NCBI GenBank assembly: GCA_950295325.1
Contig: OX485803.1
Coordinates: 63,379,554-63,443,553 of the forward strand
From: Polytrichum commune
Lineage: Eukaryota; Streptophyta; Polytrichopsida; Polytrichales; Polytrichaceae
Direction of reading: 5' to 3'
Length of the DNA: 64,000 nt
Part shown: in pieces, positions 1 to 64,000 of the stretch
Position numbering within the stretch: position 1 is the first letter of the stretch
Layout of the letters: every line of letters starts with the position of its first letter
Notes under the pieces: model-generated
Told to the model about the DNA's origin: nothing
What the model saw: the letters and a program-made list of their open reading frames with translations, nothing else
The model's database searches: none
Program-made: the position numbers and the translations under genes

Positions 1-469
1 GGTATAGCAGAGTCATCCGGCTATCCCAATGCACCTACAAGAACTCGCTCCGGAGATTTTCAAGTAGGTTTTAGTTAAGCAGCTTTCACACATGTTCATT
101 GTTTTATCTACCAAGCAATGAACGTTTGGTTTGTTTTTGTCCCATCCCCAAATGCTTTACTACTACCCTATCTTACCATCGGTTTTTGTTAATGGAGCTC
201 CTCGTGCCCTCATAGCTAAGACTAAGAAGTAACCGATTACAAGGGCGGGAGGCAACACCTCTAAAGGTCCTCCATTCTTGCCTCATGTTCAGGTACGGAT
301 GGGAGGGTGGGTCGGTGCTTGAGGCTTAAAACCTCCACTTTTAAGCCATGCCACATCATTCGCGAACTAGGCTCGGCACTAGATAATGTCAATGGTGTGA
401 AGGCCAGGTTGTTAGAACCAACTTTTAGTCTTATAGCTAAAGTCAAGTAAGAAGGGGCCATAATTAAGC

Positions 470-930
470 TCGATAGTGGACATAATTGTTGGGAGAAACC
501 TATATGACCACTTAATGAGCACGAGAATGTTCACTGTTGGCAATGAATGAGATATTCATACAACCTCCAAAAAGTATGAAGCATATGACTATGGGCACGA
601 TTTGGATTTGCTAATCATCTCGCTCGCGACTAATCACGTGTTTCATATCTCCCTAGAGAGAAAGGTGTCCGAATTAGGCACACCTACCGTCCATATTGTG
701 AACACGTACCCGACGGTGGCCATCAAAGTTGCACATCGGCACATGGGAGGGGCAGTCGGGGACGATTGTGATGAGGGTGTGGGGGCAGATTGATGAGCAA
801 TTCCCATCACAAAACTGAAGTTCATGGCACAGCTTTAACACCGCTTTGCAGGGTGCGTCTTGCTTGTCAAGTAGTAATCTGGTACCACTAAGTATCACGA
901 GAATCCAAAGCCCCGACAATGGCCTTTTGT
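470..930. repeat. Dispersed repeat fragments of unknown class
   Basis: Two stretches here recur in the window. About 503-700 resembles 30770-30930 (same strand; shared run around GAGATATTCATA, then CTCCAAAAA and GATTTGGATTT). About 735-925 resembles 4590-4800 (shared CACATC-GCACATG, CTTTGCAGG and GAATC-AAAGCC blocks). Identity looks moderate and there is no open frame I trust. They are probably pieces of one larger, old element whose ends I could not define. Confidence 0.5.
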
Positions 931-971
931 GATCACAAAGGGTGAAGTGGGAGCAATGAACCGACTCCTCC

Positions 972-1905
972 ACTAAATATGATACTTAGGGCCACTTGCT
1001 TTACACCTAGAGGCCGGGCCAATTCCCCTTGAGGTCGATTGCATGAAATTTTAGCCCCTTTTGGGTTGGAGGCTGGTCTCAACTACACATTATAATAAGA
1101 TTATAATGGGGGTCAATTTTTTCATATGTAAAGGCCTTAGGGTCAGGAAGCCAGGTCGATTCAATTAATCTAGCATAATCCAATGGATCTAGCATAATCT
1201 AGTGTAGAGTTGTTCATATTTCCACATAAATTAATGGATATGGTTCGCTAAAAATCATATTTTATTCAAAAATAAATAAAAATGGAATTTGACATTGGTC
1301 CTTAGGCCAAGAATTGGCCTTCCATTTTGGGTGCACCCAATTCAATGAGCTCGGGCCGTGTCATACCAAGCATTTTTTGATTAAAAAATTCATACCACCA
1401 ACTCGGCCCGGCCTCTAGGTGTAAAGGGGCTGGGGTTGATTTCAGCCTTTTAACCAATCACAAGGATTTCAAACCTCTTACACAACGAATTGGCCCGGCC
1501 TCTAGGTGTAAAACAGCCCTTAGTGTCACCGATTCTAATTGTCTTGCTCGATACTAATTGTAAACCGTGGTACCGTGTCACCAACACTAAATGTTAACCC
1601 AACATTATTTATCATCACTTGTAAAAGGGAAAAAAAAGAAAAGAAAAAGTTTGGGATTACATATTTACAATTGTTGTAATTACTGTCACTTACCAGGTGA
1701 TTTTTCATCCCAATTTCAATCATCCATGCCAATATTGCATCACAAGTTGTTGATAAGAGAATGTAGGGTTTTGGCCAATGGATGAACTCATCCATCGTCC
1801 ATGGAACTCTTTTTTCACTTGTTCATAAGAAGTGTCATCCAAAAAGTTACCATAGTGACATAAAATAGCATATAATAGCACTAAATAGCAAAGTTAGTGT
1901 AGTTA
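972..1905 (+). mobile_element. MITE of the ACTAAATAT family, split by a second MITE
   Basis: The left end reads CACTAAATATGATAC and the right end TTAGTGTAGTTAC, an imperfect terminal inverted repeat. Internal sequence aligns with 53754-54062 and, inverted, with 36321-36701: shared blocks are AGTGTCACCGATTC, CTCGATACTAATTGTA, CAACACTAAATGT and CATAAGAAGTG. The copy is interrupted at 989-1519. Removing that insert and one TTA restores the arrangement seen in the two intact relatives. No coding capacity is visible, so it is non-autonomous. Superfamily is not assigned, because the outer target duplication is not clear. Confidence 0.7.
989..1519. mobile_element. PIF/Harbinger-like MITE nested in another MITE
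   Basis: This 531-bp element has roughly 37-bp terminal inverted repeats whose conserved core is ACACCTAGAGGCCGGGCCAA. It is flanked by TTA on both sides (986-988 and 1520-1522), the 3-bp target duplication typical of PIF/Harbinger (Tourist) elements. The host sequence becomes continuous with its family when the element is removed. A third copy of the terminal repeat lies inside at about 1400-1425, which suggests an earlier rearrangement. There is no transposase frame. Confidence 0.8.
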
Positions 1906-2420
1906 CAGGTGAACCGGTTGAGTTTGAGAAATAATCGCTTTGAATTCAAGACTTGTGGATAATTACCGATCGTGCTAGAGGAATCTATGGGATATACCTC
2001 GAATCGATGAAGAAAAACCGAAAGATGATCATAACATGTAACTACACAAAATATGATATTTAGTGTTCAATACACTAAATACGAACGCATACACTAAATA
2101 TCAATAACCCGATGAAAGTAAGTAACATTAAATGTAAACCCAAACACTAAATATCAACTACAACAATATGTGGAAGTCACATGTTTGAATTTAGTGTTAG
2201 TGAGGATATGAAAAAAAAAGTTATAATAAGAGAAGTGGCAGTAGGGAAGGTAGCGACACATTTATGTCTAACACTAATTGTTAAAGAATTGAAAATTAGT
2301 GCTGAGCATGGTAGGGTGATACCAACACTAAATATAATCAAACACTAAATATCATATTTTGTGTAGTTGGAAACACTAGGATTTTGACCGATTATGCCCA
2401 AAATCTCCTAGACATTGGGT
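1906..2420. repeat. AACCGGTT-type dispersed repeat, split by a MITE
   Basis: The sequence from GTTACAGGTGAACCGGTTGA onward matches 55510-55710 on the same strand, and matches 10690-10960, 56400-56720 and 63640-63840 inverted. Shared blocks include GAGTTTGAGAAATAATCG, TAGAGGAATCTRTGG and ATGCTCAAAA/ATGCCCAAAA. The copy is broken by the element at 2040-2368 and resumes with GGAAACACTAGGATTTTGACC. I do not recognise a protein in any frame. Confidence 0.65.
2040..2368. mobile_element. MITE with perfect 28-bp terminal inverted repeats
   Basis: Positions 2040-2067 and 2341-2368 are exact reverse complements over 28 bp (starting AACTACACAAAATATGAT). The 329-bp element is AT-rich and has no coding frame. 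Its ends resemble the ACTACACTAAATATTG family at 36321-36701, so it is probably a diverged or younger subfamily. It interrupts a dispersed repeat that is intact at 55510-55710. Perfect terminal repeats suggest recent activity. The target duplication is not certain. Confidence 0.8.
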
Positions 2421-3814
2421 GAAGTGGAGATACGGATGGCCAAGCCTACATGCAATATAATAACTGCCGTTGTTAATTCCCAAAGACTTACCTCATGTGC
2501 TACAGTAACCTTCCGCTTAAGTATGCACCCGTTTAAGTACGCATCCCGGTTAAGTACGCATTTTTTGGCAAAAAAATTAGGGTTCAAGATTTCTTAGTTG
2601 AACATGTTGTGAATCGTCATTTGGTGTAAGTTTTGAAGTTTTTTTGCATTTGGCTTTGAGGTCGACTGCTCGCGATTTGGGAAACCCTAAATCCTAAAGT
2701 ACGCACCTACCAGCTAAGTACGCACAAACTGCGCATGTTCAAGTTGCGTACTTAAGCGGGAGGTTACTACACTTCCCAAAGGTTGATGTGATAACACGAT
2801 GCAACGAGAGTTTAGAATTGGGAAGATTGCTCGGTTAAATGCAAACCACTCTAATAAATGATCCAATCCTGGAAGTCTCACTTGGGGGAGAAACACACAC
2901 AAATATAATATGAACATATAGATATCAATCTACTATCATTTTGCAGAATTTTGACATGTTAGTTCCTCTAAGCATGTGAGAGGCCTTATCTAAGCCTCGA
3001 CATGCACATATAACATGATTTTGAGTTGTTTTATTTCCTATTTTAGTCGATTGTGTCGAGAGTGAACCCATCTAAAGTCAACTTTCTCATTTTATGATTG
3101 GTTGTGTACCTTTATGTTATTGAATAACTTGTGTTTAAATATACGACCTCTTGTGACTTTAGATGCAAATACATGATTAGTATACTAATCATCAATGTGA
3201 AATATGACTCCGTTTTCATCTCTCTCTCTCATTGATGTAAAATAGTTGACTTCATAACATTCCGAACCCATGACTTTAGACACGGCGAGGACTAGTAGAA
3301 ATCGTGTAAATATGTTATACATTGAGACACTTTAGTCCTTCAACCCTTAGTTGGTCAAGGGGGGCCATAATGGGTCTTAAGATGTCATACAAAGGCTTTT
3401 GATGATGCTTGTTGTTAGTTTAGATTGAGAATATATTGAAGAATAGGCCTAAAATAGCTCAATTATCAAGTGCACTATTCAAATCAAAGCATACACATAT
3501 GCACAAAAGAATAGTGAGAGATGTGAGTTTGTATAAATGACCTAGGGTCAATGCACATCACATACATCGTACTGGCCAAGGATTCATGGTGTCTACATAG
3601 ACTCGTTCATTAGAAAGGTGTAAACACATTGAAACTTACATTTAGAAGGTTGGATTTCGAAAATGGCATCCCAAATCAATTGGAACAAATTAACTCTCAA
3701 ACTCCTTAGGGATTTGTCTTTCATGCAACCTCATCATCCATGATGATGAGTTTAGATCGACGCCACGAATCCCAAGCCTACACAATCAAACATCGTTACA
3801 TTTGAATGTAGTTC
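2421..3814. other. Intergenic, nothing recognised
   Basis: There is no supported gene. A short motif AAGTACGCA recurs several times at about 2520-2760 (CGTTTAAGTACGCA, GGTTAAGTACGCA, AAAGTACGCACC, CTAAGTACGCAC), giving a small degenerate repeat cluster of unknown meaning. Confidence 0.4.
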
Positions 3815-3855
3815 ATACCTTTCTCGGCCTTTTGGCTAAGATCAAGTGTAGTATC
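3815..3855 (+). pseudogene. U2 snRNA 5' fragment (nt 1-41)
   Basis: The 41 nt starting ATACCTTTCTCGG and ending GTGTAGTATC match, base for base as I recall it, the first 41 nt of plant U2 snRNA, including the branch-site-pairing GTAGTA. The match then stops abruptly and the rest of U2 is absent. I see no plant snRNA upstream sequence element or well-placed TATA box before it. It is therefore a truncated copy, perhaps from reverse-transcriptase template switching, or the head of an snRNA-derived SINE. It is unlikely to be a working gene. Confidence 0.75.
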
Positions 3856-4590
3856 ACTCCGGAGTTCTTGTTCTTCCTCTGAATTTAGTTTACTTTAAAA
3901 TATATATATACTTAACGTCACATGTAGAACATAGATTTATGCTAGATAGAAGTTTATTCTCATGTATATGATCAAATTTGACTTTTGATATTTGTTTGAG
4001 AATCATCAAAGACTTAAACAAGCCATAGAACACATATTGGTTACAAGTCAATATGAGCCTTCTATTGGCTCTGTCTGTAGGACATAGGCTATGCATCAAC
4101 TTCTTCGTTTCAAGAGCAAATTTCCTAACCACTTTGCGTTCACACATGGACGTTACTTGTTCTTGTTATTTTTGGTCGACTTTATTTAAAGTGGATGTTA
4201 ACTATAATTAGATATGTATATGTATGTATGTATGTATATGTATATATAGAACTATAATTGCTCCCTAAAATGCATTGAAAGAAATCTAGTTAACTATAGT
4301 TATTTCGACAATTCTTGATTATTTATTCTAAAAATTTCAAGTGATATCAAAATCCTTGACCTGCATTTGAGAAGAAGGTGCACAAAATCCAAGAAAGGTT
4401 TGGTATAGCAAATAGCCATGGATTGGCATGAGCAAAGTGGACAACTATAATTGTAGTCTTTCATAGTAAAGGACAGAGCCTCACGGTTCTACCGTTTTAT
4501 TGTTTTTAGGATGTCAAGCTTCACTGCTTGTTGGTAAATCCCCAAATGTGTTTATTTATTAAACTAAGAACAATTTTATAACAACACGTG
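3856..4590. other. Intergenic with TATG microsatellite
   Basis: The only clear structure is a TATG/TATA simple repeat at about 4207-4248. No gene or mobile-element end was recognised. Confidence 0.4.
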
Positions 4591-4823
4591 GCCATAAAAT
4601 TTTCACATCAGCACATGAATTGGCAGTCTGGGACAATTGTATGGGACGAGTGTGTTTCGGGGGTGATGTTGTTGGCAGATTTATGAGCCATTTCCCTCAC
4701 AAACTGACGTTCACTGTGAAACTTAAAACCCACTTTGCAGGCTTGACCTTGTCAAACAATTGGGTATCACAAAATACCATGAGAATCTAAAGCCTTGACA
4801 TGGTCCCCATAAAGGTAAATTAA

Positions 4824-5328
4824 GGGCCACTTCACACACGAGCCAAGAGCCGTGACCATGAAATTGTGAGAGCCCAAAAGAAAGTGTCCAAAGGCCGTCC
4901 CAACACACCTCCAAAATCATGTAGTGTGGTCACGGGCCCTCAAGTGTAGTGTGAAGTCACATGTGACCGGGCCCTCAACCAAATGCTATTCCAATGAACT
5001 TCTATTAAAGCGGGTCCTCACACATGATAAAATAAAATAAATCAACGGGTTGTGAGCGTTTGGAGTGCCATGGTCTCCTGGTTTTGTGTTAGGCCTACCT
5101 CCAAAAGGCGGTTTTTTGTTTTTAAATAGTTTGAGTGACCATGAATCGTGATCCACTTGATACCATGTAGGAATCCATGTAGATTTTACATCCATCTTGC
5201 ATTTACATACTCCGTTGGTCCCTCAAGCGTAGTGTGAAGCAAACTTGGACCGGCTCCGCCTTTTCCACCAAGGAGAGTGCTTGAAGTGTAATGCTCACGG
5301 GCTCTCAGTCTGGTGTGTGAAGTGGCCC
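4824..5328 (-). mobile_element. PIF/Harbinger-like MITE, family A, copy 1
   Basis: This 505-bp element begins GGGCCACTTCACACACG and ends GTGTGTGAAGTGGCCC, with TAA on both sides (4821-4823, 5329-5331) as target duplication. A second copy lies at 12372-12875 in the opposite orientation and is almost the same length (504 bp), with many shared blocks. It carries no transposase. Confidence 0.8.
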
Positions 5329-5331
5329 TAA

Positions 5332-7590
5332 AGATATGAATTGTCAATTTCAATATGATATAATTAAAGCTGTCAATTCCTATAGTAATAATTAACCATT
5401 GGTTGTGGATTTATTATTATTTACTATTTGGAGTTCTGCAATGCTTTGATATTTTTTTTACTTATAGTCTCACCATTTTCATGTAGATTTTCACCAAACA
5501 AGATTGTTCATGTTCAATCAATTTGCCTATTTTCGGGAATTTTTGTATATATACAATGAAGAGTATCTAATATACAATGGGCAACATGGTGTTGGTGACA
5601 TCGTCGTCTTGCCGTTCTAAGAACGGCCAGCCATTGACAACGGCATGTTAAGCGGATGGTCTGTAGATGGTCCGGGATATTGATTCACATGATAGGTGTA
5701 TCGGGCATGTGTTTATAATAAACACCGGGGACATGGCTATAGTTCAATTGGATCTTTAGACGTTGCAAAAGTCAATTGTGATTTATCTAAATGGGGTGAA
5801 ATAACACATGCAATTGCATAATTCATAAGTTGTTATGTGACCTTAGTTGCAACTAATGTGTGTTGCATGTTATCTCTTGGATCATGAAATGTGAGTTATC
5901 AACAACCGCCATTTAGCTCATATGTTACTAGTTTATATGCTTCACATACCGTCCTACCTAAGCGGCTTTTATACAAATTATATTATACGATAAAGGACCA
6001 TAGATTGCAAAAGCTACATATTTGTAGCCAACGAGATTTTACAAAACATCTTTTGGGAAAATGTCGATTTTCAATTTTGTCAAAGTTTGCTTTTTGGACA
6101 TAATATGACACACTCGAATCTTAGATTCAAAACCGCCTAAGTGGGACAATCATCATGAGGTAAAAAAAGAAAATGTGAAGATGACATCATTTTAAACTCT
6201 TAAAGGCCGGCCTCGTGGCAATAATGCTATAAACACCGGCTCCCAGTAGAGCAAGCATAAACAAAGAACCTCTTCACCCTCATACTACTGCCCCTTTTCA
6301 AGAGTGGACTCTATGTACATGACAAAATCACCTCTCCTTAGGTGTGTGTGGACGTGTCAAAAGGACATTTGTCTCAAAGTTGTGCATTGTAAGGATGCAT
6401 TTCCTAGTTAGTCTCCAAAGCCAAAGTTATTGATGGCCCGGGTCAAAACCATGTGAGGCCCCCTAAAGCTAGTGTTTGCTCGAACACACTTATCCCTTAT
6501 TTGGTTATGGTAGTGGGAGGTTGATCATTTGTCGATGCATGCTTGGGATTTTGTCCAAGACATGAGGGTGATGGGGGTATTTAACTTGGTGAGGGGAGGA
6601 CTTATTTTGTTGAGTGCATGTATCCTCCCCCTCCCCCCCCCCTCCTTCAAGATCCAAGACATACCTTAATGGACCTTATTTTTAGGCTCAAAATTGGACC
6701 CAAGCTTGAGAATTGATTTCTTACATCATGAAAGAATTCATTGGAATTAGTTCAACAAGATTTGACAGGAAAATAGTGCCACGATATAGCATGCCAAGTA
6801 GCCATGCCAACTTGTTGGGCAATATATCCGGTAGCGGAATCGTTGAGTATGAGTCCCTAACATTCATCGCCCTCACCATACAAAGAGGGCATGACGTGCA
6901 AAATGGAGAGTCCTCCCTGCTAGAAATGCATTGCTTACTATGGGAGCTTTATCAATGCCACAACTTTACTTTGTTTTTCTCAATGGTGGCAAGACCCAAC
7001 TCAGCTTTGTACCAAACACTCACCACAAGCATACAAGTGTTGGGCAATTGACTTCCATCACCAAGGACACTTACAATTGATCTCCATAACAATAGATTTA
7101 CATATTTCCCTTTACCAACATGGAATGATTTGCCTAGGATTCATATGCTAGTAGTGACTATACGAGGACTACATCCATTTGTTGGCCAAGAAATTACATG
7201 TGCCGACCACGCCACGATTTGTTGGTGGCGGAAGCATTGCCCTACTTGTGTTGGAGCATGCTCTTAGCAACACTTGAGTTTTTCATACATTTGGCTCGGA
7301 CTAGGTAGAGTAAACTCCTTGACCCCCAAAAAATAATCCCAACTAATAGATTTACTCAATTTTGGAGTTAAGTCTTTGGTCTTGGACCCTAGTGCAAACC
7401 CACCCTACAAAAGTTATGAAAAAATAGGGCATCATCTAGCTGTGTGTTGCATAGGCAAGCATGCCTACATTGGTATACATACAATTGAGGTAGGCAAACC
7501 CATTTCTGTTACACTTGAGCAATTTTGCATAAGTGTAGTACAAATGTAATACTAGAGTGGATGTTCATAGGTATGGACATTGATATCACA
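5332..7590. other. Intergenic, nothing recognised
   Basis: Scattered short open frames, the longest 112 codons at 6713-7051, show no family resemblance, no splice support and no composition shift. I treat them as chance. A C-rich homopolymer tract lies near 6627-6645. Confidence 0.4.
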
Positions 7591-7604
7591 ACATTTACCC
7601 CCCC

Positions 7605-8345
7605 CCCAACACACACACATAAGTTTTGAAAATGATGTAAATTACCAAAGGCAAGATTCTCTCCCAATCCATATTCATAGCACATGTCGACCTATTTCTA
7701 GTAACTGGGTGACAAAAACGTGAGCACAAATCCATGCCCTTATCAAAGAACCCAAATCCTGGTCCTTTTAACTTACTTTTTCCATCACGCCGCATATGAG
7801 ACTACATAGAGTAGACATACCCATTTTTGATACCCTTCCCAATCTTTATACACATAGTCCCCTACAATCGTGAAGTTCCACACACGTAATTGTCGTTTTC
7901 TAACGTGATGGAACAAGTCATGAAGAATCACACTTGTAAATCGTCTCATTCGGCGTGAGAGAAATTAATAAGTTAAAAGGGCATGGATTTGGGTTCTTTA
8001 AAACGGGCACTAATTGTACTCAAATCTTTGTCTCCTAGTTATTGGAAATATGTCAACCTATGCTATGAATATGGGTCAGGAAGAATCTTGCCTTCGAAAA
8101 TTTACAATAATTTCAAAAACTTGGAAATGAAATGTGGTTTTTGTTGTTGAGCATGGTGATATCAATTTCTAGCCGTGTGGAAAACACCCCAATATCGTAC
8201 ATGTACCACACTTCTGCGAAGTTGCTTAAGTTAAAGGAAATATGTTTGTCTACTCTATATGATTCTACTCTATGTTTTTCCTCATCACGTTAGAAAATGA
8301 TAGCAATAGATATGGAACTTCACGGCTATAGGCGATTCCATGTAT
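7605..8345. repeat. Long imperfect inverted repeat
   Basis: The left arm (about 7620-7930) and right arm (about 7915-8345) are imperfect reverse complements in several blocks. For example, GGCAAGATTCT at ~7650 pairs with AGAATCTTGCC at ~8083. CATGCCCTTATCAAAGAACCC near 7733 pairs with GGGTTCTTTAAAACGGGC, and AACTTACTTTTTCCATCACGCC pairs with the region near 7945. A further block, CGTGAAGTTCCA near 7870, pairs with TGGAACTTCACG near 8307. Transcripts would fold into a long hairpin. It may be a foldback element or two inverted insertions. No coding frame is seen. Confidence 0.6.
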
Positions 8346-8885
8346 TAAGATCGAGGGGTTATCATAAACATACATGTCTACCATAAGGGTTTAATGCCAA
8401 GGGTGGGTCGAACATGCATTCCAATCACGCTGATCACATGGTCATCGTTTCTTCTCTCTCTATGTCTACCATAGGTTGCATCCACAAGAGATTGCCTCTT
8501 TACCCATGCAAATTACCTTGGATCAAAATCATACTACAAAGACTTATAACTTTATTACCAAATGTGTCCGTTAGAAACCACAGTTAAAAACAATTAATGT
8601 AGTTTGTTATTGTGGTGTTAAATGTTTGAATTAGTGTGGAATGTTGACAAATTAGTGTGGGGCAACCCTAATGGCACATACATATTAGTGTGGCTGGCTC
8701 AACCGGTCATCCACTGGAAATGCCGCCTAATTAAGGAAGACAAAAGACACAACAAAGTGACCAAAAGGCCCCGCCGGCTTCACTGAAGTTAAGCTAGCCC
8801 ACTTGAACCCTTCTTACAAGTATGGAAGACCCATTCCTCTTCATGGAAATAGTTGGGGAATAAGAGACCTAGGAGACCTAAATGA

Positions 8886-9225
8886 GGGCCGGTTCACATG
8901 GGATCCCAAGTCCACTTAGGTCAATCCGTGCAATCTCAACCGTTGAAAGCATGGAAATTAGGACTTGCCACTTCACCCACGGGTCCCTGAGTCCTAAGTC
9001 TCAGGTATGACATGGATGCCTACGTGGCAACTTTTTTTGGAGGCGAGGTTTGGGATTTGTGTTGAGAGTTGGGCTGTGCAAAAAGCTACAACCAACTCTC
9101 AACACAAGTCCAACAGACTATTTTTCATAAAACAATCGAGATCCAATTATAATGATAATTAGACGTATTTTAATGGTTTCCTGAGGTTCAAAAGTTGGGA
9201 CTTGGGGCTCCATGTGAACCGGCCT
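8886..9225. mobile_element. MITE with GGGCCGGTTCACATGG ends
   Basis: This 340-bp element has inverted ends GGGCCGGTTCACATGG and CCATGTGAACCGGCC, continuing imperfectly inward (CCCAAGTCC / GGACTTGGGG). TGA flanks both sides (8883-8885, 9226-9228), a 3-bp duplication suggesting PIF/Harbinger, although TGA is not the classic TWA. It has no coding frame. Confidence 0.7.
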
Positions 9226-9329
9226 TGAGTTTCATAAAGGTGGAGGCCAATAGTAGCATGTGACTTGTCTTGGGGTGTTTGTCAATTACACTAAATAGTC
9301 CTACTAGTGTGAAAATAAATAGCATGGAC

Positions 9330-9880
9330 CACACTAGTTTTCTAGTCAAGGTGGAGTAAACGTGGGTCCAAGACCCCGGTCTTATCCCAAGTCTTCATGA
9401 AGACTTCCAACCAACACATTGAATATTAGGTATAAGACAAAAGCAACATAAATAAATGAATTATGCACATTAATTTTATGAAAAAAATCATCAATGTGGT
9501 CCATGCTGATTTTCTACTAAAAAATTAGTGTGGGTTAGAAATTAATGTGACCAACATTAATTCTCATTATGAGAATTAGAGTGGGCAATAGAAAATTATC
9601 TTGGCTTACAAAATAGGACAATTTAGTGGATGTACTTATAACGTTCCAATTGCTACACTAAAAGGATCTTATTGGAATGGGCTGAAAATTAGTGTGGAAA
9701 AAATTAACCCAAATTAATTGTCTAGTAAGGGTAGGAAAAATGTGGGTTGAAGACTCCAGATCTTCCCTTGAGGCATTGTAGAGATTTATAACCAACACTT
9801 TGAGTATTAGGTCAAGGTAAAAAGTAGGTTAAAATTGAACAATTACCCATGTTAAATTTCTATAAAAAAGGTGACCTTAA
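9330..9880 (+). repeat. Pair of direct repeats
   Basis: About 9333-9520 and 9718-9880 align in the same orientation: CTAGTCAAGGTGGAG / CTAGTAAGGGTAGG, then GTGGGT, CCAACAC, GAGTATTAGGT and TTTCTATAAAAAAGGTGACC-like blocks. Between and around them the motif ATTAGTGTGG recurs (also 8634-8690). This looks like an old tandem duplication about 385 bp apart. No gene was recognised. Confidence 0.5.
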
Positions 9881-9992
9881 CTAATTTAAGATTAGAGATT
9901 CAACATGGGTTTCAGAATAAATGTTGCTCATATTAATCACTAAATGTTGAAACAAAATCATCCCAAAACCGTCTAAAACAATTTATTCCAAA

Positions 9993-10360
9993 GATAGATA
10001 GAAACTCCGGTCCCTTTTTAGCAAGGGGCCGGTGTGAATAAAGTGTCCGTTCGTAATGCCAATGACCCGATGCCCACTGGACAAGGGGACATTGGGACAA
10101 TACTACTCTCCCCTTTCGAGGATGGACACTATAGTGACACACTATACTAGTTCCTAGCTAGCCACTAGTGCCTTGAAGATACCGGACATGGTATCCCCCC
10201 AAAGGGCTTTGAGGTACCCATACAACAAGGTCCAAGGACCCCCCACCATAGTTGGGTGGACTAAGGCGGTGAGCACCACGCCGGCATGGGGAATAGAACC
10301 CACAACCTCCTCATTGGGGGCCATGAGCCCTAACCACCAAGCCAAGGCCCGTGGTGCCTT
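9993..10360 (-). mobile_element. tRNA-derived SINE, copy 1
   Basis: On the minus strand the element starts near GGCACCACGGGCC. It has an A-box-like TGGCTTGGTGGTTAGGG, then about 30 nt later a B-box-like GGGTTCTATTCCC, i.e. an internal Pol III promoter of tRNA type. It ends about 368 bp on in a short TATC tail (TTTCTATCTATC). It is flanked by a 14-bp target-site duplication CAATTTATTCCAAA (9979-9992 and 10361-10374), as expected for LINE-driven retroposition. A near-identical copy lies at 45840-46216 in the same orientation. The body has no coding role; open frames across it are incidental. Confidence 0.85.
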
Positions 10361-10689
10361 CAATTTATTCCAAACAAGAAGCTCATAAGAGAAAACCATC
10401 ATCTTTTATCGTAAATTTTTAGTCTTATGAATATGAACACACAAATGAAAGCTCTCTTAATTTTTTTTTAAAAATAATTCATAGGTCCAAAATAAGAAGA
10501 TTATAATGTAAATGTGTACACTTGTATTGTCGGGCAGCGGTGATTGCTTGGATAAAAACATTTGCCTCGACCTTTAGGGGTTAATTCTCATTATGAGAAG
10601 CAACATGGGATTCAGAGAATTACTGTGGCCCCACACTACTAAATAGGATTATTTTATGTACTTCTACCAAGAGTTTTGCGCAAACCCTG

Positions 10690-10960
10690 TCATCGTATTG
10701 TAAGATCTCATCTACAACACCAATGCCCGGGAAGTTTTTGGGCATAGTTAGTCAAGATCCTAATGATTCTAAATCCAACCGGTTACATGTTGACATCTTC
10801 CGATTTGGTTTATTCTTTTGAGGCATATTCCATAGATTCCTCTAAAATGATCAGTAATTCTCTTGTAGTCTCCAGCTTCAACCGGTTTTTTTCTCAAACT
10901 CAACCAATTCATTTGTAACTAACTACCGGTTCTTCCCGGACATAGTACAACACCTCATAT
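10690..10960. repeat. AACCGGTT-type dispersed repeat
   Basis: It aligns inverted with 55510-55710 and 1906-2420, and directly with 63640-63840 and 56400-56720. Shared blocks are ATATTCCATAGATTCCTCTAAAATGAT-like text, CTTCAACCGG, TTCTCAAACTCAACC and CATTTGTAACTA. Function unknown. Confidence 0.6.
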
Positions 10961-11335
10961 CCCAAGCACTTCATGAAACAACTGACCCAATATAACCTAA
11001 GTTGTCAAATTTCCTTAGAATGTTGGGTAAAATAACCTGTTCCCATTCAAATTTGATTACAAGTGCATTTGTTAGACACACCGATCCAAGCAGACCAGAA
11101 TCGAGCACCTGTAGCATTTCATGAAAACTATTTGTACCCTAACTTAAACGTTATACATACTGGGCAGCACTGAAACACCAACGACTAATTAAGTACTAAG
11201 TAATTAGGCTCCCTTCCTAAACAGACAGCGGTAATTTCATCACCCGTAACATTTACCCAACAATCACAGGTAAATGAGACTCGAATACTAAAATTGCTTG
11301 CTGTTTGATTGACTGTCTGCAAAACTGGGAACTAA

Positions 11336-11863
11336 GGGCCTGTTTAGACTTGGGGCCAAGGCCATTGGGAACGAAGGCCAAATTGTCCCATGTGACATGC
11401 AAATCGGCCCCCAAGGTCATTAATAAGAAAGTAACCTAACTCCATTCATTGCTTTCATGTGGAAACCTATTTAGGTGGGGTTGGGGCCATTTGAAGGCTG
11501 CAATTATGAGAGGGTTATGAGAGGTTCCAACGTACTCATGAACTATTCTATGGATAATGATTAAAGTATAATAAATTTAGAATTTCTCCCCTCCTATTCA
11601 ATGCTCAAAGAATAAACTACTACAAGCAAATAAAAGCTTTGACAATGGCCTTAACTAGAGGGAAAGAGTCCACAAGGTTGGGAGCTCTCTTTTCCAAGGC
11701 TTGAGGCCATTGTCATGATGAATAAAATAATTTATTTGTTAATTGGCCCCAACTCATGGTGTAAACTTGAAGAGGCGAGTCCCAACCTCTCTACCAATGA
11801 GAGGAGTGGATTTCTTTCACCCCAACCCATTTTTTAGCCTTGACTCCAAGTCTAAACCCGCCC
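11336..11863. mobile_element. PIF/Harbinger-like MITE with TAA duplication
   Basis: This 528-bp element begins GGGCCTGTTTAGACTTGG and ends CCAAGTCTAAACCCGCCC, an inverted repeat that continues imperfectly inward. TAA lies directly outside both ends (11333-11335, 11864-11866). There is no transposase frame. It lies in the NRPE1 upstream intergenic region. Confidence 0.75.
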
Positions 11864-12371
11864 TAAGTGATTATTTACACAAGCGAATTCATGGCAACTC
11901 CCTCAAGTGCAGGTTAGCCATCTGTGCTCGAATGTAATTTTGAGCTACTCACACGATTACGGTAGAAAGTTACCGATTTGTAAGTTCAGGTACATAACTT
12001 AAGTTATGACAATCAAAACCCCCCAAAAAACAGAACTAATTCGAATCATAATCACCATAATCACCATTCCAAGATCCAGAATAATAGAAAAAGAACTGTT
12101 GCTGTGTTTGAATTCTGGCTCGAGTGCCCTGAATTAAATTGCGACGACTGGAGGGGAATGATTTGTAGTGGGGCAGTCGGTTAGTAATTTGGGGGTAATT
12201 TGAGTGAAGATCATCATTTTTGTGTCAAGGAGGGTCTGGACTCAGTGCATCATCCATCACTCATGAATGGTGCACAAGGCTATGGCTATGGCGATGGGTG
12301 ATGGCTATGGCTATGGCTAGGGATAGGAATTAGGAGGGATGAAGAAGGCTACGGTGACCGGTTACTTATTA

Positions 12372-12875
12372 GCCCCACTTCAGACACAAAGACTGAGGGT
12401 CCGTGACCATTGCACTTCAAGCACTCTCATTGGTGGAAAAGATGGAGCCAGTCCAAGTTTGCTTCACACCATGCTTGAGTGACCAACGGAGTAAAAGTGA
12501 ATGCAAGATGGATGTAAAGTCTACATGGATTCCTACGTGGCATCGAATGGATCATGTTTTACGGTCACTTGGTCTATTTTCAAAAACCAAAAACCACCTT
12601 TTAGAGGTAAGCCTAACACAAAACTGGGAGACCATGGCACTCCGAAATCAAATCTCACAACCGTTGATTTGTTCTAGTACATCATGTGTGAGAACCCCGC
12701 ATGAATAGAAATTTATTGAAATTTATTGAAATAGCATTTGGTTGAGGGACCGGTCACATGTGACTGCACACTTGAGGGCCCGTGACCACCCTACATGATT
12801 CTGGAAGTGTCTTGGGCCGGCCTTTGGACAGTTCTTTTTGCGGTCACGGCTCTTGGCTCGTGTGTGAAGTGGCCC
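12372..12875 (+). mobile_element. PIF/Harbinger-like MITE, family A, copy 2
   Basis: This is the inverted second copy of the element at 4824-5328. Ends are GCCCCACTTCAGACAC and GTGTGTGAAGTGGCCC. Flanking triplets TTA and TTG differ by one base. The internal match includes CCATGGCACTCC/GGAGTGCCATGG and GCCTAACACAAAACTGG. It ends about 750 bp before the NRPE1 start codon and could affect its promoter. Confidence 0.75.
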
Positions 12876-13624
12876 TTGGCTTAACCTTACCAGATGCACT
12901 ACAAGCCAAGCCAGAGGGAGGGGAAGAGATTTTTGGGTACTTGAGCCACCACTCCACTCCCTCCACTTTCGGAATCAAGATTATGATGATGATCCGGTAG
13001 TAGCAATGCTTACTTACTTACTTACTTACTCGCTTTGTCTTGTATCAAGCTATAAGTATGCAAGCTTCATGCATTGAGGGAACTGAAAACTGAGCCGAAT
13101 GATGACCTAGCCTAACCTAACTGAACTGAACCTACTTAACTTAGCATGTAATGACTTACTCTGGAAAACAACATTCTCATCAGTCTTCTTGATCCTCCGG
13201 AGCTCGCACTCACATGACATGACATCATCATGTGAGTTAAACTTGACTCAGAGCCATCACCATGCCAGAAATCTCCATTGTTTGAATCCCGCGCCGGTGG
13301 TTCCCTTCATTCATGAACGGTATGCTGTTTTGAGGTTTTAGGTCGCCTTGCTGGGGGAGTGAGAGGATCTTTTGTGCAGAAATGGGTAAGTGTGAGGGTG
13401 GATTGGTTGCAGGTTTCCTGGTGTCGTCATAGCGATTGTTGGAAAGAATTCATTGTGAGGGAGAGAGGGAGGGAGATTTTTTGTTGAGTTTAGTTTTTGT
13501 TGTTTTTTGACGAGGGGAAGGCTCTGGGTGTGTTTGTAGCAGCATTGGTGTGGGGTTGGCGATGATGCGGTAGAATCCTGGTTTGAGTGAGTGTGTCATC
13601 AGTCTGGGGAAAAATTAGGGAGGG
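12876..13624 (+). promoter_or_regulatory. NRPE1 upstream region
   Basis: This stretch lies between a MITE and the NRPE1 start codon and should hold the core promoter and 5' UTR. Visible features are a TTAC/ACTT simple repeat at about 13010-13034 and a purine-rich GAGGGAGAGAGGGAGGGAG tract at about 13456-13475. I see no convincing TATA box at a fixed distance. The assignment is from position only. Confidence 0.4.
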
Positions 13625-16600
13625 ATGGAGATCGCAGCGAGGCCTCAGCCGTTGGAGCCACCGTTAGCTGAGCTGGTGGGCATCCAATTCGGCCTCGCCA
13701 CAGCCAAAGATATTGTAAGGAGAGACAATGCTGCCTTATTCTATTTTCACATGTACACCCATCATCATTATGATGTGTTACAACATAAGATGTTCACTCA
13801 TGAAAGTCTTTCACCGATAGAGTTGTTAAGGTCTCCGCTGCTTGAGTTGTTGGAAAGAACTCGTGCGGTGGTGTAATCAATTTGGTACCAGTTGAGTTGT
13901 GGTGTTGTTGACGGTGTCTTGTTCACGACGGTCATGGTGGGGGCATGGGTAGGTTCGCTTCTCTGTTCTTGAGGCAGGGACTACGGGGAACGCTGGGAAA
14001 GACCTCTTGGATTCTCGTCTTGGTTTACCTTCGGAGGATGACAGATGCAACACATGTGGGGGTACCAATTACGATGAATGTTCAGGTGAAAATCCCAGGG
14101 TCATCACCAGGGACAGGATCAGTGTTCCATCGAGCTTGGAAGAATCAAGCTCAACCTAGCCCAATCTGTTACATGCTTTGTTGAATGCCAGGGACGTCTT
14201 CTTATGACATGAACCCTGTCTTGCGAAGATTCTTGCTCGAGAGTTTTTGATAGGTAGCCAGCCACTTGATAATTGAATCATCGGAAGGCATCCATCATTA
14301 AGTCGACATGCATGAGAGATATATATTCATTTCCCGTGTTTTTGTTGTGTTGTATGTGCAGGTCACTTTGCCCATGTGAAGCTTACGCAACCTATATTTC
14401 ATCCCAACCATTTGCGATTGCTACAACGGACGCTGGAGAAGATATGTCTTGGTTGTGGGCGCCTGAAAAAGAAGAAGAAAAAGGTAAGCCAGCCAATTTG
14501 TTTGTCCTTCTTGAGTGCCCTGGGCGTCGTTTCCAATAACGGATTAGCTAGTGTTGCAGTCCAGCTTCAACAAAGATGCAAGAAATTATGCTTGTTCCTT
14601 CCTTGCCTCCTGTGTTTCGATTTTGATTTTTAACTGTGGGCTCGTTTTCCTTGATTGTGCAGAGTATGGAGGATATCTTCGAGTCCAGCAAAAATGCGAT
14701 AAAGCGCAGAATCAAGTCTAGGGGTTTGGACGGGACCTTGGATCAGACGGAAAATGGACTTTTCGATCCTTCTCATACTGATTTAACTGAGGTAATCTTG
14801 TTGATGTCCTTTGAGTGGGTCAAAATTGACCTGGTGGTACCCGGCATTTGATGTTCTTTGGTGGCTTTTGAAGCTAAGTAGAATCTCTACTATCACTTCT
14901 CATTGATAAAGCAGCTGGAGACGACAGTTGACTTTGGATATACTTGCATTGCTACTTATTTCAATAGGGATCTTTATGGGAGGATGGCAATGGAATTGAA
15001 AGGTGTGGAGTGTTTTCAAGGGTAGCATAAGAACATTGCCTGGGAACTGGTTTGTAAGGCACTCAATAGGGTTTTTATGATTTTCAAAAGGTTTTGAAAG
15101 TCTGGGTGCTGAGGGTTTTAAGGTTTAGTGAATCTATACATGATCCAGGGGAGAGTCTTCCAAATTTTTACATGGTATACGCAAAGGTGATCTCAGCAAG
15201 TTCAAGAACCTTCAGTGCTAAAAGCCCTTGTTCTATCAAGAAGCATAGAACCAAATATTCAAGGTTATGTTGAAAATGCTCAAGGTCATGCTCTTAATAA
15301 TTTCCATGTGTGTAAAGCAATTAATTCACTAATTGCAGCGAAGCTCCTTAACTATATACAGGAGTGAAGGGTTACTACATAGTAGTTGAAAGGTTCAAAA
15401 TTTTCTTCTAAAGTATGTCCATATATTTGCAGAGACCTGGTGATGGTGGTGGTGTGATTTTTCTTTCATCTGATGACGAGGGGTGTACTATCCCCCGGGA
15501 CATTCTTCGAGTTGTACAGCCAGCAAGGCCACCTACAGGTTCTGCCTACAAAGGCAAGGCTCATTCTAATGGATCTTCCTTACCTGAGATTACTTCAAAT
15601 GGGAATTTGAAGGCGAAGTCTGGTTCTGTGCGGGTAAGGTTCATCCTAGTTGTTACTTTTGCACATGGAAACCCTGCACATGGTTACCATTACTTTAAAT
15701 ATCTGGAATTTGATTGACTGAGACAGTTCCCTTGTGTGTGCAGGGTCGAAAAAGATCACATAAGGGTTCAGCAGCCGAGGTAGATATGCTTTATGCAGAT
15801 ACTATTGAGACCGCATTGCCGACTAAATCATCTACTTGTCCTCACTGCTCAGCCGGCAATCCTGAGTACCCGCCAATTTCAGTGAAGATTCTTCCTGTGA
15901 AGGGAAAGAAGAAGGATGATGTCTCTCAAATTCTCCAGATGGAGATTGAGTTATCAGAGAAAAAACCATTTGATCTTGCTTATGATTTCTGGGCTTTCAT
16001 TGAAGGAGCTACCAAAGAGTATGAAATTGATGCAGAAGTTCCACACAAACGCATTCTGCTGCCTTCAGAGGTACATATTTTGTGTAAACTGCTTAATGAA
16101 ATCTTTTGCATGGCAGTAGTCCATCTTTTGGCCATGTACATCATTTGTCTCTACAAGTTCCAGGTATCAGGTTCCTGGACTTGCATTGAACAATTATCTA
16201 AATTACTGTCCCCTTCTTCAAAATAATGTTTGGTATATTTGGACTTGTTATCACTTCTAATTATTCACATTGCGGTCATTTGTCTCTCTGTTCAATTCTT
16301 CTAAACAATGTTTGGTATATCTGCAGGCACTTAAATTATTGAAGAGAATACCAGAAGAATCTATTGGCAATCTTGGGATGAACAGTACTGTGGCACGGCC
16401 AGAGGCTCTTATTATGCAGTGTGTGCCTGTTCCTCCCAATTGTACCCGTACAACTGATTACAAATATGTAAATAACACGAGTTTTGTTCGCTTTGGCACT
16501 GTACGTTGTCAATCTTGCCCCTGTCCAACGAGTATCAGTAGATTGTTTTATGTTTGGCTTTTAGAGTTCAACATTTTGTATAAATTTTGTGCAAGTACCA

Positions 16601-19600
16601 ATTTTGGGTACTCCTATGCTTGTTTTGCATTACCTTCCCTTCTCTTTGCTGTTGTCATGGATAGTCATATGGAACAGTTTATCCATCTTAACCGGAAAGG
16701 AGATATCAGATGATAACGTAAGTGGTTATCCAATGCGTCAAGTTTGCTCAAAGCCATCAGTGTCAATGTCTGCTATCTGTGGTTCACCTCTATTTAGCGT
16801 GAACTCCAGCTGATTGCTCATCATGTTGTCTCCTAGCCCTAACTGTTTCTGTTTCTTGGTGTTTTGCTTGTAGTTAGAAGATAATAACATCTTGATTCTC
16901 GTTTCTGTATATCCACTTAACACAAACCCAACGTTCATATAACTTTCTAATCGACTCCCTAAATTGAAATTGCATGATATTGAAGTGTTGGGATCCTTAA
17001 TCCAAAAACTTTTTGACTGCTCTAGGATACTCAATTTGAAACCATCATATTTTACTCTAGTGTCCTTCAATTCTGCAGTCCACATGTTCCCTGGGGAGCT
17101 GGCTGAATCTGGATATATTACATATGTATGTACATTGCTTGTTCTTTTAATAGTTAGATTCTTTGAAAACCTTGGACTATCTTACGAATGTGTGGGATTA
17201 TGCAGGATAAAGTCACCAAATCCCTTCAGAACTTGACTACTGAGATAGTGCGGATTAAGGGCACTCGCACTGGAAAGGCTATGCTCAGAGCAAGAAGAGA
17301 TGAATCTAAAGTACTCCAGATCCTCACTGCCGAGTATCTCCGAGAGAAGGGAGCCCCCAAAGTGAGTGGGTCAATGCAGTTTGATCTCATGAGCATGAGC
17401 AGATGGGAGCATTTGGTCTTAGTTATTGCAAATTGTAAATGGTGGGACTTGCCCGTCAGCATATTGTGTTGAGAATGAAGGATTGTGGTATTTCATGATA
17501 AGGACCGTGTGGGAAGATTAATACTTGATACACTTGTGTAAGGATCTCCTCTATACAGGAAGGTCTTCCGTGGCAACCTTCGTCTCCTGTCTTTTGATGG
17601 TTATGTAAATCTGGACATGAGGTGGTAATGAGCCTATAGCAAAAAATTGTGCGGTGCAGGCTGTTCCAGGGAAAGAGCCGCTGAAGAAAGACCGCAATGG
17701 CCGGATCACGAAACAAGATGATCGCCGCTGGACCAAGGAGTGGCTTACTCAAAACATTCTTGGAAAAGGTGGAAATTATAATGCACGGGCTGTTGTTGTC
17801 GGAGATCCATCTTTAGGTGTGGGAGAAATTGGAGTTCCACGGGAAATTTCTCAAAGACTGAGCATTCCAGAGAGAGCGAACACCTGGAATTGCAACAAGC
17901 TTCAGAAATTTGTTGATAGAACCCAAACTTTGGATTTATCTGAAGGGCCAGGAGCAATAAGAATTGTACGAGGCGGTGAAGCGTTTCAGGTGTGGAGTAA
18001 CTCCACCCATAAGGTGGAGATTGGAGATGTTGTTCATCGTCATGTCCAAGATGGGGACTATGTGTATGTCAACAGGCCCCCTTCTGTACATAAGCACTCC
18101 CTCATGGCCTTGAGGGTTAATGTCATCAATGGGCTTGTTCTCACTGTTAACCCAATTATATGTCCTCCATTTAGTGCTGATTTTGATGGGGACATCTTTC
18201 ATGTATTTGTCCCTCAATCACTAGAAGCGATGGCAGAGTTAGAACAACTGATGGCGGTGGAACATCAGGTGGTTTCTGATCAAGGAGGGCATCCACTTCT
18301 TGGACTCACGCAGGTACTGAAAATCATGCCATGCTGTTTATGACCGGAGACTGCAACTTGTTAGCTTGTAGAAATGTACGTGACTTCAATTTTATGCTCT
18401 CTGATGTGGAACCTCAGGTTACTGTGCTCTTTATGTTGGTAAATTGTCTAAAGAAATTAGAAGTGACACTTAACAGTAGTTGTTACATTCTGGAGAAGTC
18501 AAATCTCCAATGCGTTTCTGAAAGTGCATGCATGCTGAGCTCTGCAGGACTTGTTGTTGGCAGCTCATTTGATAACCAGCACCAAAGAGCTTTTTGACAA
18601 AGACACAATAAATCAGTTATGCATGTGGACTTCAAGAGACATTCCAGAAGCAGCTATCATAAAGTCTCCAAAAGGAGGTCCGTTCTGGACAGGCGAGCAA
18701 GTTTTTGGATTAACATTGCCATCAAAATTCAACATAGGATCTGCAGACTCAACTCTTCTCATCAAACATGGAGACATTTTGAAATGGAACGGAGATGCAA
18801 AATTGCTACACAAGGGTAGAGAGAGTATAACAGGAGCTCTTTGTGAACAGTTGGGCCCGAAGGCACTGGTAGACTACTTGAATATTGCTAAAGGTTTATT
18901 GCATGCTTGGCTACACCTGCGAGGATTCAGTACAGGATTAACTGATTTCCTTGTCTCCAGCAATTCAACTACAAGGCAGGAAATGCTCCGAAGTGTCTTT
19001 GATGACTATTTCCTGAAAGCTATACAGGAATCCTGTGATACGGTGCAGATTCTTGATGCAAATCCACCACCGGATGTGAAGGTTGATGATAGTACAGGAC
19101 GGGCAGTCATAAGTCCTGCAGGCCTTACCAAGAAAGTGAGATTATTGGAACAGGCAGCACCCATGATCTTCCGAGCAAGAGCAGTCGATGCAGAGAAATT
19201 GGTGTTGAGATTTGCAGAGGAGGATAATGCACTTCTGGCGATGGTTAAATCGGGAAGCAAAGGTTCTGTGACTAAAGTTCTTCAGCAAATCGCTGGTTTG
19301 GGACTTCAGCTTTACAAAGGACAATACTTGCTACCTTTCTCACGGAAGCAGCCTCATGCAATGTCAGACTCTCCACTACTTGATTGGTGGGAGGATCATG
19401 GCTTTGTGCGAAGCTCTTTTCTTGATGGGCTGAATGCATTTGAGCTATTTAACCATGTCGTTGCGGATCGCACAGGCATACTCCGAAAACATGTCGAAGT
19501 GGTTCAGCCCGGAACGCTGTTCAAGTCATTGATGCTGTTCTTGCGGGACTTACATGTCATGTATGATGGAAGTGTTCGCAGTCAAAGTGGCTTGGCTCTT

Positions 19601-22600
19601 GTCCAGTTTTGTTACGGTGGAGCTGTGGGTATACCCAAAAGGACATCGTCTGATAAAGATGTAGGCTGTAATGATTCTGAGATGGGGGAAGATTTAGGAG
19701 TAGATATATCAATCCAGACAGGAGCTTCAGATGAAGCGATTACATGGGACGAAGATGTTGATAGAAGATGGCAGCTGTCAGGTTTGGCTGGTGAACCTGT
19801 TGGGGTGTTGGCTGCAACAGCTGTAGCTCAACCTGCTTATGAACTCATGTTGGATGCACCCAATTTAAATGGGCCTTTTCAACCCCGCCCACTGGAGCTT
19901 GTTCAAGTATATGATTCCAGTTGCCCTCCTTACCGCTTCAACATGCTGTGTGCTAATCTTGGTTAATCATGTTCTGAATGGTTGTCCAGTATGGCATTGA
20001 TGTTTATTTGTCCTTCACTGCAGTTCATAATACTATTGTGGTATTAAACAGTCTTGTGCTAACTGCTATTTCTAATATTTGACAGGAAACACTTTATCCC
20101 AGAGACGAATCAGGCTTGAAGCCTGTTGATCAGTGTGCCCTTATTAGACTGGTGAAATGTAAATGCAATGAACCAATGTGTTTGGAGAAGCGGATCTTAG
20201 AAGTACAGGCTCATCTGAAGAGAGTTACTCTGAAAACAGTAGCTCAAAGCACTGCTATTGAGTAAGGACCTGAACCTGGTTTCCTTGGTCTTCCATTAAT
20301 TGTGCTTTGAGTCTTTATGCGAAAAATCTCATTTATTTTTGCAGAAAACACCCTGAACAGTTTTGAGGCAAAGGCAAGTACTTTTTTTTTTTTTTGAAGA
20401 ATAGTTGGAAGTGAAGCAAAAGAAGATTGAGTGTGTGTTTCCAAAGTGTTGTGCATCGTGAGTTGATTCATATAAAATTAATTTGGTTAAGCCCTTTTTG
20501 TTCTCTACTTCCATAGTTTAAACTGAATGAGGTGTTTCCATTATTTGAAAATTGTTCATTTTCTGCATAGATCTCTCTGTTCTAGGGGTCTGACTTTCAA
20601 ATTCTTCACAATCCGATTCACTCAGGTTTTGGAACATGGATGAATTTGAGGTGGCTGGTCCAAGTGGCGAAGCACTCCGGCTAGGCTCGCCTTGGTTGGG
20701 ACATATACAGTTATCTCAGGTTTCAATCTCTTCATTTTGCCTGAAGTCCCTTTGAAGGTCCAAATCAATGTAGAAATCAGAACATGGACTGGCTCTTTTG
20801 GGAATGTTATAATGTCCTATTGCAATTAGTTGCAGTCTTGTGTTGATCTCTAGGCAGTCATGTGGATATTGTTTATAGTGTGTTCAATATGTATGTTGTA
20901 TTCTATTCTTTCCCTCCATATACCCTGCTTAGGGAAACATCAGGACACCAGTTTTTAGATTTTGACATTCCATTTAGATAACATGTCTACGCTTGCAGGA
21001 AATGATGCACCGTCATCAATTAACTGTTGAGGAGATCGTTGACCGGCTTCGTATGAAATATAGTGGTAAAGTAAAAGTTACTAAGAAAACTCCACTGGGA
21101 AGGATATTCTTCTGCTTCAGGTCAGTTTTTTGGTCCTAAGCTGACTTCTAGTTGTCCAAATGTATAAATTGTTATCAATACTTAAATACTGGACAGTTCT
21201 GAACTTCAAGTTGCTCAACATGCTATCCTTGATCCATCATGGCTCCTTTTGTAGATGATGCATGTTCTGTTCAAGGATGACCTGCTGCTTAGGAATTAAG
21301 CATATGAACAACATATATCCTATGTTGGTTTGTTCAATTGCATGTATCACTTTTGCTTGCCTCTCTGGAATTCTGAATGCACTCTGGTTTCACAGATCAA
21401 TCATGCGACATGTATATTATTTCTGCCAATTATCTATTGAAGCTTAAGCTTCTTTGAACCAGTTCAGTGCTATGTCCTGCTCTGAGATTCTTGCTCTGTG
21501 GGTTTTGGCAGTGAGTTTTGTGAAATGACCAAGGGTTTGTGTCTTCATTTCTCTCCCAAATTACCTACCAAAATGCAAAATCAGAGTGATGACGACTTAT
21601 ATAGTAGGGTGTTTCTCGAGTTGTTGGAGAAAATACAGGCATCTATGATCCCTGGCCTTCTTAATAGCACTATAAAAGGTACAATACATTCTCACTTTGC
21701 AATGTAGGATGACCTATCAAGCCAGTAAAATTACTAGTTTTTGGGTCATGTTCACTTTGCAATAGGTGAGTTTCAGTGTCTGGGGAGCTATCAATGGGTA
21801 CGGACTACTACTAGAGTCTGCCCAACTTCAGAATGGGTTATGAGGCAAATCATACATTTGAGAATCATGAATTGTAGTAGCTTCCAGAGTCATATTGAAA
21901 TCAAAACAACTAGTGAAGATAAAGTCCTTCATATTTGGCATAATAATGAATGCCAATAACGAATCCAGAGTCCAGTCATAACAAATTTTGTTTTCTTAGG
22001 CATGCGAACTTGACTCCTGCATACATGATCCTGTGGAGTTGGTTCTAAGCCCACCTACAAATATCAATATTTATTAGAGAATCAAGTTGTGACCCTGTTT
22101 CTCAACTATCCTGTCATGTACCCCATGAATGTTGGGCCAGCCTTGTCTCACTTGCTCTGAAAATTATCAGGGTACGAGCAGATGGAGTCTGTGAAGATTA
22201 TTTCTGAGGGTCCATTATGGTCAACCTGGCATAGAGAGACTGCTTATGACCAAGGGCATGGTGAGGAGCTAGTCCTGGAAGTAGTTGCGGCCCCCGAAGG
22301 GACAAAACGAAATATGGCTTGGAATTTAGTGAAAGAAGCATGTCTCCCTATCATGCATATGGTGGATTGGAGCCGGAGTATGCCTTACAGTATTCAAGAA
22401 ACAAGGCAGGCCTTGGGCGTAGAAGCTGCTTATGAAATGGTTGCAAGGGTGAGATGTCTTGATTCCAATATAGCCCAACAGTCTAATAAGCTATGCATAA
22501 AGCCGATGGGGCTAAACTACTAGATCTGCGCCCAAAAACAATATATTTTTTAATTGCACTGCAGTGAAATTGCTCACCGAATTAAGGAAGCCGATCAAAA

Positions 22601-25600
22601 GCTCTAGTGAATGATTATAGCATTCTTGATAATTTAGTTTTATGGAGATTTTGAAAATGATTGAACCCTTGTGTAGATGTTGGCAGACTGCGATAGGTTC
22701 TCTCGTTTTTTAAATCGGTACACACATGTTAAGCCTTTACAAAGCATTCATTGGGGTTGTATATTTAGAAGATTTGGATATAGATGGGTTCAATTTACAT
22801 CTTTTACTGAGCTTCAAGCGTTTGGCAAAGGTTGACAGCAAGGAATATGTTGACCTTTTGCTTCCTATTCTCAGAAAGTTTGTTTCTTACTGAGTCCCTT
22901 TTCAAGCAATAAATTTGAGATTTTGAAATTTAGAACCTAACTCAAATACTTGTGCAGAGACTTTGCTTAGTGTTGGAGAAGACAGCCCCACATGTAGATC
23001 ATGTGCATGTTAAGCTGATAGCAGATATGATGACTTTCTCTGGGGATGCAAATGGCTTCACGCTTCCTGGATTTCGAGATATGATCAAAAGTGCTGGGAT
23101 TTCAGCTCCTTTTGCAGTGGCATCATTTCAGGTGAGTTTAATTTTCAGTAAAGCAGAATTTGTGATTGTTTTTTCTGCATCTGAGCTTCCAAGTTCATGA
23201 TGATCTCCATTAAGCCATGTCTTGTTGAGCTCTGGAAGACTTTTGCATAAGTTTTACACATTCATACACTAATCTGACTATTTATGCACTAATGTTGTAA
23301 TGTTGACATGATTTTAACTCTTTTCTCGAGATTGTTGTGCAAGTTGGTCACACTAACCTCCCATGTTAGTTTATATATTAAATAAGTTTACTTTCAATTT
23401 CAAAATTATTGAACCATACACTTCAATACTGTATCTGTTTGGCTCAGAAACCAATTAGGACTCTTTTAGATGCAGCAGTGAAGGGTGCCTCAGATCCACT
23501 GGAGGGTGTCATGACGAGTTGTGTCTGGGGCAAAGAAGCTCCTGTAGGAACTGGAATTAATGTTGATATACTTTGGCAAGCGCAAAAGGTAAGCTAACGT
23601 AGCCAATAGCAATTTTATGCTGAGCAGTCACAAGTTGGGTTTGGATATTTGCACATGTTATTGTTGACAACTACCCATATGCCATTTATTCTTGTTGAGT
23701 CTTTGAATACTGTTTCTTGCTATTTGCATTGTTCTGTGGCTTCCAAGCCACATCCAACAACATCTTGCACAACAGTTTTTGATGTGCTCTTCATTCAGGA
23801 GCCACAAGGAAAATTTGCAGCACAGAGTAAAGAAGCCAGAGATGTGCATCTCATTTGGAAGGATCTTCATGAGAAATGCATTCCTGATGCGATCATCCCA
23901 CCCTCACCATCTCGTGAACTTCCAGACTTGCAGAAGGCTTCCAGAGGTAATGCAGAATTTGATGATTATCAATCAGGCTTCTCACCACGGCAGTCTCCTA
24001 TTGGCAATGACGAGGATGATCCGGATGATAATTGGGCTGGCCTGGAGATAAGTGGGAGTGGAGGCCAACAATGGGAAGACTCTCCTAAGGCCAATGATGA
24101 TGATGTTGGAGGGTGGAATGACACTACCAAAAGCTCTACTGCTAATAAAGGTACAGATCAAGGTGGTTGGGATAGTCTGGACAAACCAACTGAAGATTTT
24201 GCAGACGGGTGGGGTGATAAGGTTACAGTTTCCAAGACTACATCTGGGGATGGATGGGAAAGCATGGCCAAAGAGAGTGGACAGGGAGGCTGGGATAATG
24301 TTGCAGCAGAGACCAAGAGTGGGGGTGGATGGGGTGAGGATAATGGTGGACTTGATGAGAATGGTTCGGGTGCTGTTGGCAAACGCGAGGAGAAGAAGAA
24401 TGGCAGCTGGACTGAAACTGGGTTGAAGAAAAGTAATGATCGGAACCAGAATGGATGGGGCTCAAATACTGAAGGGAATGTTGATGGGGATGGATGGGAA
24501 ACTATTGCTGCAGAGCCTGATCAGAAGCACAAGAGCACCAATCAGGCAAGTGCAGGAAGTGGTTGGGGTGCTGTCGGTGAACAGGAGAAGAAGAACGAAG
24601 GCTGGTCTGGATCTGGTAATAACAAGAAAGGTAACAATGGTAATGATCAGAACAGATGGGGCTCAAATACGGAAGAGAAAGTTGATGGGGATGGATGGGA
24701 TACCATTGCTGCAGAGCCTGATGAGAAAGGTGGGAGCACCAATAAAGTGAGTGCGGGAGGTGGCTGGGACAGTGTCCCGACAACAGATGGTGATGCTGGT
24801 GGGTGGGACTCTTTTACAGAGCCAAAAGTTGGGAAGACCTGGAATGCCATGGAAGATTCCAGTAGGGGTCCTAAAGATGTTGGTCCTGGAGCCGGATATC
24901 CAGGAAATAAGGACTTCCGATCCACAAGTGAAGATAGAAGTGGTCATGCTAATGCATTCAAAGGGTCAAAAGGTTTTGGAAATGACAGGGGCTGGACACC
25001 TCGAGGACGTGGTAGAGGTCGTGGAGCCTTTGATCGGGATAGGGATAGGGGTCACCAAGGTGGATGGAGTTCTGATAGAGTCAAACCTACTGAAGATTCT
25101 GGCTGGGGGAACAAGGATGAGGCCCAAGTTGATAGGACCCAAAATCATACAGGCTGGGGGGAAAGTGATGAGACAAAAACCTCAAGTCAAGCCGGCAACC
25201 AATCTGGTAACTGGGATGTCAAGCCTGTGGAGGAAGGTGGAGGAGGGTGGGACACTATCACAACGACAGCAGACACCCCAAATGATGGCTGGGGATCTCT
25301 AGACAATGACAAGACCACCAGGGCCACAGACGACTCTGGTTGGGAGAAACGTGACAGTGAGAATAACTACTCAGCAGAGAGGGAGTCAAGACCAGGATAT
25401 GGAAACAGGAAGGGGTATGGTGACTCATATAGAGGTTCAGAAAATTTTGGTAATGACAGAGGCTGGACTCCTTGTGGGCGGGGTCGTGGAGGTAGAGATA
25501 GAGATGGGAAAGGTGGCATGCCAGGGTCTGGTGCCAATTCCTTGCCCCTTGGAAAACAGCGGCAATTTGGCAGCTGGCAAGCACCGTCAAGTTCTAAGCC

Positions 25601-27460
25601 AGCAAATGCTAGGACTGAAGATACTAGTTCTCAGCAGGAGGGTGGACAGGTGTCAAAACCATTAGGGACACCTGGCTGGGGTGGCTCTCAGTCTCTTCCT
25701 ACAGATAATGTACCAGAAGTAGCATCAGGGTGGGATGACCTGGAAACTTGCACAAATACTACTGTACAGGAGAAAGGAAATTGGAGTCAGGCTGCAAATG
25801 GTAATTCTTTATCATGCCCTCAAAGGTCATATGCATCGAGAGGGACTTTCAATTGTTACATTTTGATTCATTCAGCATGTTCTGGACATCTTTGAAGGGT
25901 TCTAGCCTAGATGCTCGTGTCCCAAGTTTTTACTTGCATAAGTTCAGGGCATGAATTGTGTCTCCTTGTAAGGTTTGTGCCTTTGTGACGAACTATGTAA
26001 ATCTGCCCGATTCAGATCAAGAGGCCTTGATATAGTGACTCTGATTTTTCCAGTGTATTCCCTGTTCAAAGAATTTCATTTTCATTGCAACGTTTTGTTT
26101 TTATTCATATAATCAAGGAACAGCAGGATCTGCATCTACATCAATATTTCTTCTAAGGTTCTTTATGTCTTCTGATTTGCAGAAAAAAGTGGAGGATGGG
26201 GAACAAGGACAGGGGAACGAGTTCTGGATGACCAGGCGGCTGATGGCTGGGATTCTGTAGACACAGCACCTGAACAAACAGAAGCCGACAACTGGGGAAT
26301 CACCAAAGAGATTGGAACATCAAATTGTTATGCAGGGTCTAGGCCTCCTCGAACTCGACCTCGTGGTTTTGGAGCTAATCCTCAGCCACCAAGGCCGGAG
26401 ATCGAGCCTGAATACCAGGAAATTGATCAGCTTGTGAAGTCCATGCGGTTTATTCTGTTCAACCCGTGAGTACAGCTATCCTCTTGTAGTACTCTGGTTG
26501 CCACTTATCATTTCTATGGCAGGGATTGACTATTTTTTTGATACTGAAAGTGAATGGACCAATGGTGGACTGGTCTCACCTTTTTGATACTGGTAGAGTA
26601 TTTGAGGATGTTTTTATATTTGATACTGTTTGGGTCTATATACCATGCAAGAACCTTCATACCTAGGTGGAATTACCCTAGTATCAGTGTAGTATTATGA
26701 TTATGTGATTTAAGGTATATAGAGATTTCTTGTCTTGTGATACCCACCAATTATCAACATTTCACTGGTTCTACAAATTTGATATCAGTCAGGTAGGTTC
26801 TTTGATACCATCATGGATATTATGCATTGACATCACCTATGTACAATATTGGTATGGACCATACCAGAAGCTCTACTTTTTCTTTTTGGGATAATGTTCT
26901 GGCAGACCCAACTTGATGCAAATTGTTGACTGCTGCAGCAATTACAGCACTGGCACCCGGCTTCCTGATGAAGATGATACTACAGTGCAATCTTTACTGG
27001 CATACCATCCCAAATTCTCGGAGAAGGTTGGGTGTGGCGTCGCCTACATTAAGGTAAACACTTTGAGAGTGTTCATGGGTCTTTTCAAGATCACGTGGAT
27101 GAACCTACCTGTTATCTGCTAAAGTCACGTCAAATGGCTACTTTGTTGTACATGGTAGAATTGTTGAAATTGGCATTTTGTATGCCTCTTGTGTAAGCAT
27201 GCTAATCATTGTGATGTGTGTGTCAGATTGACAAAAGTCCTTTCGTTGAGGATAGGGAGAGCCGTTGCTTCTGGCTGGTTAGGATAGATGGAAGTGAGAC
27301 TGACTTCTCTTTTCACAAATGTGTGAAAGAGAAGGTTGCCCAGGAGTTTCCCTCTTTTGTGGACAGGTATAATGGTCTATATCTTCCAAAACGAGGCGAT
27401 CATGACCCCCCCGTAAATGTAACAAAAGGGGCTGAAACAGAGGCCAAGAAAGATGAATGA
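13625..27460 (+). CDS. NRPE1: RNA polymerase V largest subunit (21 exons)
   Basis: This gene encodes the largest subunit of plant nuclear RNA polymerase V, which makes scaffold transcripts in RNA-directed DNA methylation. Coding exons: 13625-13714, 13974-14085, 14362-14483, 14663-14791, 15433-15633, 15744-16070, 16327-16500, 17206-17361, 17660-18313, 18548-19906, 20086-20261, 20626-20719, 20999-21120, 21512-21678, 22171-22448, 22958-23131, 23448-23588, 23799-25800, 26183-26465, 26906-27053, 27227-27460. Phases agree at every junction and give 2380 aa. Residues ~55-70 hold a CxxC...GHF zinc motif, with CLGCG and CPHC farther on. The catalytic DFDGD is intact at 611-615. Exons 18-19 carry about 27 GW/WG motifs (Argonaute hooks) and two RGG-like boxes. 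The last two exons form a DeCL domain. That tail separates it from NRPD1. The Gln/Ser-rich end of Arabidopsis NRPE1 is absent. The start ATG has a good context and the N-terminus fits the family. Confidence 0.93.
23799..26465 (+). other. NRPE1 GW/WG repeat tail (exons 18-19)
   Basis: This is a low-complexity Gly/Trp/Asp/Asn/Ser/Lys region of roughly 760 residues (about 1493-2253). Tryptophans are spaced every 12-40 residues and mostly occur as GGW, DGW, SGW or WG. In this family such motifs bind AGO4-class Argonautes loaded with 24-nt siRNA. Internal duplications are visible: a block with NGWGSNTEGNVDGDGW is followed about 78 residues on by NRWGSNTEEKVDGDGW. FGNDRGWTPRGRGRGRG is followed later by FGNDRGWTPCGRGRGG. 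Exon 18 alone is 2002 nt. Antisense and off-frame readings through it are artefacts of the repeats. Confidence 0.85.
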
Positions 27461-29060
27461 TCATGCAGCTTGGAACTTGCCCAAAATAGCTCATTTTGAA
27501 AGAATTGAAGAATTATGTACAGGAAGTAATGATTGTGTTGGGAGCTTGTATATTGAAAGCCTGGAGGATCTCTTGACTAAGATTGATGGCAGCACAACCT
27601 GATGTAATCCGCACAGTGAAATCATGTGGACAAAATTTATGATATATTTTGTCAGTCAAAATATGGAGTTGTGAAGGTTAGTCTTAATTGAATGTTTATC
27701 TCATTTATGAACTGCCTGTACCTGAATAATTTTGTTGAGATATTAGGAGCAATAGGAGTCTTGACAAATATAATTAATGATATACTGTAGTTAAAAGTTG
27801 GAACAAAGATCACATATATTACTTCAGGGAGCGTAATTTAAAATATTTGAACAAGGTTCTAAGATATTCTACGACTCTCTGAAGAACTTACAAATTAGGT
27901 ACCTCTAGTCTGATGATAACTAGTTGAGATTACTTCTACTTGAATGCGCTTTGCATCTTCATTTATTCTTTGTAGAGTCTAGTTCTTTGAACAACTTCAC
28001 ATGACATACATATTATTTGAATGTTTTCAAATGTAACATAATGTAACCTAGAAACCTAGACACTCTTCATGCATAGCTGTGTTCAATGTTTTTGCTAACA
28101 TGCCAACTCTGACTTGTGTCAGCTGTCCAGAAGTCTAAAACATCGATGCTATTCTATGCCTGTACAAGTAAATGTAAAGCCACACTAGAAAAGTGCAGAT
28201 GTGTGTCTGAAGAAGTATAGTTCTGGTGTGATATGCAATCTTTACCTATCCCCAACAAGCAAGTTTACAACAAAAGCACTAAATGTAGTCTATGTTGTAC
28301 AAGACAATTTCAATCATTACTCTTAATTTGAATTGTGTTTGAATGCCTTGCGTGTGGAATGAGTTTAGTTTCAATAGGGTCTTAGTATAATAAGTCATTG
28401 TGTCATGCAAATGCTGGGTCAAATAAAACTGGGCTACACAGTTTTTGATGTGTTTTAACCTGGTTTCCCTGTCTGCAAGTGGTTATTTACTGTTACCCTG
28501 TATTGTGTCATGCTGCCTACATACCTTCCCCCTAAGTGTGGTCAGTTAACCTCAACCCTGCTTGATTAGACCAAAATATTTGATGTGGAAATTAGACATA
28601 AAAATTTTAGGTGCTGTGGTGGGTCTTACAACTCAGATCACAACAAATGACGGACGGGTGACAAATGAAGGCAATAAACGTTTTACAAGGTAAATACTGG
28701 TATATTATGAAAGTAACTGATCTTACATTTGAAACATAAATAAAATCAATCCTCTTCACACGAGGTGAGTGAAATGTTGGGAGTACTAAATAAGTATGAT
28801 GTACTTTGACTCCTATAAGTACAAACTATGTTTGTTCCATGCAACTCATGCAATAAGTTAAATACTAGTGCTGAATTGTTCTCTGAAATTGAACATGAAG
28901 TTGGTTAAGGCAGAGTACTGGATGCAATGGCTTAGGCTCATCAGTGACCATTCTGATCGTTTGATGACACTTGGAGAGGGAGAGTTGCAAAAGGAATGGC
29001 AACATGAGGAATTTGAGGAAGGTCATGATTTGTGCAGGGAATGTTAAGGTGGGGGAGCCA
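27461..29060. other. Convergent intergenic region
   Basis: This is the space between the stop codons of NRPE1 (+) and the dehydrogenase (-), so it holds both 3' UTRs. It is AT-rich with no recognised gene, repeat end or RNA. Poly(A) signals cannot be placed confidently. Confidence 0.45.
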
Positions 29061-32000
29061 TCAAAGATTAAACATTACTTTGATAGCATTGCCACCTTTG
29101 GCACTAGTCTCGAATGCATCCTTCACATCTTGCTGGGAGAATGCAAAACGGTGGGTGATGAGAGGTTTCACATCAATGCGCTGGCTGCTCAACAAGTCTA
29201 GGCACATTGGGTATGTGTTGCGGTATCGAAATACTCCCAGAATGTCCACTTCCCTGTATTAGTCCAAAACATCAATGTGTTTAGTGCATGTACATGTAAA
29301 ATTTAAGTTTGAATATGACAAATATGATCCCCCTTATGCCCTAATCAAAGCAATTAGAGCACAAGGATGAAAAGTCAACCCTCGCATGGGTCATCACTGT
29401 CAGAGTAAGAGGTGCCATGCACATGAGAAGCATCACCTTTCTAACCAACCTAAACACATCACCACCACTTACCAAAAAATAATGGAAACAATACACCAAA
29501 TTGCCATTGAATATTACCTATCTAGTTCTCAATAAACATAAAATTAGATGGCAAACAAACTCTGGTATGCATGTACACAAGTATGTCTCTGGGGAATTTG
29601 GGGCAGAGGGGTTGATCGGTACAAAGTGGTGCACCAACCCATGTCAAAATGTTTGAAAACGTAGGACGAATTCTCATGGTGAATGCAAGTGCATGCATTG
29701 GATGGAAATGTGAAATACCGAGAAGCCGCAGGGGTAATGGGGAGTGTCATATCATTTTCTCGCATTCCCACAATACAGACACATCCGGCTGAGCGAGTGA
29801 CATTCAATGAAGTCGTCAAGCTTTTGGTGACCCCCACACAGTCGCATGTGACGTCGATGGGCGCACCCATTGCCTTCTGCATTGCCTTGATCTCCTTCTC
29901 CATATCCTGCACACACGAATCCAGAAAAAAATAAGATTACAAACTACTTCACTGTTGCTGCAAGCAAGTGGCACAAAAGCTTGAAACATGTGGAAGTAAT
30001 CACTTAAAAGTAGGCATGTCTTATTCAGTTATTCATCTGAATTGGACATCTATATTTGAGTGGTGTGTGGTCAGGTGTGGATCCAAAAATGGACACCAAA
30101 AAGATGTGTTTAAAAGATGTTGGATTAAGTGCTTAAAATATGCTAATCATTCTAAGTTCAATATACTAAATATACCACTTAGTGAGGGTTGTATTAATTC
30201 AAGTCACACTCACAAATTTAGCCAAATTTCAAAGTTATCGAGGGCTTAATACAACCAAATTGTTGTTGAGTGACACCAAATTTATGACTACGGTAAATTC
30301 TATGCTCATTTACCATATATTTCAAGACATTTAGTGTGTGCCACATGCTTGTGAGTAAATAGTGTCAAGTGCCGGTACGTTCATCCCAAGTACTGCCGAT
30401 ACTTTCATGCTAAGTGTTGGTACTTTAAGTGTATAGTGCCAAGTGCCGAGATGAAGCATGCTTCCTAGATCTTTAATTTGGTGGCACTAATTCATAGCAT
30501 AAAGGAATATAATATCACCTTCACTAATAGGTTGGCAACGGTCTGCGACCCGACACAAATTGTCGATGCATGGTATTAGCTAAGGATGAAGTTGGTGCCT
30601 TTGTCTGCTTGCTCCATGGTGCGTTTTGCCGCATGGCTCAGTGTTGCGCCTTGAGCTAAGCCACGCCATAGGGCGCTGCCTAATGCGTTTCCCACCCTCA
30701 CTAATTTCCCACACTCACTAATTGGTATATTTAGTGTAGTGAACATAATTTTTTTGGGTGGGGGGGAAGGATATGACCATTTAATGAGCATTCACTTTGA
30801 CAATTAATAAGATATTCATATGAGCTCCAAAAATGATAAAAGAAAAATGCTATGGCTTGATTTGGATTTTCTAATCATTTCTTAATGATGGTGTGTTTCA
30901 TTTCCTATGAAGTAGGCGGCTAGTTGGAAGAGTAACCATTTAACACCCATCTAGCTTATTGTAAATGGGTTGAGGGTTAGACACCTCAGCATTTCTGGAG
31001 ATGAGCACCACGTCATTGGCTCCAAGCTGCTTTGCAAAAGACAAGCGCTCCGAGTGTGTGTCAGCAAGCACCACCCGAGGGCTTCCAAAGGCTTTGGCTA
31101 CGAGCAAGGTGACTAACCCAATGGCTCCACCGCCAATCACCAAAACACGCGTTTCAGGGCCCACACGTGCCCGTCGGCAAGCATGCACACCCACACTCAA
31201 TGGCTCACACATTGCACCCTCTTCCAGGGAAACATTCTCGGGAAGCTTGAAGCACATGTCGGCTGGGTGTACCACCTGCCACAATTAAAGACAAGCATTC
31301 AAATTCCGATGTCGAGTCAGACCTATAAAAACCATTCAAATTCCGAGGTTGAGTCAGACCTATAAATGTCAGACAATAATACAGTCGTCGTAGTCATGTA
31401 AGTTAATTACAGGTTAACCTTTGAGATTTTTTTTGGATTTGGAGGAATTGACCGTTGCTGGACTTGCATCCAGGTGAATGCATGGTATCAATAAGGGCTT
31501 TGAGTTCCAAGTCTTTGTATTCCCGAGTCATTGTTTGTGTCAATGCCATCCCAATACCATAAAATTGACACTAGAATAATTTTACGTAGGTATGAAGGTT
31601 CTTGAATGGTATATAAACTCATATGATATCAAAAAGAACGAACAAAAACATCCTCAAAGACTCGAACCCTACCGGTATCAGAAACATGTAAAAACCTCAT
31701 CATACATTACCTCACCCAATTCGTTTAAAAAATTTAACTCCAGCATTGGAATTCTACCTGATGTGCGAGTGAGCCATGCACGGGTGGAGTTGCAAAGAAC
31801 TGCATGTCTGGGCACAAATTGTAGAGACCTTCCTTACAGTAGTTGCATTTCCAGCAGGGAACACCAGGCTCTAGCGCCACGCGGTCACCAACAGCCAAAT
31901 GCTTCACATTACTCCCAATCTCCGCAATAATTCCTGAGCTCTCATGACCTACCACCATGGGCTCCTTCACCTCATACACTCCCACTCTCAAATGCTGCAC

Positions 32001-32656
32001 TCACAACATCCCACAAACAAATTTCACCCTGGGGAAATCTCGAGGCAAATGGTTTCACTCATCATCACATATATCCCACATGCAAACCATGTGTGTAGAC
32101 ATCACATGTTTCTTGCCTCACACTGCTCAATAACGTAAGAATGTTGAATTCATTAATCAACATTCAACATCACAAACTCCAGAAGAAAGGATTGAGTTCC
32201 GTGTAAATTACTGGTACACTCTATTTCAGATGGAAGAGGTAAACCTGGTACACCTTACGTGGTGACCATGACAGATTTGGCGTAATTTAATTTACCTGAA
32301 GATAATGGACATCACTACCGCAGATTCCCACTGCCTTAATTTGCACCCTCACCTGCGAGTCGCCTGCAAACACATTGAAGAGCTCGACTTTCATCAATCA
32401 ATACATCTGCCGCAATGTTCCAAGCAAGACACTGTTGATCTTTTCTTTACCATGGTGATTAATTCATGCCCCAAATTTACCCTAGTGTGATTTGAGCGGC
32501 TCCGACACTATGTAGTTGTGGGATTATCACAGGTCAAGAGTTAAGACACAGACCAAGAGACTCGGGTAGCTCATATGGCTGCACTTTCAAGTCGTTGATG
32601 CCGCAAATGAAAGCCGCCAAGTTCCCATCCTGCTGCGATTCTCCATGGGTTGACAT
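29061..32656 (-). CDS. SDH: Sorbitol / L-idonate dehydrogenase (6 exons)
   Basis: This is a zinc-dependent medium-chain dehydrogenase that oxidises polyols such as sorbitol (to fructose), or L-idonate, with NAD. It is expected to be cytosolic, since there is no targeting signal. Exons in gene order: 32554-32656, 32296-32363, 31758-31994, 30985-31275, 29719-29906, 29061-29253; phases agree and give 359 aa. The catalytic zinc site shows Cys49 in GICGSD, His74-Glu75 in GHES and Glu160 in CEPLS. The structural zinc site has Cys104, 107, 110 and 118. The nucleotide fold is GGGAIG near 184-189, where many relatives have GAGPIG. The Asp in VVLADT, about 23 residues downstream, favours NAD over NADP. 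The C-terminus NAIKVMFNL is typical of plant SDH. Sequence alone cannot separate sorbitol from idonate preference. Intron 4 holds a MITE (30157-30743). Confidence 0.92.
30157..30743. mobile_element. MITE in intron 4 of the dehydrogenase gene
   Basis: The left end (GTTCAATATACTAAATATAC, then CACTTAGTGAG) and right end (CTCACTAATTGGTATATTTA, then GTGTAGTGAAC) are inverted over about 31 bp with a few mismatches. The ends resemble the ACTACACTAAATAT family seen at 36321-36701 and 53754-54062. It fills more than half of the gene's longest intron (29907-30984). No coding frame is present. Confidence 0.65.
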
Positions 32657-34614
32657 GTCCGCTCCTGTGGGTATTTGCTACCTTAGCTGGAATTTTTCGG
32701 AATTGTTTTGGGAGCTCGAGGTCTGCAAGGGAAACCTCCACAACAATTCAGTAAGGGTTCGGCTGCCAGCTCAATAAATCATAGGCAGATAGAGAGAGAA
32801 TATGTATCATGCAGGGTAGGATTTGGGAGTCATGCAAAATCGGTGGTCCAGTGCCACTGTTACTCCTCCAAGAGACCCGACCAGAGGTGGGCTCCGAAAT
32901 GCTCAGAGTAGCTGAAATATATGAATTGCCCAACCGAGTGGCAAGTGAAATACTCACACCAAGGGCCAGATCTCAAAAGGTGTGGCAGTATGTGGGTAGA
33001 ATCTGATTGAAAAATTGTCTGCGGATACTCACAGTGCAAGAAAATCCGGGAGTCGTTGTATGTCAGATGCGGGATAACTAATTGCACTGTACCTACTCCA
33101 CACAGATCAGCGGCAATATATTTAAACCCTCGAAATGGAATGAGAAAATCATGTTGAACGACGAAGAATCTTTTAGCAGGTCATGCAAAAACCACTGCTC
33201 CAAATGCAAACAGCTGCAAAACGGCACTTGACATCCAGATTATTAGTCTTTGTGAAGTACTAAAATCCAATCTACATGTACACAACGTACCACATCCATG
33301 AGAGGTCCGTGCCCTCACCAAACTCCGCTGCGGAGTGTTTCAAATCAAATTGGTGATCTGGTGAGGCATCCATCCACAATGAGAATAATTGAGCCATGAT
33401 GAACTTGTATTATGATGCTTGCACTCTACAAATTCACAGTCCAGCCTGGCCACGATCAGCAAATCTGCATGTGGTGTGAGGAGTTTTTCTACAGATTGTG
33501 ATGAATTTGATAAAATCATGCTTGAGTTCAAAAAACTATATGAATTGTTTTTTGGATAAAAGGTTGAAATGTTGTGCGCATGCATCCCTCCGTCTATCTG
33601 TCTGCTTTGCTGAAATCTATGATGCAATTACTGTGCTGCAAAAGAAGTACCTCCTCTGAGGAAGAATATGCATGTGGCACATTTGTTGGGGAAGCTAGTT
33701 GGACATGTGTCCATCTTCCTAAACTCCCACGAGTTCCCTTGAACTAACTTAACCTTTTCATGATTTAAACGACTAAAATTTGCCTTGCCAACCTCATCCT
33801 CCATCCCTGAGCTCTCGCTTGAACCAACCCTATTAGCCTCGCGGTGATGATGCCTACCATCACCAACCTCTCATTGTGCCAAGCAAGCCACTCAATCGAT
33901 GTTGTTGTTCGCCATCTGACAACAGTTTGGGAAATTACAAACATAACTACAAATATAATCACAGGGGAACCGTTATGTACAACACTATCTTAACTTTAAG
34001 AAACTCATATACAAAACTTTTATAGTGAATTTTTTAGTAGATTTGTTTTTCGAGATGTAAATTTGTTATGTTAATTTAATGAATTTTTTTAATTGACGAA
34101 ATGCATAATTCTCCAATGCTAAAATTGCTCAAAATGTACTTCTCTACAATAGGGCAACATACCTTAGGTGAGGGAAGGGGGTGGGGGTTTAAGTTTTTGT
34201 GCTGGATGGATGAGAGGTATGCTTATATGTGATAATTCCCTCTTGACTTCTTTTTAGTGTTTCATGATGGAAAGAAATGAGGATGGCAAATTTTCATATT
34301 TTAAGTTTGAAAATTGAGATGATTATTGGAAATAAAGGTTGTAGATCAATAAATTGGAGTTATAAGTTCTTTTGATTTAGTATGAAAATTTCTTGAAGAA
34401 ACGTATAATTCTTTAAAATTGCTCAAGATGTAATTTATCTATAACATGGCTGCAAACCTTAGGGAGTCAAGTTTGTGTTGGATGGATGAGAGGTACACTT
34501 GTATGCAGTAACTCCCTCTCTACTTTTCATAAATGCAAGCAGATTCTCATAGATGAGGCAGTAGTGATCAAGATGGCTTTAGTTCTTGGAGAGTTAAGAG
34601 AGTTGATCTCATGG
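32657..34614. other. Intergenic, upstream of the dehydrogenase
   Basis: The first few hundred bases should contain the dehydrogenase promoter and 5' UTR. No motif could be placed. A direct similarity exists between 34150-34260 and 34440-34520 (GTTGGATGGATGAGAGGTA, then AACTCCCTC-like text). Nothing else was recognised. Confidence 0.4.
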
Positions 34615-34627
34615 AAAGCAAGTAATT

Positions 34628-34792
34628 ATGATGTGAGATGACCCTAAACTACCGGATGGTAATGAAGAGGTACACAAAACTAGATGGAGTGTGTGGGCGG
34701 CTCGATTCCCGGCCGTGAAATCTTCTCTCCATTTGACGAAAAAAATAGCAAGGTCACCACACGCCTCATTTGTTCCAAAAAGAGAGATAAAG
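34628..34792 (+). mobile_element. Possible short tRNA-derived SINE
   Basis: GGCTCGATTCCCGG near 34700 fits a Pol III B box, but the upstream A box is weak. The 165-bp unit is flanked by AAAGCAAGTAATT (34615-34627) and AAAGTAAGCAATT (34793-34805), a 13-bp duplication with two mismatches, and ends in a purine-rich AGAGAGATAAAG tail. It is unrelated to the 370-bp SINE family. The call depends on a weak promoter and a decayed duplication. Confidence 0.4.
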
Positions 34793-34805
34793 AAAGTAAG
34801 CAATT

Positions 34806-36320
34806 CATGTGTTGATTGGGTAATGTAGATAAACCTAACCTTAATCCCATGGAGTAAGTAAGTATGATCAACTTATTCTAGAATTTCTTGTGCTAAGCAC
34901 GTTGATGAGGTTGGAAATTGGAACGACCTTGGTTAAGTCTTCAAGTTCTTAGGGATCACACACTTGACGATTGCATGGCGCTCAAGACTTTGCAAGATCG
35001 CCACATAGGCCGTCACATCTCCCCATTGCATGACCATAACACTAACCCAAACCTTACATGGGAGGGTCGGGCGACCTCTTGGTCTTGGTTGGACAACCAA
35101 CCAAAATAAACCATGTGTACAAGATAATACTAGGGCATAGCACTCTTACGACTAGTTGTTCATTCTAATGTTGGAAGCAACAAATGTATGCATGTGCTAC
35201 ATAGTGGTGCTTTTAGGTTCATGATGGTTTTGGGTATACGAACCTTAAACGTGTCGGCAAATTAAACTGGATGGAAATGTTGTGGATGACAAAATGACGA
35301 AAGTGCAAGAGTGCAAGAGTGGACGGAAATATATTTAAGACATTGCACTAAAACTATTTTGGAGGAATCGAGTAACCCCTGCAACCATGAAAGTACATAC
35401 ATACATAACAACTTTTGGAACATTGGGTTGTTGCCGATGGGTGACATGTTAGCAAGGCTCCTTGATTCGCATGGAATCATTATGGCATCAAACGTAAAGG
35501 GATGCATGGGTTCGAGTGGCGTACAAATAACTAACTATACCTACCTAGTATGTGTGTCACATGCATGTGTCTTCCGCAAAGCTATGGCATTCAGCCACGT
35601 GCCACCACGGAGATGCAAGCTTACTTGCCTCTCCCATGCAAGTGCTTTTAAATTTCTTTCATGAAGACTCCAACCCCTTCTCTCCCTCATCAGTTCATTG
35701 CATTGGGAACTTTGAAAACCCTAGGACTCTAGTTTTTGAATTTGTTCCCTAGAGCACGACAAAAGTGCACCCCTTCAGTTCCAAGGCAACATACCTTATT
35801 TCTTCATCACAACCCCCAAAACAAAACAAACACCATTTCTGAATGTATAGTGGTTAATACCATATCAATCGTGATATTGTGAATCCATGTGTCTCGCACT
35901 AGCTTTCAGATCATAGTATTTTGCTGAGCATATAGATTAAAAGATCTACGTACAAATCCATATGATCTAAAATTTAATGTGGTCATTATAAGCACATTCA
36001 CTTAGAAATTTGCCATATTTATTTACTAATATGGTAATGCTTTTCTTGTTAACCATAACATTACGAAGCAACTACATGATGGTTTCTTTCCAAAGAAAGG
36101 AATTGCATTCTAAAAAAATTTGACAATTTACTTGTTGAAAAATTCACAATACACAACCTAAGTGTTGCCCATAAATAGGTTCCTAAAATTTAAAGATAAA
36201 CATGCTCGTGTGATACATGGTTCCATCAAACATAGCCAAGAAGTTGTGCAATATTTTGCATCATTTGAGTCACAAAGCTTTAAGTGATTTGAAATTGAAT
36301 GGAATACTTTGTAAATGACA
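34806..36320. other. Intergenic, nothing recognised
   Basis: Only short chance open frames (up to 117 codons at 35311-35664) without family resemblance or splice support were seen. Confidence 0.4.
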
Positions 36321-36701
36321 CAACACTAAATATTGGCATATATGGTATTTAATGTCATTATGGTAACTTTTTTAATGACAATTCTTAGGAATGAGTTTAC
36401 AAGTATTGTCTTCCCAACTTACTATTTATTTCTTCCGTTGTCCGATTATTGTAACAAAGTTTGATGTATTCTACGTCCTAATATTTTTGTGAAGAAATAT
36501 TGTTGTGGATGATTGGAATTTGAAAAAATGACTTTGTAATTGCAACATTGTAAATTTATAATGCCCAATTTATTTTACAAGGGATGACAAATAATCCAAG
36601 GTTTACATTTAGTGTTAGTGGCACTATACTGGCGGTGTACATTAGGTATTGAGCAATGCCGATAGCATTGGTGACACTAGATACAATATTTAGTGTAGTG
36701 C
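36321..36701 (-). mobile_element. ACTAAATAT-family MITE, intact copy
   Basis: Ends are ACACTAAATATTGGC and ACAATATTTAGTGTAGT, inverted. The sequence aligns (reversed) with 53754-54062 and with the split copy at 972-1905, including AACACTAAATGT, CAAATTCCAATCATCC and AAAAAGTTACCATA blocks. It is about 380 bp and non-coding. It serves as one of the uninterrupted references for the nested insertion near 1 kb. Confidence 0.7.
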
Positions 36702-37514
36702 TTGGGAATATCCGATTAAAGTTTATCACACTATATCCAAAGAAATGGTGTAGCACTATTGTGTAGACCATTGATTGTCAAGGAAGACTTTTACCATAAT
36801 AATATTCAGCTGCTATGAGCCGTTTCATTCTAATAATATTCAATGTCATTACTTCCCCCAAATAACTCATACTTTATCAAGCTGAATGTACTTAGACAAG
36901 CATCCATGAGGTTGAATTTTAGCACCTTACATGATGTATTCCCAACCCCACCCAATCTAGTCATTTAGTTGAACAATGTTATGACAATGCATTTGAGGCT
37001 TTTACCTACTTATTAACTTTTCTCCAATTTACATTCATTGTCATCCAAACTAATTTGGAATCATCATGAGAACTAAGCATGTGATGTGCATGGATGTGCA
37101 CCTCATTGATTTTCTTATATCCATAATAATGTGTATTGTGAAGTACTGTAGCAGGCTCTCTATTTCGACACAAAATAATGACTTCCCTATGAGATCTTGC
37201 CACGTGCTATCCTCACATTCGATAAGACCCACTTGCATCCGACGTGGAAACTACATTCCGGCACATATAAAGATGAAACATAGAGCCCTCTACAATAATA
37301 TGATGTCACAATTTTGTTGACTTTGGGGGACATACTCCTTGGATACACTATTTACAATAGACAAGCCTTTTGCGGCAAAACGGAGGGTCTCAACTTCATG
37401 CATGAGTGACTTATGCAGATCATTGACGGTAACCATGTCCAATAACAAGTCACTAGGTTATTTGGTCCACCTCAACTCCAAGATTATGATGTACCTTGAA
37501 TAAGGGATTTATTG

Positions 37515-37860
37515 ATTGGGGTGCAAGCATGGCAAAGTGGATAGCTCTCGATCCTTGCACATGTTTAAAGTGAAAGTGATTCAAATCAATACATGAATTT
37601 TGAGTTTTGTGAAAAAAAAAAACATTTAGAAAGTTCATAAACATTTTTAAAACATATTGATTTACAAATCTAAGCAATTTATGTTGAAGAAAAAATCTAC
37701 ATATTTTAGAAGATAGTACAAGTGACGTGCAAGTGGTGATATTAAACAAACAATTGTCAATTGTTTTTTTTTAAATATGATAAAATTACATTGAAGATGA
37801 CCTCAAGTGTAAAATGAATTCAAGGAATTAAAATTAAAAATTAAATAGTTAAGGTCATGA
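37515..37860 (+). repeat. Dispersed repeat related to 49956-50340
   Basis: It starts GGGGTGCAAGCATGGCAAAG and aligns with the left part of the element at 49956: GTGATTCAA, CATTTTTAAAACA, ATCTACAAA, GCAATTTATG, GTGCAAGTGG and AGTTAAGGTCATGA. Only one end is evident here, so this is probably a truncated copy. Confidence 0.6.
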
Positions 37861-37873
37861 GCAAAGGATGTTT

Positions 37874-38166
37874 GGAGTTAGACAACTCCAGAGGAAGAAA
37901 TGGATCAAACAACCCAAGAATAAATTGTGCACAAGGGCTAGACAACTCATGAACGGTAGCTTGTGATGGAAGATCTTTGCGTTGGAGTTAGACAACTCCG
38001 ACTAGAAGTCAAACACCTCCCTTTGGAAGATCTTTATGTTGGAGTTAGACAACTCCCATCAAATGTATGTTATTCATTGTAGTTAGACAACTCTTAATGG
38101 ATAGATGAATTTGAGTTGGAATTAAACTATTCCAACTAGAAAAACTACAATTGTCTAATTCCAACT
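37874..38166. repeat. Array of short palindromes GGAGTTAGACAACTCC
   Basis: Exact copies of GGAGTTAGACAACTCC (6-bp stems, 4-nt loop) lie at 37874, 37984 and 38041. Variants are at ~37935, ~38079, 38118 (GGAATTAAACTATTCC) and, inverted, at ~38148. Two copies share the lead-in GGAAGATCTTT. Spacing is irregular (about 30-65 bp), so this is not a satellite. It could be clustered protein sites, hairpins, or a decayed duplication series. Confidence 0.6.
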
Positions 38167-39342
38167 TAGTGCCTTTTGACATATTAAAAAGTTGGATCTT
38201 TTTGTCTTTCTCCTATGGTTGGGTGGTTCAAGCTTGCAATCAACCACCTATTTGTTGTTAAAGCCATGAAGCTTTTATACTGTACAAAATTTGGAAGTTC
38301 ATACTTATCGTATCTCTTGTATATTATTATTGTATTATTGATGTGGTCCACCCTGATTATTATTCACATCAAGAAGATTTTCACATTAATTGAAGTCCAT
38401 CCCGATTTTTGTGCACACTGATTAGATGTCTGCTCTAGTTGAAATAAAAGGTGTAGTGTGATGATGCCCACCTACTGTGAATGTAAAGTAACAAAGCATT
38501 GAGCATCTATTACACAGAAATTATTCAAACGAGAATATTGTCTGAGTATTACAATTGCATGCATTAAACACAGCCTATGTTCAGGAAGTAGTCAGCAAAT
38601 GAGCACATTATGGCTTAAAATTTGTAGCACCATGGCACCCATGTTTGCCCAACTTGTTGTATTTTTGCATCTCCTTAATACAAGTCCACTTGTTTAAAGC
38701 CACTCTCTACTTGAAAGTATCTCCCCGTTCAACTTCAATAGGTCAAATATAAAAGCCAGACAGAATGAAATTAAATGAGCTTTTTTAAAGTTGGGGAAGC
38801 AAAAGGGTTTATGAGACTAGAAGTGCTTCAAAATGGTGTCAAAAAGGCTAATTTCCTAGACTAATGGAGTGCTATAGCCTCCTACTATCAACTTGATGGT
38901 CCAATTGGAAGAAAGACTTGAGACTCCCTAAGAATACATTCTCAAACAAGGAGGGAAACTTATGTGTAATGGAGTTGTAGAGGGGACACTTTAACACAAA
39001 GTGCGCCTCATTTTCAACTACATTGTAAGAATGGATGACAAGAGTGCAGTCTATCTCCTGGTTTTAGTATTGACACCATAGTAAACCCCCGAATGGAACT
39101 TACAAATTACATCAACCATCCCTCAACGGGGTGCATATCTGCTTTATTTCCCGTGAAACACCAATTTCCTTCATCCTTTCTGGAAGTGGAAACGCTTGTT
39201 TATGGAATGTGGACCCGAATGTTATGATTGTCCATTTAGTGATCAACAATACACCAAATCAAGTATAGAGTCGTAATTACATAGCATGCTACACCTATAC
39301 TAGTGAATTTCCTAGGTGAAACCATAGTACTGTCTACAAATA
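38167..39342. other. Intergenic / NFS2 3' flank
   Basis: This should contain the NFS2 3' UTR just before 39343 on the minus strand. No further gene or element was recognised. Confidence 0.4.
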
Positions 39343-43605
<4,263 letters not shown>

Positions 43606-43800
43606 TGCCCCAAACTTCCACAGGATGTTCGGCAGGGAAAAACTCGTGCGAGGCAGGTTTTGCCTCGAAAAAGCGAACTACACTCTTGAGCAATTGCTGA
43701 TGTCGCAGAATGGGTCGGAGACAAAAAGAATTGGCTGTCGCTCGGTGACAAGGAATTTGTAGCTCTACCCACTCGGAAGGGAAGTCTTAAGAAGCGCTGT

Positions 43801-43834
<34 letters not shown>

Positions 43835-44130
43835 AGCCCACCGAGAGTAGATGGATGAATTCGTAATGTGAGGGTCATCCTACCATGAATTCGTCCGTCA
43901 AATGAAAAATTCCTGAATGGAGGTGGATGGATGTGTATCCAGGATGACGTCACGATGTCATAGACTTCATCCGTTATCAGGCTGGATATTACAGGGTAGA
44001 TGGATGCACAGTCCAGCTGGTGATGTCACCTCATCTAGGACTCATCCATCACATGTATGGTTATCACAAATATGTTGGAGGCAAATAACTTTTGTGCAGG
44101 GCTTGGAGACAAGGAATTTGTAGCTTCACC
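43606..44130 (-). promoter_or_regulatory. NFS2 5' flank with GA repeat and TGACGTCA
   Basis: Upstream of the NFS2 start there is a (CT)n run at 43803-43831, which reads as a GA repeat on the gene strand, a type bound by plant BPC/GAGA factors. A perfect TGACGTCA palindrome (bZIP core) lies at 43945-43952. Positions of the TATA box and transcription start are not evident. Regulatory meaning is inferred from motif type only. Confidence 0.45.
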
Positions 44131-44770
44131 CACTTGGAGGAAAAGTCTATAGAATCAAAGAAAGTAAACCACTGCCACATCCACAACCATCTCTAGTGTA
44201 AACGACCCTAAGAAGCTCTCTCTCTATCACACGTTTTGTTGTGCAAATGGGTTGGAGATGGCGATAAGGAATTCGTACTAAATAATGTACATGAGAATCA
44301 TATTACAGTTCATAGTAAGGTGGCATGTGTGCAATAATGAACGTAACCCCACCATATTGTAAGAGGCCATTTGTTTCGATCTATAATCTATTCGTCATCC
44401 TTTTGATCAATGAAGGCATAGCATGTAAGGGAGATCTGAGATGATGAGTACTACATAGTTTCACCCACTCATAAATAAAGTCTTAATAAGAGATCTCTCT
44501 CTCTCTCGCACACACTCGCACACACCCGCCCTGAGAACAAGATGGATGAATATACAAGGTGAGGTTTCATCCTACCATGAAACCATGACATATTCTTGTG
44601 TGGATGATAGATGGATGTGGATTCGGGATGACGTCACTTACAAGATAGCGTTCATCCATCAAGAGGCTGGTTATCTTAGGGGTAGATGGATGCACAGTCC
44701 AGATGGTGATGTCACCCCATCGCGGATTCATCCATCACATGGAGCAAGCCATAAAGCCTGAGCACTGCAG
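43830..44770. repeat. Duplicated GATGGATG-rich blocks upstream of NFS2
   Basis: About 43845-44055 and 44535-44740 are direct repeats: AGATGGATGAAT, CATCCTACCATGAA, GATGGATGTG, GGATGACGTCAC, then GTAGATGGATGCACAGTCCA, GGTGATGTCACC and TCATCCATCACATG. Both are preceded by a CT-repeat tract (43803; ~44492), so the duplicated unit is nearly 700 bp long. Each keeps its own TGACGTCA (43945; 44629). Confidence 0.7.
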
Positions 44771-45828
44771 AGTTGGTGGATGATAATTCAAGAGATGTCT
44801 ATTCATCAATACATCATCCACTGCAGCGTCGCAAATGAGCAGCTTGGATGACTGAGCAAGGGCAAGTTTCATCTACCGAAACATGGATGGATGCCCACGT
44901 TGTTAAGCACGGTTCATTTGCATCTGGATGATTTCTTGGATTCTCATCCTCCTTCCCTGGAGTCCACTCTAGTCAACAAGCCAGCTAGACAAACACGAGA
45001 AGGCCCAACCGTCGTTCCCGAAAATCTGCAAAATGAGGCGGCTTCTATTATTTAGTTATATTTAATTATCACTTTGATAAACTACTCTAAGAGTCCATAA
45101 CACGTTTGTTGGCTCTGCTGTCTCGTATCATGGAATGGAAACATTGTGGAGACTGCATTTGAGTGGTAATAGGACTTGGGTTATGCATGTCATAACTTAA
45201 AGGATAAGGCCTGGTGAAGCTCACTTGAAGCTCAGTGGGAGCTTAATGAAAGTTGAGTGAAAGTTCCAATTTTGTGTAAAAAAAAGTAATGAAGGATAAT
45301 ATTTATTTCTAAATGTCAGTTTAGGATGGAGCCTCTTGTGACAAAGCGACATTCCCTTGTTTTAAAATGGCTCTTGAAATGATAACAAATTTGCACCTCC
45401 GGCCAATATGGTGTGACTCGACTAGTTGTTGAGGACCTCGGCCAAGAAGAATTGTCGCATGCCACAAGCATATGTTTCACCTATTTGGACTAAAAACTCG
45501 GTTTGTGATTGATCATTCCTAGGTTGGTCCTACTAAAAAATTTGGGATACGTCAAACTAATTTTACTTGCAAATGAGCTTAAATTATCATGATATCTTAT
45601 TAGTTTCAATTTATGTGTGTGTGTGTGTGTGGAAATTAGTGAAGGTGAGATTATGCTATGAAATAAGTGTCATTAGAAGATCTAGGATTTTGGGAGCCCA
45701 AAGTGTCAAAGTGTTGGAAACTCTCAATGCAAGCTCTCTTTAGTTTTTTAGTGTTAGGAGATGCCTCATGAGTGAGTGGTGAAGAAGAAGAAGAAGCCTC
45801 TTCGAGCTCATCAAAAGAATTTATACTA
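44771..45828. other. Intergenic, simple repeats only
   Basis: A TG microsatellite at about 45613-45630 and a GAA run at about 45782-45796 are the only clear structures. Confidence 0.4.
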
Positions 45829-45839
45829 ATTGTAAACCA

Positions 45840-46216
45840 GATAGATAGATAGATAGAAACTCCGGTCCCTTTTTAGCAAGGGGCCGGCGTGAATAAAGTG
45901 TCCGTTCGTAATGCCAATGACCCGATGCCCACTGGACAAGGGGACATTGGGACAATACTACTCTCCCCTTTCGAGGATGGACACTATAGTGACACACTAT
46001 ACTAGTTCCTAGCTAGCCACTAGTGCCTTGAAGATACCGGACATGGTATCCCCCCAAAGGGCTTTTTGAGGTACCCATACAACAAGGTCCAAGGACCCCC
46101 CACCATAGTTGGGTGGACTAAGGTGGTGAGCACCACGCCGGCATGGGGAATAGAACCCACAACCTCCTCATTGGGGGCCATGAGCCCTAACCACCAAGCC
46201 AAGGCCCGTGGTGCCT
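45840..46216 (-). mobile_element. tRNA-derived SINE, copy 2
   Basis: This near-identical copy of 9993-10360 differs by a longer GATA tail, two extra T in one run and a few substitutions. It has the same A-box and B-box on the minus strand. It is flanked by an 11-bp duplication ATTGTAAACCA (45829-45839 and 46217-46227). Different duplications at the two sites show independent insertions rather than a segmental copy. Confidence 0.85.
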
Positions 46217-46227
46217 ATTGTAAACCA

Positions 46228-47395
46228 CATATGTAGTTGTCATCGACAGTACACCCAAGGAGCTTTCGTGGAGGGCTCCTTGCTACATATGGGCAATGAT
46301 AGGGCAGAGCTCCCGAGCAGCACCGAGAAGGTCAAGATGAAAACAACACAACGAAACGTGCGAACAAAACGACGCGGCACAAATGAGATATGCTATACAA
46401 ATGGGAGCCATAGAAGAACAACAACAAAAACCCCATATGAGAGCAACCTGCGGAGAAAACCTTTTGGATCTAAGTTGTGTGCAATTGTTTGTGGTTCTAA
46501 GTTAGTGGGCATGTCTGAATTGTGTGCGGCGGTGGCTATGTATGCCTATTTTTGTGTAGTCGTGGGGTTTGGCTTGTTGTGAGATTTGGGGCTTAGGTTG
46601 CTAAATGTGTGGATGTTGAGGTGGGCTTGTTGGCGTGTTGTGGCGGTTGTCTGCGACTGTTGGTGCGCAGTGGGAGTCAATGTGAACCGAGGGCAGCGAC
46701 AACTACATTTTAAAGGTAGGTTTGTGATGAGTTTGTTTTTGAGTTTTTGGTGTTTCTTGAGGATTTTTGTTTGCTGGTCGGTACAAGAGGCTTGGTTAAC
46801 CTTAGTGTGTGGGTGGCATTGGAGGTGCGATTGTGCGTGGAGGGCATTTCAGCCTCGAAGTTAATCTTGTATGGTAGCTTAGTGGGTAGGATATTGATGT
46901 TGGAGACCGGTAGTTTGGTAGGTGGGTTGTCATTGGTGGGGGGCAAGTTCGGTTGTAGAGTGTGGGAGATGAGGGGTGGCAACTTGGTGGGTAGATTGTG
47001 GGAGTTGGTATTTGAGAGATGATAACCCATGGATAGATTGTAGGGGTTGGTATTGATGGGTGTGCATTGTGGTGTGTGTAAGCACACAAAGGTGGGGATG
47101 CTTAGGAGCACCCATGATATGAATAGAAGCAAAGCCTCAGTGTTGAGGGTGTATGTTAACGTTGGTGTTCCTCCCCTTCTTCCTACACTCAAATCTGGAT
47201 TTGATTTTTCTTCCCCTTCGTTTGTGTCCGCTTGTTGCTTTGGAGAGATATGCCGAGTTAGAGCTGAGTTTTGTCCTCTTCTTCATTTTGTAGATTTTGC
47301 TTGTAAGCGCTACAAGTTGGTTGCTATTCGCTCTTGCATTCATGCTGCTCCTGACTTGGGTTACTAGTATGGTTTCACGGTGGCTCCTCCTCGTT
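46228..47395. other. Unassigned, strand-biased region
   Basis: The plus strand is rich in G/T (many GGTGGGTTG, TTGGTAGG), giving a Pro/Thr/Asn-rich open frame on the minus strand at 46710-47192 (160 codons) and Gly/Val-rich frames on plus. No family resemblance was found. The C/A-rich minus-strand style resembles the adjacent LINE's coding strand. It might therefore be an inverted 5' fragment of such an element, but this is a guess. Confidence 0.3.
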
Positions 47396-47754
47396 CGAAA
47401 TACACACGATAGCAACCATCCCACCTAACACCATACAAAACAATTCCACATCGGAATGGCCAAACTACCTATATCAATTAGAAAGCCAATACACTACCAT
47501 ACTAAGCATACACAGTCAAAACCCCCCAGGCACCCCACGAGTACACCGTGCAATCGAAACCAACATATGTGAGCTATATAATATTAAAATAGAAAATTTA
47601 CCCACATGAAGACCCCCCCCAAAAAAAATTGACATATTCCAACGCATGGCATATAGCCCCAAACCATAATCATTCAGAAAGCAACCACCCAACACAACCT
47701 CTACCAACAGAAATCTACAAAATCCACCCCCTCAAATTAAAGCCCCAACAATGC

Positions 47755-48475
47755 ATATACACGGACGGATCATTTATCCCCCCCCCCCCCCCCCCCCGAT
47801 GAAAATGACATAGGCAACACAATTGGATCAAGAGTTTATTGCCCTGCCAATAATCTTCGGATTGCGAAGAGACTCCCATGCCTCCAAAACATCCTTAGAG
47901 TTGAACTAAATGCCATCCTAATAGCAATCCAAGGTACACAACACCATACGCAAGATACACACATCTTTACTTATGGCCTTAATAGTATATACCTAATACA
48001 TAACCACATACGACACCTATCATCCCAACATATCCACCCGGATAAACTATTCATTTATGCTATAATCAACCACATAACCTGGTCCACACACATAATCACA
48101 GTTCATAAAGTCATAGAACACACGTGCATAATAGGCAATGACATTGTGGATCAATTAGCCAACAGTGGAGCCCTATTGGACAAACCCGCCAACATCCCTA
48201 GGATACATACGGCCCACACTACACTATACTCACTCAAAGGAGTCCCCATAGGTACCCACACGGGTGCTATACGCAATCTACAAACTTACATCACTAAGGA
48301 ACACAAGAACCAAGAACTCACACTGGCCCAATATCAATTCACATACATAAAAAAAATGAACATCCAACAACCAAATCAACCACAAACTTTCCAATCAATA
48401 ATGGAAAGACCCCAGGGTTATAGAAACCTAAATTACACAAACTCTAAAATTCCGCTACGCCCAATACATGGGTAG
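47755..48475 (+). pseudogene. RNase H domain of the LINE
   Basis: IYTDGSF carries the first catalytic Asp. A run of 20 C then shifts or expands the frame, followed by an open stretch to the stop at 48475. RVELNAILIAI holds the catalytic Glu. The expected TDSLNS motif reads TYGLNS, so the third acidic residue is lost. GNDIVDQLAN carries the last Asp. The fold is therefore recognisable but probably inactive. Confidence 0.7.
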
Positions 48476-48650
48476 CCACCGTAAAAATATCTTCTGACCC
48501 AATTATACACTATGCCCCAACAATACCAAAGACACATGGCCACATCTACTCTCTACATGCTCAAACCCCCACACAAAGGGCCTACATATAGCACGGCACA
48601 ATAAAGCAGTACGTACATATGCTACAAAAATATAAACAGACAAGTTACTA

Positions 48651-49074
48651 CCACAGGGAGGTCACTCCATTATCAAGTTGAACACAATCTGCGAACAAAG
48701 TTTGCAACCCCTATATTACATGCCATAGATAATTTTAAAATTTATGATATTATTTCTGCATATACATAACCATTGATAGTATCTTTTGTATATATTTCTT
48801 GAAATATTTAGTCATCTTCATTTTTGTAATAATGTTTTTAGTTCAATTTTGTGTCATTTTAGCTAGAAACAGTATGTTTTATAATAAAAACCAATCATCA
48901 AATTTAGTTACTATTTTTTACTATGTAATAGGTACCGTGTATATCTACTCATGAAAAAAAATGATAAAAGTTTGACCCATTTTGGTGATGCTATATGTAA
49001 AAAGTAGGATTTTTTGCATGTAAAATGTTTGCACGTGGTTGTTCAACTTTACAATCGAGTGACCTCCCCGTGGA
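48651..49074. mobile_element. MITE inserted in the LINE
   Basis: The ends CCACAGGGAGGTCACTCC and, reverse-complemented from the right, TCCACGGGGAGGTCACTCG are inverted for about 27 bp, continuing to GTTGAAC. The element is 424 bp, AT-rich inside, with no coding frame. TACTA lies at 48646-48650 and 49075-49079. Removing the element and one TACTA rejoins the LINE frame (…QTSYYTLINPDN…), which is strong support for the exact borders. The superfamily is uncertain. Confidence 0.85.
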
Positions 49075-49587
49075 TACTACACACTCATAAATCCAGACAA
49101 CCAAAGCTCTAGACCACAAGACAACACAGTCCCACAATGGCTACTCCAATGCACATGTCCCACTTCATCATGCACATGCCTAGCCAGACTTAGACCGGAT
49201 ATATTATGCATTCTAGGCGCTCCCACAACCAGCCAACCCCCCCTAACGCCAACCTCACCAAACATCATACAGTTCATTGAATTCACATACTGCCACGACA
49301 AATTCCCAAATACCGCGCACGGTGAAAAAATCGCTAAATACAACCCACTCATACAAACACTTAGAACATCCGGTTGGCAAGTCAACATTCTCATCACCAT
49401 CACAACAGGTGTTAGAGGGGCTATCCACGAACAACCAATTAAAGACTTAGAAAAACTCAAAATACCCAAAATCGAGATCAAAATACTTATGAAATATCTA
49501 CACCAAACTGCCATTAAATACTTTACATACCTAATATTAAACAAAAGGAAGCTAAACAACAAACAACCCCATGTAGACCCCCCCTAG
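49075..49587 (+). pseudogene. LINE C-terminal PD-(D/E)XK-like nuclease domain
   Basis: This is an open frame of 170 codons to the TAG at 49585. Upstream of the acidic motif lies a Cys-rich stretch (CTCPTSSCTC). RPDILCILGAP gives the PD. IQFIEFTYC gives the E about 27 residues on, and KIAKYNPLI gives a lysine after that. GWQVNILITITTGVRGAI is then strongly conserved-looking. This order matches REL-type endonucleases of R2/Dualen-like non-LTR elements. That assignment is from memory of motif order, not a search. Confidence 0.55.
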
Positions 49588-49955
49588 ATGTTAGGTACCG
49601 CATTTTTTCTTGAAAGTTAAAGGAGCCCACCTTCCGAGAGGAAGGATGTACTTTTATTTGTTATTTATGCATTCCACAAATAGATTGGAGCACACACTAA
49701 TCATTTTGAATGTATGGTAAATGAGCATGTATTCATGAATTAAGTATCACTCGGTTAAATTTCAGCCCCCACAAATTTTGAGACTTGGCAAAATAGTGCA
49801 TGTTTCAAGAATTAGTACCACACGCACTAAATGGGATAATCAATGTAGTCATGTTGGCATGGATGTATTATGGCATGTTATCTTTCATGCAAGTTCTAAT
49901 TACGGTTTCATACAAAGATTTTCTTGATGTTTCTTTGATCTAAGATGGGACACTA

Positions 49956-52714
49956 GGGTGCAAGCACGGTAAAGTGGACAATGCCTAATCCATGCCTAGC
50001 CTTAAATGATAGTGATTCAATTTTATGTATTAACTTTGAATTTTTTGAACCAAAAAAATCATAGACATTTTAAAAACACACTAATCTACAAAGCCAAGCA
50101 ATCTATGATGACGAAAAAAATTCCAAGAAAAATTTACACATTTTAGGTGATGGTGCAAGTGGTGTGCAAGAAGGTGACATTGAACAAGTGACTGTCTAAA
50201 TTTTGTTCTAAATTTGATAAAATCAAATTGAATTGATGGTTTTCTACAATGTTTTTGTGATTATGCCCTCAAGTAGATAATGAATTCAATGAATATAGAA
50301 AAACATTCCGACTCCAAAATAGTTAAGGTCATGAAATCTACGTCCAAAACCAAACTCAACCATTTGCTTTTGAGCATCACTCTTGATGCTAAGTATTGAA
50401 GATCTCAACTTGATATTCTACATTTGATTATTTAACACAACAATAGAGGTCATTGTCGTGGAATTTTCTTTGATTTTATGGTCAAAACTGAAGTGTAATG
50501 TGAATGTGGCTTAGATGAACCAAAATATTGAAATTAAGTGGGTGTAAATAGGCCATAGTCTCGCAAGACCAAAAAATAGGACTAGGTAGGGCAATAACAT
50601 GATAGTAAATACTACATTGATTGAGATCTGTAGTTTTGATGGACAAGCTATATAAGGCAAGGATTTTGAGGGACTAGGGGCTGTCTTCTTATTTTAAAAT
50701 CACGCTGAAGCTCTGTCCATTTTGATAACTTTTAATTATATATTCATTATTGTTTTGCACATTACTGGAGATGCATAAGTTGGTGAATGCCAATTGTCTG
50801 TGGAAATTAGCAGTTTAACGTGGAATCCAGGGAGCTTGGACTGGATATCCTTTGTCGTTAAAATTGAATTTGTTTAGTTTATCTTCGGAGTAATTATGTA
50901 TCATTTACAATGAGGGATTCTCTTGCTAGTTGTTCAAGAGATTGTGTGAACACCATTGTTTAAGTAAATGCTGAGTGACTATGGTCTGGGAAAACTAAAA
51001 TTAATAGAATCAATAAGTTGGCGCAGTCTGGTACTCGGTTCTGTTTTAAGGGTGTTGGAATAACAATAGCTTGCCAAGTAGCGGAATCTAATGCATAAAG
51101 TGAACGTGGTTACTGTTAGTCTGTTATGAGACTGAAGTGAATTGTCTGGTAATATTAAATCAAACTGGGCCGACCTTATCTGATGTAAATAACCTGGATT
51201 ATCGGATAGAGGCTGAAATTATTGCCTGCATGGCTAATCTTTGAATGCCTGAGAGCTTGAGAATAGGATTATCGTTTGATTAGGGGCTAATGGAGACACA
51301 TAATTAAATTGTCGTCGTCCCTGAAATTATTAGATGTCCATAGCCTAAGAGGGGTGTGGACTGAAGACACATGTTGAACTGCTTAATTTTAAAATCCAGT
51401 GATGTCTATTATATACACTACAAGTCACTCTGAACTCCATTGTTCCAATACAATCCGAAAAAGGCTGCCAGTGAATGAAATATCAGGTGGTCAGATAATT
51501 GTTTAATATGTTTTGTAATTAAGTTTGATCCAGGGCGGTGTTACTGGATTCACCCTTGTCATAGGTAACTTCTAAGATGAAAAATAAATTACCATTTAAG
51601 TCATACAACCTGTGAGGAGAGATACCTCAAGTATTGAAGTTGAAAATGTATATCAACGTGTTATTGTTGAAGGCTATAGCCTTGGTGTCGATGAACAATT
51701 GCGTTTCCATGGTGCTACCCTTTCAGGGAATGCAAAAGGGTAGCTGAATGAGACAATCGCATGAGGAAGATGGGAAGCGGTTTGGAGGTAGCTGAAAGGA
51801 TTCGACGTTTCCCGGATGTGGTAAGTAGTGAGTTGAACTTAAAGATTTCGAAAGGGAAGAGTTACTCCAACTGGAGGAGTCATAATTGTTAATAATTGAA
51901 GTATTATTAGTAATTCTTCCATATGGTTGTTTCGAGAAAATTATATTTCAAGGGATTAAAATAAGAGGGCGTCCTTCAAAGTTAATATGCATGTAAACAA
52001 GTTAGAATTAAGTAAACAAAGACTCATAAGAGATTAGTTTGACATTTATATGTGGTATGGACTATGGTAATAACCAAAGGAATTATGTTTACCGTTGACC
52101 AAGACCGGTAAGAGATTATTGTCGGACTTTGCAATTAAGATCGTGTTTAATTAAAGAAGACGAAAAACCCTATGGGGATAACAACACGGACCTTTTAAGT
52201 TGCATTAAAAAGGGTAAATTAATACAAGATCATTTGGCTTTGATATCGAGACAAAAATGGATTACTCATGCAAGACTATTGACTATGGTTGTGCCTATGC
52301 TTACGCACTGCACTTGGTCCAATTAAAATGAACTCATTGCCAAACTATCTTCCAGGTCAATAAAGTGAGGTGAGAGACTATCACAAATGCATGTACTGTT
52401 TTGGAGTGCTTTCAAAGTTTTTCCCCGTATCTTTGACCTAATTATCAATATTAATCCGAAATAGAGCAAATTAACTTTGTAGTTCCTTTAATAAAACTTA
52501 TCTAAGACACCTAGATGATATATAAGTCACCTTTTAAGTCTTACCTGATTGATTCCCTGGTTGTTTGATGAAGCCAAAAACCAAACTATAGTCATCATAA
52601 AAGAATTCCAATTTAAGTAACACTTTGCTACTACTTTTAGGCCTTTGACTAAAAACAAATATGGTTTTAGTATACTATAGCGTTTTTTTTGTCCACTTTA
52701 CCATGCTTGCACCC
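49956..52714. mobile_element. 2.76-kb TIR element without transposase
   Basis: The left end GGGTGCAAGCACGGTAAAG (continuing TGGACAA) and right end TTGTCCACTTTACCATGC (continuing TTGCACCC) are inverted over 26 bp with one mismatch. A related left end occurs at 37515. The inside has no open frame above about 65 codons, so it would be non-autonomous. No target duplication is clear, so the two ends could instead belong to two separate elements. Confidence 0.5.
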
Positions 52715-53753
52715 ATCAATACATTGGAGGGGATGATATTTTTATAATTCAGTCATAAGTAGTGTGTACAATTTTTGTGACTTCCCAACTTCATACAAGT
52801 TGGGATGAAAATGAGAGCATCTAAACACATCTTTGACAACTATTATTGTGGTTCGCCATAATTTTGACATACCATGATAATTCTGGTCAATGTAACTTTT
52901 CTTGGCCCACGTCATATTTGAACCCACACTGTCTTATATTCAAAAGTATGCATATGGATTCCATTTATTTTATTACGGAACATGAATAATAACTATGGTT
53001 TGATTTTTTTTATCATTTTATAGTTGGATGTTATATAAACCACCTATCTATATTATAATGGACCATGTGCAAGTGGTGATGGTGAGGCCATCGCCCCATT
53101 AGTCCCACTATCATGAGAACAATGGGCAGAAAGAGTGAGGTGGCATGCTTGAACCACCAAGCACCACAGTTGGACCATGTTAAAGTCACTCAAAATTCAT
53201 GTACATTAGATAGCACGGGTCCAAACTAGTAGAATTAATGCAACAAGCTCATGTATTTTCAAACCACACTAACTTTGATCCCACATTAATAGGTGTGAGA
53301 GGTGTAGTCATCATTGTATGCAAGTATAGTGCGAATGGCCATTATTGGATGGAAATATGTATATAACATGTTTCTATTCCAACCGTCCTATAATGATTGA
53401 TGTTTTACATATGTATAAAATCTATAGTGGTCAACAAGTTAGGTGGACAATATTAAAGTTTCAATAGCCATCACCAATTTAATGTTGATAATTATTTGTA
53501 CGTGGTCACTTTTAGGAACTTCATAACTTTTATACTCCAACTCACGTAAGTTATAGGCCTTCCAAACTCTTCTTGGTGACAAGGAAATTGGTTGAAGGTT
53601 TTGAGTCAAAATTGAAGTCCACGAAGTTAAAAGACTTATGGGAGTAGGGGTACATCAAGATGGTGTCAACAAGATTGATTCCCTACAGTGACGGAGTACA
53701 AAGGCCTCGGTAAGATAGAGGCTAATATCAATTGGAAACAAGACTTGAGTCGT
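52715..53753. other. Intergenic, nothing recognised
   Basis: AT-rich sequence with only short chance frames. Confidence 0.4.
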
Positions 53754-54062
53754 CACTAAATATTGTATTTAGTGCCACCGATTCCATTTATATTTCTCAA
53801 TACTAATTGTACACTACCCATGTCATCAACACTAAATGTGAGCCTAACAATATTTGTCATTTCTTGTAAAGAAATTGGATACTATACATTTACTTTCATT
53901 ACAAAACTGTTAGAATACAAAATATACCAAACTTTGTTTCAATGATTGGCGTTTGGATGAACTAATAGTAAGTTGGGATGACAGTTTTTATAAACTTATT
54001 CATAAGAAGTGGCACGCATAAAAGTTCTCGCAGTGGCACCAAATATAGTCTTAGTGTACAAG
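53754..54062 (+). mobile_element. ACTAAATAT-family MITE, intact copy
   Basis: It starts CACTAAATATTGTATTTAG and ends GGCACCAAATATAGTCTTAG, TGTAC, an imperfect inverted pair. It aligns with 972-1905 (minus its insert) and, reversed, with 36321-36701. It is non-coding. Confidence 0.7.
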
Positions 54063-54204
54063 CAATATTATGTTATGAAATAGCACATACTCATGAAAGA
54101 CTTTAATCTACATTGCATTCATGAGAACTTTGCCTATTTTACCAAGAGAGAGTTTACTTGGCAGCTATATTGATCCCGGATATTAGAGTGCATTGCATTA
54201 CTTT

Positions 54205-54530
54205 CACTAGCAGAAAACTATGCCAAAAAGAACGGCAGCCGAAATCAGCTGCAGTTTTTCTGACCAGCCTGATATGCAATCGCTACAGAACTGCATATTT
54301 ATTATTTTTGGTTTAATGAATGAAATTTTAGGATTTTGGGGGCGTGTAGCATACCGTTAGAAAGGTATTGAAAATATCTTTCCAACAATACATTACACGC
54401 ACCAAAATTTGTGAACTTTCAGTGTCATAATGAAAAATGAAAATCTGCAGTTGTTTAGTGACTGCAGATTAGGCTGGTCAAAAAAACCGATTTCAACTGT
54501 AATTTTTTTGGACATAGTTTTCTACTAGTG
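54205..54530. mobile_element. CACTA-type MITE forming a full-length hairpin
   Basis: The ends are CACTAGCAGAAAACTATG and, from the right, CACTAGTAGAAAACTATG. TTT on each side (54202-54204, 54531-54533) is the 3-bp duplication of CACTA elements. Inverted matching continues inward through GACCAGCCT, CTGCAG and GCGTGTA blocks almost to the centre, so the whole 326 bp can fold back on itself. A relative is at 62074-63337. Confidence 0.85.
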
Positions 54531-54533
54531 TTT

Positions 54534-55509
54534 GGTCATAGGGTTAGTTTAAGTGTGTAATTGTGTAGGTTTTGCAACTTTTTACATGTTGACCTTGACT
54601 GATTTTTAGATATGTCAAACATATGTAACATTTTTTTCCAATGTGATATGATGTATGTTTCAATGAATTTGATATTATATTACGGGTGTTATGTGTTATG
54701 TTATATGAGATATGATAGTGTCATATAGGGTTTCACATGCACAAAACAACTTTTAAAGTGAAATAGGCAATGAGTTATAAAAAATGGTTATTATAGTGGG
54801 AAATTATCTTAGACAACTATGATTTTGGTAAAATAAAGTGTGTTAAGACCCATGTGACACAATGACAAAAGGGGGGGGGGGTCATTTAAGGTTCTTGTGC
54901 TTTGAAGGCCGTGAGATGGGAGTCATGAATCCATATTGTGGGAGTATGCCCTATATAGAGGGGCAAAATAGAAAGGCGAAGTATTTTGGTTCAAAGGTAT
55001 GTGCCCAACAGTCTCCCATGTAATTGCCATTTATGAACATAATGGATTGAAAAAATTGAGATGGAAAATTTAGGTCATGGTTCCGAATTGTGTTGGAGAG
55101 GGTATGGTCGAAACGGTTATTGTTTGCAATTAAATTTTGCATGGAGGGATGTTTGGAATGAATATCTCATTTTGAGCAGTGCTTTTGAATATAAAAAGGT
55201 CACTGTGTGTTGAGATTACAACATACAATCCATGCTTAAGATTTTATCGCGTACGATGTGAATGAAGTAGCCACTAGTAACCTCCATGAATTTATTGGCC
55301 CCATGTTTTTGTTAGCTTGTTGGTTCTTATGTAGCCTTTGATGCCAGTGAGGGACGTCCGCCACTTTGAGGAGCGGAATGGAGTGAGGGTGTTTGACAAT
55401 TTGTGTGCATGTTGCTTCAAGGACCTGGTGGATGTCATGGTGGTGATGGTGAGCGGACCCGTATGCGGCCCAACCCTTACTGAACCCTTACTGAGCGGGG
55501 AGAACCAAG
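54534..55509. other. Intergenic, nothing recognised
   Basis: It contains a run of G at about 54869-54878. No gene was recognised. Confidence 0.4.
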
Positions 55510-55710
55510 TGCTAGTTACAGATGAACCGGTTGAGTTTGAGAAATAATCGGTTGAAGTTCGAGACTTCAGGAATATCACCAACCATTTTAGAGGAATCTG
55601 TGGAATATGCCTCGAATTGATCAAGACAGTTTGAAAGATCACCGCCTGGTCTTGGAAACACCAGGATCTTGACCAATTATGCTCAAAAATCTCCCCGGAA
55701 ATTGTACGCA
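55510..55710 (+). repeat. AACCGGTT-type dispersed repeat, uninterrupted copy
   Basis: This is the best-preserved member of the family also at 1906-2420, 10690-10960, 56400-56720 and 63640-63840. It shows what the sequence at 1.9-2.4 kb looked like before its MITE insertion. Confidence 0.6.
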
Positions 55711-55733
55711 AGTTTATTGACGTGGTAGTCTTG

Positions 55734-57085
55734 CCACCATTGACCTGATTTTATTAAACAACTAGATCTTGAATGTATCTCCAGTTACTTAGAAGTTCAC
55801 GTGCACGCACACACAATCACAGAACATTGTCCCTATAACCCCTGCCTTAAGTTTACCTGGCCGTGTATTTGGTTAAGGACTTCTGGAAGCAAGCCGGCTG
55901 TGCATCAGCTCAACGTGGCCTCAAGCTTGACAAGGGACTCGAGCAGCCTGTGCATCTGCAGCTTTATTTTTTGATAACTTGAACCTCCTTCTTTGGCAGC
56001 CACCTCGTGTGCCATTTCATGTCATCTCTCAGAGGTTTTTGCTGCCACACACTCTTCTGTTTGTTGCCATTGTAGCTGTTGAAGTTTGGCTGGTTGTGGG
56101 TAGGAGGTTGAAGGCACTCACCTTACCATTGACCTGATTCTATAAGTAACTATATAGTTCTTGAATGTATCTCCAATCACTTAAAAGTTGACATGCATGC
56201 ACACACAATCAAAGAACATTGTCCCTTTTATCGAAATAAGTCCTGCTTTAAGTTCACCTGGCCGTGGATTTGGGTTTTAGAGCAAGCCCAGTCGTTCCTG
56301 GATCTGCATCTGCATCAGGAATGAAAAGTGGCCTCCGTCCAGGATGCAGATGAAGACCCAGGCAAAACTGCCACTCATCCTGCATTGCTTTCAATATTAC
56401 CTTTTGAATTTCCTCTAAAATGATCGGTAATTTTTTGAAGTCATAAACTTCAACTGATAATTTTTCAAACTCGTCAGGTTCATTTGTGATGGTTAAAATT
56501 CTGATTCAAACCTCAGCTGCTTAGTTCTCAACCTCACCCGGATCATCTGTAACTAGTAATTTTCCCGAAGTCCCAAAGACCGACCGGTTATTTTTCAAAC
56601 TCATCCGGACCATCTGTAACTAATAGTTTACCTGAACTTTCAACCCTTAAACGGGTATCTCTCAAACTCATCTGGTTCATCTATAACTAGCTGATACTAA
56701 AGCAAAGTAGTAGGTCGAAGGTTTTAAAAAATCTTGTCTGATTATATACAACCCTCCCTGCATCTGCATTTGCATTGCGGATGTTCAAGTACAAATGCGG
56801 ATGCATATGCAAGGAGAGTGGGCTCGCTCTTAAGACTTCTGGAAAAGAGCCGCCTGTGCATCAGCTTCACGGAGCCTGAAGCTTGACAAGGGAGTCGAGC
56901 CGCTTGTGCATCTGAAGCTTAATTTTTGATGTATTTGAACCTTCTTCTTTGGCAGCCACCTTGTGTGCCATTTTCATGTCATCTCTCAGAGGTTTTTGCT
57001 GCTACACTCTTCTGTTTGTTGTTATAGTAGCTATTGAGGTTTGGCTGGTTATGGGTGGGAGGTTGAATGCACTCACCTTACATGT
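55734..57085 (+). repeat. Duplicated block A-B-A'-[MITE]-B'
   Basis: Block A (about 55734-55870) recurs at about 56126-56279: TTGACCTGATT, CTTGAATGTATCTCCA, CACACAATCA and ACATTGTCCC. Block B (about 55871-56125) recurs at about 56830-57083: GACTTCTGGAA, GCTTGACAAGGGA, TTCTTTGGCAGCCACCT and TTTGGCTGGTTRTGGG. The second A-B junction is split by a MITE at 56280-56829; the first is intact and acts as the empty site. Confidence 0.8.
56280..56829. mobile_element. PIF/Harbinger-like MITE with empty-site proof
   Basis: The ends GAGCAAGCCCA and TGGGCTCGCTC are inverted. TTA lies outside each (56277-56279, 56830-56832). The paralogous junction near 55870 lacks the element. Inside are about three tandem units of the AACCGG-type repeat (CTCAAACTCATCCGG, CATCTGTAACTA), meaning this MITE has captured or been built from that repeat. 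Confidence 0.8.
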
Positions 57086-57599
57086 CACATGCAATTGTTG
57101 GGCAATCACGGAGAAAGTAATTATGAGAATCAATTTCAATGGATCAATCCGGACAGGATGGTCCAATACACTCTTTTATCTTCATGGTTGAGGACGCTTC
57201 TATTGAAGCTCATTGAAGGGGTGGTTGAGGCTTTATTTAAGTTTTCAAAAAAGTCTGAACCCCTCCCCCCCCCCCCCCTTGCATCCACTTTGGTGTTTCT
57301 CTTTTTCAAAGTGTAGCCAAGGTTGGCACATAATAATACCTCTCACCACCACACACCTTTGATGACTTGAAGGTTCTAAAATGGGACTCTTTGTATCATC
57401 AATTTGTCTTCTAAGATATAGTTGCTGAATAATCTTATAATCTTCAAAAACCGATTGTAAACTTTCATGAATGGTTCTATCACTACAACAGATGGGGTAT
57501 TTTGTGACTAGGGAAATGTGACTGGGGATGATTGGTGACTATAGGATGTCACATTTGGCCAGACCTTGACCTTTGGGGGGGGGGGGGGACGGAATTCGA

Positions 57600-59246
57600 A
57601 AATATGGACCATTAAAAATGGACATAAAAAATAGGGTCCGCTCTATTGTGAATATGAACATGCAAGCATTAAAGGTCTTTAAGGAATCCCATCATGAGAT
57701 ACACATACTTTCGAATATGGAAGGTCATACAGACATGTCCTCCTCTTCACTCCATGTTCGTGTACCGGGTCTAGTGTCTGTCCACCTTGGTTTGCGCAGT
57801 GGTTTTTCATCCACTTTTGTCGGTCATTCGCAAATCGCAGTTGCTCTCGACCACTCATCCTTCTTGGTGGTGGTCTCACTTCGGACCGCCCATAAAAAAT
57901 GGACCTCTGTCATCTCCATTGGTGGGTTGTTGGCAATTGTCGTCTATTCCCAAGGTAAATATTATTTTTCAACGCTTTGGAACGCCGTGTTGTCACGTTG
58001 AGACCACACACACGACAAGCCCTATGTTCTTTTGTTATTTGGCCAGAAATCAATCCGTACGCTGGGAAGTCATTCACTATCCACAAAAGCATGCCATGTA
58101 GCTTTAATGTTTTCTCTTTGGAGTTTCGTTGTGATCCGTTGAAGTAGTCGATCCCTTTCCATAGCTCTTGGAGCTCCTCAATCAATGGTGCCAGGTACAT
58201 ATCCACGTTCTAGTCTATTACACTTTCTTTTCCTGGTATGATTAGCGCGAGCATCATGAAGAAGTTTTGGTCACTAACCAAGGGGGAAGATTGTAGTTGA
58301 GCATGACCACGGGCCAAGTAGAGTGGCTGAGACTTTGGTTCCTAAATGGATTCACGCCATCCAGTGCAAGGCCAAGCCTAACGATCCGTTCCTCTTTCGC
58401 AAACCACGGCCACCTATTATTTACAATGGTCCCAAGCCTTTGATTCCACAACAAACCTCATCACCTTACCTCACTTTTCCCGCCTACATGTCACTTCATG
58501 AGCTTCGCCAACCGTGTGCAGCTATACATTCTTTGCAAACAAGGAATCAAAAGAAAATATCTTTAAACTTTGATAGGAATTGTTTTGGAGTTATCTATGT
58601 ACCGTGATTTGTGGCATGTTGGATACTCCATTGCATCATCCAATTCTTTCTGAAACAAACAACATCCACCTCTACATGCATGTATTGAGTTGTAGGACAA
58701 CCCCAACTTCATCAACAAACATTTCGCCTAGTAAAATGATTTCAGTAGTGTGTTGACCTTAGATAAAATTGTCTCCTTCAACAACTTCAACAACTCATCC
58801 TTAAAGTTGTTAGGTACGGCAAAGGTGGTACAACACACCAATAGCATGAGTGTTGATGTGAGACGGTTCGAAGAGCTTCCTGGATAAAGTGGAGTTCCTA
58901 CTTCGCATAAAAAGATCTCGGGGTTTATGCTAGTGGGGTCCTTGATGTTCATGGTACTCCCTCTTGTTTCCATGGGGTCATTTTCTCCCTCGCCTTCCTC
59001 ATCGCTACCTTCATTGTCATTCATTGGGAAACCATCCTCCCCTCTAGGGTCTTCAACCACTGCATCTTCATCCCCGTCATGTATGGTGGTTTCGGTTTCG
59101 TGACCGTCAAAATTTATATTGTCATACTTGTTGAAACATTCTGCCACCATACGTAGAACCTCGACTTCTCCATCTTGTCCATCGTTCGAGATGGGCTTAG
59201 TGTGTATCTGCCTTGCATGACCATTTCTTGGTGCATGGGAGAGCAA
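57600..59246 (-). pseudogene. CACTA transposase (Transposase_21/TNP2), broken
   Basis: Pieces in family order on the minus strand. 58728-59246 is an acidic N-terminal part leading to GTPLYPGSS, then KDELLKLLKE and LLKSFY. Around 58600 a diverged Cys region follows. 58254-58454 has RLGLALDGVNPF, STWPVVMLNYNLPPW. 57910-58206 has MYLAPLIEELQELWKGIDYF, LHGMLLWIVNDFPAYG and RACRVCG. 57679-57879 has GVKRRTCLYDLPY. These match the En/Spm-type transposase that cuts and moves CACTA elements. Stops and frameshifts between pieces make it a pseudogene. Confidence 0.85.
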
Positions 59247-59668
59247 GTCAATTGAGTTGTACTTGTCCTGCCATTTTCATGGGAATTTTTTTTGGGAATC
59301 AATATGTGAGGCCAAACCACCCACCCTTAAGTGTTCTAGTCCGGGTGAGGGAATGAATATCACATTCATGTTTCCACAACTCCATTTGACCAAACTCGTG
59401 AGAACCCATAACATTTCCCATCAATTAGTGCACACCAATCCATTCCACGATAGTATTACAAGCGTTGACAAACGCTCTTCTCTATTATCACAATCATAAC
59501 CTCGTGTTCTCCTATCTTGCTAATGAACTAATTATCTAAAGTCATATTAAGTAACAACCTAATTAACTAACTCTCACCGAGTCTAATGTAGCACCACGGG
59601 ATCCCCCTTTATATCATTACAGTTCTCCCTTAGTCATCTACCCAAATCACTCAAGGCCTAGCATTAAA

Positions 59669-59960
59669 GTAAGCCGAGAGGCCTCGAAACTGTAAGCCCA
59701 GCGGCCTCCACAACAGTAAGCTAGTAGCCTCGAACTGTAAGTCCAGCAGCCTCCACAACAGTAAGCCGCAACCTCCAAACTGTAAGCCCAGCGGCCTCCC
59801 AACAGTAAGCCCGCAGCCTCCAAACTGTAAGCCCAGCAGCCTCGAACTGTAAGCCCAGCGGCCTCCACACAGTAAGCTAGTAACCTCGAACTGTAAGCCC
59901 AACGGCCTCCACAACAGTAAGCCCGCAGCTCCCAACAGTAAGCTAGTAGCCTCGAAACTA
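59669..59960 (+). repeat. Minisatellite, 13 units of 21-24 bp
   Basis: Units begin GTAAGCC and follow GTAAGCCCAGCGGCCTCC, alternating between endings CTCGAACT and CCACAACA. Each unit starts with a near-consensus plant 5' splice site (ACA or ACT, then GTAAGC) on the plus strand. On the minus strand it reads as a Gly/Trp/Tyr-rich open frame that is a by-product of the repeat. Confidence 0.85.
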
Positions 59961-60103
59961 ATCCCCACTAATCCTCTACCTAATTCCACTAATTACCCAA
60001 AACCCCCTACCTAATCTTCCTACCTAATTCCACTAATTTCCCTAATACCCCCTTACTAATTACACACTTTTTTCTAGCTCTAAGAGCTCAAAATCCTATA
60101 GAG

Positions 60104-60188
60104 GAGGGGGAGAGAGAGAGAGAGGAAGGAGAGGAGGAAGAGAGAATGAAGAGAGGAATGAAGAGAGGAGAGGAGGAGGAGGAGAGGG
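60104..60188 (+). repeat. GA-rich tract
   Basis: This is an 85-bp almost pure purine run of GAG/GA repeats, low complexity, possibly triplex-forming. It lies between the minisatellite and the SET-like frame. Confidence 0.7.
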
Positions 60189-60843
60189 CACCCAAGACCA
60201 CAAGCCCCTTAACCTTCTCCTACTTAGTAGAACCTTATCCTATCCACTAAATCCTCACCCTCTAAACCAACAAGAGCATGTTCTAATTCAAACATTTAAA
60301 TCCAAGGACCTTCCCCTTGCTTCATCAAATACTACACACTCAAACAAAACACTCCCTAATGTCACTAAGCTTCTAATTAACTACACAAAATAGGCTTAAA
60401 GCCTAAAACATAAACCATACCAAGCCTCACTCTTTTTATACTTTTGATTGTTTCAATAACACTCCAAATGCAATTCTAATTAAATTCTAAACATAAAACC
60501 AATATGGGCACTCATTTTGGGCTCATACAATACGTGTCACAAACGCCGGTACACAAATTCTGTGAACATGGAACCCTCTCCACCATGGACGTGTCACGTG
60601 GTAGGACTCCCATACAACACACATATACAAACAATAGATGTGGAAAACTTGTCACAATCCACCTACACATGTATGCCATGGCCATGATTTTTTATACAAA
60701 ATTTTCGTTTTGGCATCCAAGTTTGCGCCATATATTTTTTTACAAATTATATCTTGTCAATAAAAAACATGACTTGGTGTAGTCATATTAGAGAACACAT
60801 GACGGAGTGTAGTCATTCCATGGATGGATTGTTGGATGTCAGC

Positions 60844-61314
60844 CTACAACACGGTGTGCGGGTTCAGCAAGTAGTGTGCATACAATTCTTCTCCGACCAA
60901 AATGTCCTTTATCGCTATGGTAATTACATATCCCCATTTCCATTTGTTCCATGGTTTGGGCAACATGCAAAATTCCCACACCACATTTCCTATTTCTTTG
61001 CGCTCTATGGAACTATTTATGAAGCCACCGACATTCCCTTTCATTACATCTCCGTCGATGTACAAGTCCGACTCAGCTTGCATTGCATATGACTTCACTC
61101 GAAGTTGGGCCTTGCTCAAAGTTTTGTATTCTGGCAAGGTGTATTGTGGTCCTACAATGGGAAGTAGTTCCTCTCCGTCTTTGGCGAGTTGGAGTGCAAA
61201 TAGACCCCAACCCATGAATGAAAAGGTGGACATCCTTACTTCCCATTCTCTGTTCCAATACGAAAATTGTGTTACTTTTAGGATGGGCCTGTCACACCAC
61301 TGTGCATCATACAC
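60844..61314 (-). pseudogene. SET-domain-like frame in the transposon region
   Basis: This 156-codon frame has the order of a SET methyltransferase domain: MGWGLFALQ with GEELLPIVG, then QAESDLYIDGDVMKGNVGG, FINSS, NVVWEF, WGYVITIAIKDI and GEELYAHY. SET domains add methyl groups to lysine, usually on histones. The usual FINHSC motif reads FINSS, so the histidine and cysteine are missing, while the C-terminal tyrosine (YAHY) is present. No pre-SET Cys cluster or histone-reader domain is seen. Upstream minus-strand sequence (61315-61776) has stops. It is likely part of a transposon-carried family, now degenerate. Confidence 0.6.
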
Positions 61315-62073
61315 GTCAAACCGCCACCTCTACAATGCTCGTACTCTTGTGGGCGTTGTGTTCAGCATGGCGTGTGTTGAAGATTGGTATCTTCTTAGAA
61401 AGATTCTCAAGGATGTCATACATGCAGCTTTTACAATGGGTCTCCATCGGGCCTACAAAATTCATTTACACAAAGATTTAAACTCACCCAAGGCAAGACC
61501 ACCCGCTTATGCTCATTCAATAGTGGTTTGTTGGAATTTCTTACCAGGATAGAGGATGTAAATACAAGGTCCTTTCTTTTTTGTTGCGAAGATGCTTTCG
61601 AATTGTGGTTCAATCGAGGACCTTCCCTTCCGCACATTCCATGCATGGACATGGGTACTTGGATAATCGCATGGTGTCTGCTTGGATCTCTTCTTCTTGC
61701 CATAACTGTAGATGCTTCAAGCTTTGGAACTCCCCTTCTACCATTTTGTGCAGTGCGCGGTATATGTTTTGGGTGAAATTTTGATATGGGAATACCTTAC
61801 AAGCAAGGACTGCTCACATGCACACAGTCCCATATCTAGGGTGATACACATGAAAGGGGAGCCATATAACCCGGGGCAGTCATATAACTGTAAGAGGACA
61901 CATATGACTGGAGGGAGCCCCCAGTGGGTTTAGCTCTCCAATCTAGCTAGCAATCAACAATTGTGCGTCATTCCAAATCATCACTTCACATTTTGTTTTA
62001 GCAATTGAACATAAAGTGGTCACCATATTCCTAAAAAATGAATGTTTTCTTATTAATTTTCTTTCCTTCTCAC

Positions 62074-63337
62074 CACTAGTAGAAAACTATGACCAGCCTA
62101 ATCTATTGTTGCTAAACGACTACAAAATTTCTTTTTTTGTTTTTCAAGTTTAATTTCAAAATTTTGGGGCGTGTAATATTCCATTGGAAAGGTATTTTCA
62201 AGACCTTTCCAACAGTATATTACATGTCCCAAATTCCTAAAAGTTTAGTCACTAAACCAAAAACAAAATCTGCAGTCGTTTAGCGACTTCAAATTAGGCT
62301 TATCAAAACAACCGCAACCAATTTCAGTTGCTGTCGCAACCCTTGCTAGTCCCCTTAAAAATCTTGCCAATTTCCATTTCTAGCAAAGGTTACGAGTGCT
62401 AACCCTTCGCATACCGCCATGCTAATGGTTAGCTCCTCCTACCCCGGACCTTATAGTTCATAGGAGGGAACCAACCCTCCTACTTTGCTTTTGGGACTCA
62501 CCCCTTAATCAGTAACCAATCCTTAGATGTGGACTTCCATCCATGGAAGTCCAATCTTATGTTGATCATCGCATTGCCGGAGCAACACTACAACAACCCG
62601 AACCATACTAGGCAACTATGGCCTCACAATGGGCCCAAGCCCATGAAGGCCGTGCCGTTCGGCCTCGGATGGGTGAGGCCACACCACCTCACCCATATAA
62701 GCCTCTAGGACTCTACGCGGGGCCCCTACCCCAACGTCAAGAGACCTCTTGTCTCTCTACCAAGAGTTGGGGCCAAGTAGACATTTTCCCTTAGCCGCTG
62801 GGCCTAGAAGCCCCAGTAGCTTCAGACCATCATAACTTCCTTGTATGATGTCTGATTCCAACAACCAACCACTCCATCTACATCTACGCTTCACGTAGAT
62901 GCCGATGGACTCCTCACTTGCCCCATTCGGGCAAGTCTTGAGGAAGTTATGCCTGTTTGAACCTTGGCAGTCCCGGGAATCACTCCCAGGCACTGCTGCA
63001 CCAGGGCGCTGTCCCGGGACAGCGCCCCACTCAAATGGCCATAACTCCTAGCTCACACCTCCGATTGAGGTGTTCTTGAGCATTCTAGAATCATCACGCC
63101 ATGAGCTACTCATAGCTCTTGGCTTTACCCTCATGCCTCCTAGTCTCCGCGGGTGGGAGGCGTTCCCAACGCCCGGGGCCCTCGCCCACACTAGGATCAC
63201 TTGGGCCCTCTCACCAACGGCGCCACAAGTCCCGGGTGTCACTCCGGGGTCCCCCTTGTGCCCATGGTGTTTCGGCCATTCCTCATGGAGAGGTGCGCGA
63301 CAGCTGCAGTTCTTTTTGGCATAGTATTCTACTAGTG
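62074..63337. mobile_element. CACTA-type MITE split by a solo LTR
   Basis: Ends are CACTAGTAGAAAACTATG and, reversed from the right, CACTAGTAGAATACTATG. The inner text matches 54205-54530 (GACCAGCCTAAT, GGGGCGTGTAAT, GGAAAGGTATT, CTTTCCAACA, CTGCAGTCGTTTAG). Without the LTR the element is about 288 bp and also folds as a hairpin. Flanking triplets CAC and TAC differ by one base. Confidence 0.8.
62332..63302. mobile_element. Solo LTR inside a CACTA MITE
   Basis: This 971-bp GC-rich block begins TGTCGC and ends GCGACA, the short inverted TG...CA ends of an LTR. GTTGC and GCTGC (62327-62331, 63303-63307) are a 5-bp target duplication with one change. A TATA-like CCCATATAAGCC occurs near 62693. 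It contains hairpins, including a 24-bp perfect palindrome at 63004-63027 (half GGGCGCTGTCCC). No internal retrotransposon genes are present, so it arose by LTR-LTR recombination. The orientation was not settled. Confidence 0.7.
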
Positions 63338-64000
63338 TACGTATCCCACATAACAGTTTAGCTAAGTTTGTACAATGGGTGGGGCTAGGAATAAGCTAGG
63401 TTCTATTTGAAATTACGCTATCTTTATTCTCACTACAAAGCACTGCACTTGTAGACACAAGTTCCAAAATCTCAGGTAAAATGATGTACTAATACTCTTA
63501 GAATGGGACGACAAATAGTAGCTGAATAATGCTATGCAATTGAGAGACCACACGACTTGGAGGGGACTGGGTACATCCTAACATGTGGAGTGGCTGCCAT
63601 GTGGGGTCATGTACAGTGTCTGAGGAGACTTTTGGAAAGAATGGATCAAGATCACAGTGTGTCCAAGTCCAACCGGTTACAGGTTGTGATCTTTTGGTTT
63701 TCGTTGCCGTGTTATTCTGAGATATATTCCAGAGATTCCTTTCACATGATTGATGATTTTCCTGAAGCTTGAACTTCAACCAGTTATTTCTCAAAGGCAA
63801 CTGGTTCATTGGCAACTACGTGTCGGTCCTCCCCGTTCATTGGTCATACAGATAGAGCTCAACAAATAATGTCCAACCGCACCAAAAGGTCAACGCCGAG
63901 AGGAAGGATCGGAAGAACTTAAGAAGAAGCCTGAGAGACCCAACTCCACTAACTTATTATGTTATGATGCGGCAGTCTAGTCATCTATCAGAGACCTGAT
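63338..64000 (+). repeat. AACCGGTT-type repeat and flanking sequence
   Basis: About 63640-63840 aligns with 10690-10960 (TCCAACCGGTTACA, ATATTCCAGAGATTCCT, GAACTTCAACCAGTTATTTC, CAACTGGTTCATT). The rest, up to the window edge, shows nothing recognisable. Confidence 0.5.

Follow-up and report, generated by a model that had tools for sequence, protein, structure and literature searches.

SETMAR is a single host gene in which a SET domain is fused to a mariner relic. Mobile DNA transposons with a SET gene have been described as HarbingerS (Kojima & Jurka 2014, Repbase Reports 14:2243) and as MuDR families of the oomycete Phytophthora, both as presented in the excerpted part of PMC12730594, which also reports TET/JBP genes in fungal DNA transposons, EnSpm included. 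Among CACTA elements, alternatively spliced transcripts of maize En/Spm give TNPD and TNPA, a transposase and a DNA-binding accessory protein (excerpted part of PMC2613891). For VANC, a protein of the Arabidopsis VANDAL transposons, binding and hypomethylation have been demonstrated (excerpted part of PMC5735166).

Like HarbingerS and the Phytophthora MuDR families, the moss elements described here are DNA transposons with a gene for a SET histone methyltransferase. They differ from them, as far as the excerpt of PMC12730594 describes these, in that they are plant CACTA/TNP2 elements whose transposase gene itself contains SET as an exon, downstream of a shared first exon. Membership in HarbingerS was considered and rejected, as the transposase is TNP2 (PF02992) and not of the PIF/Harbinger type. 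The fungal TET/JBP transposons likewise hold a gene for a chromatin- or DNA-modifying enzyme, and EnSpm elements are among them; there, in the same excerpt, the enzyme is a dioxygenase and the hosts are fungi, whereas here it is a SET protein in a plant. CACTA termini, 3-bp target site duplications (TSDs), TNP2 and subterminal repeats are shared with maize En/Spm and soybean Tgmt*. In En/Spm the tnp2 frame lies in intron 1 of tnpA, whereas here the SET exon lies between a finger exon and TNP2 and the splicing is predicted; the excerpted part of PMC2613891 mentions no SET domain for either element. No SET-bearing CACTA element was found in the literature searched. As in VANC/VANDAL, a transposon protein is accompanied by short motifs that are dense in the non-coding parts of its own family (excerpt of PMC5735166); VANDAL is MuDR-type, and this likeness comes from motif density, not from sequence comparison. 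In the moss elements SET is joined to a transposase as in SETMAR; unlike SETMAR, which forms no mobile family, they are element families.

A decayed CACTA copy in the window

The window, meaning the whole 64,000-nucleotide stretch of Polytrichum commune DNA analysed, contains the features listed in Table 1. The preliminary description had read from the letters a SET-like frame with the motif order GWGLFA, FINSS, GEELYAHY, a TNP2 relic and a CACTA-type terminus on the outer side. All of these were recovered. The SET frame scored 32.5 bits against the Pfam SET profile (cut-off 22.4) with its motifs in that order, Transposase_21 matched in two pieces, and the terminus, located at genomic 63437034-63437062 (+) by the terminus-pattern scan of the genome, fits the family pattern. 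In addition, the last 150 bases of the window copy were set alongside copies A-D.

Table 1. Parts of the CACTA copy in the window (positions within the window; / marks a splice junction)
Feature	Position	Strand	Basis or remark
3' terminus, CACTA inverted repeat	57481..57509	(-)	+ strand reads CACTACAACAGATGGGGTATTTTGTGACT; terminus-pattern match, 1 mismatch
TNP2 transposase piece	57910..58209	(-)	Transposase_21 profile 87-182, E 2.7e-22
TNP2 transposase piece	58254..58457	(-)	Transposase_21 profile 16-70, E 1.4e-20
TNP2 exon, acidic N-terminal part	58728..59267	(-)	resembles F1 elements
TNP2 exon, candidate phase-0 acceptor	first exon base 59267	(-)	aaaatggcag/GACAAG
Tandem array of CAGTAAGCCCAGCGGCCTC-like units, between SET and TNP2	59640..59970	(.)	read by eye
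SET frame with own stop (still-open downstream part of SET exon)	60844..61329	(-)	Pfam SET, E 1.3e-7
Whole SET exon	60844..61452	(-)	comparison with intact copies
SET exon acceptor	first exon base 61452	(-)	ttttgtag/GCCCGATGG; homologous exons
Predicted intron, 92 bp	61453..61544	(-)	between finger exon and SET exon
Finger exon (CPC-x2-C...HL, Transpos_assoc-like), decayed	61545..61744	(-)	donor CTG/GTAAGA
TATGACT-type repeat remnant, upstream of finger exon	61840..61910	(-)	read by eye

The SET frame noted at first proved to be only the downstream part of a longer exon, which comparison with intact copies showed to be interrupted by an in-frame TAG at 61330-61332. When the finger exon was read by eye against the gathered copies, one stop and one frameshift were observed. 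With stops in both exons and a frameshift, the window copy is a dead, decayed relic. Its spacer between SET and TNP2 is about 1 kb longer than that of copy D, its similarity to four family copies stops near 61.9 kb, and no 5' terminus of this copy was found. The window SET frame has 150 matches in the genome, itself counted.

Ownership by CACTA elements and spread across families

The family terminus pattern, with up to 2 mismatches allowed, matched the genome 114 times, and the reversed control pattern 0 times. Three complete relatives (A, B and D) were read end to end and span 14.1-15.8 kb. Their termini read CACTACAA[C/T]AGATTGGGTATTTT at both ends, with terminal repeats perfect over 23, 8 and 25 bp in A, B and D, respectively, and all three are flanked by perfect 3-bp TSDs (CAA/CAA, GTG/GTG and ATT/ATT). 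The transposase of element D matches PF02992 (E 7.3e-74) and DUF4218 (2.9e-21). CACTA terminal inverted repeats, 3-bp TSDs, TNP2 and a subterminal repeated motif were thus all found, as in CACTA (En/Spm) transposons. SET and TNP2 lie between matching termini and TSDs in each of the three elements, so that their ownership by one element, which the preliminary description had proposed, is confirmed: a CACTA (En/Spm) lineage owns the SET domain as an integral exon. The expected recurrence of SET between termini was observed widely but not universally. Among 33 intervals bounded by paired termini, 25 held both SET and TNP2, one SET only, one TNP2 only and six neither.

Across the genome, a SET match was located on the same strand less than 3 kb upstream in 79 of 132 TNP2 matches, against a random expectation of 0.07; none was located downstream or on the opposite strand. 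SET is carried by five diverged TNP2 families (F1-F5). The CAAGGGTTTGAG array corresponds to F4. For F5, the 14.7 kb that were read yielded no terminus pair. Close TNP2 matches rarely lack a SET match (3 of 41), and in more distant families 8 of the 12 SET-unmatched TNP2 stretches read showed no SET remnant. Related families without SET include N51, N59 and N64; SET is therefore not needed for transposition as such. In the TNP2 tree, N64 and N59 group with SET-bearing F3 (100/99), which makes loss of SET there likelier than gain in F3 and weakens the candidate reading of N64 and N59 as the ancestral SET-less state. The positions of N51 and F5 in this tree are unsure. Scans with alignment A1 returned 91 pattern stretches in viral contigs and 35 in genome contigs, none confirmed as a relative; at this sensitivity, neither a viral nor a prokaryotic donor was detected.

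The SET domain and the predicted gene

Matches to profile positions 1-104 of the 105 in PF00856 were obtained for the window frame (1.3e-7), F1 (2.9e-9) and F2 (4.5e-10), and for genomic copies of F3 (2.1e-6) and F4 (2.4e-8). F5 covers only positions 36-104 (1.1e-4), and a truncated F3 copy falls below the cut-off (0.031). In an alignment of nine rows, G81 and G83 of the G-x-G motif are invariant, and the tyrosine of GEEL...Y is kept in all eight rows that reach it. The NHxC place reads N-S-S/T/F in the nine rows, with only the first N kept, and N-N-S in some further F3 copies. Nothing suitable as a post-SET region follows the domain. These last two features mean that activity could be lost or altered. 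In the PDB the sequence matches obtained were weak, the best at 8.7e-6, and they are distributed among EZH2, KMT2A, LegAS4, ASH1L, SETD2 and G9a; neither the target lysine nor an activating as opposed to a repressing mark can be read from them. Single-sequence structure prediction of the window SET frame gave a pLDDT of 34.9, too low for the fold to be of use.

For the dN/dS analysis, 27 of the 47 gathered copies were kept as uninterrupted exons; the remaining 20 comprised the window copy, 6 members of group X and 13 in which the exon was interrupted or its start was not found. Omega was 0.263 over the 27 exons (lnL -4900.9, vs -5033.7 at omega 1). The intact SET exons are under purifying selection in four families. 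Synonymous sites are saturated in 226 of 256 between-family pairs, and dN/dS among the F4 copies themselves is 0.83.

The exon order on one strand is a short first exon for a zinc-finger-like domain (the finger exon), the SET exon with its own stop, and the TNP2 exons; phase-0 splice sites occupy equivalent positions in four families. In a sample of 41 copies from these families, GT came next in all 36 fingers aligned to the last residue and AG preceded 36 of the 39 SET exons aligned from the first residue; both were present in 33. The intron between them measures 92 bp in the 11 F1 copies measured, as in the window. In the TNP2 exon, no Met common to the families precedes R-M-V-x-E-C-F, and the Met of this motif is internal in SET-less N51, where finger and TNP2 form one open frame.

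The finger of the SET families scores below the Pfam Transpos_assoc cut-off. It matches U-box weakly, above the Pfam cut-off only in F1 and F2, and a U-box identity was set aside because the homologous N51 finger matches Transpos_assoc at 6.5e-9. Copies of TATGACT/AGTCATA were observed at both element ends and dispersed inside. ATGACT/AGTCAT occurs 92, 81 and 93 times in A, B and D (expected 7-11) and 4, 4 and 5 times in their flanks; 87 of the 93 copies in D lie outside the right-half coding exons. For this motif, an enrichment of about 3-fold was also observed in fragments of F3 (20 vs 6.3 expected) and of N51 (19 vs 6.2). Since N51 lacks SET, the motif is not tied to SET, and its enrichment in N51 and F3 slightly lowers the support for self-targeted anti-silencing.

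Possible roles of the finger-SET product

We favour, at a probability of roughly 0.6, a single explanation that joins the integral SET exon, splicing of the finger to either TNP2 or SET, and self-targeted anti-silencing. One gene would give, by alternative splicing, two products with the finger in common. The finger-TNP2 product, with the SET exon skipped, would be the transposase, and the finger-SET product would end at the SET stop. The shared finger might in turn recruit finger-SET to DNA of the element itself, possibly at the short motifs that recur across its non-coding regions; there finger-SET would methylate lysines of histones (or of the transposase) at the element's own copies. Such methylation would keep these copies transcribable or mobile, an anti-silencing comparable to that of VANC proteins. 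To our knowledge, anti-silencing by plant transposons is known mainly from VANDAL/VANC, and VANC is not known to us as a SET protein. Judged from sequence, the element's chromatin is the probable site of action of finger-SET, its copies may receive chromatin marks from the transposon itself, and the anti-silencing or targeting role suggested in the preliminary description is plausible. Binding of the finger to the ATGACT motif is a guess. Only tentatively, and at less than even odds, do we extend this to an old moss CACTA lineage with an alternative terminal exon that would join the DNA-recognition finger of the transposase to a SET methyltransferase, self-targeted at motif arrays, each of at least five families opening its own chromatin.

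The same element-owned product could instead leave a repressive or integrative mark, by placing heterochromatin on new copies, limiting copy number or marking the chromatin into which the transposase integrates. The PDB neighbours would allow this, as the H3K27/H3K9 enzymes EZH2, EHMT2 and SUV39H2 are found beside H3K4/H3K36 ones. Yet plant hosts already silence transposons through H3K9me2 and DNA methylation, so the element would gain little. Moreover, VANC, the analogue known from plants, lowers silencing (excerpt of PMC5735166), and we consider a repressive or integrative mark unlikely. A shade less likely is a catalytically dead SET domain that serves as a protein-binding or DNA-architecture module, a TNPA-like accessory without methylation. 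The replaced NHxC and the missing post-SET region point that way, but families with saturated synonymous sites still share the glycines of the AdoMet loop, the asparagine and the tyrosine. In addition, PDB chain 8sr6 (named eukaryotic huntingtin interacting protein B), which we take to be the active Legionella enzyme RomA, has INFSD at the same place.

Because finger, SET and TNP2 follow in order on one strand, and the finger donor and the SET and TNP2 acceptors are all phase 0, the three could also be spliced or read through into one SET-transposase fusion. This is improbable, given the stop just after the domain in each of four families and likewise in F5, with no shared donor after the SET domain seen in the four. 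A functionless host SET fragment taken up by chance is strongly disfavoured and the least probable of these readings. Capture of this kind by Pack-CACTA transduplication is known in plants (excerpt of PMC8616336), but SET occurs in five TNP2 families, its exon position and phase are fixed in four, and the low omega accompanies frames kept over saturated synonymous distance.

If self-targeted anti-silencing is correct, a transposon family whose DNA-guided SET protein is kept by selection would give direct access to the question of whether a histone mark can by itself open a transposon or hold it open. It would also exemplify an arms-race weapon that arose through alternative splicing of the transposase gene. 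Of the 119 SET-domain matches listed for the genome, 90 coincide with matches to the transposon SET, leaving 29 others; counts of SET-family expansion in such genomes therefore need to be filtered for it.

SET and transposase genes within one CACTA element

The profile search supported the preliminary description of a SET-like frame and a TNP2 relic on one strand of the window. The window element is a dead copy whose 5' end is not recognised, since the SET exon carries a stop, the finger (a short zinc-finger-like exon) carries a stop and a frameshift, and similarity to the family copies stops at about 61.9 kb. Near this truncated end, window positions 62077-62110 (CACTAGTAGAAAACTATGACC...) resemble, by eye, a different CACTA-type terminus. 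A stretch of about 975 bp at window 62331-63308 (minus strand) shows 94% identity to an insertion within the related copy A. That insertion has an apparent 5-bp duplication on its flanks in A and shares 83% identity with sequence next to copy B. The window stretch seems to be a short mobile element in its own right.

Features of the window copy, of intervals between paired termini and of the F5 family
Feature	Position	Strand	Remarks
SET frame	60844-61329	minus	Pfam SET match, E 1.3e-7
Transposase pieces			downstream of SET frame; Transposase_21 matches, E 1.4e-20 and 2.7e-22
CACTA terminus CACTACAACAGATGGGGTATTTTGTGACT	57481-57509		
Whole SET exon	start 61452		start by comparison with intact relatives; cut in frame by TAG at 61330-61332
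Finger exon	61744-61545		one stop and one frameshift, by eye against intact copies
Near-uniform 7.0-7.5 kb intervals	G000:C3:45035958-45043158, C3:48730502-48737563, C4:12776107-12783570, C6:39029013-39036030		same termini, no SET or TNP2 match
F5 copies	L058/L074 (G000:C3:52944726-52953400) and G000:C5:1789795-1796675		deeply diverged TNP2 element

In the genome searched (408 Mb, 64 contigs), the window SET protein has at least 150 matches including itself, a lower bound because 150 of 198 candidates were scored; many are fragmentary or stop-bearing. Relatives A, B and D were read from end to end. They are bounded by CACTACAACAGATTGGGTATTTT and its inverted copy, measure 15786, 14058 and 15263 bp, and are flanked by perfect target site duplications (CAA, GTG and ATT, respectively). 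For a further relative, copy C, the 5' end was not found within the stretch read. Allowing up to two mismatches, the terminus pattern yielded 114 genome matches, and the reversed control pattern yielded none. Adjacent inward-facing termini no more than 35 kb apart, among 100 termini listed of these 114, defined 33 intervals: 25 contained SET and TNP2, one SET only, one TNP2 only and six neither. The enclosure of both genes in 25 of 33 intervals, together with the perfect duplications of A, B and D, upholds the proposal that the SET gene belongs to the CACTA element. The six short intervals (5.8-7.5 kb) without SET and TNP2 look like internally deleted copies, and the near-uniform ones are perhaps an amplified non-autonomous form. 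The left halves of A, B and D (e.g. L013, L014 and L016) share divergent minus-strand open frames, possibly the element's second gene (ORF2/TNPA-like); three pieces tried gave no convincing Pfam match.

Distribution of SET across TNP2 families

The TNP2 search scored 130 of 695 candidates and listed 132 matches, with two rows from each of two loci. Among the matches listed, SET was observed within 3 kb upstream on the same strand in 79 of 132, where random placement would give 0.07, and in none (0/132) downstream or on the opposite strand. The SET frame seen in the window recurs beside the same TNP2: within 6 kb upstream on the same strand, it accompanies 38 of the 41 listed matches at 85-100% identity. 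The listed matches at lower identity gave 20/43 (62-67%), 9/21 (57-61%), 12/15 (53-56%) and 0/12 (50-52%). Twelve SET-unmatched TNP2 stretches were read; a SET exon remnant was present in four (weakly in L064, at E 0.44) and absent in eight.

In the TNP2 tree, the SET-less families N64 and N59 group with the SET-bearing family F3 (support 100/99), a placement that points to SET loss in both. Once the distant SET-bearing family F5 is included, four changes of the SET label are required, at least two of which well-supported branches make unavoidable; the deep forks are unsure. The gene order of F5 (finger exon, 326-aa SET frame, TNP2 exons) matches that of the other SET families. In F5, two copies from different contigs agree at every position of the SET frame and at a reported 100% over 3.8 kb downstream, and a third shows 96-97% in the SET frame and 98-99% downstream. 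Because the first two are essentially identical, F5 was either mobile or duplicated recently. No termini were found for F5 in the 14.7 kb stretch read.

Finger exon, predicted splicing and a repeated motif

The finger exon, short and marked by a CPC-x2-C...HL motif, sits upstream of SET. In the SET-less family N51, a single 606-aa open frame encodes both the finger domain and TNP2, and this finger matches Transpos_assoc at E 6.5e-9; those of the SET families, N64 and F5 fall below the Pfam cut-off (E 8.6e-5 to 0.004). The finger (e.g. L012:2151-2348) also exceeds the Pfam U-box cut-off in F1, the family of the window copy, and in F2 (23-25 bits), recurring weakly in F3 and N64. This U-box identity is probably chance, as the domain resembles Transpos_assoc.

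Splice sites were counted in 41 copies of F1-F4, with the window copy included in F1. GT directly follows the finger's last residue in all 36 copies aligned to it (GTGAGT or GTAAGT in 25; GTATGC/T in the six of F3), AG directly precedes the first SET residue in 36 of the 39 aligned from there, and 33 copies have both. The finger-SET intron spans 88-117 bp, or 256 bp in two F2 copies. SET ends in family-specific stops, with one copy read per family: NPHTAL-TAG (F1), SVN-TAA (F2), PLN-TGA (F3) and VNF-TGA (F4). In F1, F2, F4, N64 and N59, a plausible phase-0 acceptor lies at the start of the TNP2 exon. No Met common to the families precedes its R-M-V-x-E-C-F, which copy B lacks and whose Met is internal in the N51 frame. 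On a simple reading of these sites, the finger exon would be spliced alternatively, to SET or to TNP2. En/Spm offers a precedent for one gene with two alternatively spliced products: TNPA and TNPD come from its 2.5-kb and 5.8-kb transcripts, the intron-1 region supplying the tnp2 frame (PMC2613891), whereas splicing here is predicted.

The hexamer ATGACT/AGTCAT ranks first or second by enrichment in D (93 copies vs 11.0 expected) and A (92 vs 10.7) and occurs 81 times in B; the flanks of A, B and D hold 4, 4 and 5 copies in 7.4-8.2 kb. It is found close to both ends of the element as well as 5' of the finger exon, and 87 of the 93 copies in D fall outside the right-half coding exons. An F4 fragment contains a different repeated motif, CAAGGGTTTGAG (about 10 copies), and six GCAAGGGT sites at fragment positions 1878-2283, upstream of its finger exon. 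The roughly 3-fold enrichment of ATGACT in an F3 fragment (20 vs 6.3 expected) and in SET-less N51 (19 vs 6.2), and the absence of a comparably strong motif in the part of F2 read, speak against a strict link between ATGACT and SET. The F1 layout is similar to that of VANDAL elements, whose dense non-coding short motifs are bound by VANC proteins (PMC5735166); a finger-motif interaction is putative here.

Selection, chemistry and novelty of the SET exon

For 27 uninterrupted SET exons from four families (8 F1, 10 F2, 2 F3, 7 F4), the one-ratio omega was 0.263, a value possibly biased low by the restriction to uninterrupted copies, which drops pseudogenes. On a single protein tree, the lnL was -4900.9 with omega free vs -5033.7 with omega fixed at 1 and kappa at 2.0. 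Median pairwise dN/dS was 0.16 at dS 0.65 in F2 and 0.41 at dS 0.06 in F1; F3 gave 0.26 from a single pair. The F4 copies, with a median of 0.83 at dS 0.06, are young and drifting. Synonymous sites were saturated in 226 of 256 between-family pairs.

Nine SET exons share invariant positions that include G-x-G, an N-V-x-W stretch and, within NHxC, the N but neither the H nor the C. The closest solved structures by sequence were EZH2, KMT2A, 8sr6, LegAS4 and ASH1L, and these matches (E 8.7e-6 to ~7e-5) are not strong enough to identify which lysine is targeted. The chain 8sr6, which bears the name eukaryotic huntingtin interacting protein B and which we take to be the active Legionella enzyme RomA, has INFSD at the NHxC position, so loss of NHxC alone would not settle whether the transposon SET is inactive.

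Our search of the literature on SET with CACTA/EnSpm, moss, anti-silencing and Harbinger, which covered a minority of subscription papers and no bioRxiv preprints, returned no report of a SET-bearing CACTA. None is described in the available portions of PMC12730594 and PMC8616336, and PMC4158355, which deals with CACTA transposases, does not contain the words "SET domain" in its main text. A SET-bearing CACTA element appears to be new; SET genes are already known in other DNA transposons, namely HarbingerS and MuDR families of Phytophthora, through reports cited in PMC12730594. Among 119 Pfam SET matches listed genome-wide, 90 coincide with window-SET matches and 29 do not, a rough ratio because exons were counted and 150 of 155 candidates scored. 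The PsaB encoded on contig C8 scores highest against 8htu, 6l35 and 7ksq (1705-1701 bits), which are moss (Physcomitrium) structures; the next chain reaches 1667 bits and all others 1630 or less. Seven large contigs in the assembly would fit a polytrichaceous moss (n = 7). Contig C8 bears psaA as well as psaB and looks plastid.
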